Shown: positions 1-42,818 of the stretch, piece by piece
Layout: each line of letters opens with the position of its first letter
How positions within the stretch are numbered: position 1 is the first letter of the stretch
From: Planctomycetota bacterium
GTDB lineage: Bacteria > Planctomycetota > Phycisphaerae > WQYP01
Direction of reading: 5' to 3'
NCBI GenBank assembly: GCA_021808105.1
Contig: JAKBCC010000019.1
Span: forward strand, 1 to 42,818
Length of the DNA: 42,818 nucleotides
Notes under the pieces: model-generated
Seen by the model: the letters and a program-made list of their open reading frames with translations, nothing else
Told to the model about the DNA's origin: nothing
Databases searched by the model: none
Position numbers and translations under genes: made by a program

Positions 1-957
1 AAAATTGATAACCCGGCCGCCGGTAAACCATTTGCCGGCCGCACTGGTCTGAGGCTCGCCCACCCAGGGATTGCTCCAGCGGTTGCCGTTCATGCGTCGC
101 TTGCCGGCATCCGTGGGGTAAAAGTCATTGTTGTAGACCACCTGCAACATGGCCTTTTCAACATGCACCGGCTTATGGGCAATCTTGCCGTCAATGAATA
201 CCTCGCCGTTGACTATTTCCACGGTATTTCCGGGCAGGCCCACCAATCGCTTGATGAAGTTCTGCCGCCCGGACATAGGCTCGCGGAAGACCACGATATT
301 CCACCGCGTGGGCGGCGCAAGCCAATACAGATATTTCATCACCAGGATATGGTCACCGTTGTAGGTATACGGGAACTGCAGGGTTTCCGAAGAATTATTG
401 GTGCTGTAAATTCGTTTGACGATGGGTTTACCGCGCAACGCATCGGCGGGAATTTGAAAATGACAGTTGGGGCACATGGAATAACCGGGTGCAGGAATGG
501 CATAGGGATTGTTGAGTTCACCACTACTTAATCGCACCAGTGTCGATTCAACCTGACCGGTTTCCGGATCACGCACGGGGACCCATTGTCGATCCACATT
601 GGCATTGACATTGAAATTATAACCGCACACAGGACACACCGCCCGGAAATGCGCGCCACTGAGGGTAGGGGCCATGGAACCGGTGGGAATGACAAACACC
701 TCCACGCAAAAGATGCGAAACGTGAAGACGAAAATAAGCGCCAGGATCACCAATTCCAATATTTCACGAAGGCCAATATCCGAAATGCCCGTAGCGCGAG
801 CGGCGCGCGGCGACACGGGCGAAATCGGTGGAATTGCCGCAGATTGCGGTACGCCGGCGGTACCGGGCGGCGTAGGCGATACGCCAAGGCCCGGAAACTG
901 TGACGCAGCCGCAGGCGCGTCGGGATTATCTGCCGGCAGGTTATTATCCGATTCCAT
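1..957 (-). CDS. lepB: Signal peptidase I with a two-CxxC insert (C-terminus beyond window)
   Basis: Membrane serine protease that removes signal peptides from exported proteins. The frame is open from an ATG at 957 to the left edge, giving 319 codons with no stop, so the C-terminus is missing. Residues 1-60 are a Pro/Ala-rich cytoplasmic tail; residues 66-88 form one membrane segment; the catalytic Ser94 lies in PTGSMAPTL and the general-base Lys236 in FIKRLVGLPGN. This is the S26 Ser/Lys dyad with family box spacing, except that about 100 residues separate the Ser box from the next conserved block. That insert holds two Cys pairs (Cys108/111 in CPVCG and Cys162/165 in CPNCH), which look like a zinc ribbon. 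The start is supported by AAGGG seven bases upstream. The gene lies downstream of lpdA on the same strand. The family call is secure; zinc binding is inferred. Confidence 0.92.
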   Translation of the reverse strand, partial: MESDNNLPADNPDAPAAASQFPGLGVSPTPPGTAGVPQSAAIPPISPVSPRAARATGISDIGLREILELVILALIFVFTFRIFCVEVFVIPTGSMAPTLSGAHFRAVCPVCGYNFNVNANVDRQWVPVRDPETGQVESTLVRLSSGELNNPYAIPAPGYSMCPNCHFQIPADALRGKPIVKRIYSTNNSSETLQFPYTYNGDHILVMKYLYWLAPPTRWNIVVFREPMSGRQNFIKRLVGLPGNTVEIVNGEVFIDGKIAHKPVHVEKAMLQVVYNNDFYPTDAGKRRMNGNRWSNPWVGEPQTSAAGKWFTGGRVINF

Positions 958-1110
958 GCGAATCCCTTTTTTTCAACGCGCCGCAACGTTATTTTACCCG
1001 CAGTTGCATAACCTGAATTTCCGCGGTCTTACGGCGTCTGGAGGCGTTGTGTGCCTTTTATCCCAACCCATGCGCCCATACGGACATTTCGGATGTTCTT
1101 TACACAGGAT

Positions 1111-2508
1111 TTAGAGTGCATGCGCCCCTCCCACCATGGCCGCATCCATCACCGCTTCGGAAAGTGTGGGATGGGCATGAATGGTAGAGGCAATTTCATC
1201 GCGCGTGGCCTCCAGCCTGCGGGCCAGTACCAGTTCGGCCAGCATTTCCGTCGCTTCGGCACCCAGTAAATGCGCGCCGAGCAGCTCACCATATTTCTTG
1301 TCAAAAATTAATTTAACAAAGCCGTCCGGCTCGCCCATGGCCTGCGCTTTACCATTGGCGGCAAAATTGTATTTGCCGATTTCATAATCCAGCGATTTTT
1401 CCTTACATTGCTTTTCCGTCAGGCCCACGCTGGCCACCTGAGGATAACAGTAGGTGCATCCGGGAATGGTGGCGTAATCCATTTCCCGGTTGTTGATGGC
1501 AAAGATTCTTTCCACGGCAATCGTCGCCTCCATGCTCGCCACATGCGCCAGCCACGGCGGCCCGATCACATCACCGGCGGCGTAAATGCCGTCCACGGAG
1601 GTTTTGAAACTCTTATCAACTTTAATGGCACCGCGATCCATCATGGGCGTGGCGCTGGGGGCAAAAAGATTTTCCACGTTGCCCGTCACGCCAACCGCCA
1701 GAAGCACCAGATCCACCGTGAGTGTTTCCGTCTTACCATCCCGCGACAGGGTTACCACAGCACCATCGGATTTTACTTCGACTTTTTCCGTTTTACAGTT
1801 GGTGCGAATATCCATGCCGCGCTTCTTGAAAATGGCTTCCAGTCGCGTGCTTACATCCAAATCTTCAATCGGCAGGATATTGGGCAGCATTTCCACCAGC
1901 GTGACCTGCGTGCCAAATGCGTTGTACACATACGCAAATTCCACACCGATGGCCCCGGCTCCAATAATCAGCATTTTTCCCGGGATTTTTGGTAGAATCA
2001 TCGCCTCCCGGCTGGTGATAATGCGTTTTCCATCGGGCTTGATGGTCGGCAAATCTCGGCTGCGTGCCCCGGTACAAATCAGAATTTTATCCGTTTGCAG
2101 GGTGCTGGTAACTGTGCCCTTGTCATCTCGCACTTCCACCACGCCGGATTTGGGAATAAAGGCATTGCCGGAAAATTTTGCGACTTTATTTTTCTTGAAC
2201 AGAAATTCAATGCCCTTGCTCATGGTCAGGGCCACAGACCGGCTGCGGGCAACAATTTTATCCCACTGCATTTTTTCGGTGCTGACGGTAATGCCATAAT
2301 CACCGGCCGCACGGTGCATCTGATGCATTAAATGGGCATCCTGAATCAGGGCTTTGGTGGGAATGCAGCCCCAGTTCAGGCAAACACCGCCCAGCTCCGC
2401 ACGCTCCACACACGCCACTTTTTTCCCCAACTGACCCGCCCGCACCGCCGCCACATAACCCGCCGGACCGGAACCGACAATTACCAGATCGAATTTTTCT
2501 TCTGCCAC
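1111..2508 (-). CDS. lpdA: Dihydrolipoamide dehydrogenase (E3)
   Basis: Flavoprotein that reoxidises dihydrolipoamide with NAD+ in the pyruvate or 2-oxoglutarate dehydrogenase complex or the glycine cleavage system. The N-terminal FAD motif VGSGPAGYVAA is followed by the redox-active pair Cys43-Cys48 in GGVCLNWGC. A second Rossmann motif (IIGAGAIGVEFAYV) binds NAD, the second FAD contact is AAGDVIGPPWLAH, and the C-terminal catalytic His446-Glu451 lies in HAHPTLSE. The frame stays open upstream to 2595, but I chose the GTG at 2508: GGAG sits eight bases before it, and the protein then begins directly at the FAD fold and has 465 residues, the usual size. No E1/E2 or lipoyl-protein gene is next to it, so which complex it serves cannot be told from this window. 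Confidence 0.95.
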   Translation of the reverse strand: MAEEKFDLVIVGSGPAGYVAAVRAGQLGKKVACVERAELGGVCLNWGCIPTKALIQDAHLMHQMHRAAGDYGITVSTEKMQWDKIVARSRSVALTMSKGIEFLFKKNKVAKFSGNAFIPKSGVVEVRDDKGTVTSTLQTDKILICTGARSRDLPTIKPDGKRIITSREAMILPKIPGKMLIIGAGAIGVEFAYVYNAFGTQVTLVEMLPNILPIEDLDVSTRLEAIFKKRGMDIRTNCKTEKVEVKSDGAVVTLSRDGKTETLTVDLVLLAVGVTGNVENLFAPSATPMMDRGAIKVDKSFKTSVDGIYAAGDVIGPPWLAHVASMEATIAVERIFAINNREMDYATIPGCTYCYPQVASVGLTEKQCKEKSLDYEIGKYNFAANGKAQAMGEPDGFVKLIFDKKYGELLGAHLLGAEATEMLAELVLARRLEATRDEIASTIHAHPTLSEAVMDAAMVGGAHAL

Positions 2509-2729
2509 AAATAGCTCCTGCCGGCCACCATCAGCCGTTACCGATGAATTGTATGCGAACCAATCCCGTCCGCCAATGACGTGATGCCGCCGCATAGGCC
2601 ACAGTTAGAAACGGTACCGAAATAATTTTCCGATTTGCACGGTAGCCGACGCCGGCACCACCGGCAGAGCCGGCGGCTATGTGAGGGACGGTAAGTCAGT
2701 TTTTGGGGAAGTTATCTGGGACCTGTTGC

Positions 2730-3818
2730 TTACTCCGTGACTTCCAGTTTCAAAGATTTTGCCGCCGGTCGGGTCATGTTGCGCACGCTGATCTGCCCGG
2801 CCAGATTTTCCACAATGCTGTCAAGGAAACTCTGGGACGGGCAGCCCGGTTTGAACCCGGCGAAAAGTTCGCCCTTATCCCCGTGCTGCGGAATGCGGAT
2901 ATCCATGGGAAGTTCGCCAAGAAACGGCAGGCCCATTTCCTTGGCCATGCGTTGCGTGCCGCCGCGCCCGAAAAGGTCGTATTGTGTTCCATGATCGCAG
3001 ACAAAATAACTCATATTTTCCACCACTCCCAGAATCGAGACGCCCAACTGCTGAAACATTCGCACCGCCCGGCGTGCATCCATCAGGGCCACTTCCTGCG
3101 GCGTAGCCACGATCACCGCCCCGGTCAATGGAATAGATTGTGCCAAAGTCAAAGACACATCTCCGGTGCCCGGTGGCAAATCAACCACCAGATAATCCAG
3201 ATCGCCCCACTGCACCTGCTCAAGAAACTGCTTGATGACGCCGTGCACCATCGGCCCGCGCCAGATGAGAGCTTTTTCACGCGGAACAATAAAACCAATG
3301 GACATGACTTTGATGCTCTGCCCGTGCGGACCCACGACAAACGGGATGATTTTATCCCCCTGAACCGCCGGTGACTGCGCTTCCAGCCCCGTCATGGTGG
3401 GAATTGATGGGCCGTACACATCAGCATCCATTAATCCGACCGTCGCACCGCGCATGGCCAAGCCGGCGGCTATTGCAACCGCGATCGTACTTTTACCTAC
3501 GCCGCCTTTACCCGCCCCCACCGCGATAATATTTTTTACACCGGGAAGAATCGTCCGCGGATCACTGGCGGCTCGCACCCGACTGCTGAGAGTAATATCG
3601 ACTTTTGAAATGCCCGGCACCTGTGCGACCGCCGCTGTCACATCGGCGCGAATGCGATCCTTAAGCGGGCACGCCGGGGTAGTAAGTTCCACATCAATTT
3701 TGGCAGTTGCACCATGCACCTCAACCGACTTCACCATATTGAGGCTGACAATATCCTTGAATAATTCGGGATCTTGAACCGAACGCAATGCTTCAAGTAC
3801 GTCTTCCTTCGATGCCAT
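2730..3818 (-). CDS. Mrp/ApbC-type P-loop ATPase (iron-sulfur cluster carrier)
   Basis: Soluble ATPase of the Mrp/NBP35 family, thought to hold and hand over Fe-S clusters to target proteins. Residues 5-85 are a MIP18/DUF59-type domain (VQDPELFKDIVSLNMVK). The deviant Walker A KGGVGKS is at residues 104-110, followed by switch motifs (GLMDADVYGPSIP, DLPPGTGD). In the C-terminal Fe-S region, where many relatives have CxxC, this protein reads MSYFVCDHGTQYDLFG and keeps only the first Cys; single-Cys variants do occur in the family. The ATG at 3818 is chosen because GGAAGA precedes it and residues line up with the DUF59 start; the upstream open frame to 3995 is only translated repeat DNA. Length is 362 residues, as expected. 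Clear family call, unproven client. Confidence 0.93.
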   Translation of the reverse strand: MASKEDVLEALRSVQDPELFKDIVSLNMVKSVEVHGATAKIDVELTTPACPLKDRIRADVTAAVAQVPGISKVDITLSSRVRAASDPRTILPGVKNIIAVGAGKGGVGKSTIAVAIAAGLAMRGATVGLMDADVYGPSIPTMTGLEAQSPAVQGDKIIPFVVGPHGQSIKVMSIGFIVPREKALIWRGPMVHGVIKQFLEQVQWGDLDYLVVDLPPGTGDVSLTLAQSIPLTGAVIVATPQEVALMDARRAVRMFQQLGVSILGVVENMSYFVCDHGTQYDLFGRGGTQRMAKEMGLPFLGELPMDIRIPQHGDKGELFAGFKPGCPSQSFLDSIVENLAGQISVRNMTRPAAKSLKLEVTE

Positions 3819-3902
3819 AATTTTGTCTTCCAACCGTGCCAACTCAATCATCCACAGCCCACGCCGCAGCAAGATGACGATTGTACCCGCTAAGCACTTC
3901 CA

Positions 3903-3974
3903 GAACACCGTGGTGACAACCCGGTGGTTGATTCGCGGCACTGGATCAACCACCGGATTACTCATCCGGTGCTC
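3903..3974. repeat. 72-nt imperfect palindrome (REP-like), copy 1
   Basis: The left half begins GAACACCGTGGTGACAACC and the right half ends TACTCATCCGGTGCTC. The central stem CCGGTGGTTGAT pairs perfectly over 12 bp with ATCAACCACCGG around a 12-nt loop, and the arms pair imperfectly almost to the ends. It lies between fucI and the Mrp gene, within the Mrp 5' leader. Further halves and a full copy occur at 12077-12223, which marks it as a dispersed repeat. It probably forms a strong hairpin in the transcript. Confidence 0.85.
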
Positions 3975-3991
3975 CGCGGGGCGCATCGCGA

Positions 3992-5815
3992 TCAATATTT
4001 CCCGTACAGGGGACCGAAATTGCGGCAGGCGGCAAAATCCGCGGACTGCGGCTCGTTAGCGCCAAAGGCGGTCCAGACGGCGGGACGGAAAATGCGATCA
4101 TCAGGCACGTTGTGCATATACACCGGAATGCGCAACATCGCCGCCAGCGTCATCAGCTCATGGCCAATATGCCCCGAGCTTAGCGCACAATGATTGGCAC
4201 CCCAATTGTTCATCACCGAATACACATTGCGAAATGCTCCCTGCCCGGTGCAGCGCGGTGCGAACCACGTGGTGGGCCAAGTGGGATTGGTGCGCTTATC
4301 GAGAATATCATGAACGCCGGCAGGCAAATCAATGGTCCATCCTTCCGCGATTTGCAGGGCCGGCCCCAATCCCTTGATAAGATTCAAGCGGGCTGCGGTT
4401 ACCGCCATGCCGCCGCGCGTTCGATAGCGCACGGAAAAACCGCCTCCTCTAAAATATTCATAGATGGCCGGACACCACTGAGCACTGCGCAGACACTCGG
4501 CGGCCTCCTGCGGTTTTATCTGCCACCAGGGCTTGATGGCCGGCCGAGAGTTCTGTGTCTGGCAACCCGTTGCATCCAATGCCGCGGACCCGCTGTTAAT
4601 CAAATGCAGAATTCCACCCGCTGCATCGTCCTGCAGCTCGTGCCCGGTGGCCTGAAACACCGATTTCGGACTCCAATAGGTACGCACATCGGCAAAGACT
4701 TGCGCTGAGCCGGTAAGCAGATGGCCGAACAGCATCGTGGCCCCGTTAAGCGCGTCATTTTCTGTCGCGACAATATACGGCTGCCGGATACCGCTCCAAT
4801 CAAACGAGGAATTCAAAATGGTTTCCAGATAATCACCGTTGGGGTAATGATCGGTCCAATGGCGTTGCCCCTGAAAACCCGCGGCAATCGCGTTATATCC
4901 CAGGGCTTCCTCCCCATAGCCGAGTTTTGCCAGTTGCGGATTACCGACCATCAGATCGCGCACGATGATCGCCATTTTTATACACTGTTCCCACTCTTTG
5001 TTTTTTTGTGCTCTACTGCGCCGACTGGCTGCGCTATTGGCATCCAACCCCTCGGCGCAGTTGGCTTTCGTCCACTTCATAGCGTGCGCGAATTCCTGCG
5101 GATCAAAAATATTGCGGTCAATCCTTCGCACCAGTTCGGTCATATCCACATTCATGACCCGCATGCCCAGATACGCTTCAAAAAAGCTTGCATCCACCGC
5201 TGACCCGGCAATACCCATGGAGACCGAGCCAATCGAGCAATACGACCTGCCGCGCATATCCGCAACCGCCACGGCCGCGCGGGCGAATTGCAGTAATTTT
5301 TGTTCCACATCTTCCGGGATCGCGCTCTGGCTGGCACCTTGCACATCCTGACCGTAGATATTAAACGCCGGCAACCCTTTCTGGCTGTGGGCCGCTCCGA
5401 TCGCGGCCAGATACACCGCTCCCGGTCGTTCGGTGCCGTTAAACCCCCACACCGCTTTGGGAATTAGTGGATCCATATCCATGGTTTCCGAACCGTAACA
5501 CCAGCAGGGACTGACCGTGATGGAAGCGCCGACACCTTCAACCGCAAACTTTCGCGCGCAAAGCGCCGCTTCCGCCAGAGAGCCAATCGTCGTATCCGCC
5601 AGAACGCATTGCACTTTCGTGCCGTCCGCATGACGCAGTTTCCCGGTTACTAATCGCGCTACACTTCGCGCCATATCCATGGTCTGCTTTTCCAGGGATT
5701 CCCGCACGCCTCCGCGACGCGCATCAATCGCGGGACGAATGCCAATTTTGGCGTTCGCTACCACCAACCGGTTTTTCGGGGCGTTCATAACCATTTGTTC
5801 CGTCGTGCTCATCAT
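3992..5815 (-). CDS. fucI: L-fucose isomerase
   Basis: Converts L-fucose to L-fuculose (also D-arabinose to D-ribulose), the first cytoplasmic step of fucose breakdown. The 607-residue protein matches the Escherichia coli enzyme along its whole length: [36 protein letters not shown], the block running through [10 protein letters not shown], and HEYFRGGGF near the end. The Mn-binding and catalytic residues are in place: Glu352 in ATENDALNG, Asp376 in [10 protein letters not shown] and His542 in NWGANH, equivalent to E337, D361 and H528. The start at 5815 follows AAGGA; a second ATG at 5812 is equally possible. No fuculokinase or aldolase is adjacent, so the pathway must be completed elsewhere. 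Together with the GH35 gene at the right edge it fits a glycan-degrading lifestyle. Confidence 0.97.
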
Positions 5816-5874
5816 GTGTCCTTCTTAATTATTGTGTCATCTGCTGTTACAGCAAATCACCACATCGTCCGGTC

Positions 5875-7347
5875 TTACCGCGCTACCCACGCCGGAGCGA
5901 ACGCTGTGGCCAACTGCTCAATGGGATTGTACGCCAGTAACGCCAAGCCATTTAAAATACCCGCAGCCGTAAGCAGCAATAACACGCCGCCGGCCAGGTG
6001 CCGCTTCTTTCGGCGTTTATCCGTTACGGCCAATGGCTGGTTTATTTCCGGCATACCCATCATCGCATAACTCCCGACGCGCATCACCGCACCGCTGCCC
6101 ATTAAAATCCCCAGCGCATTAATACCTAAAACCGCCAGACCCAGTACAGAGCCGGGGCCGGCAGCTGAAAACGACTCAATACGGGCAATGCTTCCCAGCG
6201 TCGGCGGAAGGCCGCCAAGCGACAATAGCGCCAGCAGAAAAAGCAGCGCATGCAAAGGCTTTACACGGGCAAAGGACGGCCACTGCTGATTTAATCCCAG
6301 GGATTTTCGGCCGATAATTCCAACCGATGAGCCTAATGCGATCCCGACGGTAAGCGCATACAACAGCACGCATCCAACCAGATCCGCAAGCGCCACATGC
6401 CTTAACGAAATCCCGGCGGCCAGCGTCACAAAGGTGCAGGCCATGAATATCCCGATGATGTTTCCTAAAATATCCGGGACCACAAACTGGAATAAAGCTT
6501 TAACCCCATAAGCGCCAACCGCCAAAGCACCCAGACAAATTACCGTCAGTGTGACCACGTTGGCGGCGGCGGGCGCGATGAAAATTAAGCGGTGCATAAT
6601 TCGCAGGTAGGGTGCTGCTGATCCAATGGCGGGTACCACCAGCAAAAACAAAACGACGGGGGCAGGCGCATCACCAGCGGCGCTACCGTACCACCAGATC
6701 AGCGGAAGGCTGCCGGCCCAGAATAACATGGGGGTCATAAATAAAATCACCAGCACGCCGCCCCACGCTGACGCACTGTGCGGCGTGGTGATAAGCGCTG
6801 GGCCAATCTGCAGGCCAAAACATCCCCTGGTCAGGGCCGCCAAGGCTAAAAGCATTACTAATAAGCTGGCCAGCAATGCCACGGTTGTAAACGCCAGGTG
6901 ATCGCCTGCTCTAAAGGTAGAGGGCATGGCCAGAGGAAGCGAAGCCAGCAGCATCCCCCCCGCCATAACCGGCAAACTGTGTAATGCCGGCATTAAGCTC
7001 CAGCCCACTGTACTTAGGGTAATCAGCAGGCAGAATCGCAAATCTCCCTGCCCGCTATAACTTCGCAAGCGCCGGGTCATAACCGCCGCCGTCGCGATAA
7101 GCAATATCACCGTCGTAAAAACCCACCCCATCGGATCCACAGCCAGCCAGGGCGGTACAGAGGCCGATTGCGCGGTGCCAAACGTCAGGGGATAAAACCG
7201 CAACTGCATTAAGCTTGCAATCACCATGCCCGTAAAACAGATGATGACACTGCCCGGGCGCGAAGCGCCAGAGCGCATCAGGGAGGTAAGTGCCAGAAAC
7301 CCAACGGTAACCAGCAGCACAATCTGCGGGGCCAATATGGCAAGCAC
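5875..7347 (-). CDS. nuoN: NuoN-like proton-antiporter subunit, divergent
   Basis: Polytopic inner-membrane protein of 490 residues (about 14 hydrophobic segments) placed last in an L-M-N order, which identifies it as the NuoN-like member of complex I. Family-like stretches are LAVDPMGWVF (residues 68-77), ASLPLAMP (135-142) and GDAPAPVVLFL (225-235). Residues needed for proton transfer in NuoN are not found by eye: the TM5 Glu of the E-L-x-S-L-P motif falls in GMLLASLPL with no acidic residue, and the TM7 Lys of F-K-x-x-x-x-P falls at Trp210 (FWAGSLP). The Lys of the KY motif is also missing. The GTG start at 7347 has no close ribosome site, so the N-terminus is uncertain. Either a divergent, weakly or non-pumping subunit, or a relative recruited to another ion-handling complex. 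Confidence 0.75.
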   Translation of the reverse strand: MLAILAPQIVLLVTVGFLALTSLMRSGASRPGSVIICFTGMVIASLMQLRFYPLTFGTAQSASVPPWLAVDPMGWVFTTVILLIATAAVMTRRLRSYSGQGDLRFCLLITLSTVGWSLMPALHSLPVMAGGMLLASLPLAMPSTFRAGDHLAFTTVALLASLLVMLLALAALTRGCFGLQIGPALITTPHSASAWGGVLVILFMTPMLFWAGSLPLIWWYGSAAGDAPAPVVLFLLVVPAIGSAAPYLRIMHRLIFIAPAAANVVTLTVICLGALAVGAYGVKALFQFVVPDILGNIIGIFMACTFVTLAAGISLRHVALADLVGCVLLYALTVGIALGSSVGIIGRKSLGLNQQWPSFARVKPLHALLFLLALLSLGGLPPTLGSIARIESFSAAGPGSVLGLAVLGINALGILMGSGAVMRVGSYAMMGMPEINQPLAVTDKRRKKRHLAGGVLLLLTAAGILNGLALLAYNPIEQLATAFAPAWVAR

Positions 7348-7448
7348 GTGGTATGTCAGGCGTGGCTCTCCTGTGCGATAGTTTCAATTGAGTTCATAGT
7401 TAAAATCCCAGTTTTATGTAATGGCAGCCTGCCGACGGCTCTCACCGC

Positions 7449-9026
7449 TCAATGCAGCACGCCGCTAAGCGCACGCGCCAAAGCCTTGAGCACCGGCGCA
7501 ACAGGATCCAGCACCAGAAGTGTCGGTAAAATACCTCCGGCAAGTAAGGCGATGATCAAAGGCAGAAACACCAGTCGCTCGCGCAGAGACAAGGCATGAA
7601 AATGCTGATGCTCCGGGCGCCCCGGTCCGAAAAACAGCCGCTCAATGGTCCACAACAGCACCGCCGCCATCAGCACCATGGCCAGACACATCGTCAACGC
7701 CGCCGGTAACAGGGCATTCCCCATCAGCACATGCTGTGTGACACTTGCCGATGCGGCACGGAACATTCCCAATATGGTCAGCAAGTCCCCGCCAAAGACC
7801 GCCAACCCCGGCAACGCCAGCGCCGACATAAAACCAATCATCGAAAAAATAAATAAATCCGGTATGACCTGGGCCAGGCCGCCCAGGCGCGGCAAGTCCC
7901 GATGGCTGGCCCGCACTTCAATAATATGACTGGTCCACAGCATGGCCATGGTCGTTACCGCCGCCCCCAGACTCAACAAAAATCCGCCATTAAGGCCCGT
8001 TATATTTCCCGCAGCAACCCCCAGAAGAATAAAGCCGCCCTGCCCGATCAGCCAGTAAGCAATGACGCGGCGGAAATCACTTTGCGCCAGGCCGCACAGG
8101 GCCGCATAGACCACGCCGGCAGCGCCCAAAATGGCCAGCGTATTGCGCCAGATCGCCAACTGCATGGGAAACAACGCCACCACAAACCGATCCAGGGCAT
8201 AACCGGACAGAAGAAACTGCGAACAGATAATCATCATCGCCGACGGAGCTGCGGATTCAGCCAGGGCGTCGGGCAACCAGAAATGTACCCCCGCCGTCCC
8301 CAGGCGAATTCCCAGCGCCAACATCAGCAGCCAGAACGCCGCCGTCGTCCACGGATTGGCCGGCCCTAAAGCCAGTCTTAATTGCGGATCCTGGGCGATA
8401 CGGGCAAAGCTTAGCGTGCCCTGGGTAAAGCCTCCAACACCGCGGGTAGAAAGACCTATTAACAAACACGCGCCCAACATCGCTGCTGAGCCGGTAATCC
8501 AGAACAATGCCAGTTTCAGAGCCGCCGGCCTTCGCCGCGCCCCTCCCCATACACCGATCAGCAGAAAACAGGGGAACAGTGAAAGTGTGGTAAGCAGATA
8601 AAACAGGAACAAATCCATGCTCGCTGCCGCCCCCACCACGCATCCTTCCAGCAGCAGCATGACCACATAATAAGCCTTCACCTGGGCATTGACTCCGTAG
8701 CTGGCCAGAATAGAGATCAGACTTATGCCGCAGATCAACAGGACTGTCACCATGGATAAGCCGTCCACACCCACATGGTAGTGAACATTCAAATCCCGAA
8801 ACCACATCACGTTTTGCTGCAGCTGCGCCCGGCCGCTGAATTGCGGCGACCAGTTAAACAGCCGCGCCGCCGCCAGAGCTATCAGCATATTGCCCGCGCT
8901 GACGGCCACAGCGCTGTAGCGAATCAGTCGCAGACGTCCGATGGGCAAAATGCCCAGAACAAATGCACCGATTAACGGCAGGACCATCAGCCACGTCAGA
9001 ATTGAACTGTAAAAAAATGGTTTCAA
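7449..9026 (-). CDS. nuoM: NuoM-like proton-antiporter subunit, divergent
   Basis: 525-residue membrane protein. The block DLFLFYLLTTLSLFP with LIGVWGGARRR, and VHFWLPDALAESAAPS, are unmistakable NuoM signatures, as is the N-terminal VGVDGLSM. Key residues differ from those required for pumping in E. coli NuoM: the TM5 Glu144 position is Thr147, Lys234 is Arg241, Lys265 is Leu272, the His in the central L-x-H-G motif is Ala, and Glu407 appears as Asp (FGGDLL). The TTG start at 9026 is preceded by AAAGG at a good distance. It sits 57 bases after nuoL and 101 before nuoN on the same strand and is likely co-transcribed. Family membership is secure; function as a proton pump is doubtful. Confidence 0.85.
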   Translation of the reverse strand: MKPFFYSSILTWLMVLPLIGAFVLGILPIGRLRLIRYSAVAVSAGNMLIALAAARLFNWSPQFSGRAQLQQNVMWFRDLNVHYHVGVDGLSMVTVLLICGISLISILASYGVNAQVKAYYVVMLLLEGCVVGAAASMDLFLFYLLTTLSLFPCFLLIGVWGGARRRPAALKLALFWITGSAAMLGACLLIGLSTRGVGGFTQGTLSFARIAQDPQLRLALGPANPWTTAAFWLLMLALGIRLGTAGVHFWLPDALAESAAPSAMMIICSQFLLSGYALDRFVVALFPMQLAIWRNTLAILGAAGVVYAALCGLAQSDFRRVIAYWLIGQGGFILLGVAAGNITGLNGGFLLSLGAAVTTMAMLWTSHIIEVRASHRDLPRLGGLAQVIPDLFIFSMIGFMSALALPGLAVFGGDLLTILGMFRAASASVTQHVLMGNALLPAALTMCLAMVLMAAVLLWTIERLFFGPGRPEHQHFHALSLRERLVFLPLIIALLAGGILPTLLVLDPVAPVLKALARALSGVLH

Positions 9027-9083
9027 GTCTACCTTTCAAACTTGCCGCAAAATTAACCTGTCCGCGATCCGCCGATATCGGGG

Positions 9084-11147
9084 TTACGCACCTATCCATG
9101 CCGCCAGCAACGCTATAACACTTACCATGGCCAGGGCCAGCAGGACGTAGACCACCGGCCGGTTGCGCTTCAATGTTCTTAGTTGTCCTGCGGCCGTCCC
9201 CGCCGGACGTTCCAGGCGTTCCCAGAAGGAAACATTTAATCCGGTTTCCGCAGCGGCTACAAGAATGCTTGCCAACCGGATCACAATGGCCAACGTCACC
9301 AGCAGCCATTCCACCACCCACCGATCCAGGAACGCCGCCGCCTTTCCAATGACCTGTGCGGGAAAGCCCAACAGGACAAAAAACAGATCCGCAAAATACA
9401 TATCGGCCGCCAGCCACCGATATACCAGGTTCGGTCCCGGGCGCCGGCGCAGCGTATCGGCCTTTTGCAATCCACCGGCGTAGACCAATGCCACCACCGC
9501 CAGCGCCGCAGGCCCCAGCCATTCCAGGGGCCGCAATAACATCCCGTCAAAACCTGCCGCAATGTGCCGCACATGTCGGACTCCCGGCATCCCAATGACA
9601 TGGGCAAATAAACCGCTTAGATCCGCAAACGGTTGCCCCGCAATAATGACTCCCACCAGTAGAATCAGCAAGGGAAATGTCTGCACCGCCAGTTCACCCT
9701 CTTCCAGCGGTTGGCCGCGGGCTTTGCCGGCAAAAATCAGATACCACCATCGGGCCAAGGCCAGTGCCGTCACATAGCACATGATCAGCGGCACCCAATA
9801 TAAGCACTTCCCGAATTCACCAATGCCCCAGCCGTAGGCATGAACATGCAGCAAACCCTGCCGCATAATTTCCGTCATTCCCGACAACCCCACGCCCGCG
9901 CCGCCCAGCACCAGCATGCCACTGACAATGGCTGTGATGGGCAGGCGTCGCCACACGCCGCCAAGCTGCGTTATATCACGCTGACCGTCGCTGGCGCGTA
10001 AAACCGTTCCAGCAGCCAGAAATAGTCCGCAATAAATCAGCGCGGTCAACAGCCCACCCAGCAACCCTGCCGCTTCGTTGCCGGAACCGAAAAATACAAA
10101 ATTCAACCCCGTCTGGGCAATTAACAGCCACGCCACCGTGCGTTTAATATCTTTCTGCACCAGAGCAATACATGATCCGCAAAATTGCGTTGTGGCCCCC
10201 ATCATCGCTACAGTCAACGCGGCGTTGAGATTCAGCAGCCCCGCGCAATGTGCCAAAAGCAACAGGCCGCCCCCGGCTATCAGCGTTCCAGAGAGCATGG
10301 CGTTTGCCCCCGATAAGCCGGTGATGGTTTCCGGCACCCAGGTATGCAGGGGAAACTGCCCGGATTTCGCCAGAGCCGCAGCCACCAGGCACATACCACC
10401 CAGACTCCGCCAGGTTAAACCCGGGAACCAGCCTTTCAGTGCGGCAATGGGTTGCTGCATTCCCCCGGCAACTCCAGACATCCGCGACGGGTCATGTCCA
10501 AAGAGAATCTGATGGTCCAATGGCGTTCCATGCAAAGCAAAAATGGTAATCCCGATCAGAAATAAAGCATCGGCAATCGCGTGCGGCAGCAAAATACGCC
10601 GGGCAATGGGCCGCTCGGGCGGTCGATTCGCCCACTGCAACATGCTGCAGGCCGTATAAATGGCCAGTTCCAGCAGCAGATACATCTGCATCACATTGAT
10701 CGATAATGCTGCCAAGGCCAGGAAAAATGCGGTCAGAGTGCCCAGCGCAAAATAATCCGGACGAATCGCCTTGTACTTGAGCATTCCCAGCGTGTGCAGT
10801 TGGGCTAACAGCACAATGAACAGAAACAACATGAAAAAAACCAGATTCAGCGATCCGCTGGAAATGCCCATCGCAATCATCGGTGTGCCGCCCGTGCCCG
10901 CGACGCCGGGCAGAGGTAACCAGGTAAATAAAAGACTGTGCGTCTGTGATTGCCCCGGTACTCCGGCATGCGCCAGGCGGCGGATAATGGCCGCCAGACC
11001 CGCCGCCAGGGCTGCCAGTAATGAAATAATGCTGATATAAGCGGCAGTGTGGGCCGATCGGCGCGCCAAGCCGGCCATAACGATAAAGCCACCCAGCAAA
11101 AAGCCGACCGCCAGCAACAAAATAGTATTCGCGTATATCAACCGCAA
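9084..11147 (-). CDS. nuoL: NuoL-like proton-antiporter subunit, partly divergent
   Basis: First gene of an isolated L-M-N group; 687 residues, the only one of the three long enough to include the C-terminal lateral helix and final TM segment of NuoL. It keeps the TM5 Glu160 (MYLLLELAIY), the TM7 Lys261 (ALAKSGQFPLHTWVPE) and the ALVQKDIKRTVAW block. It lacks the His of the A-L-I-H-A-A segment (Ser286), the H-x-x-x-H-A-x-F-K signature of TM10-11 (here GLLGGLLTALIYCGLF) and the Lys of S-K-D-E-I-L (Met424). The frame holds no ATG between the preceding stop and residue 24, so TTG at 11147 is the likely start, but no convincing ribosome site is present. A respiratory role would require the other nuo genes to lie elsewhere in the genome. 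Confidence 0.85.
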   Translation of the reverse strand: MRLIYANTILLLAVGFLLGGFIVMAGLARRSAHTAAYISIISLLAALAAGLAAIIRRLAHAGVPGQSQTHSLLFTWLPLPGVAGTGGTPMIAMGISSGSLNLVFFMLFLFIVLLAQLHTLGMLKYKAIRPDYFALGTLTAFFLALAALSINVMQMYLLLELAIYTACSMLQWANRPPERPIARRILLPHAIADALFLIGITIFALHGTPLDHQILFGHDPSRMSGVAGGMQQPIAALKGWFPGLTWRSLGGMCLVAAALAKSGQFPLHTWVPETITGLSGANAMLSGTLIAGGGLLLLAHCAGLLNLNAALTVAMMGATTQFCGSCIALVQKDIKRTVAWLLIAQTGLNFVFFGSGNEAAGLLGGLLTALIYCGLFLAAGTVLRASDGQRDITQLGGVWRRLPITAIVSGMLVLGGAGVGLSGMTEIMRQGLLHVHAYGWGIGEFGKCLYWVPLIMCYVTALALARWWYLIFAGKARGQPLEEGELAVQTFPLLILLVGVIIAGQPFADLSGLFAHVIGMPGVRHVRHIAAGFDGMLLRPLEWLGPAALAVVALVYAGGLQKADTLRRRPGPNLVYRWLAADMYFADLFFVLLGFPAQVIGKAAAFLDRWVVEWLLVTLAIVIRLASILVAAAETGLNVSFWERLERPAGTAAGQLRTLKRNRPVVYVLLALAMVSVIALLAAWIGA

Positions 11148-11632
11148 GAATCCATCGGCACGGGGATTGCATAGATTCCGAAACCCCTTCGGCCCTGCTT
11201 CCCCTGAACATGGCTAAAGTCTAATCCACAGCGGCCTAACCGGCTACCGTCTGTGGGATGATTGTGGGACGATTTTCCCCTTGACTCGCGCGCTTTGACG
11301 CTTATTATCAAGTTGGGGAAAAATAGTTGACCGCAAGAAGCGTGAACGGGCTTCGGGTTTTTAGACTTTGGGCCTGTTGCGTTTTACTGGATGGCTGTGG
11401 TGGCGTTCTTAAAATCTAAAGAAATGTTCAGGGTCGTGCTCAGGACTCCCCACGGGGGGAGAATACTGTTTAATCATTTTTGGAACAGAGGGCGGCAGGC
11501 CAAAAAGGTTTTCCGCGGAGAGGCTCTCGGTTGGGGCATCCTGGTTGTTTTGTGGGTTCTCGGTTCCATTTTTGTCGGCCATTGCGGCCGGCGTGGAAAA
11601 GGGGCCAGTTATTTGTTTTACGGAGTAACGTT
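11148..11632. other. Intergenic region between nuoL and the broken PEP-CTERM gene
   Basis: 485 bases without a supported gene. It holds a promoter-like pair at 11281-11308 and a small hairpin near 11335-11362 (GAAGC...GCTTC followed by GGGTTTTT) that could act as a leader attenuator. An 81-codon open frame at 11391-11636 has no recognisable protein features and no ribosome site, and I do not call it a gene. Confidence 0.5.
11281..11308 (+). promoter_or_regulatory. Sigma-70-type promoter for the 11633 gene
   Basis: TTGACT (11281-11286), a 16-base spacer and TATTAT (11303-11308). It would give a leader of about 310 bases before the PEP-CTERM start at 11633. Confidence 0.4.
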
Positions 11633-11927
11633 ATGAAATCTATGAAGAACACGCTTATGGTGGCAATCGTTGCCGCAGGATGTGCTGCGGCCGGCACGGC
11701 CCAGGCGGGTGTGGTTGACATTCAGTTTCTGGTGACTGGTGGTACCACGGCCACGTCATTTAGCAATAAGCTATACCGGTGGTAGCCCGAGCCATGGTGA
11801 AGCCGATATCAACGGCTTACAGGTCATCAGCGGTGCGGCAGCGGTTCCCGCACCAGTCACCCTCGCCCTCTTCAGCGCCGGTGCGTTAGGGCTATTGCTG
11901 GTGGGCCGAAAACACAGGAACGCCTGA
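11633..11927 (+). pseudogene. Broken or shrunken PEP-CTERM exported protein
   Basis: An ATG at 11633 with GGAG seven bases upstream opens a frame with a clean signal peptide (MKSMKNTLMVAIVAAG, then AAAGTAQAG) that stops at 11785 after 50 residues. In the next forward frame, ending at 11927, lies a typical PEP-CTERM sorting tail: VPAPVTLALFSAGALG, then LLLVGRKHRNA (VPAP in place of the usual VPEP, a hydrophobic helix, a basic end). Signal peptide and sorting tail of one protein are therefore present but out of frame and separated by only about 30 codons. The simplest reading is a PEP-CTERM gene that lost most of its body and acquired a frameshift. Alternatively the first 50 codons are a small exported peptide in their own right. 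The strong terminator at 12010 ends the unit. Confidence 0.6.
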
Positions 11928-12009
11928 AGCGGAGCTGCACGAGCTTCCAGAAATATTTCCTGAAAGGCGTCAAAACCAGCCACCGTGGTTCCGGTTAACA
12001 AACAACCCC

Positions 12010-12048
12010 GCAGCCTGGGCCGAATAAAAGGCCCAGGCTGCTTTTTTT
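12010..12048 (+). terminator. Rho-independent terminator
   Basis: A perfect 12-bp stem, GCAGCCTGGGCC at 12010-12021 pairing with GGCCCAGGCTGC at 12030-12041, with an 8-base loop and followed by seven T. It closes the PEP-CTERM remnant transcript. Confidence 0.95.
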
Positions 12049-12076
12049 ATAGTTGCATTCCTTCCAGCGGCTCCGC

Positions 12077-12223
12077 CATCCGGTGCCCGGCGGGCGTAGC
12101 GTCACAGAGCACCGTGGTGATAACCCGGTGGTTGGTTGGCGGCACTGGATCAACCACCGGATTATCATCCGGTGCTCTCGGTGAGCATCGCGTCATGGAG
12201 CACCGTGGTGATAACCCGGTGGT
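12077..12223. repeat. BIME-like array of the 72-nt palindrome
   Basis: The order is: a right half (CATCCGGTGC, from 12077), an 18-20 base spacer, a full palindrome at 12107-12177 (left half beginning GAGCACCGTGG, right half ending CATCCGGTGCTC), a similar spacer, and a left half at 12198-12223. Left halves start 91 bases apart and right halves 89 apart, so the unit is about 90 bases. The full copy shares most bases with 3903-3974, including the core CCGGTGGTTG. Alternating inverted halves with conserved spacers are the build of bacterial BIMEs. Confidence 0.85.
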
Positions 12224-12245
12224 CGGCATGCAATTCACAACAGAC

Positions 12246-12310
12246 TGTAAAAAAGACGCGGATAAACGTCGGGCCTTCCGTTTCGGCGGCAGCCGCTCTC
12301 ACGTTCTATC
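12246..12310 (+). repeat. Truncated copy of the GCGGATAAACG repeat with its conserved flank
   Basis: GCGGATAAACG followed by CGGGCCTTCCG and a GGCGGC/CTCT-containing tail repeats, with four differences in about 42 positions, the minus-strand sequence at 18717-18750. The poly-A plus CCGCGGATT core seen in the other copies is mostly missing here. Confidence 0.65.
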
Positions 12311-12373
12311 CTTATTTGCTCTACTTTCACCTGTTCTACCCACACCTGCTCTAATCGGGCCGCAGCCCGATTG

Positions 12374-12393
12374 GTATCCGCGTAATCCGCGGT
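12374..12393. repeat. Short ATCCGCGTAATCCGCGG repeat
   Basis: Same core unit as at 18741-18779, 18929-18967 and both ends of 24834-25022. Next to it, 12353-12372 forms an 8-bp hairpin (AATCGGGC, loop cgca, GCCCGATT) without a T-run. Confidence 0.6.
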
Positions 12394-12518
12394 TCACCAC
12401 CGTTTGGGATCGGTAAACGGCAAAGTTCCCCATTCTCGACGTGCGTCAAGCAGACGATTGCGGCACCGTACGGGCGGAACACTTGCAAAACGTCCCACCC
12501 TGGGGCTGCCCGCCATCC

Positions 12519-12547
12519 AAGACATCTTGCGGCAATGCGACTAAACT
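12519..12547 (+). promoter_or_regulatory. Possible promoter of the acyltransferase-glycosyltransferase unit
   Basis: AAGACA (12519-12524), a 17-base spacer and TAAACT (12542-12547). Transcription would start near 12554, before the small ORF at 12580. Confidence 0.35.
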
Positions 12548-12579
12548 AATCGGCGGTAATAAATGCGTGGAAGGCTTAC

Positions 12580-12705
12580 ATGAATTGGGATGTTTCGGTA
12601 GCCGCAAACCTGAAAGTGTGTCAGGGCGAGGAATTTTATGGCGAAATCAGGGCCTGCGTGAAGATCAGCGTGAGCTACCGGCTGCCTGGGCGGAGTTACC
12701 GATGA
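12580..12705 (+). CDS. Possible 41-residue protein coupled to the acyltransferase
   Basis: An ATG at 12580 has a very good ribosome site (GGAAGG, six bases away) and the frame ends at TGA 12703-12705, which overlaps the acyltransferase ATG at 12702 as ATGA. The peptide begins MNWDVSVAANLKVCQGEEFY and ends basic (RLPGRSYR). It has no signal peptide, membrane segment or domain that I recognise. Site strength and the coupled overlap argue for translation, possibly only as a leader that controls the next gene; shortness and the lack of a known family argue against. I would not assign a function. Confidence 0.4.
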   Translation: MNWDVSVAANLKVCQGEEFYGEIRACVKISVSYRLPGRSYR

Positions 12706-13487
12706 ACGATTTACCGCTTCCGGTCTATAGCCCGATCGTGGCGGCTATGGCCCGATGGTACATCCCGCGCTTTGTGCGCAAGGCCTTTCATGCCGTGCGG
12801 CTGGATGCCCAAAGCATCATCCCCCAGGCTGTTACCCCCACGGTTATTTATTTGAATCATCCCTCCTGGTGGGACCCGTTGCTGGGGGCTGTGATAGCGT
12901 GCCAATTTTATCCGCGCCATAAACACTATTGTCCTATCGATGCCCAATCCCTTGCGCAATATCCTGTCATGCGGAAACTGGGCTTTTTCCCCGTCCATAA
13001 AAACACAGCCCGTGGCGCTGCGGAATTTTTGCAGGCCAGCCGGAATGTGTTGCAACAAAATAATGCCATTCTCTGGGTAACGCCGCAGGGGGATTTTGTG
13101 GATGCTCTGGTTCGTCCGGTTACGATCAAACCCGGTCTGGGCCATCTGGCCAGAGATATTCGCCCGATTCGTTTTGTACCCATGGCGGTTGAATATATTT
13201 TCTGGCAGGACCGCCTGCCCGAGGCGTTGCTTTCCATCGGCGCCGAGATCAACCCCGCATCCTATGAGGATAAAACTGCGGCACAATGGACCGAACTTCT
13301 CGCTTCCGAATTGGAAGTGCGGCAAAATACGTTGCGGGCCAAAGCCGTTCTGCGATCAGAAGAAGGTTTTACCATGCTGTTAAAAGGCCGGTCAGGCACC
13401 GGGGGGATTTATGACTTACGCCGGCGCCTGGGCGGAAAAAAGCCGGTGTCCGGTTCCGCAAGTCATGCAGAACAGGACCGTTTGTAA
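12702..13487 (+). CDS. PlsC-like acyltransferase
   Basis: 261-residue lysophospholipid-acyltransferase-family (LPLAT) protein that would transfer an acyl chain to a hydroxyl on a lipid or glycolipid acceptor at the membrane. The catalytic H-x4-D is His53-Asp58 in LNHPSWWDPL. The second block, usually F-P-E-G-T-R-S, is altered to TPQGDFVD, and a late block reads IRFVPMAVEY. The ATG at 12702 has GGAG at good spacing; the frame is open further upstream, but that part has no family similarity. The stop at 13485-13487 overlaps the glycosyltransferase start by one base (TAATG), so the two are translationally coupled. Such acyltransferase plus GT2 pairs occur in glycolipid, carotenoid-glycoside and aryl-polyene pathways; the substrate here is unknown. 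Confidence 0.85.
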   Translation: MNDLPLPVYSPIVAAMARWYIPRFVRKAFHAVRLDAQSIIPQAVTPTVIYLNHPSWWDPLLGAVIACQFYPRHKHYCPIDAQSLAQYPVMRKLGFFPVHKNTARGAAEFLQASRNVLQQNNAILWVTPQGDFVDALVRPVTIKPGLGHLARDIRPIRFVPMAVEYIFWQDRLPEALLSIGAEINPASYEDKTAAQWTELLASELEVRQNTLRAKAVLRSEEGFTMLLKGRSGTGGIYDLRRRLGGKKPVSGSASHAEQDRL

Positions 13488-14608
13488 TGCTGCCGGCGCT
13501 GGTGATGATGGCATTGATCCTCGCGGGTATTCCGGCCGTGCTGCTGACGATCAATTTTTTCTTATTCCAGGCACCGCCGCCGATTGGGTCGCAACGGCCT
13601 GCCGCTGCAGTATCGGTTCTGATTCCCGCGCGAAATGAAGCGAGCCATATTCAGGCGGCGGCGGAATCGGTTCTGGCCAATACCGATGTAACGCTTGAAT
13701 TAATTATTCTTAACGACGACTCCACAGATGCCACCGGCGAGATTGTGCAAACCCTGGCCGCACGGGATACCCGGGTCACCGTGCTGAATTCCTCCCCACT
13801 ACCGGAGAACTGGTGCGGCAAACAATACGCCTGCTGGCAATTAGGGCAGAGCGCCAAATATGAGTTGCTGGTATTTATGGATGCCGATGTGGAACTTGCA
13901 CCCCATGCCCTGGCGCGTATGGCCGGATTCATGCAAAGCAGCGGCGTGGCATTAGGCAGCGGATTTCCCTTGCAGAAAACGCAGGGCCTGTTTGAAAAAC
14001 TCCTGATTCCCCTGATGCACTTTATTTTATTGGGATTTCTCCCGATCTACCGGATGAGAAAAACCAGTAATCCGGCGTACAGTGCCGGCTGCGGGCAACT
14101 GTTTATCGCGAAGAAATCCGCTTATATGGCGGTCGGCGGCCATAGCGCCATTCGTGCCTCACGCCATGACGGAATCACGCTGCCACGGGCGTTCCGGCAG
14201 GCCGGATTCGCCACCGATATCTTTGACGCCACCGCGATAGCCACCTGTCGGATGTATCAATCCGCAGGCCAGGTATTTCATGGGCTGGCGAAAAATGCCA
14301 CGGAGGCGCTGGCATCTCGAAACGTCATTGTTCCGGCGACGGCTATTCTGCTGGGTGGTCAGGTTATGCCGGCGGTGCTGCTGATTACAGCATTGCTGCT
14401 GCACTCAAAATCCGCCCTGATTGTTTCCGCAGCCATCGCTACGGCCCTAAGTTACTGGCCGCGCATGCTGCTGACGATTCGCTTTCGGCAATCCCTGCTG
14501 GGAGCGTTCCTGCATCCACTGGGAATAGGCCTGCTGGTTGCGATTCAGTGGTACGCGCTGCTGCGGCAACTGCTGGGCAAAAACATTGCATGGCGCGGCC
14601 GGGCATAA
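13487..14608 (+). CDS. Family 2 glycosyltransferase, membrane-bound (HpnB/CrtQ-like)
   Basis: 373-residue inverting GT-A glycosyltransferase. An N-terminal membrane helix (residues 3-27) is followed by SVLIPARNE (43-51), the nucleotide-binding NDDSTD (76-81) and the metal-binding DxD at Asp132-Asp134 (FMDADVEL). There is an acceptor-region motif, AGCGQLFIAKKSAYMAVGGH, and a C-terminal membrane part with three or four helices. The arrangement resembles HpnB and CrtQ-type enzymes that glycosylate hopanoids or apo-carotenoids. It overlaps the acyltransferase by one base, so one enzyme probably supplies the sugar and the other the acyl chain of the same lipid. No terpenoid gene is seen in this window, so the acceptor is unproven. 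Confidence 0.88.
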   Translation: MLPALVMMALILAGIPAVLLTINFFLFQAPPPIGSQRPAAAVSVLIPARNEASHIQAAAESVLANTDVTLELIILNDDSTDATGEIVQTLAARDTRVTVLNSSPLPENWCGKQYACWQLGQSAKYELLVFMDADVELAPHALARMAGFMQSSGVALGSGFPLQKTQGLFEKLLIPLMHFILLGFLPIYRMRKTSNPAYSAGCGQLFIAKKSAYMAVGGHSAIRASRHDGITLPRAFRQAGFATDIFDATAIATCRMYQSAGQVFHGLAKNATEALASRNVIVPATAILLGGQVMPAVLLITALLLHSKSALIVSAAIATALSYWPRMLLTIRFRQSLLGAFLHPLGIGLLVAIQWYALLRQLLGKNIAWRGRA

Positions 14609-14644
14609 AGACCAAGCGATCAAGCGATCTAGCCGACCAGCAAT

Positions 14645-15658
14645 TTACATGACCAATACAGCGCGGAATCGCACCTTATTGGCCATCATACGCTCATAGG
14701 CCTCCTCAGCCTTATCCAGAGGGAATTTTTCCACCATCACCTTGACGCCCGTAAGGGCCGCAAAGTTCAGCGTATCTTGTGAATCCATGGCAGTACCGGA
14801 TGGCCAGCCGGCAATCGATTTGCTTTCGCCGATAAGCTGCAGGGGCGTTACCGGTATCGGATCTGTGCCGGCTCCAACAATGACCAGATGGCCGCCGATG
14901 CCCAGGCCTGCAATCAGCGGTGCCATCGATTTACTATCGGGTGCGGTAGCTAAAATAACCCGTGCACCACCCCATTTTTTCAATGCCTGCGCCGGAGATT
15001 CTTTGGATGTATCTATATATTCATGTGCCCCGAGTTTCATCGCCAGTTCACGTTTGGCATCCGAAGCGGAAATGGCAAACGTATGAAACCCCATGGCCCG
15101 CGCGAATTGCACGCCCAGGTGACCCAATCCGCCAAGGCCCTGTATGGCCACCACATCACCGGCTCTGGCCCCGCTGTTGCGCAGGGCGTTATACGTTGTA
15201 ATGCCGGCGCACATAAGCGGCGCGGCATCCGCCGCATCCAGCGCCCTGGGCACCATCGCAACCGCCTCTTGGGGAACTACGCAATATTCAGCATAGCCGC
15301 CGTCATAACTGATACCGGCAATCTTTTCTTTGCCGCAATGAATAAAATCTCCCCGCCGGCAAGGCTCACAGACAAAACAATGGCCGCCATGCCAGCCCAC
15401 ACCCACCCTCTGCCCCGGCTGGAAGTTTTTTACCCCACTTCCCACGGCGTCTACGGTACCAATGATTTCATGGCCCGGAATTCGCGGATAAGTTATGCCG
15501 GGAAATAGTCCCTCTTTGACAAACATATCGCTGTGGCAAACGCCGCAGGCCTGAACCTTAATGCGAATCTCTGCCGCACCGGGTTGGCCAATGGGCCGTT
15601 CTACCATCTCAAAAGCCCCTTTTGCACGAGAAACCTGAACTGCACGCATCATGGCCAT
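14645..15658 (-). CDS. Zinc-dependent alcohol dehydrogenase (AdhP-like)
   Basis: Medium-chain dehydrogenase that interconverts alcohols and aldehydes with NAD(H). Catalytic-zinc ligands are in CGVCHSDMF and GHE, with the third Cys in PLMCAGITTYNALR. The four structural-zinc cysteines are in CFVCEPCRRGDFIHC. The coenzyme fold GLGGLGHLGVQFARAMG follows. The sequence is closest to the AdhA/AdhP group that prefers primary alcohols such as ethanol or propanol. I chose ATG 15658 (337 residues), which has TGGAG six to seven bases before it; the ATG at 15676 lies upstream of that ribosome site. It converges with the glycosyltransferase with only 36 bases between the two stops and appears to be a single-gene unit. 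Confidence 0.93.
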   Translation of the reverse strand: MAMMRAVQVSRAKGAFEMVERPIGQPGAAEIRIKVQACGVCHSDMFVKEGLFPGITYPRIPGHEIIGTVDAVGSGVKNFQPGQRVGVGWHGGHCFVCEPCRRGDFIHCGKEKIAGISYDGGYAEYCVVPQEAVAMVPRALDAADAAPLMCAGITTYNALRNSGARAGDVVAIQGLGGLGHLGVQFARAMGFHTFAISASDAKRELAMKLGAHEYIDTSKESPAQALKKWGGARVILATAPDSKSMAPLIAGLGIGGHLVIVGAGTDPIPVTPLQLIGESKSIAGWPSGTAMDSQDTLNFAALTGVKVMVEKFPLDKAEEAYERMMANKVRFRAVLVM

Positions 15659-15900
15659 GATAAACTCCAAAAACATAATTTACCGCCGAACCACTGCGGT
15701 GGTACAGGCATTTTAGGCAACGTGGTGCTGGAGGGCCAGTTTTTACCGGTCATGCCGGGCGGCCTGTTGGCCTATAAGTAAAATATCGTATTTTTTTCTT
15801 TACTTTTGACCTCTGGATGATGTACCATTCCATATAGCGGAAGTTCGCGATGCGGCCGCAAGGCGAGAAGGTCGTAGTATTCTTACGAGAGGAAACGCTC

Positions 15901-16905
15901 ATGGTCAATAAATTTCTCCAAACCGGTTCAATCTCCCGCGGAATATCGCGCCGGGCATTTACACTCATTGAAATTCTTGTTGTTATCTCCATCATCGCGA
16001 TTCTCATTGCCATTCTGATTCCGGCCTTGGCGGCGGCGAAAGCGGAATCAGAATCCGTCGGATGCCTGGCGAATCAGAGAACAATCGCCCAGTCACTGAT
16101 CATGTTTGCTCATCAACATAATGGATATATGGTGAAGGGGCAGAATAATGGGTATGGGGTGGCTGGCAACGCCGCAGTCTGCGACGGGGCGTACTACGAT
16201 TCACCGCAGATATGGGGATACAGCACCAGTCTGACGCTTGGCACCGCGAGCCCGCTGAACTGGGATCAGGTTTTGGTCGTGGATAAATATGTCAGGTTCG
16301 GAGTGCTTCAAGACCCGGCGGATACTCAGGACGACTACCGCAGGGCGGGAAACGGGCAGTTACGATATTCCTCGCTTCCCTTGGCGGCGGCACAACCTTA
16401 CCAGAACCTCCCAGGCTCATACCGGCTGAACGTCAGCAATCAGCCGGAGGATTCTAACAACTCGAACGGCCCAGCATATTACCCCCCAAGCTTCAATGCG
16501 TACGCCATCGCTGATATTTCAGCCCCTTCGCAATCGATCGTCCTCTGTGACGGCGGGTACGCCACGGGTTGGCAAACCACCCCGGACGTGGCAACTTGGG
16601 GCTTGCCCGGAAGTCACGAGAGAGTTAGCGCCCCCAGCCCAGCAAACACGCCGTCGTTGAGCAGGCCTCTGAATCCCAACACGCCGGCCAGCACAGACGA
16701 TATTGCGAACATCAACACGATCATCCACTCCGGCGAGTTCAATGTCGCATTTCTGGACGGTCATTGCCAGACAATGAAATGGCCGGATACCTGGGCACCG
16801 GCCGGCCAGCCGGTGGTTGTGCAGGGTGCCGCAGCGCAACCAGCAACCCTTGTTACAACACAATGGCGGCAAATATTCAGTACCGATTACCTGGACCAGA
16901 ATTGA
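15901..16905 (+). CDS. Prepilin-like protein with H-X9-DG motif
   Basis: 334-residue exported pseudopilin-type protein. The type IV prepilin signal is RRAFTLIEILVVISIIAILI: cleavage is expected before Phe20, with the mature-position-5 Glu24 present and Ala instead of the usual Gly before the cut. After the hydrophobic helix comes AAKAESESVGCLANQRTIAQ, then a variable body. Near the end His276 is followed nine residues later by Asp286-Gly287 (AFLDGHCQTM), the H-X9-DG motif that marks a large, expanded family in planctomycetes and lentisphaeres. ATG 15901 follows GAGAGGAAACGCTC. There are no secretion genes nearby, which is normal for this family. Its role is not established; a surface or extracellular assembly part is the usual inference. 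Confidence 0.9.
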   Translation: MVNKFLQTGSISRGISRRAFTLIEILVVISIIAILIAILIPALAAAKAESESVGCLANQRTIAQSLIMFAHQHNGYMVKGQNNGYGVAGNAAVCDGAYYDSPQIWGYSTSLTLGTASPLNWDQVLVVDKYVRFGVLQDPADTQDDYRRAGNGQLRYSSLPLAAAQPYQNLPGSYRLNVSNQPEDSNNSNGPAYYPPSFNAYAIADISAPSQSIVLCDGGYATGWQTTPDVATWGLPGSHERVSAPSPANTPSLSRPLNPNTPASTDDIANINTIIHSGEFNVAFLDGHCQTMKWPDTWAPAGQPVVVQGAAAQPATLVTTQWRQIFSTDYLDQN

Positions 16906-16940
16906 TACGCTCCTTTTTCTACGCCTAACTGTTTCCCCGA

Positions 16941-18134
16941 TCAAGTTCCTTGCTGGAACAACAGCGGCGCGAACGTCGACAAATTTCCCCGCCATACGCG
17001 AAAGGCATGCTGGCCGGGGGTCCATACGGGCGTGAACTTAATGCCTTTGGCCGTCATCCAGGCATCGAGATTATGATTGGCTTTGGCGACAATGGGATCC
17101 TGTTTGCCGCAGGCGATCCACAGCAGTTTAATTCGGGCATTATCGCTTTTATTTAACGTGGGGAAAACACTGGAAAAGTCTGGGCCACTGGTATTGAGAT
17201 ATGAACTCATGCCAATTACCCACGCGAAGCGATTGAGATTATTTAACCCCACCGACAAAGATTCCCCGCCCCCCATGGATAACCCGGCGATTGCGGTCTG
17301 CTCACGATGCGTCTGAATCCGATATTGCCGCGCGATGCGCGGCATGACTTCCGTCAGCAGCGTGGCCTGGAATTTTTTCACATTACTCTGATACAACTGC
17401 TTCTGATTTAACCCCGGCCCGGTGCGGGAAATAACCCGCAAATCTCCGTATCCCAGCGGCATGACCACAATCATTTTCCGGGCTTTTCCCTGCGCAATAA
17501 GATTATCGAGAATAAAATTGGCCCTTCCCACTTTTGTCCAGGCGTCCGCCATATCGCTGTAGCCGTGCAGCAGATAAAGAACCGGATATTTTTGCGCGTT
17601 ATCACCCTCATATCCCGGCGGGGTATAGACGTAATAATCGCGATTATCACCGACGATTTTAGAATGGTAAAAATGCCGGTGCACCACACCGTGCGGCACG
17701 TTGCAATCCTGCCAGAGCGACGGCGGATTGCCGGGAATAAGAACCATGCTGGCGGAATAAAACAGGTTCGGCTTCGCCCAGGGATTCAGCGGATCCAGCA
17801 CCCGTGCACCGTCCACGGAAAACGCGTATGTATATATTTCCGGTGCCAATGGCCCGACAGTAACGGCCCACATGCCCTTGGCATTTTTCTTCAGAGGGGC
17901 TGCCGACACTCCGCCCATTTCCAGAATAACCGATTTTGCCTTGGCGTCCTGAAACAGAAATGTCACGCGACGATCCGCATGGACCAGTGGCGAAACCGGC
18001 AATTGATTCCAGGATACCGCAGCACGAGCCAACCGGGCGGAGCCGCTGGCCAGAACACCTGCGGCCAAGGCAAGCTGCATCGTAAATTCTCTTCGGTTTA
18101 CCTGGGGCAATGTGATTTCAGATTCTCGCTGCAT
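16941..18134 (-). CDS. Exported esterase of the XynZ/Fes-like type
   Basis: 397-residue alpha/beta hydrolase of the esterase-D family, probably cutting ester-linked substituents such as feruloyl or acetyl groups from plant or algal polysaccharides. The N-terminus has a Tat-type signal (NRREFTMQLALAAGVLASGS), then an E-set/CBM48-like beta domain (about 45-125: VTFLFQDAKAKSVILEM), then the hydrolase: LYLLHGYSD, nucleophile Ser286 in GLSMGGGES, Asp346 in CGKQDPIV and His376 in PGQHAFRVW. ATG 18134 follows GAGGAG at seven bases; an in-frame ATG at 18203 would add 23 residues ahead of the Tat signal and has less support. It faces the prepilin-like gene tail to tail. The hydrolase fold is clear; the substrate is inferred. 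Confidence 0.9.
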   Translation of the reverse strand: MQRESEITLPQVNRREFTMQLALAAGVLASGSARLARAAVSWNQLPVSPLVHADRRVTFLFQDAKAKSVILEMGGVSAAPLKKNAKGMWAVTVGPLAPEIYTYAFSVDGARVLDPLNPWAKPNLFYSASMVLIPGNPPSLWQDCNVPHGVVHRHFYHSKIVGDNRDYYVYTPPGYEGDNAQKYPVLYLLHGYSDMADAWTKVGRANFILDNLIAQGKARKMIVVMPLGYGDLRVISRTGPGLNQKQLYQSNVKKFQATLLTEVMPRIARQYRIQTHREQTAIAGLSMGGGESLSVGLNNLNRFAWVIGMSSYLNTSGPDFSSVFPTLNKSDNARIKLLWIACGKQDPIVAKANHNLDAWMTAKGIKFTPVWTPGQHAFRVWRGNLSTFAPLLFQQGT

Positions 18135-18300
18135 GATTACTCCTCGCGTGTAAGACTGTGGGAAACAATGTCGACCAGGTGGCGCTGGCTTCAGGATCTC
18201 CATGAACGCTACGTAAATATACTACCGCAATACAAGTTTGAATAGGTCCAAATTCCCGCCGCAGAATCCCGGCACCGAATCAATCCTATATCTGGGAATG

Positions 18301-18729
18301 CTACGTGCCGGGAGACCGCGCGTTACGCCGATGAATAACAATCCATATCACCAGCACCACCGCTCCCAATAATCCCCCACAATACGACATCAGATGGGCG
18401 CAGAAATCCGTCATTTCCCGCCGCGCTACAAACAATTTTGAATCCGCCTGCCACGCGTGATAACCCCAGATTCCCCCCGCCACAGCCATCAAGGCCATGG
18501 CACCAAATACCAGCAGCAACGGCTTAAATAAATCGCGAGCTGAAATGCGGGAACCACGACCCGCCTGCGCTGCAATGGCAATCATTGTCCCCAGAACTGT
18601 AGCCAGAGGTACCGTTGCCACGGTCCCCCACGCAAACGCCAGAACCGTGGGATCGGAGCTGTGAAAAATCGCCGGATAACCCAAATCCGGATGATCAACA
18701 TTGAACATAAGAGTGGCGGCCGCCGACAC
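18301..18729 (-). CDS. Small membrane protein of unknown function, N-terminus uncertain
   Basis: Up to 142 residues with three hydrophobic segments (about 30-52, 69-88, 110-132) and a basic C-terminus (HRRNARSPGT). A conserved-looking stretch, NVDHPDLGYPAIFHSSDPTV, precedes the first clear segment. I do not recognise a named family. Two starts are possible: GTG 18729 and ATG 18708. Neither has a good ribosome site, and the bases just upstream belong to a dispersed repeat (18717-18779) whose flank also supplies the first few codons. The original N-terminus may have been replaced or cut by repeat insertion. It lies downstream of the AAA+ gene on the same strand, 250 bases away. Confidence 0.6.
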   Translation of the reverse strand: MSAAATLMFNVDHPDLGYPAIFHSSDPTVLAFAWGTVATVPLATVLGTMIAIAAQAGRGSRISARDLFKPLLLVFGAMALMAVAGGIWGYHAWQADSKLFVARREMTDFCAHLMSYCGGLLGAVVLVIWIVIHRRNARSPGT

Positions 18730-18779
18730 GGAAGGCCCGGCGTTTATCCGCGTAATCCGCGAAATCCGCGGTTTTTTTT
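18717..18779 (-). repeat. CCGCGGATT / GCGGATAAACG repeat, copy
   Basis: On the minus strand: a run of A, CCGCGGATTTCGCGG, ATTACGCGGATAAACG, then CGGGCCTTCCGTGTCGGCGG. The same order occurs at 18911-18967 and, shortened, at 12246-12310. The repeat runs into the possible start of the 18301-18729 gene. Confidence 0.75.
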
Positions 18780-18910
18780 ATAGTTCATTTTGGATTGCAT
18801 TTCCCTTGGCGGGGTTCAGGCACATTCCGAAGCCTTGTGCGGTCCAGCGGTACGAAGCTTGAAGAATTCTTGCGCTTGTTGCCACGAGCCGATCATAATC
18901 CGATAGGCGA

Positions 18911-18967
18911 CGGCGAATGAAAGCCCGTCGTTTATCCCCGTAATCCGCGTAATCCGCGGTTTTTCTT
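18911..18967 (-). repeat. CCGCGGATT / GGATAAACG repeat, second copy
   Basis: On the minus strand: AAAAACCGCGGATTACGCGG, ATTACGGGGATAAACGACGG, then GCTTTCATTCGCCGTCGCC. With the copy at 18717-18779 it brackets about 130 bases that contain no gene; the two copies are in direct orientation, 188 bases apart. Confidence 0.75.
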
Positions 18968-18979
18968 TCCGGCCTACGC

Positions 18980-20401
18980 TCATTTCCGAAAAAATGTTTT
19001 TCCCGGCAGATTCACTTTGCTTAAGCGGTTATTCACATACAACCCTTCCAGAATAAATTCGCCGGCACTTACCAGCGCTGCCGGATCATCCGGGGACATA
19101 TCCAATTTGCCGGCCATGCGAGCCGCGGCGGCTTTCAGGCCTTTGATATGCGCGTAATTTTCCAGCATAGTGGCGGTGGAAACCTCATCACCCACCTGCA
19201 GCGTTAAGCCTCCCTTGAATTGCAGGCAAATGTCATCAAAGGCATCCAACTCGCCCTGCCGGCTGAAGACCAGTTTCACCGCTTCGCCGATCAGAGATGT
19301 CACGAGTTTATCTTCCGCCGATTCGCCTTCCGCCAGCATGAGTTCAATTTTTCCGCGGCAACTGGCATGGATAAACGGCAGATCATCCGTCCGGGCAACA
19401 ACTGCGTTTTCCCCATGAACAATGCCGCGACGTTCGGCAGAGCTGACCAGATTTTCTGAATTGGTGATGGAGCACCGAACGCTTACGCCGCTGGCCTGAT
19501 TGATATGCGGACTGTGGCGTGCCAGGCGGACAAATTCCTCCAGAATTTCGTGCATATAAAGCGGAATCGTCACCTTGATGCCGCTGTCGCGTTCCAGCCA
19601 CGCATTTTCCCGCGTTATTTTAATTGCTTCCCCAATGGTATGCGGATAATGCGTTCGCACCACCGTGCCGATACGGTCTTTCAACGGGGTGACAATGCGG
19701 CCGCGATTGGTGTAATCTTCAGGGTTGGCGGAAAATACCATGCACAGGTCCAAATCCAGGCGAATGGGGTAACCGCGAATCTGCACATCACGCTCTTCCA
19801 GCACATTGAAAAGCCCGACTTGAATTTTAGGGGCCAGATCAGGCAGCTCGTTCATGGCAAATATGCCGCGGTTGCAGCGCGGAATTAAGCCAAAGTGCAT
19901 GGTGCTTTCATCAGATAAATAGCGTCCCTGCGCATGGCGCACCAGATCAATTTCTCCGATCAAATCAGCGATCGTCACATCCGGTGTGGCCAGTTTTTCA
20001 TGGTAACGATTGCTGCGATGCACCCATTCTATCGCGGCCTCATCGCCTTGCTCGGCGATGATCTTTTTTCCGGTAGCTAAATGCGGATCCAGCGGATCAT
20101 CCGGAATTTCACACGCGGCAAGAACCGGAATCCAGGGATCCAGTAAATCCGGCAGCATACGCAAAAGCCGCGTTTTGGCCTGCCCGCGCAGTCCCAGAAA
20201 CAGCATGTCATGCCGACTCAAAAGGCCATTCACCATTTCTGGAATAACCGTTTCGCGATAGCCTACAATACCGGGGAATAACGGTTTACCGCTGCGCAGA
20301 GCAGCAATGACATTACGCCGCAGTTCGTCTTTGACCGAACAGGGTTGATACGACATTTTTTTTAATTCAGCTACGGTACGCGCGGCAGGGGCATTGGCCA
20401 T
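18980..20401 (-). CDS. AAA+ ATPase of the ChlI/MoxR-like group
   Basis: 473-residue AAA+ ATPase related to magnesium-chelatase I subunits and MoxR proteins, which act as chaperone-like motors, usually with a VWA-domain partner. The Walker A variant is GLRGQAKTR (residues 70-78). The Walker B position reads GIFAMNELPDL near residue 182, with Asn in place of the usual Asp before the catalytic Glu. Sensor and arginine-finger regions follow (SANPEDYTNRG, TPLKDRIGTVVRTHYP). The C-terminal third is helical. The start was chosen at ATG 20401 because TGAGGA lies five bases before it; GTG and ATG codons at 20416 and 20413 precede that ribosome site. No VWA gene is adjacent. Annotation systems often call this family a sigma-54-interacting protein, but I see no sigma-54 contact loop (GAFTGA). 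Confidence 0.8.
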   Translation of the reverse strand: MANAPAARTVAELKKMSYQPCSVKDELRRNVIAALRSGKPLFPGIVGYRETVIPEMVNGLLSRHDMLFLGLRGQAKTRLLRMLPDLLDPWIPVLAACEIPDDPLDPHLATGKKIIAEQGDEAAIEWVHRSNRYHEKLATPDVTIADLIGEIDLVRHAQGRYLSDESTMHFGLIPRCNRGIFAMNELPDLAPKIQVGLFNVLEERDVQIRGYPIRLDLDLCMVFSANPEDYTNRGRIVTPLKDRIGTVVRTHYPHTIGEAIKITRENAWLERDSGIKVTIPLYMHEILEEFVRLARHSPHINQASGVSVRCSITNSENLVSSAERRGIVHGENAVVARTDDLPFIHASCRGKIELMLAEGESAEDKLVTSLIGEAVKLVFSRQGELDAFDDICLQFKGGLTLQVGDEVSTATMLENYAHIKGLKAAAARMAGKLDMSPDDPAALVSAGEFILEGLYVNNRLSKVNLPGKTFFRK

Positions 20402-20585
20402 GTTTATCCTCATCACGTTCTACAATACGAATGTACGTTCTGCCAGCGACAATCCGTCACGCATCGGTGGCAGTCGGTATTGGTTCATTTCTCCAATACA
20501 CTCAAGATGGTAGCGCCGAGAGGGCGGAGAATCAATGGCGGAAATATCCGGCGGCTGGAAAAGTTAAGCTGCGGCCGGTCGGCAC

Positions 20586-21266
20586 TTAAATAATATTGAT
20601 GGCCCGACCGGCAATTAATACCACAATGCCCAGAGAAATAATGGCCTGCAACATCGTCAACAGTTTCGCCCAGCGGGAAAGTACGGGCGTATCGGTTGGG
20701 GAGAAAGCGGTGCTGGTGGTGAAGGCGACGAACAAATAATCCAAAAAAAGCGGCGACCAGGATGGATCGCTGTTTTTCATGGTCATTTGCGGAAACAAAA
20801 AACACCCCGTTTGATAATGGCCGCGCGATGCCCGCGCGTGCGGCCCCCCGCCATCAAGCCGCCAGTACCAGAAGGCGAAAATCAAGACATTAATCATCCA
20901 AAGCACGCCCGCCGCCATGAGCATCTGTACCGGCGCATCATGATGCCGAGGCAAATCCCGCACCAGTGTCATTAGCGAATAACCCGAAAACAGCGTAATA
21001 ATCGCTGCGGAAATGTGGCCACATACGTGGCTTGGGAAAAAGCGTTGCTGCAACCTGAAAATAATCAGTGGGATCAGCACCGCGGTAACAATAATCAACA
21101 GCAGCCAGCGCGGACCCAACGTCATGGCCGCCGGCAATAACATGTACAATCCACAGGTTGCCCAGGTGGCCAGCAGCGGGACAGAAAGCGGCTCCGTCCT
21201 GACCTGTCCCCCGCCCGCGTGCGGCGTGGCCGCGACATCATGCTTGGATGTTGGCATCTGATTCAT
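20586..21266 (-). CDS. DUF1345-like integral membrane protein
   Basis: 226 residues with about six hydrophobic segments. The C-terminal block WSPLFLDYLFVAFTTSTAF, then SPTDTPVLSRWAKLLTMLQA and a final GRAINII, fits the DUF1345 group of predicted membrane proteins, some of which look like two-helix ion channels without a selectivity filter. I see no potassium-filter motif. ATG 21266 is preferred because the protein then begins with a short polar tail before the first membrane segment; the frame is open to 21377 without family-like sequence. A TATACT hexamer 10-16 bases upstream could be its -10 element, but no matching -35 is seen. Function unknown. Confidence 0.65.
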   Translation of the reverse strand: MNQMPTSKHDVAATPHAGGGQVRTEPLSVPLLATWATCGLYMLLPAAMTLGPRWLLLIIVTAVLIPLIIFRLQQRFFPSHVCGHISAAIITLFSGYSLMTLVRDLPRHHDAPVQMLMAAGVLWMINVLIFAFWYWRLDGGGPHARASRGHYQTGCFLFPQMTMKNSDPSWSPLFLDYLFVAFTTSTAFSPTDTPVLSRWAKLLTMLQAIISLGIVVLIAGRAINII

Positions 21267-21372
21267 ACGGGTAGTATACCGCCAAAACATGATGGGCACG
21301 GAGTCGGACGGGCAGCGATTTTGGAATCGGCATAGCCAGGCAGGAGAGCGGAATTTAACCACCCCGGCATTT

Positions 21373-21630
21373 CGCATTCACCGGTCACGCATGTTGTCAG
21401 CTCAATGCTGCAGTGTTGAGTTCTCCGCGAAATGTGATTTCATAACAAGGTGCTCTTGGATACGTCGCAATCGGCACAGCACCCGCCGCCCCCAGTGCGC
21501 GAGAAAAAGGTGTCAGGTACCTTTTTCAAATAAAAAGGTACCTGACACCTTTTTTATGGCACCATTTTTCCGCATTCAGCCGCCACGTGCGTCCTTCGCT
21601 CAATGCGGCAGCATTGAGTTCGCGGCGGAA
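21373..21630. repeat. Pair of ~59-nt direct repeats flanking a GGTGTCAGGTACC palindrome
   Basis: Copy A (21373-21432) and copy B (21571-21630) both run CGCATTCA ... GCTCAATGC, GCAG, TTGAGTTC ... GCG-AA with scattered differences. Copy B contains the perfect hairpin CTCAATGC-ggca-GCATTGAG and overlaps the last codons and stop of the PaaK-like gene. Copy A looks like a diverged duplicate of that gene end. The palindrome at 21504-21554 sits between them. Confidence 0.65.
21504..21554. repeat. Inverted pair of a 23-nt GGTGTCAGGTACC unit
   Basis: The left arm at 21504-21526 (AAAAAGGTGTCAGGTACC plus TTTTT) pairs perfectly with the right arm at 21532-21554 around a 5-base loop. The A-run and T-run flanks would allow it to end transcription in both directions. 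The same unit, with arms in the opposite order, is at 30366-30412. Confidence 0.85.
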
Positions 21631-22946
21631 ATTCGCCGATCAATAAATCGGGAGGGTTTACGAGGGTTGGCAGCGCTTTGCAGTTGGCGGATGGTGGTGC
21701 TGCTGGAAAAGATAATTTTTGGCTGCACTTTTAACAGCGCCCGCACGGTTAACGCCACGCGTTCTCGGATGGCGGAACTGTTTCTTGCCAGGCATACATG
21801 AAGTTCTACACGATCACTTAAATCATGCTCCCGCTGCGCGATAATGGCGTAGTCCCGCACATCGCCAATCCCGTTCAGGCAGTCGGCAATCGCCGAGGGA
21901 AACAAACTCGAACCGCGCACCTTCAGCAACTGCTGCTTCCGGCCTACGATCGGGCCTAAGCGCGGAGTCGTGCGACCACAGGGACATGGATCGGTGTACA
22001 GGGCGGCAATATCGCCGGTGCAAAAGCGTACCAGCGGCATACCCTCCACGCCCAGCGGCGTAACGACTACTTCACCTGGTATGCCGGACGGGACCGGCTC
22101 CCCTTGTTCATTTATTATCTCCACTACCGCCAGCTCTGGATTCAAATGCCCCCCCACACACAATGGCCCCTCGGCGAAGCTGCAGCAGGTTTCGGTACAC
22201 GCATACGTGCTAAGCAGGGGCACCCGCAGATTATCCGCCAGGCGCTGCGCCAGGGCATTGGGACATAGCGCCAGAGTGCGCAAAGGCTCTCCAATACCAA
22301 TGACCGCCTGAATTTTCGGCGCATGGTTGTCGCAACACACCGCACCGCCGGCCCCCGCCAGCAGCGACGGCACGGTGATGACAAACGTCCTGCTTCCGGG
22401 CTGCAGAAGCGATTGCAGCACGTCGATCTGCGCACAATACGCAGCCCCCGCGCGGATGCACGCCGCTCCTAATTTCTGCGCTCCCAGCCAGTACGCCAAA
22501 CCCGCAACAAACATCCGGTCCAGTGCCAGCGCCAGAATCAGCGTGTCGCCCCGGTTTAGCCCGGCAATGTTCAAAGCAACTGCCTCATTTTCCGCCAGGC
22601 GCTGCAAATCCGCTTCCGTCAGGGGGACACGCAGAGGCTTACCCATAGTACCGGACGTCGTCACCCACTCGCGCACATGTTGATTCGCGCAAGCAAATGC
22701 CGCCTCGCCCGCTGCGGCCAACTGATCTTTATACGTCAGCGGAAATTCGACAAGATGGTCCAGCGATTTTATAGTTTTAGCCAACCGCCCGGCATAGAAG
22801 GCCGACTTGCCCGCGTGGTTAATATGCCCGCGCAGGGCCTTGATCTGCATGGCCTGCCAGCGTTTTACCGGCCAGAATAAATGCTTGCCGACCTGACTCG
22901 CATGGCTTCTGCCTACTGTATCACCTGATAGGCGTTTATTTATCAC
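21600..22946 (-). CDS. PaaK-like adenylating enzyme (AMP-dependent ligase)
   Basis: About 448 residues of the phenylacetate-CoA ligase/F390 synthetase branch of the ANL superfamily; it would activate an aromatic or other carboxylate as an acyl-AMP for transfer to CoA or a carrier. The nucleotide loop is TTSGTMGKPLRVP; later blocks are STYACTETCCSFAEG, VRFCTGDIAAL, the branch-typical DPCPCGRTTPRLG and GRKQQLLKVRGSSLFPSAI. I chose GTG 22946, which has AGGA six bases before it; GTG 22967 is also in frame. It begins just after the exporter stop (22971) and is the last gene of the LolA-exporter group. The final residues (SAANSMLPH) are encoded by a repeated hairpin sequence. The substrate is unknown; the context suggests a precursor of the exported lipid or pigment. 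Confidence 0.85.
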   Translation of the reverse strand: MINKRLSGDTVGRSHASQVGKHLFWPVKRWQAMQIKALRGHINHAGKSAFYAGRLAKTIKSLDHLVEFPLTYKDQLAAAGEAAFACANQHVREWVTTSGTMGKPLRVPLTEADLQRLAENEAVALNIAGLNRGDTLILALALDRMFVAGLAYWLGAQKLGAACIRAGAAYCAQIDVLQSLLQPGSRTFVITVPSLLAGAGGAVCCDNHAPKIQAVIGIGEPLRTLALCPNALAQRLADNLRVPLLSTYACTETCCSFAEGPLCVGGHLNPELAVVEIINEQGEPVPSGIPGEVVVTPLGVEGMPLVRFCTGDIAALYTDPCPCGRTTPRLGPIVGRKQQLLKVRGSSLFPSAIADCLNGIGDVRDYAIIAQREHDLSDRVELHVCLARNSSAIRERVALTVRALLKVQPKIIFSSSTTIRQLQSAANPRKPSRFIDRRISAANSMLPH

Positions 22947-22970
22947 AGAGTGTCCTGAATAGTACACGTG

Positions 22971-25900
22971 TCATTGTGCATCAAAGTTTATAGTCAACAG
23001 CAGGCAATGGCCAGCATCCCAGATCAGTATTTCGTGCGGAACATGGCGGTCATGATAATGACGATATTGGATTTCGATGTTCTCATGCGAATTCCGGATA
23101 CGGCAGACGCGCAACGTTCCAGCCGGCCCGGCAAATAAATACCGTGTATGATCACGCGTTCCAGAAAGCAGATGTTTGCGGCGGTGAAAGTTTTTTAACG
23201 GCAACGCCGCTGCCGCCGGCAGACGCAGCGCTGATGCGACATCCATTGCAATATGCCGCGCGAGAGCTTTGGGAAACGCTGCGGAAGTGTGCAGCACCTG
23301 GCTCGCGTTGCCTGTAACACGCACATCGCACAACAGGGTTCCAAATTCCGACGCACAGGTTACGCGCAGCGTGCCCGGGGATTTACCCTTTATTCTTCCG
23401 ATCATGCTTACGCGATGGCCGTGCCAGTTTAACGCCGCAAAAAATTGCCGATCCCATTGTCGGGGGAATTTGGCCAGGGCATGGCGCGCGGCAGCGGTGG
23501 TTGGCGGAGGAGCCATCGGAGGGCGATACGCCTGCGGCGGCGGCACACTGCAACACCCTCCCAGCAGGCCTACCAGTAGAATCGCCATGGCCAGCAGTAC
23601 GATGGTTCGCCAGACATTTAATACCATCAGGTAAATCCGCCTCTTCGTCGGTGCTGTCGGTGGATTAAGCACAATTCTAACCAGCGGCCCTACCACAAAA
23701 TAACTCGCCAGATAGCCGCCCAGAATTCCCGCGGTCAATGTTATTCCAATCCAATGCAGCACCGGATGACCTGCCAGAATCATAGCCGCCGTTCCCAGAA
23801 TGGTCGTGGCAGCGCACAGAAATGTCGCGGAATTGCGATTTTGTATCATGGCACCGCCGGGCCCCAGAGACGGATCACTGGACGCATAAATGCCATAATC
23901 CACCGCAACGCCCATGGTGAAAAGTATCGGCACCAGACAAAGAAGGTTTAAGCCGCCGCCCCACCACTGCGCTACACCCAGCAACCAGATAAAGCCAATC
24001 GCCAGGGAAAGTGCGGCGATAGCCGCAACGTCCAGCCGCCGAAAATAGATCCACATGGGAATTAAAATAAACAGTATCACCCAGGGGAACAAGCGCTTGG
24101 CTTCTAACTGAGCATGATGCGATGCATTCAGATAGAGCACCTGCCCGCAAATGATGGAAACGCCGGGAACATCATGCCGCACGTCCGCGGCCCATCGGGT
24201 GGCCAGCGCCGGAGGCAGCGCTGCATTAAGCTGCACGGTCGAAGAAATGGAAATGTCATGCGGGCCAATAGCGACCACGCCGGGAAACAGCGTTGCCGGT
24301 GATTCCTGTAACCGCTGCAACGCCGATGCGGTACCCAATGGCGATTGCCAGGACTTGAGTGCGGAATCAAAAGCACCGGCACGCAAGCCATTCGCGATAG
24401 CAGCTTCCGCCAGAAGCGCCTGAGCGTGAACCATCTGTTCAGGCGTAAAAAACGCCCGCCATGCGGCTAACCGCCTTTGCGCGGTTTGTGTATCGGGAAG
24501 AATTGCCGATGCGGTGGTGTATCCCGCAATCAATCGCTTCGCTTGCAGCACCTTAAGCAAATGATCTAACGTGTGCAGTTGAGCTAGCGCCCGATCCGCG
24601 GACACTTGATGAATCGTAATCACCCCTGATTGCCGCAAGTGCCCCCATACGGCCGAAAATTTGGCTTCGTCATGCTTGAGTGCCACCGAGGAACCATCCA
24701 AGGATTGCCCGTTGGCGGTATAATCCACGGCGATCGCCCGGCTTCCCAGCCACAGCGTCATGAGAATAAATGCCGATGTTGCGATGAGCTTGAGCAATCC
24801 GGGATGGAACCATTGATTCAAGCTGCGCGACAAGGACCGCGGATTTCGCGGATCATGCGGATTACCAGAGGGCGTTGCCCGGTTGTTCGGGCCATTAGCC
24901 GCCACATCCGCCCCTTCGGATTCCGGTGCGATCTCATCATTTAACGATGCGTTCCGCGCTTTGGTTGGCAAGCAATCACCGCGAATTCTTTTATCCGCGC
25001 TATCCGCGTAATCCGCGGTCCGGCAAACCCAAGGCCCAAGATACGCCGGTAAAACTATAAATGTCACCAGCCAGATACACCCGGTGGCGCTGGCAATAAA
25101 GAGTCCCAACGTCTGTAACCCCGTGGCGGAACTCTCGGCCAACGCGCCGTAACCCGTCATGCTGGTACATACACTCATGGATATGGGTCCAACTAAATCC
25201 CTTGCGGATAAAGCGGGCATATCGGTTTGATACTGGCCCGCCTGTTTTACGCGCCGCTGTAATGCCGCAATAAGTTGAATGCCGTAATCGGTCGTCGAGC
25301 CGCAGAGTAACCCATCAAATCCCAGCACGATTAACGGAATATGCAGGTGGAATAAGCCCGCTATGCCCATGGCCGCACCCAGACCAACTATCGGCGGAAT
25401 CATGCACAGAACCACCGAACCCATGCGACGGAAATACCAGGCGATAACCCCGGCCACCAGCAGCGATCCGACAATTGAAATCATTTTCAAATCATGCTTC
25501 ACCAACCGCTGATTTTCTACAAAATTGCGATAAGGTCCCACGATCCACACGCGCAAAGCGGGCATGTGTTTTTCTACTGATGCAATTGCACTGCGAATCG
25601 CGGTGAGCATTTTCTCAGAAGCGGCGACATTTTCCGGCCTGAAAGGCGGAACCAGAATCATCATCGCATGTCGGCCATTGGCGCTAACCAGCAGTGGACC
25701 GGAAAAATGCGCCCCCGCCCCTGCATGAACGGATTTAAATTGTGAAACCAGCAATTGCCGCATATCCAGGGGATCAGCCTGCAATTGTGCGGCAACAATC
25801 TGCCCGGCGGGTCCCGCCATTTTCTGCACTTGCCTGTGAAAATAGTGATCCAGCCACCGTGCTGACAACCGCCGGCGAAGGGTATTAAATTGCTGATGCG

Positions 25901-26342
25901 AAAGCAGAATGGGAGCGCTATTCTGTAAAGCCACTTGTGCCTGAACCTGCCGCGATGCCGGTGTTCCGTACCAGAGACTTGAAAAGGCGTGCGTGTTTTG
26001 CAGCGCCTGGGCCAAGAGGCGCACGGCCACACTTAAATTGCCCTTTTTCCCCGCAGCAAAATGCACATCCAGCCGCATGGCATCCGCCAAGCCATTACGA
26101 TCCTCGGACAGCCGCACATCATGGATCGCTGCGCTGTGTGCCGAAAAAAAACTCAACAGACTGGTCTGCCACACAATATTCCGCGATGCGGTAAACAGCA
26201 GAACGCCAAGCACCAGCAGCACCACGGTTAAGCCAATGCGTTGCCTCTGCAATCGCCCATACCACCAGATCATCCAACGCGTGAGTTGATCGGGCTTCGG
26301 GGCGTTAGCGCCCGCAATGCTTGGGCTATCGGGTGGATTCAT
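22971..26342 (-). CDS. RND/MMPL exporter fused to a DUF3261-type lipoprotein
   Basis: 1123-residue protein. Residues 1-905 are an RND/MMPL exporter of the aryl-polyene-cluster type: TM1 near 36-53, a periplasmic loop, a first TM bundle with GFDGLLCGSTTDYGIQL (about 338-354), a linker, a second loop and a second bundle with FTMGVAVDYGIYASSDP (about 804-820). Residues 906-1123 read as a separate lipoprotein: a helix ending in the lipobox GLLGGC, then a DUF3261-like domain of about 190 residues. The two parts are in frame without a stop. An ATG at 23627 inside CTGATGG suggests that an ancestral TGA/ATG overlap was fused by a small indel. Residues about 441-503 derive from a repeat element. ATG 26342 overlaps the stop of the LolA-like gene (ATGA). 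It probably moves an acyl or aromatic lipid to the outer membrane. Confidence 0.82.
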   Translation of the reverse strand: MNPPDSPSIAGANAPKPDQLTRWMIWWYGRLQRQRIGLTVVLLVLGVLLFTASRNIVWQTSLLSFFSAHSAAIHDVRLSEDRNGLADAMRLDVHFAAGKKGNLSVAVRLLAQALQNTHAFSSLWYGTPASRQVQAQVALQNSAPILLSHQQFNTLRRRLSARWLDHYFHRQVQKMAGPAGQIVAAQLQADPLDMRQLLVSQFKSVHAGAGAHFSGPLLVSANGRHAMMILVPPFRPENVAASEKMLTAIRSAIASVEKHMPALRVWIVGPYRNFVENQRLVKHDLKMISIVGSLLVAGVIAWYFRRMGSVVLCMIPPIVGLGAAMGIAGLFHLHIPLIVLGFDGLLCGSTTDYGIQLIAALQRRVKQAGQYQTDMPALSARDLVGPISMSVCTSMTGYGALAESSATGLQTLGLFIASATGCIWLVTFIVLPAYLGPWVCRTADYADSADKRIRGDCLPTKARNASLNDEIAPESEGADVAANGPNNRATPSGNPHDPRNPRSLSRSLNQWFHPGLLKLIATSAFILMTLWLGSRAIAVDYTANGQSLDGSSVALKHDEAKFSAVWGHLRQSGVITIHQVSADRALAQLHTLDHLLKVLQAKRLIAGYTTASAILPDTQTAQRRLAAWRAFFTPEQMVHAQALLAEAAIANGLRAGAFDSALKSWQSPLGTASALQRLQESPATLFPGVVAIGPHDISISSTVQLNAALPPALATRWAADVRHDVPGVSIICGQVLYLNASHHAQLEAKRLFPWVILFILIPMWIYFRRLDVAAIAALSLAIGFIWLLGVAQWWGGGLNLLCLVPILFTMGVAVDYGIYASSDPSLGPGGAMIQNRNSATFLCAATTILGTAAMILAGHPVLHWIGITLTAGILGGYLASYFVVGPLVRIVLNPPTAPTKRRIYLMVLNVWRTIVLLAMAILLVGLLGGCCSVPPPQAYRPPMAPPPTTAAARHALAKFPRQWDRQFFAALNWHGHRVSMIGRIKGKSPGTLRVTCASEFGTLLCDVRVTGNASQVLHTSAAFPKALARHIAMDVASALRLPAAAALPLKNFHRRKHLLSGTRDHTRYLFAGPAGTLRVCRIRNSHENIEIQYRHYHDRHVPHEILIWDAGHCLLLTINFDAQ
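24834..25022. mobile_element. MITE-like element inserted in frame in the exporter gene
   Basis: 189 bases bounded by imperfect 31-bp terminal inverted repeats: GGACCGCGGATTTCGCGG plus ATCATGCGGATTA on the left; TTATCCGCGCTATCCGCG plus TAATCCGCGGTCC on the right. It carries no gene of its own. The length is an exact multiple of three (63 codons) and keeps the host frame open. The translated ends read NPHDPRNPRS and TADYADSADK, the typical products of this CCGCGGATTACG unit in protein sequences. It fills the junction between the exporter's two RND halves. No target-site duplication is obvious. Confidence 0.6.
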
Positions 26343-27163
26343 GGCGGACCCACCGGGGCAAAACTTTTCGGTGCCAGTCGCGGATTCAGCCGGGTATGGC
26401 GCAACCAGAACATGCTTTGATCGCCATTTTTTGCGACAATACGAATATATTTTAATTGTTCAGGGCCAGCCTGATGTCCGACCGTAACCTTTTGGGTTGA
26501 GGCCGCAAAGCCAAGTTGAATCTCACGAATGGCCTCTTGGAGCAATCCGCCCAGCGGACGCAACGTAAACAGTTCAAGGTCGGGCGGTGTTTTTTTATGG
26601 TTTACGGACACGACTCCGGCCGGAGCATCTTTTGGCACCGGACGCGGCGCCTTCTGGAAACGGACCTGATACTGCCTGCTGACGTTACCGACGTTCCCCA
26701 GCGACCACGCCGCGAATTGCTGCATCATAATTCCAATCGCCGGCTGCGAGTCCACTGAACTGGTGCTCCAATGCGCATTGGATTCATTACGCATGTCAAG
26801 ATGGCGTCCGTTAAGAATATAGCAGGAGCGATACGGCCAAATCGTTGCAAAGCGAACCCGACTGGGTCGGGCAATGGTAATAATTCCCTTGCTGAAAAAA
26901 GGCTTCCGAAGCACCTGCAACTTCTTTTCACATAAAAAGGCGGACTGAATTGCTTGAACCGATTTCATTCCCGCAAGTACGTTCACCAGTTGTTTCCGTG
27001 CGGCACCGCCATTGGCAGCCCCGGCATGGGCCAGGGGTGGCAGCACTGACAGCCCGGCCAGAATACAAACCAGAAAAGCCGAGATCTGAAAATTGAATCC
27101 GCGCGGCCGGCCAATGCCTTCAGAGCAATCTGCGATGGCCGTGCAATCTTGCCGAGATTTCAT
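26339..27163 (-). CDS. LolA-like outer-membrane lipoprotein carrier
   Basis: Periplasmic carrier-type protein of the LolA-like group found in aryl-polyene and related clusters, where it is thought to carry a lipid product or lipoprotein across the periplasm. A signal peptide runs FQISAFLVCILAGLSVLPP to LAHAG. The mature part has the LolA pattern: MKSVQAIQSAFLCEKKL, GIITIARPSRVRFATIWPY, later LQEAIREIQLG and IRIVAKNGDQSMFWLRHTRLNP. The start is uncertain: ATG 27163 gives a normal signal peptide; ATG 27193 and ATG 27262 are in frame upstream without good ribosome sites. The stop overlaps the exporter ATG by four bases, so the pair is surely coupled. It is divergent from the DNA polymerase III delta gene. 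Confidence 0.8.
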   Translation of the reverse strand: MKSRQDCTAIADCSEGIGRPRGFNFQISAFLVCILAGLSVLPPLAHAGAANGGAARKQLVNVLAGMKSVQAIQSAFLCEKKLQVLRKPFFSKGIITIARPSRVRFATIWPYRSCYILNGRHLDMRNESNAHWSTSSVDSQPAIGIMMQQFAAWSLGNVGNVSRQYQVRFQKAPRPVPKDAPAGVVSVNHKKTPPDLELFTLRPLGGLLQEAIREIQLGFAASTQKVTVGHQAGPEQLKYIRIVAKNGDQSMFWLRHTRLNPRLAPKSFAPVGPP

Positions 27164-27279
27164 TAAAGCCACAACTTTAACCACTTTGATCATGATCCTG
27201 ATAATACCATATAAACATAGCGGCGGCAGCGCCAGGAATGCGGTTGGCATTTGTGCCAGCATACAATTAACATACTCTC

Positions 27280-28365
27280 ATGGCAGCGAAGATTACTGAA
27301 GCTAAAATTCAGATACATCCGGTCATGGTGCTGGCGGGAAGTGAGGCGTTTTTGCGCCGCCAGTGGCTGGGGCGAATCCGCCGGGCGGCTCTGGATGAGT
27401 CTTCCATGGACGCGGGATATATTCGCATGGAAACGAATGTTTCAGTCACAGCCTTGCTGGATGAATGCCGGACGTTCGGCATGTTTTCCAGCCGCAAGTT
27501 AGTGGTGCTTGAGCCGGCCGATATGTTGCTCAAAGCGCGGGGCGGCAACACTCCTGAATCGCAAAATGAGATTGATGAAGATCAATCCGAAGAACTGGCA
27601 GCTTCCGGCGCTTCGACAGCTCGCGATCTGATTTTGCGATATGCCCAGGCCCCCAGTGACAACGCCACGCTCGTATTAATCTGTGATAACTGGCTGAAAA
27701 CGACACGCCTGCATAAATTCCTGGACAAACAAGGTGCCGTGATCCTCTGCCAGGCGATGAAGGAAGATGAAGTTCCGCGCTGGCTGACCCAGCATGCGCG
27801 AAGCGAGTTTGCAAAAACCCTCGATGCGCAGGCGGCCATGCGTCTGGCGGACCTGGTGGGCACCGATCTGGGACGCCTGGAAAGCGAATTGGCTAAATTG
27901 GCGCTATTCGCGGATAAACAAACTGCGATTACCACCGCGATGGTCGATGAATTGGTTGGTTTTCAACATGAACAGGTCGTATGGAGTCTTATTGACGCCC
28001 TGGCCGCAGGGAACGCCAAGGAAGCATTAACCCGCCATACAGAACTATGGCAGATGGATGCGCGGATCGGATTTTCTCTGGTGGGAGCCATATTTTTCTG
28101 GCTAAGCCAGGTGTTGCGGGCACGGGAAATGCTGGATCGCCGCCTTAGCGATAACCAGATAATCAAGGAACTTAAACTCTGGCCGGCACCACGGGCCAGC
28201 GCCGTTATGGCTTCCGCCCGCCGCTGGGGTATTGCAGGCAGCCGCCGGGTCAGTGCTGCGTTGCTGGCAGCGGACATGGCGGCAAAAACCAGCCTGGGCG
28301 ATCCGCAGCGCAACATGGAGCGCTTTATCGTGCAGGCGTGCACCAACATGGATGTACCGGCGTAA
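27280..28365 (+). CDS. holA: DNA polymerase III subunit delta
   Basis: Clamp-loader subunit that opens the beta sliding clamp during chromosome replication. The 361-residue length, the N-terminal VLAGSEAFLRRQWLGRIR segment, SSRKLVVLEPADMLL and the central LADLVGTDLGRLESELAKLA (about 187-206), which is the best conserved stretch of bacterial HolA, all fit. So does VWSLIDALAAGNAKEAL in the third, collar domain. A roughly 25-residue acidic insert (NTPESQNEIDEDQSEEL) sits near residue 90. ATG 27280 is the first codon of the frame; no clear ribosome site precedes it, and it is divergent from the LolA-like gene with little room for separate promoters. A housekeeping gene, apparently transcribed alone. 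Confidence 0.93.
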   Translation: MAAKITEAKIQIHPVMVLAGSEAFLRRQWLGRIRRAALDESSMDAGYIRMETNVSVTALLDECRTFGMFSSRKLVVLEPADMLLKARGGNTPESQNEIDEDQSEELAASGASTARDLILRYAQAPSDNATLVLICDNWLKTTRLHKFLDKQGAVILCQAMKEDEVPRWLTQHARSEFAKTLDAQAAMRLADLVGTDLGRLESELAKLALFADKQTAITTAMVDELVGFQHEQVVWSLIDALAAGNAKEALTRHTELWQMDARIGFSLVGAIFFWLSQVLRAREMLDRRLSDNQIIKELKLWPAPRASAVMASARRWGIAGSRRVSAALLAADMAAKTSLGDPQRNMERFIVQACTNMDVPA

Positions 28366-28380
28366 AACTATTCCGGCTAT

Positions 28381-28851
28381 TTACAACGGCTTGCCCAGTA
28401 GTTGCCGTTTATGCTTGAGAAATTTCATGTGATGATCAAAGTGCTGCACATACAATTTCAACAGTTCTTCCAACGTAACGCGCCCGCGCTGATTGTGCGT
28501 ACCGGCACGCAGGAAGGCGGTTGCGGGCAGGCGATTGAGAATTTCCGCAGTCAGCAGACGATTTTTCGCGAAGACTTCCCCTGCCATCACCGCGTCAAGA
28601 TGGTCATAGAACAAATGAGCCGCAAAAGCACTTTCATCGAATCCGATCAGGGTAGGATTATTTTCCGCGATAATGCGTTTCATGCGGTCGGATGCAATTA
28701 GATCACTGTCCATGACATGCAGGATGATTTGCCGGATACTCCAGGTATTGGGTATCGGACAGGCGTTAAGGTCCGCAGCAGTCAAGCCTTTTATGGCTGC
28801 CGGAAAGATAGATGCCTGTCGCAGATATTCATCAATAACAGCCTGTTCCAT
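28381..28851 (-). CDS. DinB-family protein
   Basis: 156-residue four-helix-bundle protein of the DinB/YfiT superfamily. The metal-binding histidine pattern is visible: His45 in IILHVMDSDL and a second group in YVQHFDHHMKFL near the C-terminus. The N-terminal LRQASIFPAAIKGLTAADLN and the phrase NTWSIRQIILHV are typical of members with the W-S-x-x-x-x-x-x-H motif. These proteins are metal-dependent, some with thiol transferase activity, most of unknown function. ATG 28851 is chosen because GGAGA lies nine bases upstream and the family starts here; an in-frame ATG at 28968 would add a spurious hydrophobic segment. It is convergent with holA (15 bases between stops). Confidence 0.82.
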   Translation of the reverse strand: MEQAVIDEYLRQASIFPAAIKGLTAADLNACPIPNTWSIRQIILHVMDSDLIASDRMKRIIAENNPTLIGFDESAFAAHLFYDHLDAVMAGEVFAKNRLLTAEILNRLPATAFLRAGTHNQRGRVTLEELLKLYVQHFDHHMKFLKHKRQLLGKPL

Positions 28852-29048
28852 GGTCTGATTCTCCAAACAAGTCCATCTTGCATCCACTATCATCAAAATT
28901 ATAGCGAAAAAAAGCAACCTGTGCTGTCGAGCCATACGCAAAGTTTTTATTTCTCTCATATTACGCAAATACGGTTCCCATAACCTGCTTTTCGGAGATC
29001 ACGCGATGTTGCTGTGATCCGATTTTATTTCTTCCGGAGGAACCGATC

Positions 29049-30236
29049 ATGCGTCTACTTAACCCAAAAATATCCCCTGGCAAGGCACTGGCTGTAGCCA
29101 CCGCCTGTACCACCACGCTGGCCCTGGCTGCATCCCACGCCAATGGCAGTCCAACCGTAGCGGCCGGTTATTCGCTGACCACCTTTGCGTCCCCCTTTAC
29201 GGCAGCGGGATTGAATCAGGGAATTATCCCCGGCGCTTCACAAGTCGTCAGCGCCCCGGACGACATCACCGTCGCCGGCAACAGTGTGTTTATCGGCTGG
29301 GGCAACAACGTCATGTCCGATGGCAGTGACGGCGGCCAAAGCGTTGTAGCGCAATACACCCTGACCGGGCAGTTGGTTAACCATTTTAATGTGACCGGCC
29401 ATGTGGAAGGCCTGGCCATGGGCAATAACGGCCTGCTTTACACCGATGAAAATGAAGACGGCAACTCCGCACTGACCGTTATCAACACGGCCACCGGCAG
29501 CCAAATGCGTTATGGCTACCCCAACCCATCCGTGCACGGTGGCGGGTTTGACGGCCTGCAATTTATCAATGGGAACCTCTATGCATCCGGCTCAAATCCG
29601 GATAATGGCGGCGATGGCCCCGGGCAGGTCAACAGCCATCCTGTCATTTACCAGGTCACCGCCAATCCAAATTCTTATCCTGCCACAGCCACCGCGATGG
29701 GTGTGGTCTGGGGCAATGATATGGCGACCAATTCTGTGACCGGTCAAACCGTGCAGATGAATGTTTTTGATCCGGATTCGCTGAACCTTACTCCCACGGG
29801 CAGTCTGCTTTTGTCCAACGAAAGCGGAGCACAATTAACTGAAGTTACCAATCCGGGTGCAACTCAGAGCATTTCCGTGTTGAATCTGACGGATGCCTCC
29901 GGCAACCCGGTCAATACCGATGACACAGGTTTTGCCACCGCCGCGCGCGGAACACTTTTATTTTCCGATGTGAAAAATAACGTGGTTTATGCCCTGACCG
30001 CCAATAACGGCTTTACCTTGAATCAGGCTTATTCCTCCGACAAAACCAACCACAGTCTGGATATGCTCAACTTCAGCACCGGCGTACTGACCCCCATCGT
30101 CACCGGCCTGGGCGGCCCGGCGGGCATCGGCTTTGTGAACGATCCAGCGGCAGTGCCGGAACCGGCAACCCTGGCCTTGATTATTCTGGCCGCGGGCGGA
30201 TTACTGCTGATGCCGCGCAAGCGCGCTTCCCGATAA
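29049..30236 (+). CDS. PEP-CTERM exported protein, beta-propeller-like
   Basis: 395-residue surface or extracellular protein. The N-terminal signal peptide (ALAVATACTTTLALAASHANG) and the C-terminal sorting tail (VPEPATLALIILAAGG, LLLMPRKRASR) show handling by an exosortase-type system. The body is Asn/Gly/Thr-rich with phrases spaced like blades of an NHL/YVTN-type propeller: PDDITVAGNSVFIGWGNN, VEGLAMGNNGLLYTDEN, FDGLQFINGNLYASGSNP, GTLLFSDVKNNVVYALT, GGPAGIGFVNDP. This resembles TIGR03118-type proteins, though I cannot confirm the family. The ribosome site GGAGGA is strong. The leader carries a small hairpin (GATCAC...GTGATC, about 28996-29020). A terminator follows at 30323. Confidence 0.85.
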   Translation: MRLLNPKISPGKALAVATACTTTLALAASHANGSPTVAAGYSLTTFASPFTAAGLNQGIIPGASQVVSAPDDITVAGNSVFIGWGNNVMSDGSDGGQSVVAQYTLTGQLVNHFNVTGHVEGLAMGNNGLLYTDENEDGNSALTVINTATGSQMRYGYPNPSVHGGGFDGLQFINGNLYASGSNPDNGGDGPGQVNSHPVIYQVTANPNSYPATATAMGVVWGNDMATNSVTGQTVQMNVFDPDSLNLTPTGSLLLSNESGAQLTEVTNPGATQSISVLNLTDASGNPVNTDDTGFATAARGTLLFSDVKNNVVYALTANNGFTLNQAYSSDKTNHSLDMLNFSTGVLTPIVTGLGGPAGIGFVNDPAAVPEPATLALIILAAGGLLLMPRKRASR

Positions 30237-30322
30237 CTTTCAGTAACGCTTTAACGCCGGGAAATATTGACGCGAAGCACGACCCGGCACATCCCAATTT
30301 TCCAACACCGATACAACTCCCC

Positions 30323-30358
30323 AGCCCCGCACAGCCCCCGCCGTGCGGGGCTTTTTTT
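30323..30358 (+). terminator. Rho-independent terminator after the PEP-CTERM gene
   Basis: A 10-bp perfect stem, AGCCCCGCAC (30323-30332) with GTGCGGGGCT (30343-30352), 10-base loop, and a run of seven T ending at 30358. Confidence 0.93.
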
Positions 30359-30365
30359 CAAAACA

Positions 30366-30412
30366 AAGGTACCTGACACCTTTTCCGAAAAAAAAGGTGT
30401 CAGGTACCTTTT
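30366..30412. repeat. Second inverted pair of the GGTGTCAGGTACC unit
   Basis: The left arm AAAGGTACCTGACACCTTTT (30366-30385) and right arm AAAAGGTGTCAGGTACCTTT (30393-30412) pair perfectly over 20 bp with a 7-base loop, followed by more T. Same unit as 21504-21554 with arm order reversed. It lies directly behind the terminator at 30323. The following bases to 30662 hold no gene. Confidence 0.85.
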
Positions 30413-30662
30413 TTTCGAGTTGGGCGATTTTTTTGCCGCATTCGGGGGTGCCGGGAAGGAGGCATCAGGGGAGGCGCTGCTTGGAGATGCGCCCTTGCGA
30501 TGTATTTTCCGCGAGGCGGTGTGGAACGGAAATATTGCGGTGCGCAGCGACATCTGCGGCTAACACTCTGCGGCTAACACTCATTTGAATTAGTTGGTTC
30601 AATATTTGATAATAGCCTCAACGGCGCTGTGTAGCGCAGGGCCGGTCATGCGGGGACTTTTT

Positions 30663-31334
30663 ATGCGGGCGTATTATTATCCACAGAGTTTGCGAACCAC
30701 CTTGTCCGTTATGGCGGTGATCCTGGGTTTAATGATTTCTTCCAACGCACTGCCGGCAGCGGTCGCAGCAACTGCGGTAACTTACCATTCGGCGGCGGGC
30801 AGTAAAGTAGTCGTGCGCGGCCATTCGACGTTGCATGACTGGTCGGTGAAAAGCTCAACGCTAACCGGGAAGATGATACTAAGCGGGCCTGTAGCATCTG
30901 GGAAGCTTGTGACCCTTGATTTGCTGCACGTGTCCATTCCCGTTTCCACGCTGAAGGGCAGCGACGGCAGTGGAATGACCCATACCATCATGCACGCCCT
31001 GCATCGCAAACAGCACCCGAACATCACCTTTGTTTTAACGCACGCGAAACTGCAGAACAGCAAGCCGGCAAAATCCGGCGGTTATATCTTCCAAACCGCC
31101 GGGTTATTGAAAATCAACGGCATTATGCGCAAGGAACCCATGACGTTGCGGATTACGCCACATGGGAGCGGGAAAATGACAGTGCAAACGCGCGTGAAAC
31201 TTAAGATGCGCGATTTCTCGGTTAAACCCCCGACGGCCATGTTCGGAATTATTCGTTCTGCCAATGCAATTACCGTCAGCGCCAACTGGCAGTTGGCTGA
31301 AGTTAATAGCGGCGAAAAACCGGGATCCAAATAA
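30663..31334 (+). CDS. YceI-family periplasmic protein
   Basis: 223-residue exported protein of the YceI lipocalin-like group, which binds polyisoprenoid-type lipids or amphiphiles in the periplasm. A signal peptide (TTLSVMAVILGLMISSNA to AVAATA) is followed by the family pattern: GHSTLHDWSVKSSTLTG, LHVSIPVSTLKGSDGSGM, HRKQHPNITFVLTHA, LLKINGIMRKEPMTLRI and MRDFSVKPPTAMFGII. The variant with STLHDW and a late SVKPPT loop occurs widely in Bacteroidota and planctomycetes. ATG 30663 was chosen because GGGGA lies six to seven bases before it; ATG 30648 is possible. It is a single gene upstream of the hisD leader; no cytochrome b561 partner is seen. Confidence 0.9.
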   Translation: MRAYYYPQSLRTTLSVMAVILGLMISSNALPAAVAATAVTYHSAAGSKVVVRGHSTLHDWSVKSSTLTGKMILSGPVASGKLVTLDLLHVSIPVSTLKGSDGSGMTHTIMHALHRKQHPNITFVLTHAKLQNSKPAKSGGYIFQTAGLLKINGIMRKEPMTLRITPHGSGKMTVQTRVKLKMRDFSVKPPTAMFGIIRSANAITVSANWQLAEVNSGEKPGSK

Positions 31335-31374
31335 ACGCATGAAATCTAACGCTGCCCATTGTCCGCAAAACCGC

Positions 31375-31439
31375 TATAATTAGGCTAGGAGTCTGTCCGA
31401 GTAATCGCAATCCCGGCCATTCCTCGGACAGGCTCCTGG
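31375..31439 (+). promoter_or_regulatory. Promoter plus hairpin leader before hisD
   Basis: TATAAT at 31375-31380 without a clear -35, then a 14-bp stem: GGAGTCTGTCCGAG (31388-31401) with CTCGGACAGGCTCC (31423-31436), one G-U pair, 21-base loop, no T-run. hisD starts 26 bases after the stem. A related element with the same -10 to stem distance lies before dsbD at 35605. It could be a cis-acting RNA leader, or a repeat that brings a promoter. Confidence 0.6.
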
Positions 31440-31461
31440 TTAAATTGGAGTATCGAATCTC

Positions 31462-32826
31462 ATGCAGGTAATTCCGATTCTCCGGGCGGATCACCCGGCC
31501 GGACAAGAACACATATCTCAGATAAAGTCGCGATTATCGCTGGCCCCGCTGCTGTTGTCCGGCCTGGAAGCCCAAGGCGAAAGTTTGACCGTGCAGGTGC
31601 AGCGGATCATCACTGATGTCCGCCGCACCGGTGATGACGCCGTGGTGCAGTACACCCGCCGCTTTGATTATCCGGAATATACCTTGGAGCACCTGCGGGT
31701 ACCGCAGGAGCAAATAGATGCCGCAGTAAAAAACGCCGATGCAAAATTTCTCGCGGCTTTAGATATTTCCATCGCCAATGTCCGACGGTATCAGCAGGCC
31801 ATGTTACCTCCCGCTCCGGCACCCATCAGACCACTGGGATCTGATAGTGACGTGGCCATGCTGGCGATGCGTTATGAGCCGCTGAAACGCGTCGGCGTTT
31901 ATGTCCCGGGTGGTGCCGGGGCGTATCCCTCCACGGTGGTGATGACAGTGGTGCCGGCCCAGGTCGCGGGTGTGGAAAGCATTTGTATTGCCAGCCCCAT
32001 GCGCGGCGGGCAGGTGGCACCGGCGGTCCTGGTGGCAGCGGCGCGGTTGGGCGTGCACGAGGTTTACGCCATGGGCGGTCCGCAGGCGGTGGCTGCGATG
32101 GCATTTGGCACGCAAACCGTTCCGGCAGTGGATAAAATTGTCGGCCCCGGCAACAGCTACGTCCAACTGGCTAAGAAAGAACTCTTTGGCATTGTGGATA
32201 TTGACAGCTTTGCCGGCCCCAGCGAAGTCATCGTTCTGGCGGATGATTCCGCAGATGCACGCGTCGTGGCGGCCGAGTTACTGGCTCAGGCGGAACATGC
32301 CCCGGGCAGTTGCCTGCTGATTACACCGAGCCTGAATCTGGCCCAAAGCGTGGAACTGGAACTGAAATCGCAATTGGCGTTGCTGCCCCGCCGGGAGTTA
32401 ACCGCCAAGGCTCTACAATATGCCAGCGCCTTAATTGTGACCGCGGATATGGATTCGGCCATTAAACTCGTCAATGATTTCGCCCCGGAACATTTGCAGA
32501 TCACCACGCGACAGGCCCGCCGTGATGCGGCCAAAATTCATCACGCGGGTGCGATATTTATCGGAGCCTACACGCCAGTGGCCGCCGGGGATTACCTGGC
32601 CGGTCCGTCACATGTATTGCCCACCTCGGGCACCGGGCGGTTTTTCAGCGGCCTTTCGGCAGAAAGTTTCCGCAAACGCATCAGCATTGTGGAGTTGGAT
32701 GCCGGCGCATTGCAGATGCTTGGAGGCGCTATTTGCGATTTTGCCCGGACCGAAGGCTTTGATGCCCACGCCCGCTCCGTAGAAGCACGACTGCAGCAGA
32801 AAGGGCCGGACCATGGCGTTGGCTGA
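31462..32826 (+). CDS. hisD: Histidinol dehydrogenase
   Basis: Zinc enzyme that oxidises L-histidinol twice with NAD+ to give L-histidine, the last step of histidine synthesis. The 454 residues contain VGVYVPGGAGAYPSTVVMT, AYVMGG-like VYAMGGPQAVAAMAFGT, and KIVGPGNSYVQLAKKE. Zinc ligands Gln276 and His279 are in LLAQAEHAPGS; the catalytic Glu343-His344 pair is in NDFAPEHLQI; Asp377 is in AAGDYLAGPSHVLPT and His436 in EGFDAHARSVEAR. The ATG at 31462 gives the normal N-terminus. It overlaps lpxI by 14 bases and is preceded by the promoter-hairpin element at 31375. Other his genes are not in the window, so expression control may be local to this gene. Confidence 0.97.
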   Translation: MQVIPILRADHPAGQEHISQIKSRLSLAPLLLSGLEAQGESLTVQVQRIITDVRRTGDDAVVQYTRRFDYPEYTLEHLRVPQEQIDAAVKNADAKFLAALDISIANVRRYQQAMLPPAPAPIRPLGSDSDVAMLAMRYEPLKRVGVYVPGGAGAYPSTVVMTVVPAQVAGVESICIASPMRGGQVAPAVLVAAARLGVHEVYAMGGPQAVAAMAFGTQTVPAVDKIVGPGNSYVQLAKKELFGIVDIDSFAGPSEVIVLADDSADARVVAAELLAQAEHAPGSCLLITPSLNLAQSVELELKSQLALLPRRELTAKALQYASALIVTADMDSAIKLVNDFAPEHLQITTRQARRDAAKIHHAGAIFIGAYTPVAAGDYLAGPSHVLPTSGTGRFFSGLSAESFRKRISIVELDAGALQMLGGAICDFARTEGFDAHARSVEARLQQKGPDHGVG

Positions 32827-33670
32827 GGCAGAACCCATCGGCCTGATTGCCGGACAGGGCACCTTGCCACTGGCGGTAGCCCGCGGGCTTAAAGCGGCGG
32901 GTCACCCGGTGATTTGCCTGGGTCTATCCGGCCAAAGCCGCGAGGAGGAACTTGCCGCGCAGTGTGACGTATTTCATCGGGTAGGATTAATTCGGCTGAA
33001 TCAATGGATTCGCGTGTTGCGGCGACACAGTGCCCGGCGGACGGTAATGGTTGGCCGAGTCGCCAAGGAAAGAATGTATGATCGCTTTCACATGTTGCGG
33101 TATATGCCCGACTGGCGTACGGCGCGGCTATGGCTGGTGCGGCTGCGGCATGATAAGCGCAGCGACCGCCTGCTGCGCGCTGTGGCGGATGAGCTGGCCA
33201 GCGGTGGAGTTGAAATAATGGACCCACTGCCCTACATCCCGGAATTGTTGGCTGCCAACGGCGTGATGACGCGCTGCCAACCCAGCGCGGACATTTTGGC
33301 CGATATCGATTTTGCCTGGCCGTTGCTGCGGCAAGTCAATACGCTGTTAATCGGCCAGAGTCTGGCGTGTAAAGACCGGGAAATCATCGCGGTAGAGGCC
33401 GTAGAAGGCACGGATCGCATGATTGAGCGCACCGGGGCATTGTGCAAACGCGGCGGATGGGTGCTGTGCAAGGCCAGTAATCCCAATCAGGATATGCGCT
33501 TTGACGTGCCGACCATCGGGCCGGCAACCATCGAACGTCTGAAGAAATTTGGTGCTGCGGCGGTGGTCGTGGAAACCGGGAGAACCATCATGCTGGAGAA
33601 GGCCGAATTATTAAAATTGGCCGATAAATTGGGCATGGTGGTGATCGGACGCACGGCGGGCGAGGGTTAA
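32813..33670 (+). CDS. lpxI: UDP-2,3-diacylglucosamine diphosphatase LpxI
   Basis: Lipid A pathway enzyme that hydrolyses UDP-2,3-diacylglucosamine to lipid X and UMP; it replaces LpxH in many bacteria. The 285-residue protein has the N-terminal Rossmann-like IGLIAGQGTLPLAVARGLKA, MVGRVAKERMYD, and the C-terminal catalytic DUF1009 domain with QSLACKDREIIAVEAVEGTD, LCKASNPNQDMRFDVPTIGP and VVVETGRTIMLEKAELL. The Asp of QDMRFDVP is the catalytically important position in characterised LpxI. ATG 32813 lies inside the end of hisD, so the two are probably co-translated. In planctomycetes the gene usually lies among other lpx genes; here it is alone with hisD. It supports a Gram-negative outer membrane with lipid A. 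Confidence 0.95.
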   Translation: MALAEAEPIGLIAGQGTLPLAVARGLKAAGHPVICLGLSGQSREEELAAQCDVFHRVGLIRLNQWIRVLRRHSARRTVMVGRVAKERMYDRFHMLRYMPDWRTARLWLVRLRHDKRSDRLLRAVADELASGGVEIMDPLPYIPELLAANGVMTRCQPSADILADIDFAWPLLRQVNTLLIGQSLACKDREIIAVEAVEGTDRMIERTGALCKRGGWVLCKASNPNQDMRFDVPTIGPATIERLKKFGAAAVVVETGRTIMLEKAELLKLADKLGMVVIGRTAGEG

Positions 33671-33753
33671 CCGGCAAAATTCACCAATCCGTCGCAGTTC
33701 GCCAACCAAAGTCAATTATCACCGCTTTTTTCACTGTTTTTATGGGCCGTCAT

Positions 33754-33781
33754 TTGACATATAGACGGGTATGACTAGTAT
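33754..33781 (+). promoter_or_regulatory. Sigma-70-type promoter before the kinase-fold gene
   Basis: A perfect TTGACA (33754-33759), a 16-base spacer and TAGTAT (33776-33781). The predicted start of transcription near 33788 lies after the in-frame ATG at 33771, which favours the ATG at 33822. Confidence 0.5.
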
Positions 33782-33821
33782 CATAATTGAGAAACCGCCT
33801 GTTGCTTTTGCGGTGAAAATC

Positions 33822-34862
33822 ATGAGCGAACGAGAAAAATTTGGAATTGAAGAACTCGCAGTCGTGCTGAGTCACTATGATATTGGTGTCATAAGCACGC
33901 TAAAAGAGTACGCTCGCGGGTCACGGAAAGCTCCAAAATTGCTGATTCGCTCTGAAAAGGGAGATTACCTGCTCAAACGCCGGGCACGCGGCAAAGATGA
34001 TCCGTTCAAGGTGGCATTTTGCCATGCGATTCAACTGTACCTGGCGGAAAAGCAATTTCCGTTGCCGCATCTGATTGGTACCAGGCATGATAATAATTCG
34101 ATGTTGCAGCTTTCCAGCACAATATACGAGCTTTTTGAGTACATTCGCGGAACGGGCTATGACAGCTCGCCGGAGGCCACTCAGGATTCCGGACGCATTC
34201 TGGCGCTTTATCACAAACTTCTGCGCAATTACCGGCCGGAATATGACCCGCCTACGGGGAGTTACCACAATTCGAAACATATCGGCAGCAGCATTGATCA
34301 GATTCCCAACACCATGAGCCGCAACAGGCAAGGGCATGGCAGCACAGCTGTGGTAACAGATACCCTGGACATATTGCGTACAGCGTATGTGGAGGCCGCG
34401 GCCAAAGTTAATGAAATCGGACTGATGGACTGGCCGCTGCAAATTGTGCACTGTGACTGGCATCCGGGAAATATGCTGTTTAGAAATCAAAAAGTCGTCG
34501 CGGTCATTGATTATGATTCCGCACGCATGCAGCAGCGCATTGTGGACCTGGCCAACGGGGTGCTGCAATTTTCAATTATTGGCGGTGGTGATGACCCAGC
34601 GACCTGGCCGGATCACGTGGATGAAGGCCGCTTTGAAAGATTCATGTACGGATATGATTCGGTGGATATGATAAGTGTGGCGGAATTACAGGCGGTACCG
34701 TGGCTGATGGTAGAAGCCATGGTCGCGGAAAGCGCGTTCCACATTGCGGCGACGGGATCATTTGGACGCATAGAGGGATCTGGATTCTTGAAAATGATTG
34801 AGAGGAAAGTAAAATGGGTACAGGACCATGCGGATCAACTGATGAAATTAATTCACAGTTAG
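33822..34862 (+). CDS. APH/CotS-like kinase-fold phosphotransferase
   Basis: 346-residue protein of the aminoglycoside phosphotransferase/homoserine kinase II/CotS fold. A substrate-binding N-lobe has KLLIRSEKGDYLLKRRARG (the Lys of LLKRRA being the likely ATP-contacting residue) and a hinge YELFEYIRGTGYD. The catalytic loop is HCDWHPGNMLF (H-x-D-x4-N) and the metal site is VIDYDSARMQ, in the DFG position. All key residues are kept, so it is probably active on a small molecule, which cannot be named. The frame opens at ATG 33771, but the promoter at 33754-33781 would place that codon outside the transcript; ATG 33822 (weak GGTGA site) is preferred. It is followed 252 bases later by an HTH gene. 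Confidence 0.8.
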   Translation: MSEREKFGIEELAVVLSHYDIGVISTLKEYARGSRKAPKLLIRSEKGDYLLKRRARGKDDPFKVAFCHAIQLYLAEKQFPLPHLIGTRHDNNSMLQLSSTIYELFEYIRGTGYDSSPEATQDSGRILALYHKLLRNYRPEYDPPTGSYHNSKHIGSSIDQIPNTMSRNRQGHGSTAVVTDTLDILRTAYVEAAAKVNEIGLMDWPLQIVHCDWHPGNMLFRNQKVVAVIDYDSARMQQRIVDLANGVLQFSIIGGGDDPATWPDHVDEGRFERFMYGYDSVDMISVAELQAVPWLMVEAMVAESAFHIAATGSFGRIEGSGFLKMIERKVKWVQDHADQLMKLIHS

Positions 34863-35114
34863 CCGTAAGATCCAGTCGCCATCTGAGGCGCGACACCAGT
34901 TCTTGGGTCCGCCACAGGTCGAAAAGTTCCGCGTTCACGGAGGAACCTCGGATACGAACGAAACGGGCTAAACGGCGGTTCTCAGAGGCCATCGTACGGA
35001 TGGGAAAGATTTCTGCATGTTGGATCAATCCGGCCAGCTCCGGCAATTGCCGGGAATGCGGTCGAAGCAAAAATATTCCGCACCATGGAAGCGGACGATA
35101 AAAAGGAGTTAGCC
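34863..35114. other. Gap without a supported gene
   Basis: 252 bases between the kinase-fold gene and the HTH gene. Open frames exist on both strands here (minus 34642-35139, plus 34814-35101), but neither has a ribosome site or protein-like composition, and the first overlaps the kinase gene. A short imperfect hairpin (GTTCC ... GGAAC near 34926-34946) is the only structure seen. Confidence 0.5.
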
Positions 35115-35444
35115 ATGAATGTGCTGATGCCTCAAACAAATTTAAGTGGAAATTATGCGTTGATTTGTGAACGACTTAAGCAGGTTCGCACGCAGGTCTG
35201 CGGCCGCCGCGGACAGTCGCGCTTCGCATTTTTGCTGGGGCTTTCACCGTCCACCTACAATTATTATGAGAAGGGCCGTGTCCCGCCCGTGGAAGTGCTG
35301 GATTTGGCCGCCAAAATATCCGGTGCGCCGCTGCTATGGCTGATTCGCGGTGAGCCGGCGGATTTCAGCACCACGACGTTGAATTTTATCGTGGGTGAAA
35401 TGCCGGAAAAGCAAACCGGCGAAACTAAAACCGATCCCGTTTAA
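35115..35444 (+). CDS. Small XRE-type helix-turn-helix protein
   Basis: 109 residues. Residues about 33-58 form a helix-turn-helix of the Cro/C1 (XRE) kind (QSRFAFLLGLSPSTYNYYEK, then GRVPPVEVL), preceded by a helix rich in basic residues (ERLKQVRTQVCGRRG). After the HTH, LAAKISGAPLLWLIRGEPAD is the usual end of the fold, and the last 25 residues are polar tail. It is a likely transcriptional regulator; its target is unknown, and nothing next to it looks like a phage or toxin partner. ATG 35115 follows AAGGAG at six bases; an ATG at 35085 is in frame but precedes that site. Confidence 0.8.
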   Translation: MNVLMPQTNLSGNYALICERLKQVRTQVCGRRGQSRFAFLLGLSPSTYNYYEKGRVPPVEVLDLAAKISGAPLLWLIRGEPADFSTTTLNFIVGEMPEKQTGETKTDPV

Positions 35445-35604
35445 AGGGATCCGAAGTTTTCGTGTTCTGGAGGTACGAGCAAGTTCGAACCGGATGTTCA
35501 GCGCATCATATTAATAACTGCGCGCCGCAGCGTGCAGATAGAGAGATGTTTCAGGCTGATCCTTTTTTTTCAAATAAAATTCGATGTTCACACCCGGAAA
35601 AGCG

Positions 35605-35666
35605 TATAATTCAGACTTGGATTTTGCCCGAGTACTGGCCGCGCGGGCACTCGGACAGGCTTCCGG
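35605..35666 (+). promoter_or_regulatory. Promoter plus hairpin leader before dsbD
   Basis: TATAAT at 35605-35610, then GCCCGAGT (35626-35633) able to pair with ACTCGGAC (35649-35656), followed by AGGCTTCCGG. The order, spacing (15 bases from -10 to the CCGAG arm) and 3' arm CTCGGACAGGCT match the element at 31375-31439. The lower stem is less perfect here. The start of dsbD is 34 bases after the element. Confidence 0.5.
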
Positions 35667-35699
35667 GCGGGCGAAGCCCTGTTTTGACAAAGGTATCTG

Positions 35700-37661
35700 A
35701 TGCACGATTATTCCGGGAAATCAGTTCGCCAACCCGTGGCTTTCGCGCTGCTCATAATCGCATCCTTGATTTTTATATTCGGAGCTACCTCCGCGCGGGC
35801 GCAGGTGGCGGGGTTCGGCTTTCTATCACCGCGCGTTGTGCAAACCACGATTCAAGCAACGCCCGAAAAGTTGCAGGCACCGGGAAAAGGCGTCTTGGAC
35901 ATTACCTGCACCGTCATACCGGGCTATCATCTGCAAAGTCACCACCCCTTTGATAAATTTCTGGTACCGGCGGAAGTTACCCTTTCTCCGGTAACGGGAT
36001 TTCACTTTGGAAAAATTACGTTTCCAAATGCTCGGACAATTCCGGCATCGGCTCAAATAACCAGTTTTGGCAAACTCTCGGTTTATGAAGGACAATTTGT
36101 CATCCACGTTCCATTTACCGTTTCTATCGAGGCACGCAATGCACGCAACGCTATCAACGCAGCATTTACATTTCAGGCCTGCAATGCCCAATCCTGCCTG
36201 CCCCCGCAAACGCTGAAACTTTCAACTTCCGTTACGATCTCCGGTGCGCAACAGCCCGCCGCCGGCGTGCACAAACCCGCCAAACCCATACAGGCCGGCC
36301 CAAGCCATAACACACCCGTTGCCGTTACTCATGTCACGCGACCGCAATCCAGTACCCAGACGACACTGGCGGCTATCCAGTCAACGCATTATCACGTTAA
36401 AACTGTTCATGAGCCGTTGTGGCGCTTGATATTATTTGCGCTGCTGGGCGGATTGATTCTTAATGTCATGCCGTGCGTGCTTCCGGTGATACCATTAAAA
36501 GTTCTGGCTATGGTGCAGCAGGCACAAGGCTCGCGCAAGATGGCGGTCATTCATGCCCTGGTATTTTCCGCGGGAATTATTAGTCTGTTTTTAATTCTTG
36601 CCGTCGTCATGGGTGTGTATCGGGCGGCCAGCGGACAAGCCCTGACCTATGGCATGCAGTATCAACACCCGATATTTTTAATTGCCATAGCGTTAATTGT
36701 TCTGGCATTGGCATTATCCATGCTGGGCGTGTGGACTATTCAAGCTCCCAACGCGTTATACGCCGTTGAAAGTAATCGTGGCGGACTGACCGGGGCCTTT
36801 GGCATGGGCTTGCTTGCGACGCTTCTGGCAACACCTTGCAGCGCCCCCTTTCTGGGCGTGATGCTGACGTGGGCATTGGTGCAGCCGACCGCCATCATCG
36901 TACTATTTTTTGTGCTCATCGGAGTGGGCATGGCGTGGCCGTATGTGCTGCTGGCGGCATTTCCATCCTGGCTTAGTCATGTCCCGCGTGCGGGGCGCTG
37001 GTCGGATATTGTCAAACAAGCGCTGGGGCTGGTGATGGTGGCGGTGGCGGTTTATCTGTTGTTAAGCACCGAAAACCATTCGCAAATTACAGCAGGATTT
37101 CTGCTGGCGATGATTCTGGCGATCGTCTGCTGGGGGTGGGGAACATTGCCGGATATTAATATGTCGAAGGTAAAAATCTGGGGTATCCGTCTGGGATTTG
37201 TAGCGGGCGGCATCCTCGCCGGTGGGTCCTATCTGGCGTGGGCCGGTGGAATTCATGCCACCAGAAGCGCGCGGACGGCACCGGTCCAATCGGGAAACGG
37301 GCAGGCATTTGCCGTAAATCGGTGGCAGGAATTTAACTGGGATGCTATGAATGCGGCCTTAAAGTCCGGGCATCCGGTCGTGGTGGATTTTACCGCTCCC
37401 TGGTGCATTAACTGCCGATTTGTCAAAGCCACCGTACTGGATGCACAAGCGGTGCGGCAGAAGATCAAACAAACCAGAGCGGTTCTCTTCAGTGCGGATA
37501 TTGATCAACCCATTCCCAAAGCGTTCTGGCTGAAACTGGGCGGCCGGGCAATACCGTATCTGGCCATTTTATCGCCGAAGCATCCGACAGTTCCGGCAAT
37601 TCTGCGGGATATTTACACGCAGCAGGCGGTCATGAATGATATTAAAGCAGCCGTCCGATAA
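35700..37661 (+). CDS. dsbD: Thiol:disulfide interchange protein DsbD
   Basis: 653-residue inner-membrane protein that carries electrons from cytoplasmic thioredoxin to periplasmic thiol-disulfide proteins. There are three domains: after a signal peptide (residues 12-35), an N-terminal alpha domain with the Cys pair in FQACNAQSCLPPQT; a central eight-helix DsbD part with Cys259 (NVMPCVLPVIPLKVL) and Cys380 (ATPCSAPFLGV); and a C-terminal thioredoxin-like gamma domain with Cys569-x-x-Cys572 (APWCINCRF) and cis-Pro619. All three redox pairs are present, so it should be functional. An unusually long Pro/His/Gln-rich linker joins alpha to the membrane part (about 190-235). ATG 35700 follows AAAGG. 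A downstream exported protein may belong to the same transcript. Confidence 0.95.
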   Translation: MHDYSGKSVRQPVAFALLIIASLIFIFGATSARAQVAGFGFLSPRVVQTTIQATPEKLQAPGKGVLDITCTVIPGYHLQSHHPFDKFLVPAEVTLSPVTGFHFGKITFPNARTIPASAQITSFGKLSVYEGQFVIHVPFTVSIEARNARNAINAAFTFQACNAQSCLPPQTLKLSTSVTISGAQQPAAGVHKPAKPIQAGPSHNTPVAVTHVTRPQSSTQTTLAAIQSTHYHVKTVHEPLWRLILFALLGGLILNVMPCVLPVIPLKVLAMVQQAQGSRKMAVIHALVFSAGIISLFLILAVVMGVYRAASGQALTYGMQYQHPIFLIAIALIVLALALSMLGVWTIQAPNALYAVESNRGGLTGAFGMGLLATLLATPCSAPFLGVMLTWALVQPTAIIVLFFVLIGVGMAWPYVLLAAFPSWLSHVPRAGRWSDIVKQALGLVMVAVAVYLLLSTENHSQITAGFLLAMILAIVCWGWGTLPDINMSKVKIWGIRLGFVAGGILAGGSYLAWAGGIHATRSARTAPVQSGNGQAFAVNRWQEFNWDAMNAALKSGHPVVVDFTAPWCINCRFVKATVLDAQAVRQKIKQTRAVLFSADIDQPIPKAFWLKLGGRAIPYLAILSPKHPTVPAILRDIYTQQAVMNDIKAAVR

Positions 37662-37765
37662 GTCCGACGGCACAAAATTGAATCATTTGTCCGGTTGATT
37701 CGTTTGGCATCTGGTGCCAGGGCAAGCCTGCAACTTGCGATTGACACCGCACCGGGATACTGCCG

Positions 37766-39847
37766 ATGATGAAGGGCAGTGAAATTCCTGCGTTGGAAAC
37801 GGAAAGGCAGGCCTTGAATTTGAAGTATAAACAAATCTGGATGACTCTTATCTTAGCACTGTGTATCGCGCCTGGATTATCGCGCGGCAGCACGCTGGGG
37901 ACGGGCTGGACCTACCGGCGTGTGTTACGCGTCAATTTATTTCCAACCTCAGCACCGGGTAAGAATCTGGCCTGGGCACAATTCTATACAAATAGTGCGC
38001 GACTTCCCGATGGCCGGGATTTGCGCGTGACCACCGCATCGGGAACCCTATTGCCCATGCGCATACTGCGCGTATCATACAAAGATGATCTGGTGCGCTT
38101 GGCTTTTCAGGAGCCGGCGGCGGGGGAATATTTTGTATGGTGGGGTAACAAGCATCCCGGAGCGGCACCTCCGGCTTTGAAAATTGACCGTGGAATATTT
38201 CTGCGGGTGTATCCGCTGGTGCAAGGCCCGCGTCGCAACTGGCGACAAATGCGGCGGCACTTTAAGCAGGCGACGTGCTTTGCGTCTATGTTTGTGCCGG
38301 AAATGTTCATGGGCTACGACCCCACCGGATGGAATCGGCAGGACATGATGTTGTACCGGGCCACCCTGCACATTACCAGCGCCGGCAACTATACCTTTGC
38401 GTTTGATGTGGCGGATGTGGGATTTTTGAATCTTAACGGAAAAAATCTGCTGACAAAAACCCGCCCGGGCGGCATGATGGGACGGGTACGGTTCAAGCAC
38501 ACTGTCCACCTGAAACCGGGATGGTACCCGATGACGGTAGGTGAATTGCACCTGTGGTGGCTGGCGGGACTATCGGTAGACTGGAAACCGCCCGGATCAG
38601 CGCAATACGCTCCGATTCCGCCGGCGGCATTTGCACCGGCCAATCAGGCTTCGGTCGGGGCGCTGCAGAAAGTCGGCGGTGGATATGCGGCAGACTTCTC
38701 TATTAAACCACAGTCGCAATTATTTGTTCCACCAGATAATTATCTTCAGCGTTACACCTTTTCCGCCCGCGTACCTGCAACATTTGCGCCGGGCGTGAAT
38801 TGGACATTTTCCGACGGCCAGACCGCCCACGGCCTGCAGGTAGACCATGAGTTTTTGGCCCCCGGCGTCTACACGGTGCGCGAGACGGTAAAACAGGCAG
38901 GCAACACCTTTATCGCAAACCGCCGCATATTGGTACGCACGGAAATATTTTCAAAATTTCCCTATCCCCCCGTGGACCCCTCAGGCGTGGTGGCGGATAT
39001 TATTGATAATTACAATCTGAAAACCCTTTCCGGCCGACAACTTTTCCGCGGCATCATGTTTTATCATCATTACCGGAATCTCCGCGGCTTGCGTGCGTGG
39101 GGGCTGGCATGGGCGATTTCAACCGATGAGCAAAATCCGCAAGCCGTCGTCAATACCGCGGACATGCTGGTTCGCCGACAGTTGGAGAAAGGCCAATTCC
39201 GACAGGCTGGGAATATTTATCTGCTGGCTTCGCGAAAACATATTGACGCCATGACCCAGGCCCATCTGCTGCTGCATTACGCGGTAACCGCCTGCAATTA
39301 TACGTCTACAGCGCCAGAGGTGCTCCGGAACCTGCAAAGTTGGAAGGCGGGTCACACCCATTTGTCCAAGCCGGCTGCCCATGATATTGATGCCGCCCTG
39401 GCCTACGCGGAAATCGCCAACGGTAACGGCGCCGCCGCCGCTCGATACGTCACACAGGCCGGTGACGTAACGCCCATGGCCTATAGCGCCCAGGAGATTC
39501 GGCAAGGCGTGCTGGCGCGCAATGTGGAAAGTTATATTGACAGCCGGCATTACCGCACCGCCGACCATCTGCTGGACCAATGGGAACTGCAATTCCCGCG
39601 GGCGATTATCAAAGGCTATACGCGGCTGCTGCGCGTCAAACTGATGATGGCACAGGATCATTTTCTAAATGCCGCAAGCATTGCCGTGCAATATGTTAAT
39701 AGCGAACCAAAATCATTTTATGCCGCGAAGTTACTGTATCGCGGCAGTGAAGCATATAAAAATGCAGCGAAGATCAATCGCTCTGAACTTCTGCTGGCGC
39801 GGCTGAAAAAGGATTATCCTGAATCTCCGTATGCCTATAAAAACTGA
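37766..39847 (+). CDS. Large exported protein with PA14-, PKD- and TPR-like parts
   Basis: Up to 693 residues. A hydrophobic segment (MTLILALCIAPGLSRGS, about 26-42) looks like a signal peptide. Residues about 45-150 resemble a DUF2341-type beta domain (YRRVLRVNLFP, GEYFVWWGNKHPG). Residues about 150-275 are PA14-like (YRATLHITSAGNYTFAFD, VADVGFLNLNGK, KPGWYPMTVGELH). Residues about 325-395 look like a PKD domain (NWTFSDGQTAHGLQVDHEF, GVYTVRETV). From 430 to the end lie helical pairs of TPR type (MLVRRQLEKGQFRQAGNIYL, HLLDQWELQFP). The domains suggest a sugar-binding, surface- or periplasm-located scaffold. The start is uncertain: ATG 37766 gives a long n-region; a TTG near 37815 is an alternative. 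It is 104 bases after dsbD. No known function. Confidence 0.75.
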   Translation: MMKGSEIPALETERQALNLKYKQIWMTLILALCIAPGLSRGSTLGTGWTYRRVLRVNLFPTSAPGKNLAWAQFYTNSARLPDGRDLRVTTASGTLLPMRILRVSYKDDLVRLAFQEPAAGEYFVWWGNKHPGAAPPALKIDRGIFLRVYPLVQGPRRNWRQMRRHFKQATCFASMFVPEMFMGYDPTGWNRQDMMLYRATLHITSAGNYTFAFDVADVGFLNLNGKNLLTKTRPGGMMGRVRFKHTVHLKPGWYPMTVGELHLWWLAGLSVDWKPPGSAQYAPIPPAAFAPANQASVGALQKVGGGYAADFSIKPQSQLFVPPDNYLQRYTFSARVPATFAPGVNWTFSDGQTAHGLQVDHEFLAPGVYTVRETVKQAGNTFIANRRILVRTEIFSKFPYPPVDPSGVVADIIDNYNLKTLSGRQLFRGIMFYHHYRNLRGLRAWGLAWAISTDEQNPQAVVNTADMLVRRQLEKGQFRQAGNIYLLASRKHIDAMTQAHLLLHYAVTACNYTSTAPEVLRNLQSWKAGHTHLSKPAAHDIDAALAYAEIANGNGAAAARYVTQAGDVTPMAYSAQEIRQGVLARNVESYIDSRHYRTADHLLDQWELQFPRAIIKGYTRLLRVKLMMAQDHFLNAASIAVQYVNSEPKSFYAAKLLYRGSEAYKNAAKINRSELLLARLKKDYPESPYAYKN

Positions 39848-39851
39848 TGTT

Positions 39852-40538
39852 CTATCGCCCTTTAAAGAATTGCAGATCGGCGTGGCGCGGATACATTTTT
39901 CGCACGGACCGGAATGCCACATACGGGGTTACGCCATCACAGAGCATTTTTTTATAAAACAATTGGCTTACCAGCGCCGCATCCGCCCAGCGTATTTCAC
40001 GCCGCGGACTGATAAAAGCTGCTGCGCCGGTACCGCGTACAAACGCTTCACCAAAAGTCTCATTTCCAGTAAGGCAACTGGAGGAAAAGACCACCTTTCC
40101 CGTAAGATCACCAGCCAGGGTAATAAGCTCATCAATATCCACATCTTCCAACTGCAAAACAAGTTTACGCTTCAAGCCGTGCATGGAAAAATGAATGTGC
40201 CGGCTGCTGGACATGCGGGCCAGTTTTAAAAAATGGCCGAGTTCTAATTTGGTGCGTATGAACGAATACAAAGGCTTGGCTCCAATCATGCGGAGAAATT
40301 CCCCCAACAGTCGGCCCTCGGACCAATGTTTTTCGGTTGGGTTTCGCGAAACGGATTCAATGACCACGATTTTGTTGGACGGTTGCAGGCGACGTGCTGG
40401 CATTCGACCGGTCTCACCATCTACATACGTGAAATAGGCGGTACCGTTGGACAGGAAGGTGACGCGGGCTGGAAACAGCCTTTCATTTTGCCAGGGGGCG
40501 TATATGCGGTCGCCAATATGGTAGGGATTTGCCGTCAC
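39852..40538 (-). CDS. Tudor/SH3-like plus CHAT/caspase-like protein
   Basis: 228 residues. Residues 5-54 form a small beta-barrel-like segment similar to Tudor/agenet domains (YHIGDRIYAPWQNERLFPAR, TYVDGETGRMPARRLQP). Residues 56-220 have the layout of a CHAT/caspase-fold protease: a strand KIVVIESVS, then His120-Gly121 in HIHFSMHG, then Cys155 in KVVFSSSCLTG after a hydrophobic strand, then GEAFVRGTGAAAFIS and an Ala-rich helix. The likely dyad is His120/Cys155. The start is GTG 40538, which has GGAGG seven bases before it, with TATAAT a further 15 bases upstream; the ATG at 40565 would overlap that -10 box. CHAT proteins act in protein cleavage and cell-death-type defence, but no partner is adjacent. 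The fold is inferred by eye. Confidence 0.65.
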   Translation of the reverse strand: MTANPYHIGDRIYAPWQNERLFPARVTFLSNGTAYFTYVDGETGRMPARRLQPSNKIVVIESVSRNPTEKHWSEGRLLGEFLRMIGAKPLYSFIRTKLELGHFLKLARMSSSRHIHFSMHGLKRKLVLQLEDVDIDELITLAGDLTGKVVFSSSCLTGNETFGEAFVRGTGAAAFISPRREIRWADAALVSQLFYKKMLCDGVTPYVAFRSVRKMYPRHADLQFFKGR

Positions 40539-40563
40539 CCGAAACCTCCAGTCACAAAGGTCC

Positions 40564-40569
40564 ATTATA
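40564..40569 (-). promoter_or_regulatory. -10 element of the CHAT-like gene
   Basis: A perfect TATAAT on the minus strand, about 25 bases before the chosen GTG start; no clear -35 at 16-18 bases. Confidence 0.4.
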
Positions 40570-40648
40570 CCCGATGCGCCGCCGTCTTTCGGAATAGCCC
40601 AAACTCAAATTAAGTGGAATAGTTATAGGACGTAAAAATTGACCTATC

Positions 40649-40667
40649 TCGGTCGTCACAAGACCGA
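40649..40667 (-). terminator. Weak hairpin after the desaturase gene
   Basis: A 6-bp stem (TCGGTC with GACCGA, 7-base loop) followed on the minus strand, after about nine bases, by five T. Distance and stem are poor for a classical terminator. Confidence 0.3.
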
Positions 40668-40699
40668 TACTACGCAGTTTCATATAGTAATATTCGTCT

Positions 40700-41578
40700 T
40701 TACGATGCTCCGGGGCGTTGCGGCTTAACCACTTTCCAGGCCAACCCACAGGCTCGCATCAGAAGAATCGTGACATAGGTAATGTCAATTTCATACCAGC
40801 GCATCCCATGGGCGGCGGAACGCTGCTGGGCATGGTGGTTGTTGTGCCAGCCTTCTCCAAAAGATAACAAGGCCACCCACCAGTTATTGCGCGAGTCATC
40901 GGTTGTCTCAAAATTGCGGTAGCCCCAGGTATGAGCTGCGGAATTAACAAACCAGGTCGCGTGGTACATCACGACCACTCGAACGCAGACTCCCCAAAGA
41001 ACCCAGGAAACGCCCCCCATCGCAGTGCCCAGCCACATCCAGCCGAGAGCAAATAAAATGGCGGCGAGAAAAAACTGCGGTACGTACCAGTACCGATCCA
41101 GAAAGCACAATACCGGATCGCGCTGAATATCCTTGGTAAGTTTCGCAGGGTCATCACCCAGACGCGACGAATGGATGATCCATAACAAGTGAGACCAGGA
41201 AAAGCCGTCACGCGGCGAATGCGGATCACCCGGCTCATCCGATTGCGTATGATGCAGGCGATGCGTGCCAACCCATTGAATGGGTCCCCCCTGCCAGGAC
41301 AGGCAGGCAAAGATGGTTAAAATATATTCAACAGGTTTATATGTAACGAAGCTGCGGTGAGTCAGGAGACGGTGGTATCCCAAGGTGACGCCTAATCCGC
41401 CGGCAATCCATGCCATAATAAAAAATACGGCGATGGATGAAACGTGAATAAACATCGGCACAAAGGCCACCAGTGTCAGCACGTGAAGAATCGCAAAAAC
41501 CGTAGAGTAATACCACTGAAAATGCACCGTTCGGCCATCGCGCAGTTCGCGTTGGAGAAGCTTCGTGTTTACTGCCAT
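40700..41578 (-). CDS. Acyl-CoA/fatty-acid delta-9-type desaturase
   Basis: 292-residue integral membrane di-iron desaturase that introduces a double bond into a fatty-acyl chain. All three histidine boxes are present: His69-x4-His74 (HRLLTH), His106-x-x-His109-His110 (HRLHH, followed by TQSDEPGDPHSP) and His245-x-x-His248-His249 (HNNHH, in GEGWHNNHHAQ). Four membrane segments are placed as in the stearoyl-CoA-desaturase group. ATG 41578 is chosen because GAGG lies six bases upstream; the frame is open to 41656 without family sequence. The promoter at 41663 would drive it, divergently from the GH35 gene. The enzyme would adjust membrane fluidity or supply unsaturated chains for lipid A or glycolipids. 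Confidence 0.94.
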   Translation of the reverse strand: MAVNTKLLQRELRDGRTVHFQWYYSTVFAILHVLTLVAFVPMFIHVSSIAVFFIMAWIAGGLGVTLGYHRLLTHRSFVTYKPVEYILTIFACLSWQGGPIQWVGTHRLHHTQSDEPGDPHSPRDGFSWSHLLWIIHSSRLGDDPAKLTKDIQRDPVLCFLDRYWYVPQFFLAAILFALGWMWLGTAMGGVSWVLWGVCVRVVVMYHATWFVNSAAHTWGYRNFETTDDSRNNWWVALLSFGEGWHNNHHAQQRSAAHGMRWYEIDITYVTILLMRACGLAWKVVKPQRPGAS

Positions 41579-41662
41579 GTACCGCCTCATGTTATGGACC
41601 TGCCGCATCGCGGTAAAAACAACTTCATTACCAAGCCGGCACGTCCAGGGACTCAAGCACTT

Positions 41663-41671
41663 AGTATAGCA
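41663..41671 (-). promoter_or_regulatory. Extended -10 promoter of the desaturase gene
   Basis: Minus strand TGCTATACT, i.e. TG-n-TATACT, about 85 bases before the start codon; no TTGACA-like -35, as is normal for extended -10 promoters. Confidence 0.45.
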
Positions 41672-41729
41672 TACCTGCCTGCAAAAAAAAGAACTCTGCT
41701 TATTGAATTAAGCTAATTGCATACGTTAA

Positions 41730-41757
41730 TTGCCAAATCAATAAACTCTTGTATAGT
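41730..41757 (+). promoter_or_regulatory. Promoter of the GH35 gene
   Basis: TTGCCA (41730-41735), 16-base spacer, TATAGT (41752-41757). It gives a leader of about 65 bases before ATG 41829. Confidence 0.5.
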
Positions 41758-41828
41758 AAAGGCCCCTACGCCACAGGGATCGTCCGCGGACACTGGCAAC
41801 CAACACACGTACTGAAAGGCATCACGTT

Positions 41829-42818
41829 ATGGAAAACAAATTCCCATCACTGGATCGTCGGGACTTCGTCAAATTGGGGGCAGTTGTCTCCGCAGCGGCA
41901 GCTCTTGGGGACGGGGGTTTTGCAGCCGCAGCAGATGCAGAAAAACTTCCGCCCCGGCAGTTTTTTCATCCCCAGCGCATTCGCTACAACCGACATTCTC
42001 TGATTTTGGACGATAAGCCCTTTTTTATGTACAGCGGTTGCTTTCATTATTACCGCTGCGCCAAACCATTATGGCGCGAACGATTCGCAAAAATCAAAGA
42101 AGCGGGCTTTAACACCGTACAAACCTACGTCGCTTGGAATATGCACGAAGTCAAAATGCCATCCGGGGTCGATGATTACTCCAAAATCGACCTCACCGAT
42201 CTTGACGACTGGTTGACCATGGCCACGCAGGAGTTCGGACTTTATGTCAGCATCCGCCCGGGACCTTACATTTGTGCCGAATGGGATACCGGCGGCTTCC
42301 CGCAATGGCTGATGACTAAAAAGCCGCAGGGATATAAAGGCGAATGGTTGCGCAGCGATAACCCAATTTTTATGGCCTGGAGCAGCCACTGGTACAATGC
42401 CGTTTGCCCGGTCATTGCCAAACATCAGATTACCCGCAAGGGTCCGGGCGAACCGGGCGTGCTGATTTTTCAAGTCGAAAATGAATACGATTTCCCGAGT
42501 TTCCCCAAGCCGGTGAAACAGACCTATGTTGAATCTCTTGTCTCCGCTGCGTTGAAAAACGGCATTGAAGTTCCGTTGTTTATCAACTGGGGAAGTTGCG
42601 TACTGGGCGCAAAAAATCAGCTTCTCCGGCGGGTATTTGATACGATGGATTTTTATCCGGGCTGGAATGTCAACAGTGTTCTCGGCTCAATAGAGGGGAT
42701 GCGGGACGGACAAAATGATGCCCCATTAATGACCGCAGAATTGCAGGGCGGCTGGTTTTCGGGGGTCTACAATGTTCCGCCGCTGCGCACCCATGAAGAT
42801 CATTATCGGGCGGATTTA
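41829..42818 (+). CDS. GH35 beta-galactosidase, Tat-exported (C-terminus beyond window)
   Basis: Glycoside hydrolase that removes terminal beta-galactosyl residues. 330 codons are visible and the frame runs off the right edge. The N-terminus is a Tat signal (LDRRDFVKLGAVVSAAAALG) ending near residue 36. The catalytic TIM barrel starts with FFMYSGCFHYYR, then GFNTVQTYVAWNMHE and RPGPYICAEWDTGGFPQWL. The acid/base Glu219 is in FQVENEYDFP and the nucleophile Glu304 in TAELQGGWF, both as in family 35. AAAGG lies nine bases before ATG 41829. The family normally has 600-1000 residues with C-terminal beta domains, so at least half is outside this window. The exported esterase and L-fucose isomerase in the same window fit growth on complex polysaccharides. 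Confidence 0.94.
   Translation, partial: MENKFPSLDRRDFVKLGAVVSAAAALGDGGFAAAADAEKLPPRQFFHPQRIRYNRHSLILDDKPFFMYSGCFHYYRCAKPLWRERFAKIKEAGFNTVQTYVAWNMHEVKMPSGVDDYSKIDLTDLDDWLTMATQEFGLYVSIRPGPYICAEWDTGGFPQWLMTKKPQGYKGEWLRSDNPIFMAWSSHWYNAVCPVIAKHQITRKGPGEPGVLIFQVENEYDFPSFPKPVKQTYVESLVSAALKNGIEVPLFINWGSCVLGAKNQLLRRVFDTMDFYPGWNVNSVLGSIEGMRDGQNDAPLMTAELQGGWFSGVYNVPPLRTHEDHYRADL

Follow-up and report, generated by a model that had tools for sequence, protein, structure and literature searches.

The window, i.e., the whole 42,818-nt stretch of DNA analysed here, carries on its minus strand three adjacent genes in the operon-like order L2, M2, N2, with a gap of 57 bp between L2 and M2 (Table 1). No nuo genes other than this trio, nuoA-K included, were found in the window, and the orphan nuoL-nuoM-nuoN trio without neighbouring nuoA-K reported in the first-pass annotation coincides exactly with three minus-strand ORFs. 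In a Pfam/NCBIfam profile search, M2 scored 290 bits against TIGR01972 (NuoM), above the curated cut-off. L2 matched the NuoL profile at 1e-44, far below the cut-off, and N2 gave a weak match to the NuoN profile (6e-9); the putative NuoN identity of N2 rests on such weak profile scores together with gene order. Mrp profiles scored on the trio proteins far below NuoM and NuoL, a difference from MrpA/MrpD.

Table 1. Genes, motifs and predicted structural elements of the trio in the window.
Feature	Positions	Strand	Basis
L2 (NuoL-like antiporter subunit, 687 aa)	9084..11147	-	ORF list and profile match
M2 (NuoM-like antiporter subunit, 525 aa)	7449..9026	-	ORF list and profile match
N2 (strongly diverged NuoN-like subunit, 490 aa)	5875..7347	-	Weak profile match
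Predicted lateral (traverse) helix of L2, residues 583-643	9219..9401	-	AF2 model; low confidence towards the end (636-662 under 50)
M2 motif WTIERxFxGxxRPExxHFxxLxxxER, residues 459-483, TM13-14 region	7578..7652	-	E462, P471 and H475 invariant only in the relay-less clade
L2 motif RRxPGxNLxYRW, residues ~567-578, directly ahead of the lateral helix	9414..9446	-	G571, N573 and L574 invariant only in the relay-less clade

On the present view of complex I, based on published structures, the minimum for proton transfer in an antiporter-like subunit is the TM7/TM5 pair together with one residue in the central TM8 and one in TM12, and the mechanism employs the full axis that runs through N, M and L (PMC10212512). 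As the reference for mapping, E. coli K-12 nuoLMN from NC_000913 was aligned with L, M and N of the window genome and its relatives, the known E. coli key positions being confirmed by letter beforehand. In the columns of E. coli NuoM, M2 shows E144T, K234R, K265L, H322Q, H348A and E407D. All five mapped key residues are replaced in N2 (E133L, K217W, K247A and K395R relative to E. coli NuoN, with K158 corresponding to a gap or to Thr depending on the alignment). L2, in E. coli NuoL numbering, retains E144 (its own E160), D178 and K229 (its own K261) and carries H254S, H334G, H338T, K342Y, K399M and D400R. The canonical L, M and N proteins of the same genome are charged throughout (E-D-K-H-H-H-K-K-D, E-K-K-H-E and E-K-K-K-K, respectively). 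The relay of TM5 Glu, TM7 Lys, TM8 Lys/His and TM12 Lys/Glu that characterizes a complex I arm is not found intact in the trio. Nearly all of the residue changes listed in the first-pass annotation were confirmed in these structure-guided columns, except that the central His of NuoM (H348) is Ser in the window genome's own normal NuoM, so that H348A of M2 is not diagnostic; the diagnostic His change of M2 is H322 to Gln. Careful realignment did not restore the charged residues at shifted positions, and the earlier suggestion that loss in all three subunits points to changed ion coupling is supported by the mapping of L2, M2 and N2.

The window genome (3.86 Mb, 216 contigs) contains seven antiporter-like genes: the trio, a charged L-M-N set on contig C153 and DabB adjoining DabA on contig C44. 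The second, normal nuoL/M/N set that had been proposed as a check on the trio is the fully charged one on C153. Contig C189 carries NuoJ, NuoK and the start of another canonical NuoL that shares 83% identity with the first one across 108 aa. Searches found one copy each of NuoH (C56) and NuoD-E-F-G (C188), NuoH and NuoD being canonical. The trio is a second LMN set beside canonical complex I. No core genes (H, J, K, A, B, C, D, I) from the trio's own lineage were found, either beside it or elsewhere in the window genome, nor was a second NuoH or NuoD, the Ehr type included, so that no Ehr complex is shown there. No DabA (DUF2309) match adjoins the trio, the DabA/DabB genes on C44 forming a separate pair, and inspection by eye of the listed ORFs of at least 90 aa revealed no run of short, Mrp-like membrane ORFs beside it.

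L2 orthologues of 67-86% identity occur in all seven other genomes of the window's genus. Within one Phycisphaerae family, almost every further member has a homologue of ~28-39% identity, in most cases alongside canonical NuoL. A profile search with N2 found it in 8/8 genomes of the window's genus and in no other family member, the only match outside the genus being a weak one to the NuoN of genome G015. Beyond this genus, L2 and M2 stand alone, separated by gaps of 19-116 bp, and no NuoN-like sequence lies within 4 kb of them. The isolation of these arm genes in relatives, the subject of another early check, was confirmed in this form: L2-M2-N2 in the genus and L2-M2 only in other genera. The conserved unit is the L-M pair, with N retained only in the window's genus. 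Within the genus the trio stays together while its flanks vary (fucI-mrp-lpd in several genomes, other genes in G001, G003 and G005); in other genera, mutM was seen by eye upstream in g4 and g11 and fabF in g2. Comparison of neighbourhoods across genera yielded no conserved neighbour or partner gene of L2-M2.

The loss of relay residues extends over the whole clade. In M2 the TM5 Glu and the TM8 Lys are each kept in 0/22 proteins, the TM7 Lys is replaced by Arg in 22/22 and H322 by Gln in 22/22; in L2 the TM8 His and the TM12 Lys are each kept in 0/23, and H338/K342 are lost in 23/23. The same positions are kept in 21-24 outgroup proteins, except in one transitional genome. The TM5 Glu and TM7 Lys mostly persist in L2 of the window's genus, where M2 carries Arg at TM7 and Asp at TM12. 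In most genera, L2 is hydrophobic at TM5, TM8 and TM12 and has Leu, Phe or another residue at TM7; the replacements at these four sites differ from genus to genus. New invariants absent in outgroups were gained by relay-less M2 (R241, W325, Q329, W364, E462, P471, H475 and others) and by relay-less L2 (W451, W467, W543, G571, N573 and L574). Several of them fall where NuoM and NuoL have their cytoplasmic loops. The L2 motif given in Table 1 would be expected from NuoL topology to lie on the cytoplasmic side, and the side of the membrane for the M2 motif was likewise taken from the topology of NuoM. A GTDB-wide pattern scan, which covered 84,980 species and was not exhaustive, found relay-less M2-type proteins only in Planctomycetota MAGs, several labelled Phycisphaerae or Phycisphaerales, and nearly all M proteins of other taxa in it keep E-K-K-E. 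A crude count of buried charges in hydrophobic stretches, too coarse to discriminate, gave no clear drop.

Outside the family, M2 is most closely related to NuoM proteins encoded in B-C-D-H-I-J-K-L-M-N operons that lack E, F and G, as seen in SAR324, Lambdaproteobacteria, Neomarinimicrobiota and other Planctomycetota. In maximum-likelihood trees, relay-less M2 forms one clade (100/100), as does L2 (100/100). M2 is joined to the 11-subunit-type M of two family members (100/100), apart from 14-subunit proteins, and the same two members adjoin the L2 clade in the L tree, which is midpoint-rooted and in which some long branches meet. N2 scored best against 11-subunit-type N (40.7 bits, compared with 16 for the genome's canonical N). 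By tree position and best matches, L and M of the trio belong to the 11-subunit lineage, and N probably does likewise. An origin from a complex with two NuoM subunits was considered and rejected, since the inspected outside relatives have one L, one M and one N per operon.

Intermediate stages are found within the family itself. The member G013 has an extra 11-subunit-type NuoC-D, a second NuoH and NuoJ next to L, and its L/M/N are fully charged. In G015, searched without success for a second NuoH or NuoD of the 11-subunit type, M is half-way (E144 kept; K234R, K265T, H322A and E407Q), N shows K247P and K395R, and L shows K342S and K399R. Since G013 is charged and has core parts and G015 is half-lost and lacks a core, residue loss goes with core loss. 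As judged from the sequences, the trio represents a diverged LMN arm (LM elsewhere) descended from an 11-subunit complex I, composed of BCDHIJKLMN plus A and devoid of the NADH-oxidising EFG. We regard this descent, together with loss of the canonical relay, as very highly probable.

In close pairs compared by the Nei-Gojobori method, dN/dS was 0.05-0.21 for M2, 0.07-0.23 for L2, 0.18-0.31 for N2 and 0.04-0.12 for fucI. The canonical proteins L1, M1 and N1 gave 0.21-0.27 in one pair, no lower than L2/M2 of the same pair. The values, well below 1 in all tested pairs, show purifying selection on L2, M2 and N2, of which L2 and N2 are fast-evolving. No stop codons were found inside the matched L2 frames, and the L2-M2 pair is retained across several genera that have diverged to ~26-45% identity. 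The AF2 model of L2 (pLDDT 76.7, pTM 0.78) contains a beta-hairpin, the long lateral helix and a final TM helix at residues 664-686, after the lateral helix. In a Foldseek search with this model, the best PDB folds were NuoL/ND5 (TM ~0.60-0.75 by query length, ~680 columns). L2 is thereby predicted to keep the NuoL fold with the lateral helix, which ties L to M in complex I, and TM16. The N2 model (pLDDT 42) was too poor for use.

The genus g4 (G010, G019, G024 and G026, each 92-93% complete) has L2-M2 in place. Searches of its four genomes found neither canonical NuoL, NuoH or NuoD nor an N or M of canonical appearance, and no 11-subunit-type core; NuoF is absent in three of the four. The sole NuoF match, in G010, lies in a 607-aa frame of the kind seen in other genomes as additional, longer copies of NuoF-like genes. 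Its length suggests that it is probably a hydrogenase-type subunit. A NuoJ-K pair on the small contig C30 of G024 was considered as a sign of complex I in g4 and rejected: a flanking gene on this contig is 82% identical to the copy of the window genome, whereas G024's own copy, like those of other g4 genomes, is 41% identical, so that NuoJ-K most likely entered the G024 assembly as contamination, its source being a relative of the genus to which the window belongs. MAG incompleteness is a caveat on the absences in g4, lessened by the concordance of four genomes. What these genomes carry are Ehr-type complexes, made up of H-, CD- and B-like genes together with antiporter-like subunits of their own. 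No CxxC is present in those CD-like large subunits that were inspected. Nearly every genome with L2-M2 holds complex I or an Ehr-type complex. The lack of the former in g4 and of the latter in the window genome means that no core is common to L2-M2 across the family.

These data show the following course of events. The core of the 11-subunit enzyme was lost in the family, with the arm genes remaining together; N then disappeared from all genera but the window's, and the residues of the proton relay were replaced. We strongly infer that proton movement by the relay known from complex I (TM5/TM7-TM8-TM12) is impossible in the trio arm, since none of L2, M2 and N2 has the TM8 residue and most of them also lack the TM5 or TM12 site. 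Some caution is advised by E. coli HycC, which works with an altered relay (PMC9474812), by the E144Q and K229A exchanges in NuoL, whose effects in a sodium assay were slight (PMC4938563), and by the few charges that the window's genus keeps. With less certainty, the lateral helix may continue to hold L2 and M2 together as an L-M pair, a packing of L on M that the predicted conservation of this helix and of the L fold makes plausible. L2-M2 would then form a non-translocating membrane platform, its new conserved motifs, expected to be cytoplasmic, binding a partner encoded elsewhere. Independence of L2-M2 from complex I is probable in our opinion, and the reading as a whole, a repurposed arm of a lost 11-subunit complex I serving as a non-translocating platform, has about an even chance of being right. 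A platform or docking role, suggested by the conserved motifs, is more tentative, and so, to the same degree, is a free-standing membrane complex, complex I-derived yet independent of it and of any redox core, in which two or three ion-dead antiporter-like subunits would have a new non-transport function. The absence of a linked partner gene and the variation of neighbours between genera count against a platform. The Glu and Lys retained in L2 and the Arg and Asp of M2 in the window's genus also count against it, some altered ion movement being possible there, as does the possibility that L2-M2 docks onto whichever of complex I or the Ehr-type complex is present.

Of the two outcomes offered in the first-pass annotation, a slow-pumping complex I is disfavoured, since g4 keeps L2-M2 without complex I. 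A separate complex built from the LMN module fits better, its separateness being deduced, with the corrections that the conserved unit is L-M and the source an 11-subunit complex I. It is unlikely that L2-M2(-N2) serves as an exchangeable distal arm, joining the canonical core of complex I or, in genomes without that core, an Ehr-type complex, to give a low-pumping or differently regulated enzyme as with NdhD3/D4-NdhF3/F4 in cyanobacterial NDH-1. In favour of this, cyanobacterial ndhF3-ndhD3 show the same layout as L2-M2, an L-M gene pair standing apart from the core; L2 is predicted to keep its lateral helix; and one or more cores that could receive the pair are present in almost every genome. 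Assembly of the CupB complex requires NdhD4/NdhF4 (PMC5853218). The shared complex I core that a pair of the NdhF3/D3 type needs is, however, missing in g4, and with no Ehr-type NuoH/NuoD in the window genome one core cannot serve all; moreover, L2/M2 derive from another complex than the core they would join, and the central axis would be interrupted at M2, in which the TM5 Glu and TM8 Lys are missing.

Equally improbable in our estimation is a transporter or channel of changed specificity, for another ion or a small solute, which would use the TM7 Arg of M2 and, in the window's genus, Glu160/Lys261 of L2. This residue of M2, Arg241, is invariant in 22/22 proteins, and W325/Q329/W364 are newly invariant. 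E. coli HycC likewise lacks the TM7 Lys (Leu208), and several of its relay residues tolerate mutation, with H2 production not significantly reduced (PMC9474812). In most genera, however, the TM5, TM8 and TM12 sites of L2 are hydrophobic and the TM7 site has Leu, Phe or another residue; these positions vary from genus to genus, where a new binding site would be conserved. Stepwise residue loss, the loss of N in most genera and the fast evolution of N2 would suit a decaying relic, a functionless leftover arm of the lost 11-subunit complex I heading for loss, yet the uninterrupted L2 frames, the low dN/dS in all tested pairs, the rise of new invariants and the retention of the pair across such diverged genera make this the least likely explanation.

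L2-M2(-N2) shares features with several known systems. With 11-subunit complex I (without NuoEFG, as in the SAR324, Lambdaproteobacteria and Neomarinimicrobiota operons) it has the lineage of L, M and probably N in common, whereas L2-M2(-N2) lacks core genes and relay residues and occurs as a pair or trio only. Canonical 14-subunit NuoL/M/N have the same fold, lateral helix and L-M-N gene order; the trio proteins form a separate clade, have lost residues and are present in genomes without complex I. The cyanobacterial NdhF3-NdhD3/NdhF4-NdhD4 pairs (NDH-1MS) are likewise unlinked and duplicated beside a normal set, while L2-M2 has no visible Cup partner gene, a lost relay and, in g4, no complex I core. 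DabAB also combines a NuoL-like subunit with the absence of a complex I core, and differs in that the trio has two or three antiporter-like subunits and no DabA beside it. HycC of E. coli formate hydrogenlyase has an altered relay as well (TM7 Lys to Leu), but it retains TM5 Glu along with the residues of TM8 and TM11, and it is seated on a hydrogenase. MrpA/MrpD are two antiporter-like subunits without a redox core, but no small Mrp subunits were seen by eye among the listed ORFs of at least 90 aa beside L2-M2. The parts are of known kind; what is new is the combination of a conserved, relay-less and core-less pair present in genomes without complex I. No description of an orphan relay-less NuoLM was found in the literature searched, most subscription journals being outside its scope. 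If the pair has its own function, antiporter-like proteins gain a role other than ion transport, undescribed in that literature. This lineage, whose arm outlived the engine, is a natural dissection of complex I, and a probably non-pumping L-M pair offers a test of how much of the arm is structural. The graded series in the family (charged with core; half-lost without core; fully lost pair) separates coupling residues from the parts of L/M that serve packing only.

The genome carrying the relay-less NuoL/NuoM/NuoN-like trio seems to hold two canonical NuoL copies, and those of contigs C189 and C153 are 83% identical across 108 amino acids. Two canonical L-M-N sets were found in a relative, G002, on contigs C49 and C146. 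In the window's genus, the J-K-L-M-N block thus seems to be present in duplicate, on top of the relay-less trio. A transitional L/M/N set was observed in another relative, G015 (L183, L184), its relay residues being replaced only in part, and this intermediate would be of use in mutational work.

Canonical NuoL copies and the DabA-DabB-like pair
Feature	Locus	Positions	Contig	Source
Canonical NuoL copy	L171	1-713	C189	window's genome
Canonical NuoL copy	L038	13326-15560	C153	window's genome
DabA-DabB-like inorganic carbon transporter pair	L039	3290-7402	C44	planctomycete (window's genome)

Two distinct types of the relay-less NuoL-like subunit occur in one MAG, G027 (L049, L065); one groups with G011, the other with G027's own genus, and either a genuine second copy or a mixed bin would account for them. 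Contig C30 (L178) of the public MAG G024 is apparently contamination from the window's genus, because a gene on it shows 82% identity to that genus, compared with 41% for G024's own copy.

Many family members possess one or two Ehr-type complexes (L160-L169, L173-L175), consisting of NuoH-, NuoCD- and NuoB-like proteins and several antiporter-like subunits. The NuoCD-like subunits inspected lack the CxxC motif and therefore probably also the NiFe site. By eye, several of these loci are preceded by a small gene whose product looks like a helix-turn-helix (excisionase-like) protein. A LysR-type regulator, assigned by eye and length, faces the DabA-DabB-like pair.

Follow-up and report, generated by a model that had tools for sequence, protein, structure and literature searches.

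A LolA, MMPL-LolB and ligase operon as the probable export module of a dispersed aryl-polyene/flexirubin-like pathway in an uncultured planctomycete

Three bacterial systems are the closest known to the locus analysed here. In E. coli, ApeL, ApeM and ApeN are LolA-like, RND and DUF3261/LolB-like proteins, respectively, and the aryl-polyene starter is 4-hydroxybenzoate supplied by UbiC, so that an ammonia lyase is not needed (PMC8253772). Flexirubins are polyene-resorcinol esters, and their starter-activating ligase, FlxY, has been characterised as a 4-coumarate-CoA ligase (PMC3992019). The pigment of Azoarcus sp. BH72 depends on two unlinked arc loci, both experimentally proven to be essential, with a chorismatase supplying the starter (PMC3949708). 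Contiguity is therefore not essential for this class of pathway.

We analysed a 42,818-nucleotide contig of a planctomycete MAG (hereafter the window, in its whole length), which carries a minus-strand operon of three ORFs for LolA, MMPL and an AMP-forming ligase. We consider it probable (roughly 0.77) that this operon activates the starter and delivers the product to the outer membrane for a type II PKS pathway of the aryl-polyene/flexirubin-like, yellow-pigment kind, whose genes are spread over three or more loci. As judged from sequence, the candidate pathway shares with the class its KS/half-size CLF pairs, its paired ApeI- and ApeP/FabZ-type dehydratases with an ACP, and its LolA, MMPL/RND and DUF3261/LolB-like set. 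It departs from the class in having neither a single cluster nor an identified aryl starter enzyme.

The likeness to the ape pathway of E. coli and Xenorhabdus doucetiae extends over the exporter set, comprising LolA (ApeL), RND/MMPL (ApeM) and DUF3261-LolB (ApeN), as well as a KS with a half-size CLF (ApeO/ApeC), ApeI- and ApeP-like dehydratases, an ACP and a PlsC acyltransferase (PMC8253772, PMC8358021). Unlike that single cluster, the planctomycete pathway occupies three unlinked loci, has two KS/CLF pairs, fuses LolB to the pump, lacks UbiC, and uses a PaaK/FlxY-type ligase in place of ApeH, the acyl-ACP synthetase of E. coli. With the flx cluster of Bacteroidota (Chitinophaga pinensis, Flavobacterium) it shares a ligase nearest to FlxY, LolA2/LolB2 similarity and several KSs (PMC3992019), whereas the tyrosine ammonia lyase FlxA is absent, a DarB-type KAS III is unseen in most of the family, the MMPL protein is not fused to PlsC, and scores fall under the NCBIfam equivalog cut-offs. 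The arcuflavin/xanthomonadin (arc/xan) system of Azoarcus is likewise divided over unlinked loci, one with a halogenase, a KS and an N-terminal KS domain and the other with exporter, LolA and ligase (PMC3949708). However, Azoarcus has a XanB2-type chorismatase, of which we found no counterpart in the planctomycete, and its exporter/LolA locus also carries an acyltransferase, a dehydratase and an ACP.

An operon with predicted roles in lipid export and acid activation

The window is contig C208 of a 216-contig MAG of 3.86 Mb that is 94.6% complete; genome-wide statements below rest on family and protein searches of this same MAG. The features of the operon, with their predicted functions, are as follows.

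26339..27163, minus strand: LolA-like periplasmic carrier, start ATG at 27163 (26339-27262 in the mechanical ORF list)
22971-26342, minus strand: full MMPL ORF, 1123 aa
23628..26342, minus strand: aa 1-905 of the MMPL ORF, MMPL/RND-type inner-membrane exporter part (Pfam MMPL, orthologue neighbourhood)
22971..23627, minus strand: aa 906-1123 of the MMPL ORF, LolB-like (DUF3261/LolB2-type) lipoprotein domain, in-frame fusion
21600..22967, minus strand: FlxY/PaaK-like AMP-forming aryl acid-CoA ligase, 455 aa (best NCBIfam match FlxY)

The end of LolA overlaps the start of MMPL by four bases (ATGA), and three bases separate the MMPL stop from the first ligase start; the three genes are probably cotranscribed. 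The original prediction had described four genes transcribed together with such an overlap. The overlap and the probable cotranscription stand, but the DUF3261-type part is the C-terminus of the MMPL protein and there is no fourth ORF. Promoter and terminator scans did no better than on shuffled sequence. A search of relatives, which had been proposed at the outset, found the operon kept across the family, so the arrangement is not a matter of chance; MMPL orthologues adjoin LolA and/or the ligase in 17 family genomes.

Family assignments bore out the predicted aryl-polyene-type LolA/MMPL/LolB-like parts and ligase, through Pfam, NCBIfam and a LolB fold considered below. The LolA ORF, with a signal peptide around LAHA-GA, matched Pfam LolA at 27.9 bits (cut-off 23.6; 2.3e-6) and NCBIfam LolA2_flexi at 30.4 bits, under the cut-off of 125. 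The MMPL ORF matched Pfam MMPL at 34.9 bits (cut-off 20.5; 1.1e-8). For the ligase, Pfam AMP-binding gave 41.1 bits (cut-off 29.9), and the best NCBIfam match was FlxY (NF053551) at 350.9 bits, under the equivalog cut-off of 520, compared with 108.6 for PaaK. Its ATP-binding motif TSGT and C-terminal R436-K437 are invariant in 12 orthologues. The nearest named relatives are from MAGs labelled Planctomycetota or Phycisphaerales, and farther matches are mostly from Bacteroidota, with some from Verrucomicrobia. Being closest to FlxY, the ligase is itself a biosynthetic gene.

Several features of the surroundings were recorded alongside. A perfect palindrome around GGTGTCAGGTACC occurs in the window at 21504-21554 and 30353-30418, with further copies in the rest of the genome, among them those at L011 145-188 (directly after the CLF gene of contig C150), L013 10866-10911 and L207 11027-11044; it is probably a dispersed REP-like element. 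Positions 6001-10000 of the window have a strong AT skew (0.25-0.28), a negative GC skew and several minus-strand ORFs, and are unlike the rest. In congeners a gene of about 1650 aa, TPR/peptidase-C39-like, adjoins LolA (L056 12724-17697, L057 1605-6599, L058 12259-17319); it separates LolA from holA in L056 and L057, but no such gene lies between the two in the window.

Candidate synthesis modules on other contigs

The original prediction held that biosynthetic genes were missing. Within the window, ketosynthase and lyase searches were indeed empty, but two synthesis modules lie elsewhere in the genome. Searched for ketosynthases, this genome gave eight matches, none inside the window. On contig C19, an LpxL-type acyltransferase, an ApeI-like dehydratase, an ACP, a FabZ/ApeP-like dehydratase, a PlsC acyltransferase, a KS and a half-size CLF form one module, and on contig C150 a FAD halogenase-like enzyme, a KS and a half-size CLF form another. 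Both KSs retain Cys-His-His, and both CLFs are without the Cys and without most of the second thiolase half; ApeC is likewise about half a KS (PMC8358021). Profiles of the CLFs reached FabF-type KSs and, weakly, ApeO among PDB sequences, and did not reach the ApeC chain. The C19 ApeI-like dehydratase scored 5.9e-5 in Pfam, under cut-off, with PDB matches to 3esi and ApeI (6qsr_A), the profile of its FabZ/ApeP-like partner retrieved solved ApeP (6qsr_B) at 4e-10 among FabZs, and the ACP matched PF00550. Within these modules we saw no ketoreductase, thioesterase or methyltransferase dedicated to them. KS genes on C57, C110 and C176 were considered as pathway members and are read as lying outside it, since no polyene-type partners adjoin them.

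Neither the C19 nor the C150 locus has LolA, MMPL or LolB genes. The original prediction had considered a full polyene cluster with its own exporter elsewhere in the genome; none was found, nor was a second LolA/MMPL set. No other MMPL match adjoins a LolA, and the remaining matches to the MMPL family are one MMPL without a neighbouring LolA, AcrB/CusA-type pumps and SecDF.

The source of the starter is missing from this inventory. Searches found aromatic ammonia lyases neither in the window, nor in this genome, nor in any of the 28 family genomes; UbiC and chorismatase turned up neither in this genome nor in the 18 of the 28 family genomes that were searched. An ammonia lyase had been expected as a normal neighbour, yet it is not obligatory, given that E. 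coli uses UbiC and Azoarcus a chorismatase (PMC8253772, PMC3949708). A search of this genome for a DarB-type KAS III gave FabH and a type III PKS and nothing else.

From the enzyme families, a route can be proposed in which the FlxY-like ligase would activate an aromatic acid, the two KS/half-size CLF pairs, with the ApeI- and FabZ/ApeP-like dehydratases, the ACP and a shared FabG reductase, would build a polyene acid, and the PlsC- and LpxL-type acyltransferases would join this acid to a lipid. By analogy with the E. coli ApeL/ApeM/ApeN model, the MMPL pump would lift the lipid from the inner membrane, LolA would ferry it through the periplasm, and its insertion into the outer membrane would fall to the LolB-like domain. 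The outer-membrane destination that had been predicted agrees with that model.

Linkage in relatives and alternative explanations

In this genome the candidate pathway genes lie on three separate contigs and not in one cluster, and congeners G002 and G005 repeat this layout of three loci, each with flanking sequence. With both the window operon and the C19 module lying inside their contigs, and with G002 and G005 alike, the separation is no contig-edge effect. Of the 28 family genomes, 25 have both the window-type ligase and the C19-type CLF and the other three have neither, a pattern with a chance of 1/3276 if the two were independent, although phylogeny and the incompleteness of two of the three co-absent genomes weaken this figure. 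Some relatives link the loci directly: two family members place export genes next to parts of the C19 module, with KS, CLF and PlsC adjoining LolB and ligase in G016 (contig C17) and CLF and LpxL adjoining the LolA, MMPL and ligase genes in G013 (contig C68), and the outgroup G028 has KS, a CLF-like gene, a FabZ-like dehydratase, GT2, MMPL-PlsC and ligase together (contig C24). In G017, the C150-type KS lies beside ApeI and LpxL (contig C13). As a separate observation, G015 (L072), 92% complete, is without a ligase orthologue, a C19-type CLF or a strong C150-type KS match, and retains a LolB-like ORF and, as a weak match, LolA.

The original prediction suggested export of a different, ligase-activated lipid that is not a polyene, which would leave the KS/CLF modules with another purpose. 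The separation of synthesis genes from the operon in this genus, the failure to find any known enzyme for an aryl starter in this genome and the scores under the flexirubin family cut-offs all fit that idea. We nevertheless regard it as unlikely and find it unsupported, in view of the joint presence and absence of ligase and CLF among the 28 family genomes, the linkage seen in G013 and G016 and, on a single contig, in outgroup G028, and the polyene modules that have no exporter of their own. Another proposal would have the operon handle the product of a genus-specific type III PKS locus, such as an alkylresorcinol or aryl lipid. Contig C37 (L207 6431-10767) carries, in one run, a chalcone-synthase-like type III PKS, a FAD enzyme, a methyltransferase and a chorismate-binding enzyme; the same type of run is found in G002 (L208), similarly weak matches of KAS III type, most of them 368-aa frames, are seen in the rest of the genus except G003, and flexirubins being polyene-resorcinol esters (PMC3992019) also speaks for the proposal. 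No linkage was seen, however, and the export operon and the KS/CLF modules are found in other genera of the family as well, yet in nearly all of these a KAS III search gives a FabH-type match only; we hold the proposal to be very improbable.

The dispersal itself might be artefactual, with one contiguous canonical cluster broken up by MAG fragmentation or binning, as the 216 contigs and the position of the C150 module at a contig edge could suggest. Against this, more than 15 kb without ketosynthases lies on both sides of the window operon, the C19 module is inside its contig, and G002 and G005 show the same three flanked loci; we consider an artefact very improbable. The reading as a dispersed aryl-polyene/flexirubin-like pathway would place an envelope lipid of aryl-polyene type in a family of uncultured Phycisphaerae-type planctomycetes. 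With the pathway split and the usual starter enzymes lacking, cluster-based genome mining would see an orphan exporter only.

A pump fused to its LolB-like partner

The most unusual part of the system is the fusion of pump and LolB. The C-terminal part of the MMPL ORF, about 218 aa with no separate ORF, is by its modelled structure a LolB-like lipoprotein domain, probably of DUF3261/LolB2 type. DUF3261 (PF11659) matched three of 16 relatives (best 3.6e-4), and the window protein alone was unmatched; the LolB2_flexi profile matched three family members, and the window protein reached E 0.016 and 14.9 bits against a cut-off of 60. An AlphaFold2 model of the domain (pLDDT 88.8) has a LolB-type half-barrel fold, and its top structural matches were all LolB, with Z 11.5-12.4 (8cm1, Z 12.4; 1iwm, Z 12.3). 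The original assignment of this part to the DUF3261 type is probably right, given the matches in relatives and the fold, with the window protein itself unmatched by DUF3261.

The in-frame fusion is present in five full-length sequences of the genus and is confined to this genus; in sister genera the LolB-like lipoprotein has its own gene. Within the fused protein, a strongly hydrophobic, signal-peptide-like internal helix ends in LLGGC, and the lipobox Cys930 is invariant. We considered whether LolB has an internal start of its own and is translated separately. The window gene has an in-frame ATG at aa 906 where congeners have ACG or CTG, and the genus sequences have no conserved internal start codon or ribosome site in the fusion; because this ATG is not conserved, separate translation is rejected as the main mode. 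The genus may join the pump of the inner membrane and the lipid receptor of the outer membrane in one polypeptide, from which signal peptidase II would free mature LolB by way of the helix and lipobox Cys, or in which LolB would stay tethered to the inner membrane and load LolA, a proposal that we hold tentatively and at somewhat less than even odds. Either fate, if true, would be an unusual design for a lipid-transfer relay.

Other genera of the family (g4-g7) carry a different C-terminal domain on the MMPL protein, the AAT/C45 acyltransferase-like PF03417, in place of LolB.

L066 1305-5585: MMPL with PF03417 in sister genera (also L065, L067, L068 and L069)

The window genome has no PF03417 match, and in ligase loci of Bacteroidota and Verrucomicrobia the domain is a stand-alone gene. 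Natural pump-LolB and pump-acyltransferase-like fusions offer material for testing how polyene lipids are delivered to the outer membrane.

The pump gene of the window also has an in-frame insertion of 198 bp (24822-25019, aa 442-507), common to congener G002 and absent from L103. Its ends match short dispersed repeats at 12375-12393, 18731-18779 and 18919-18967 of the window, and also in L009 and L011, and the insertion looks to be a repeat element that was taken up as a linker.
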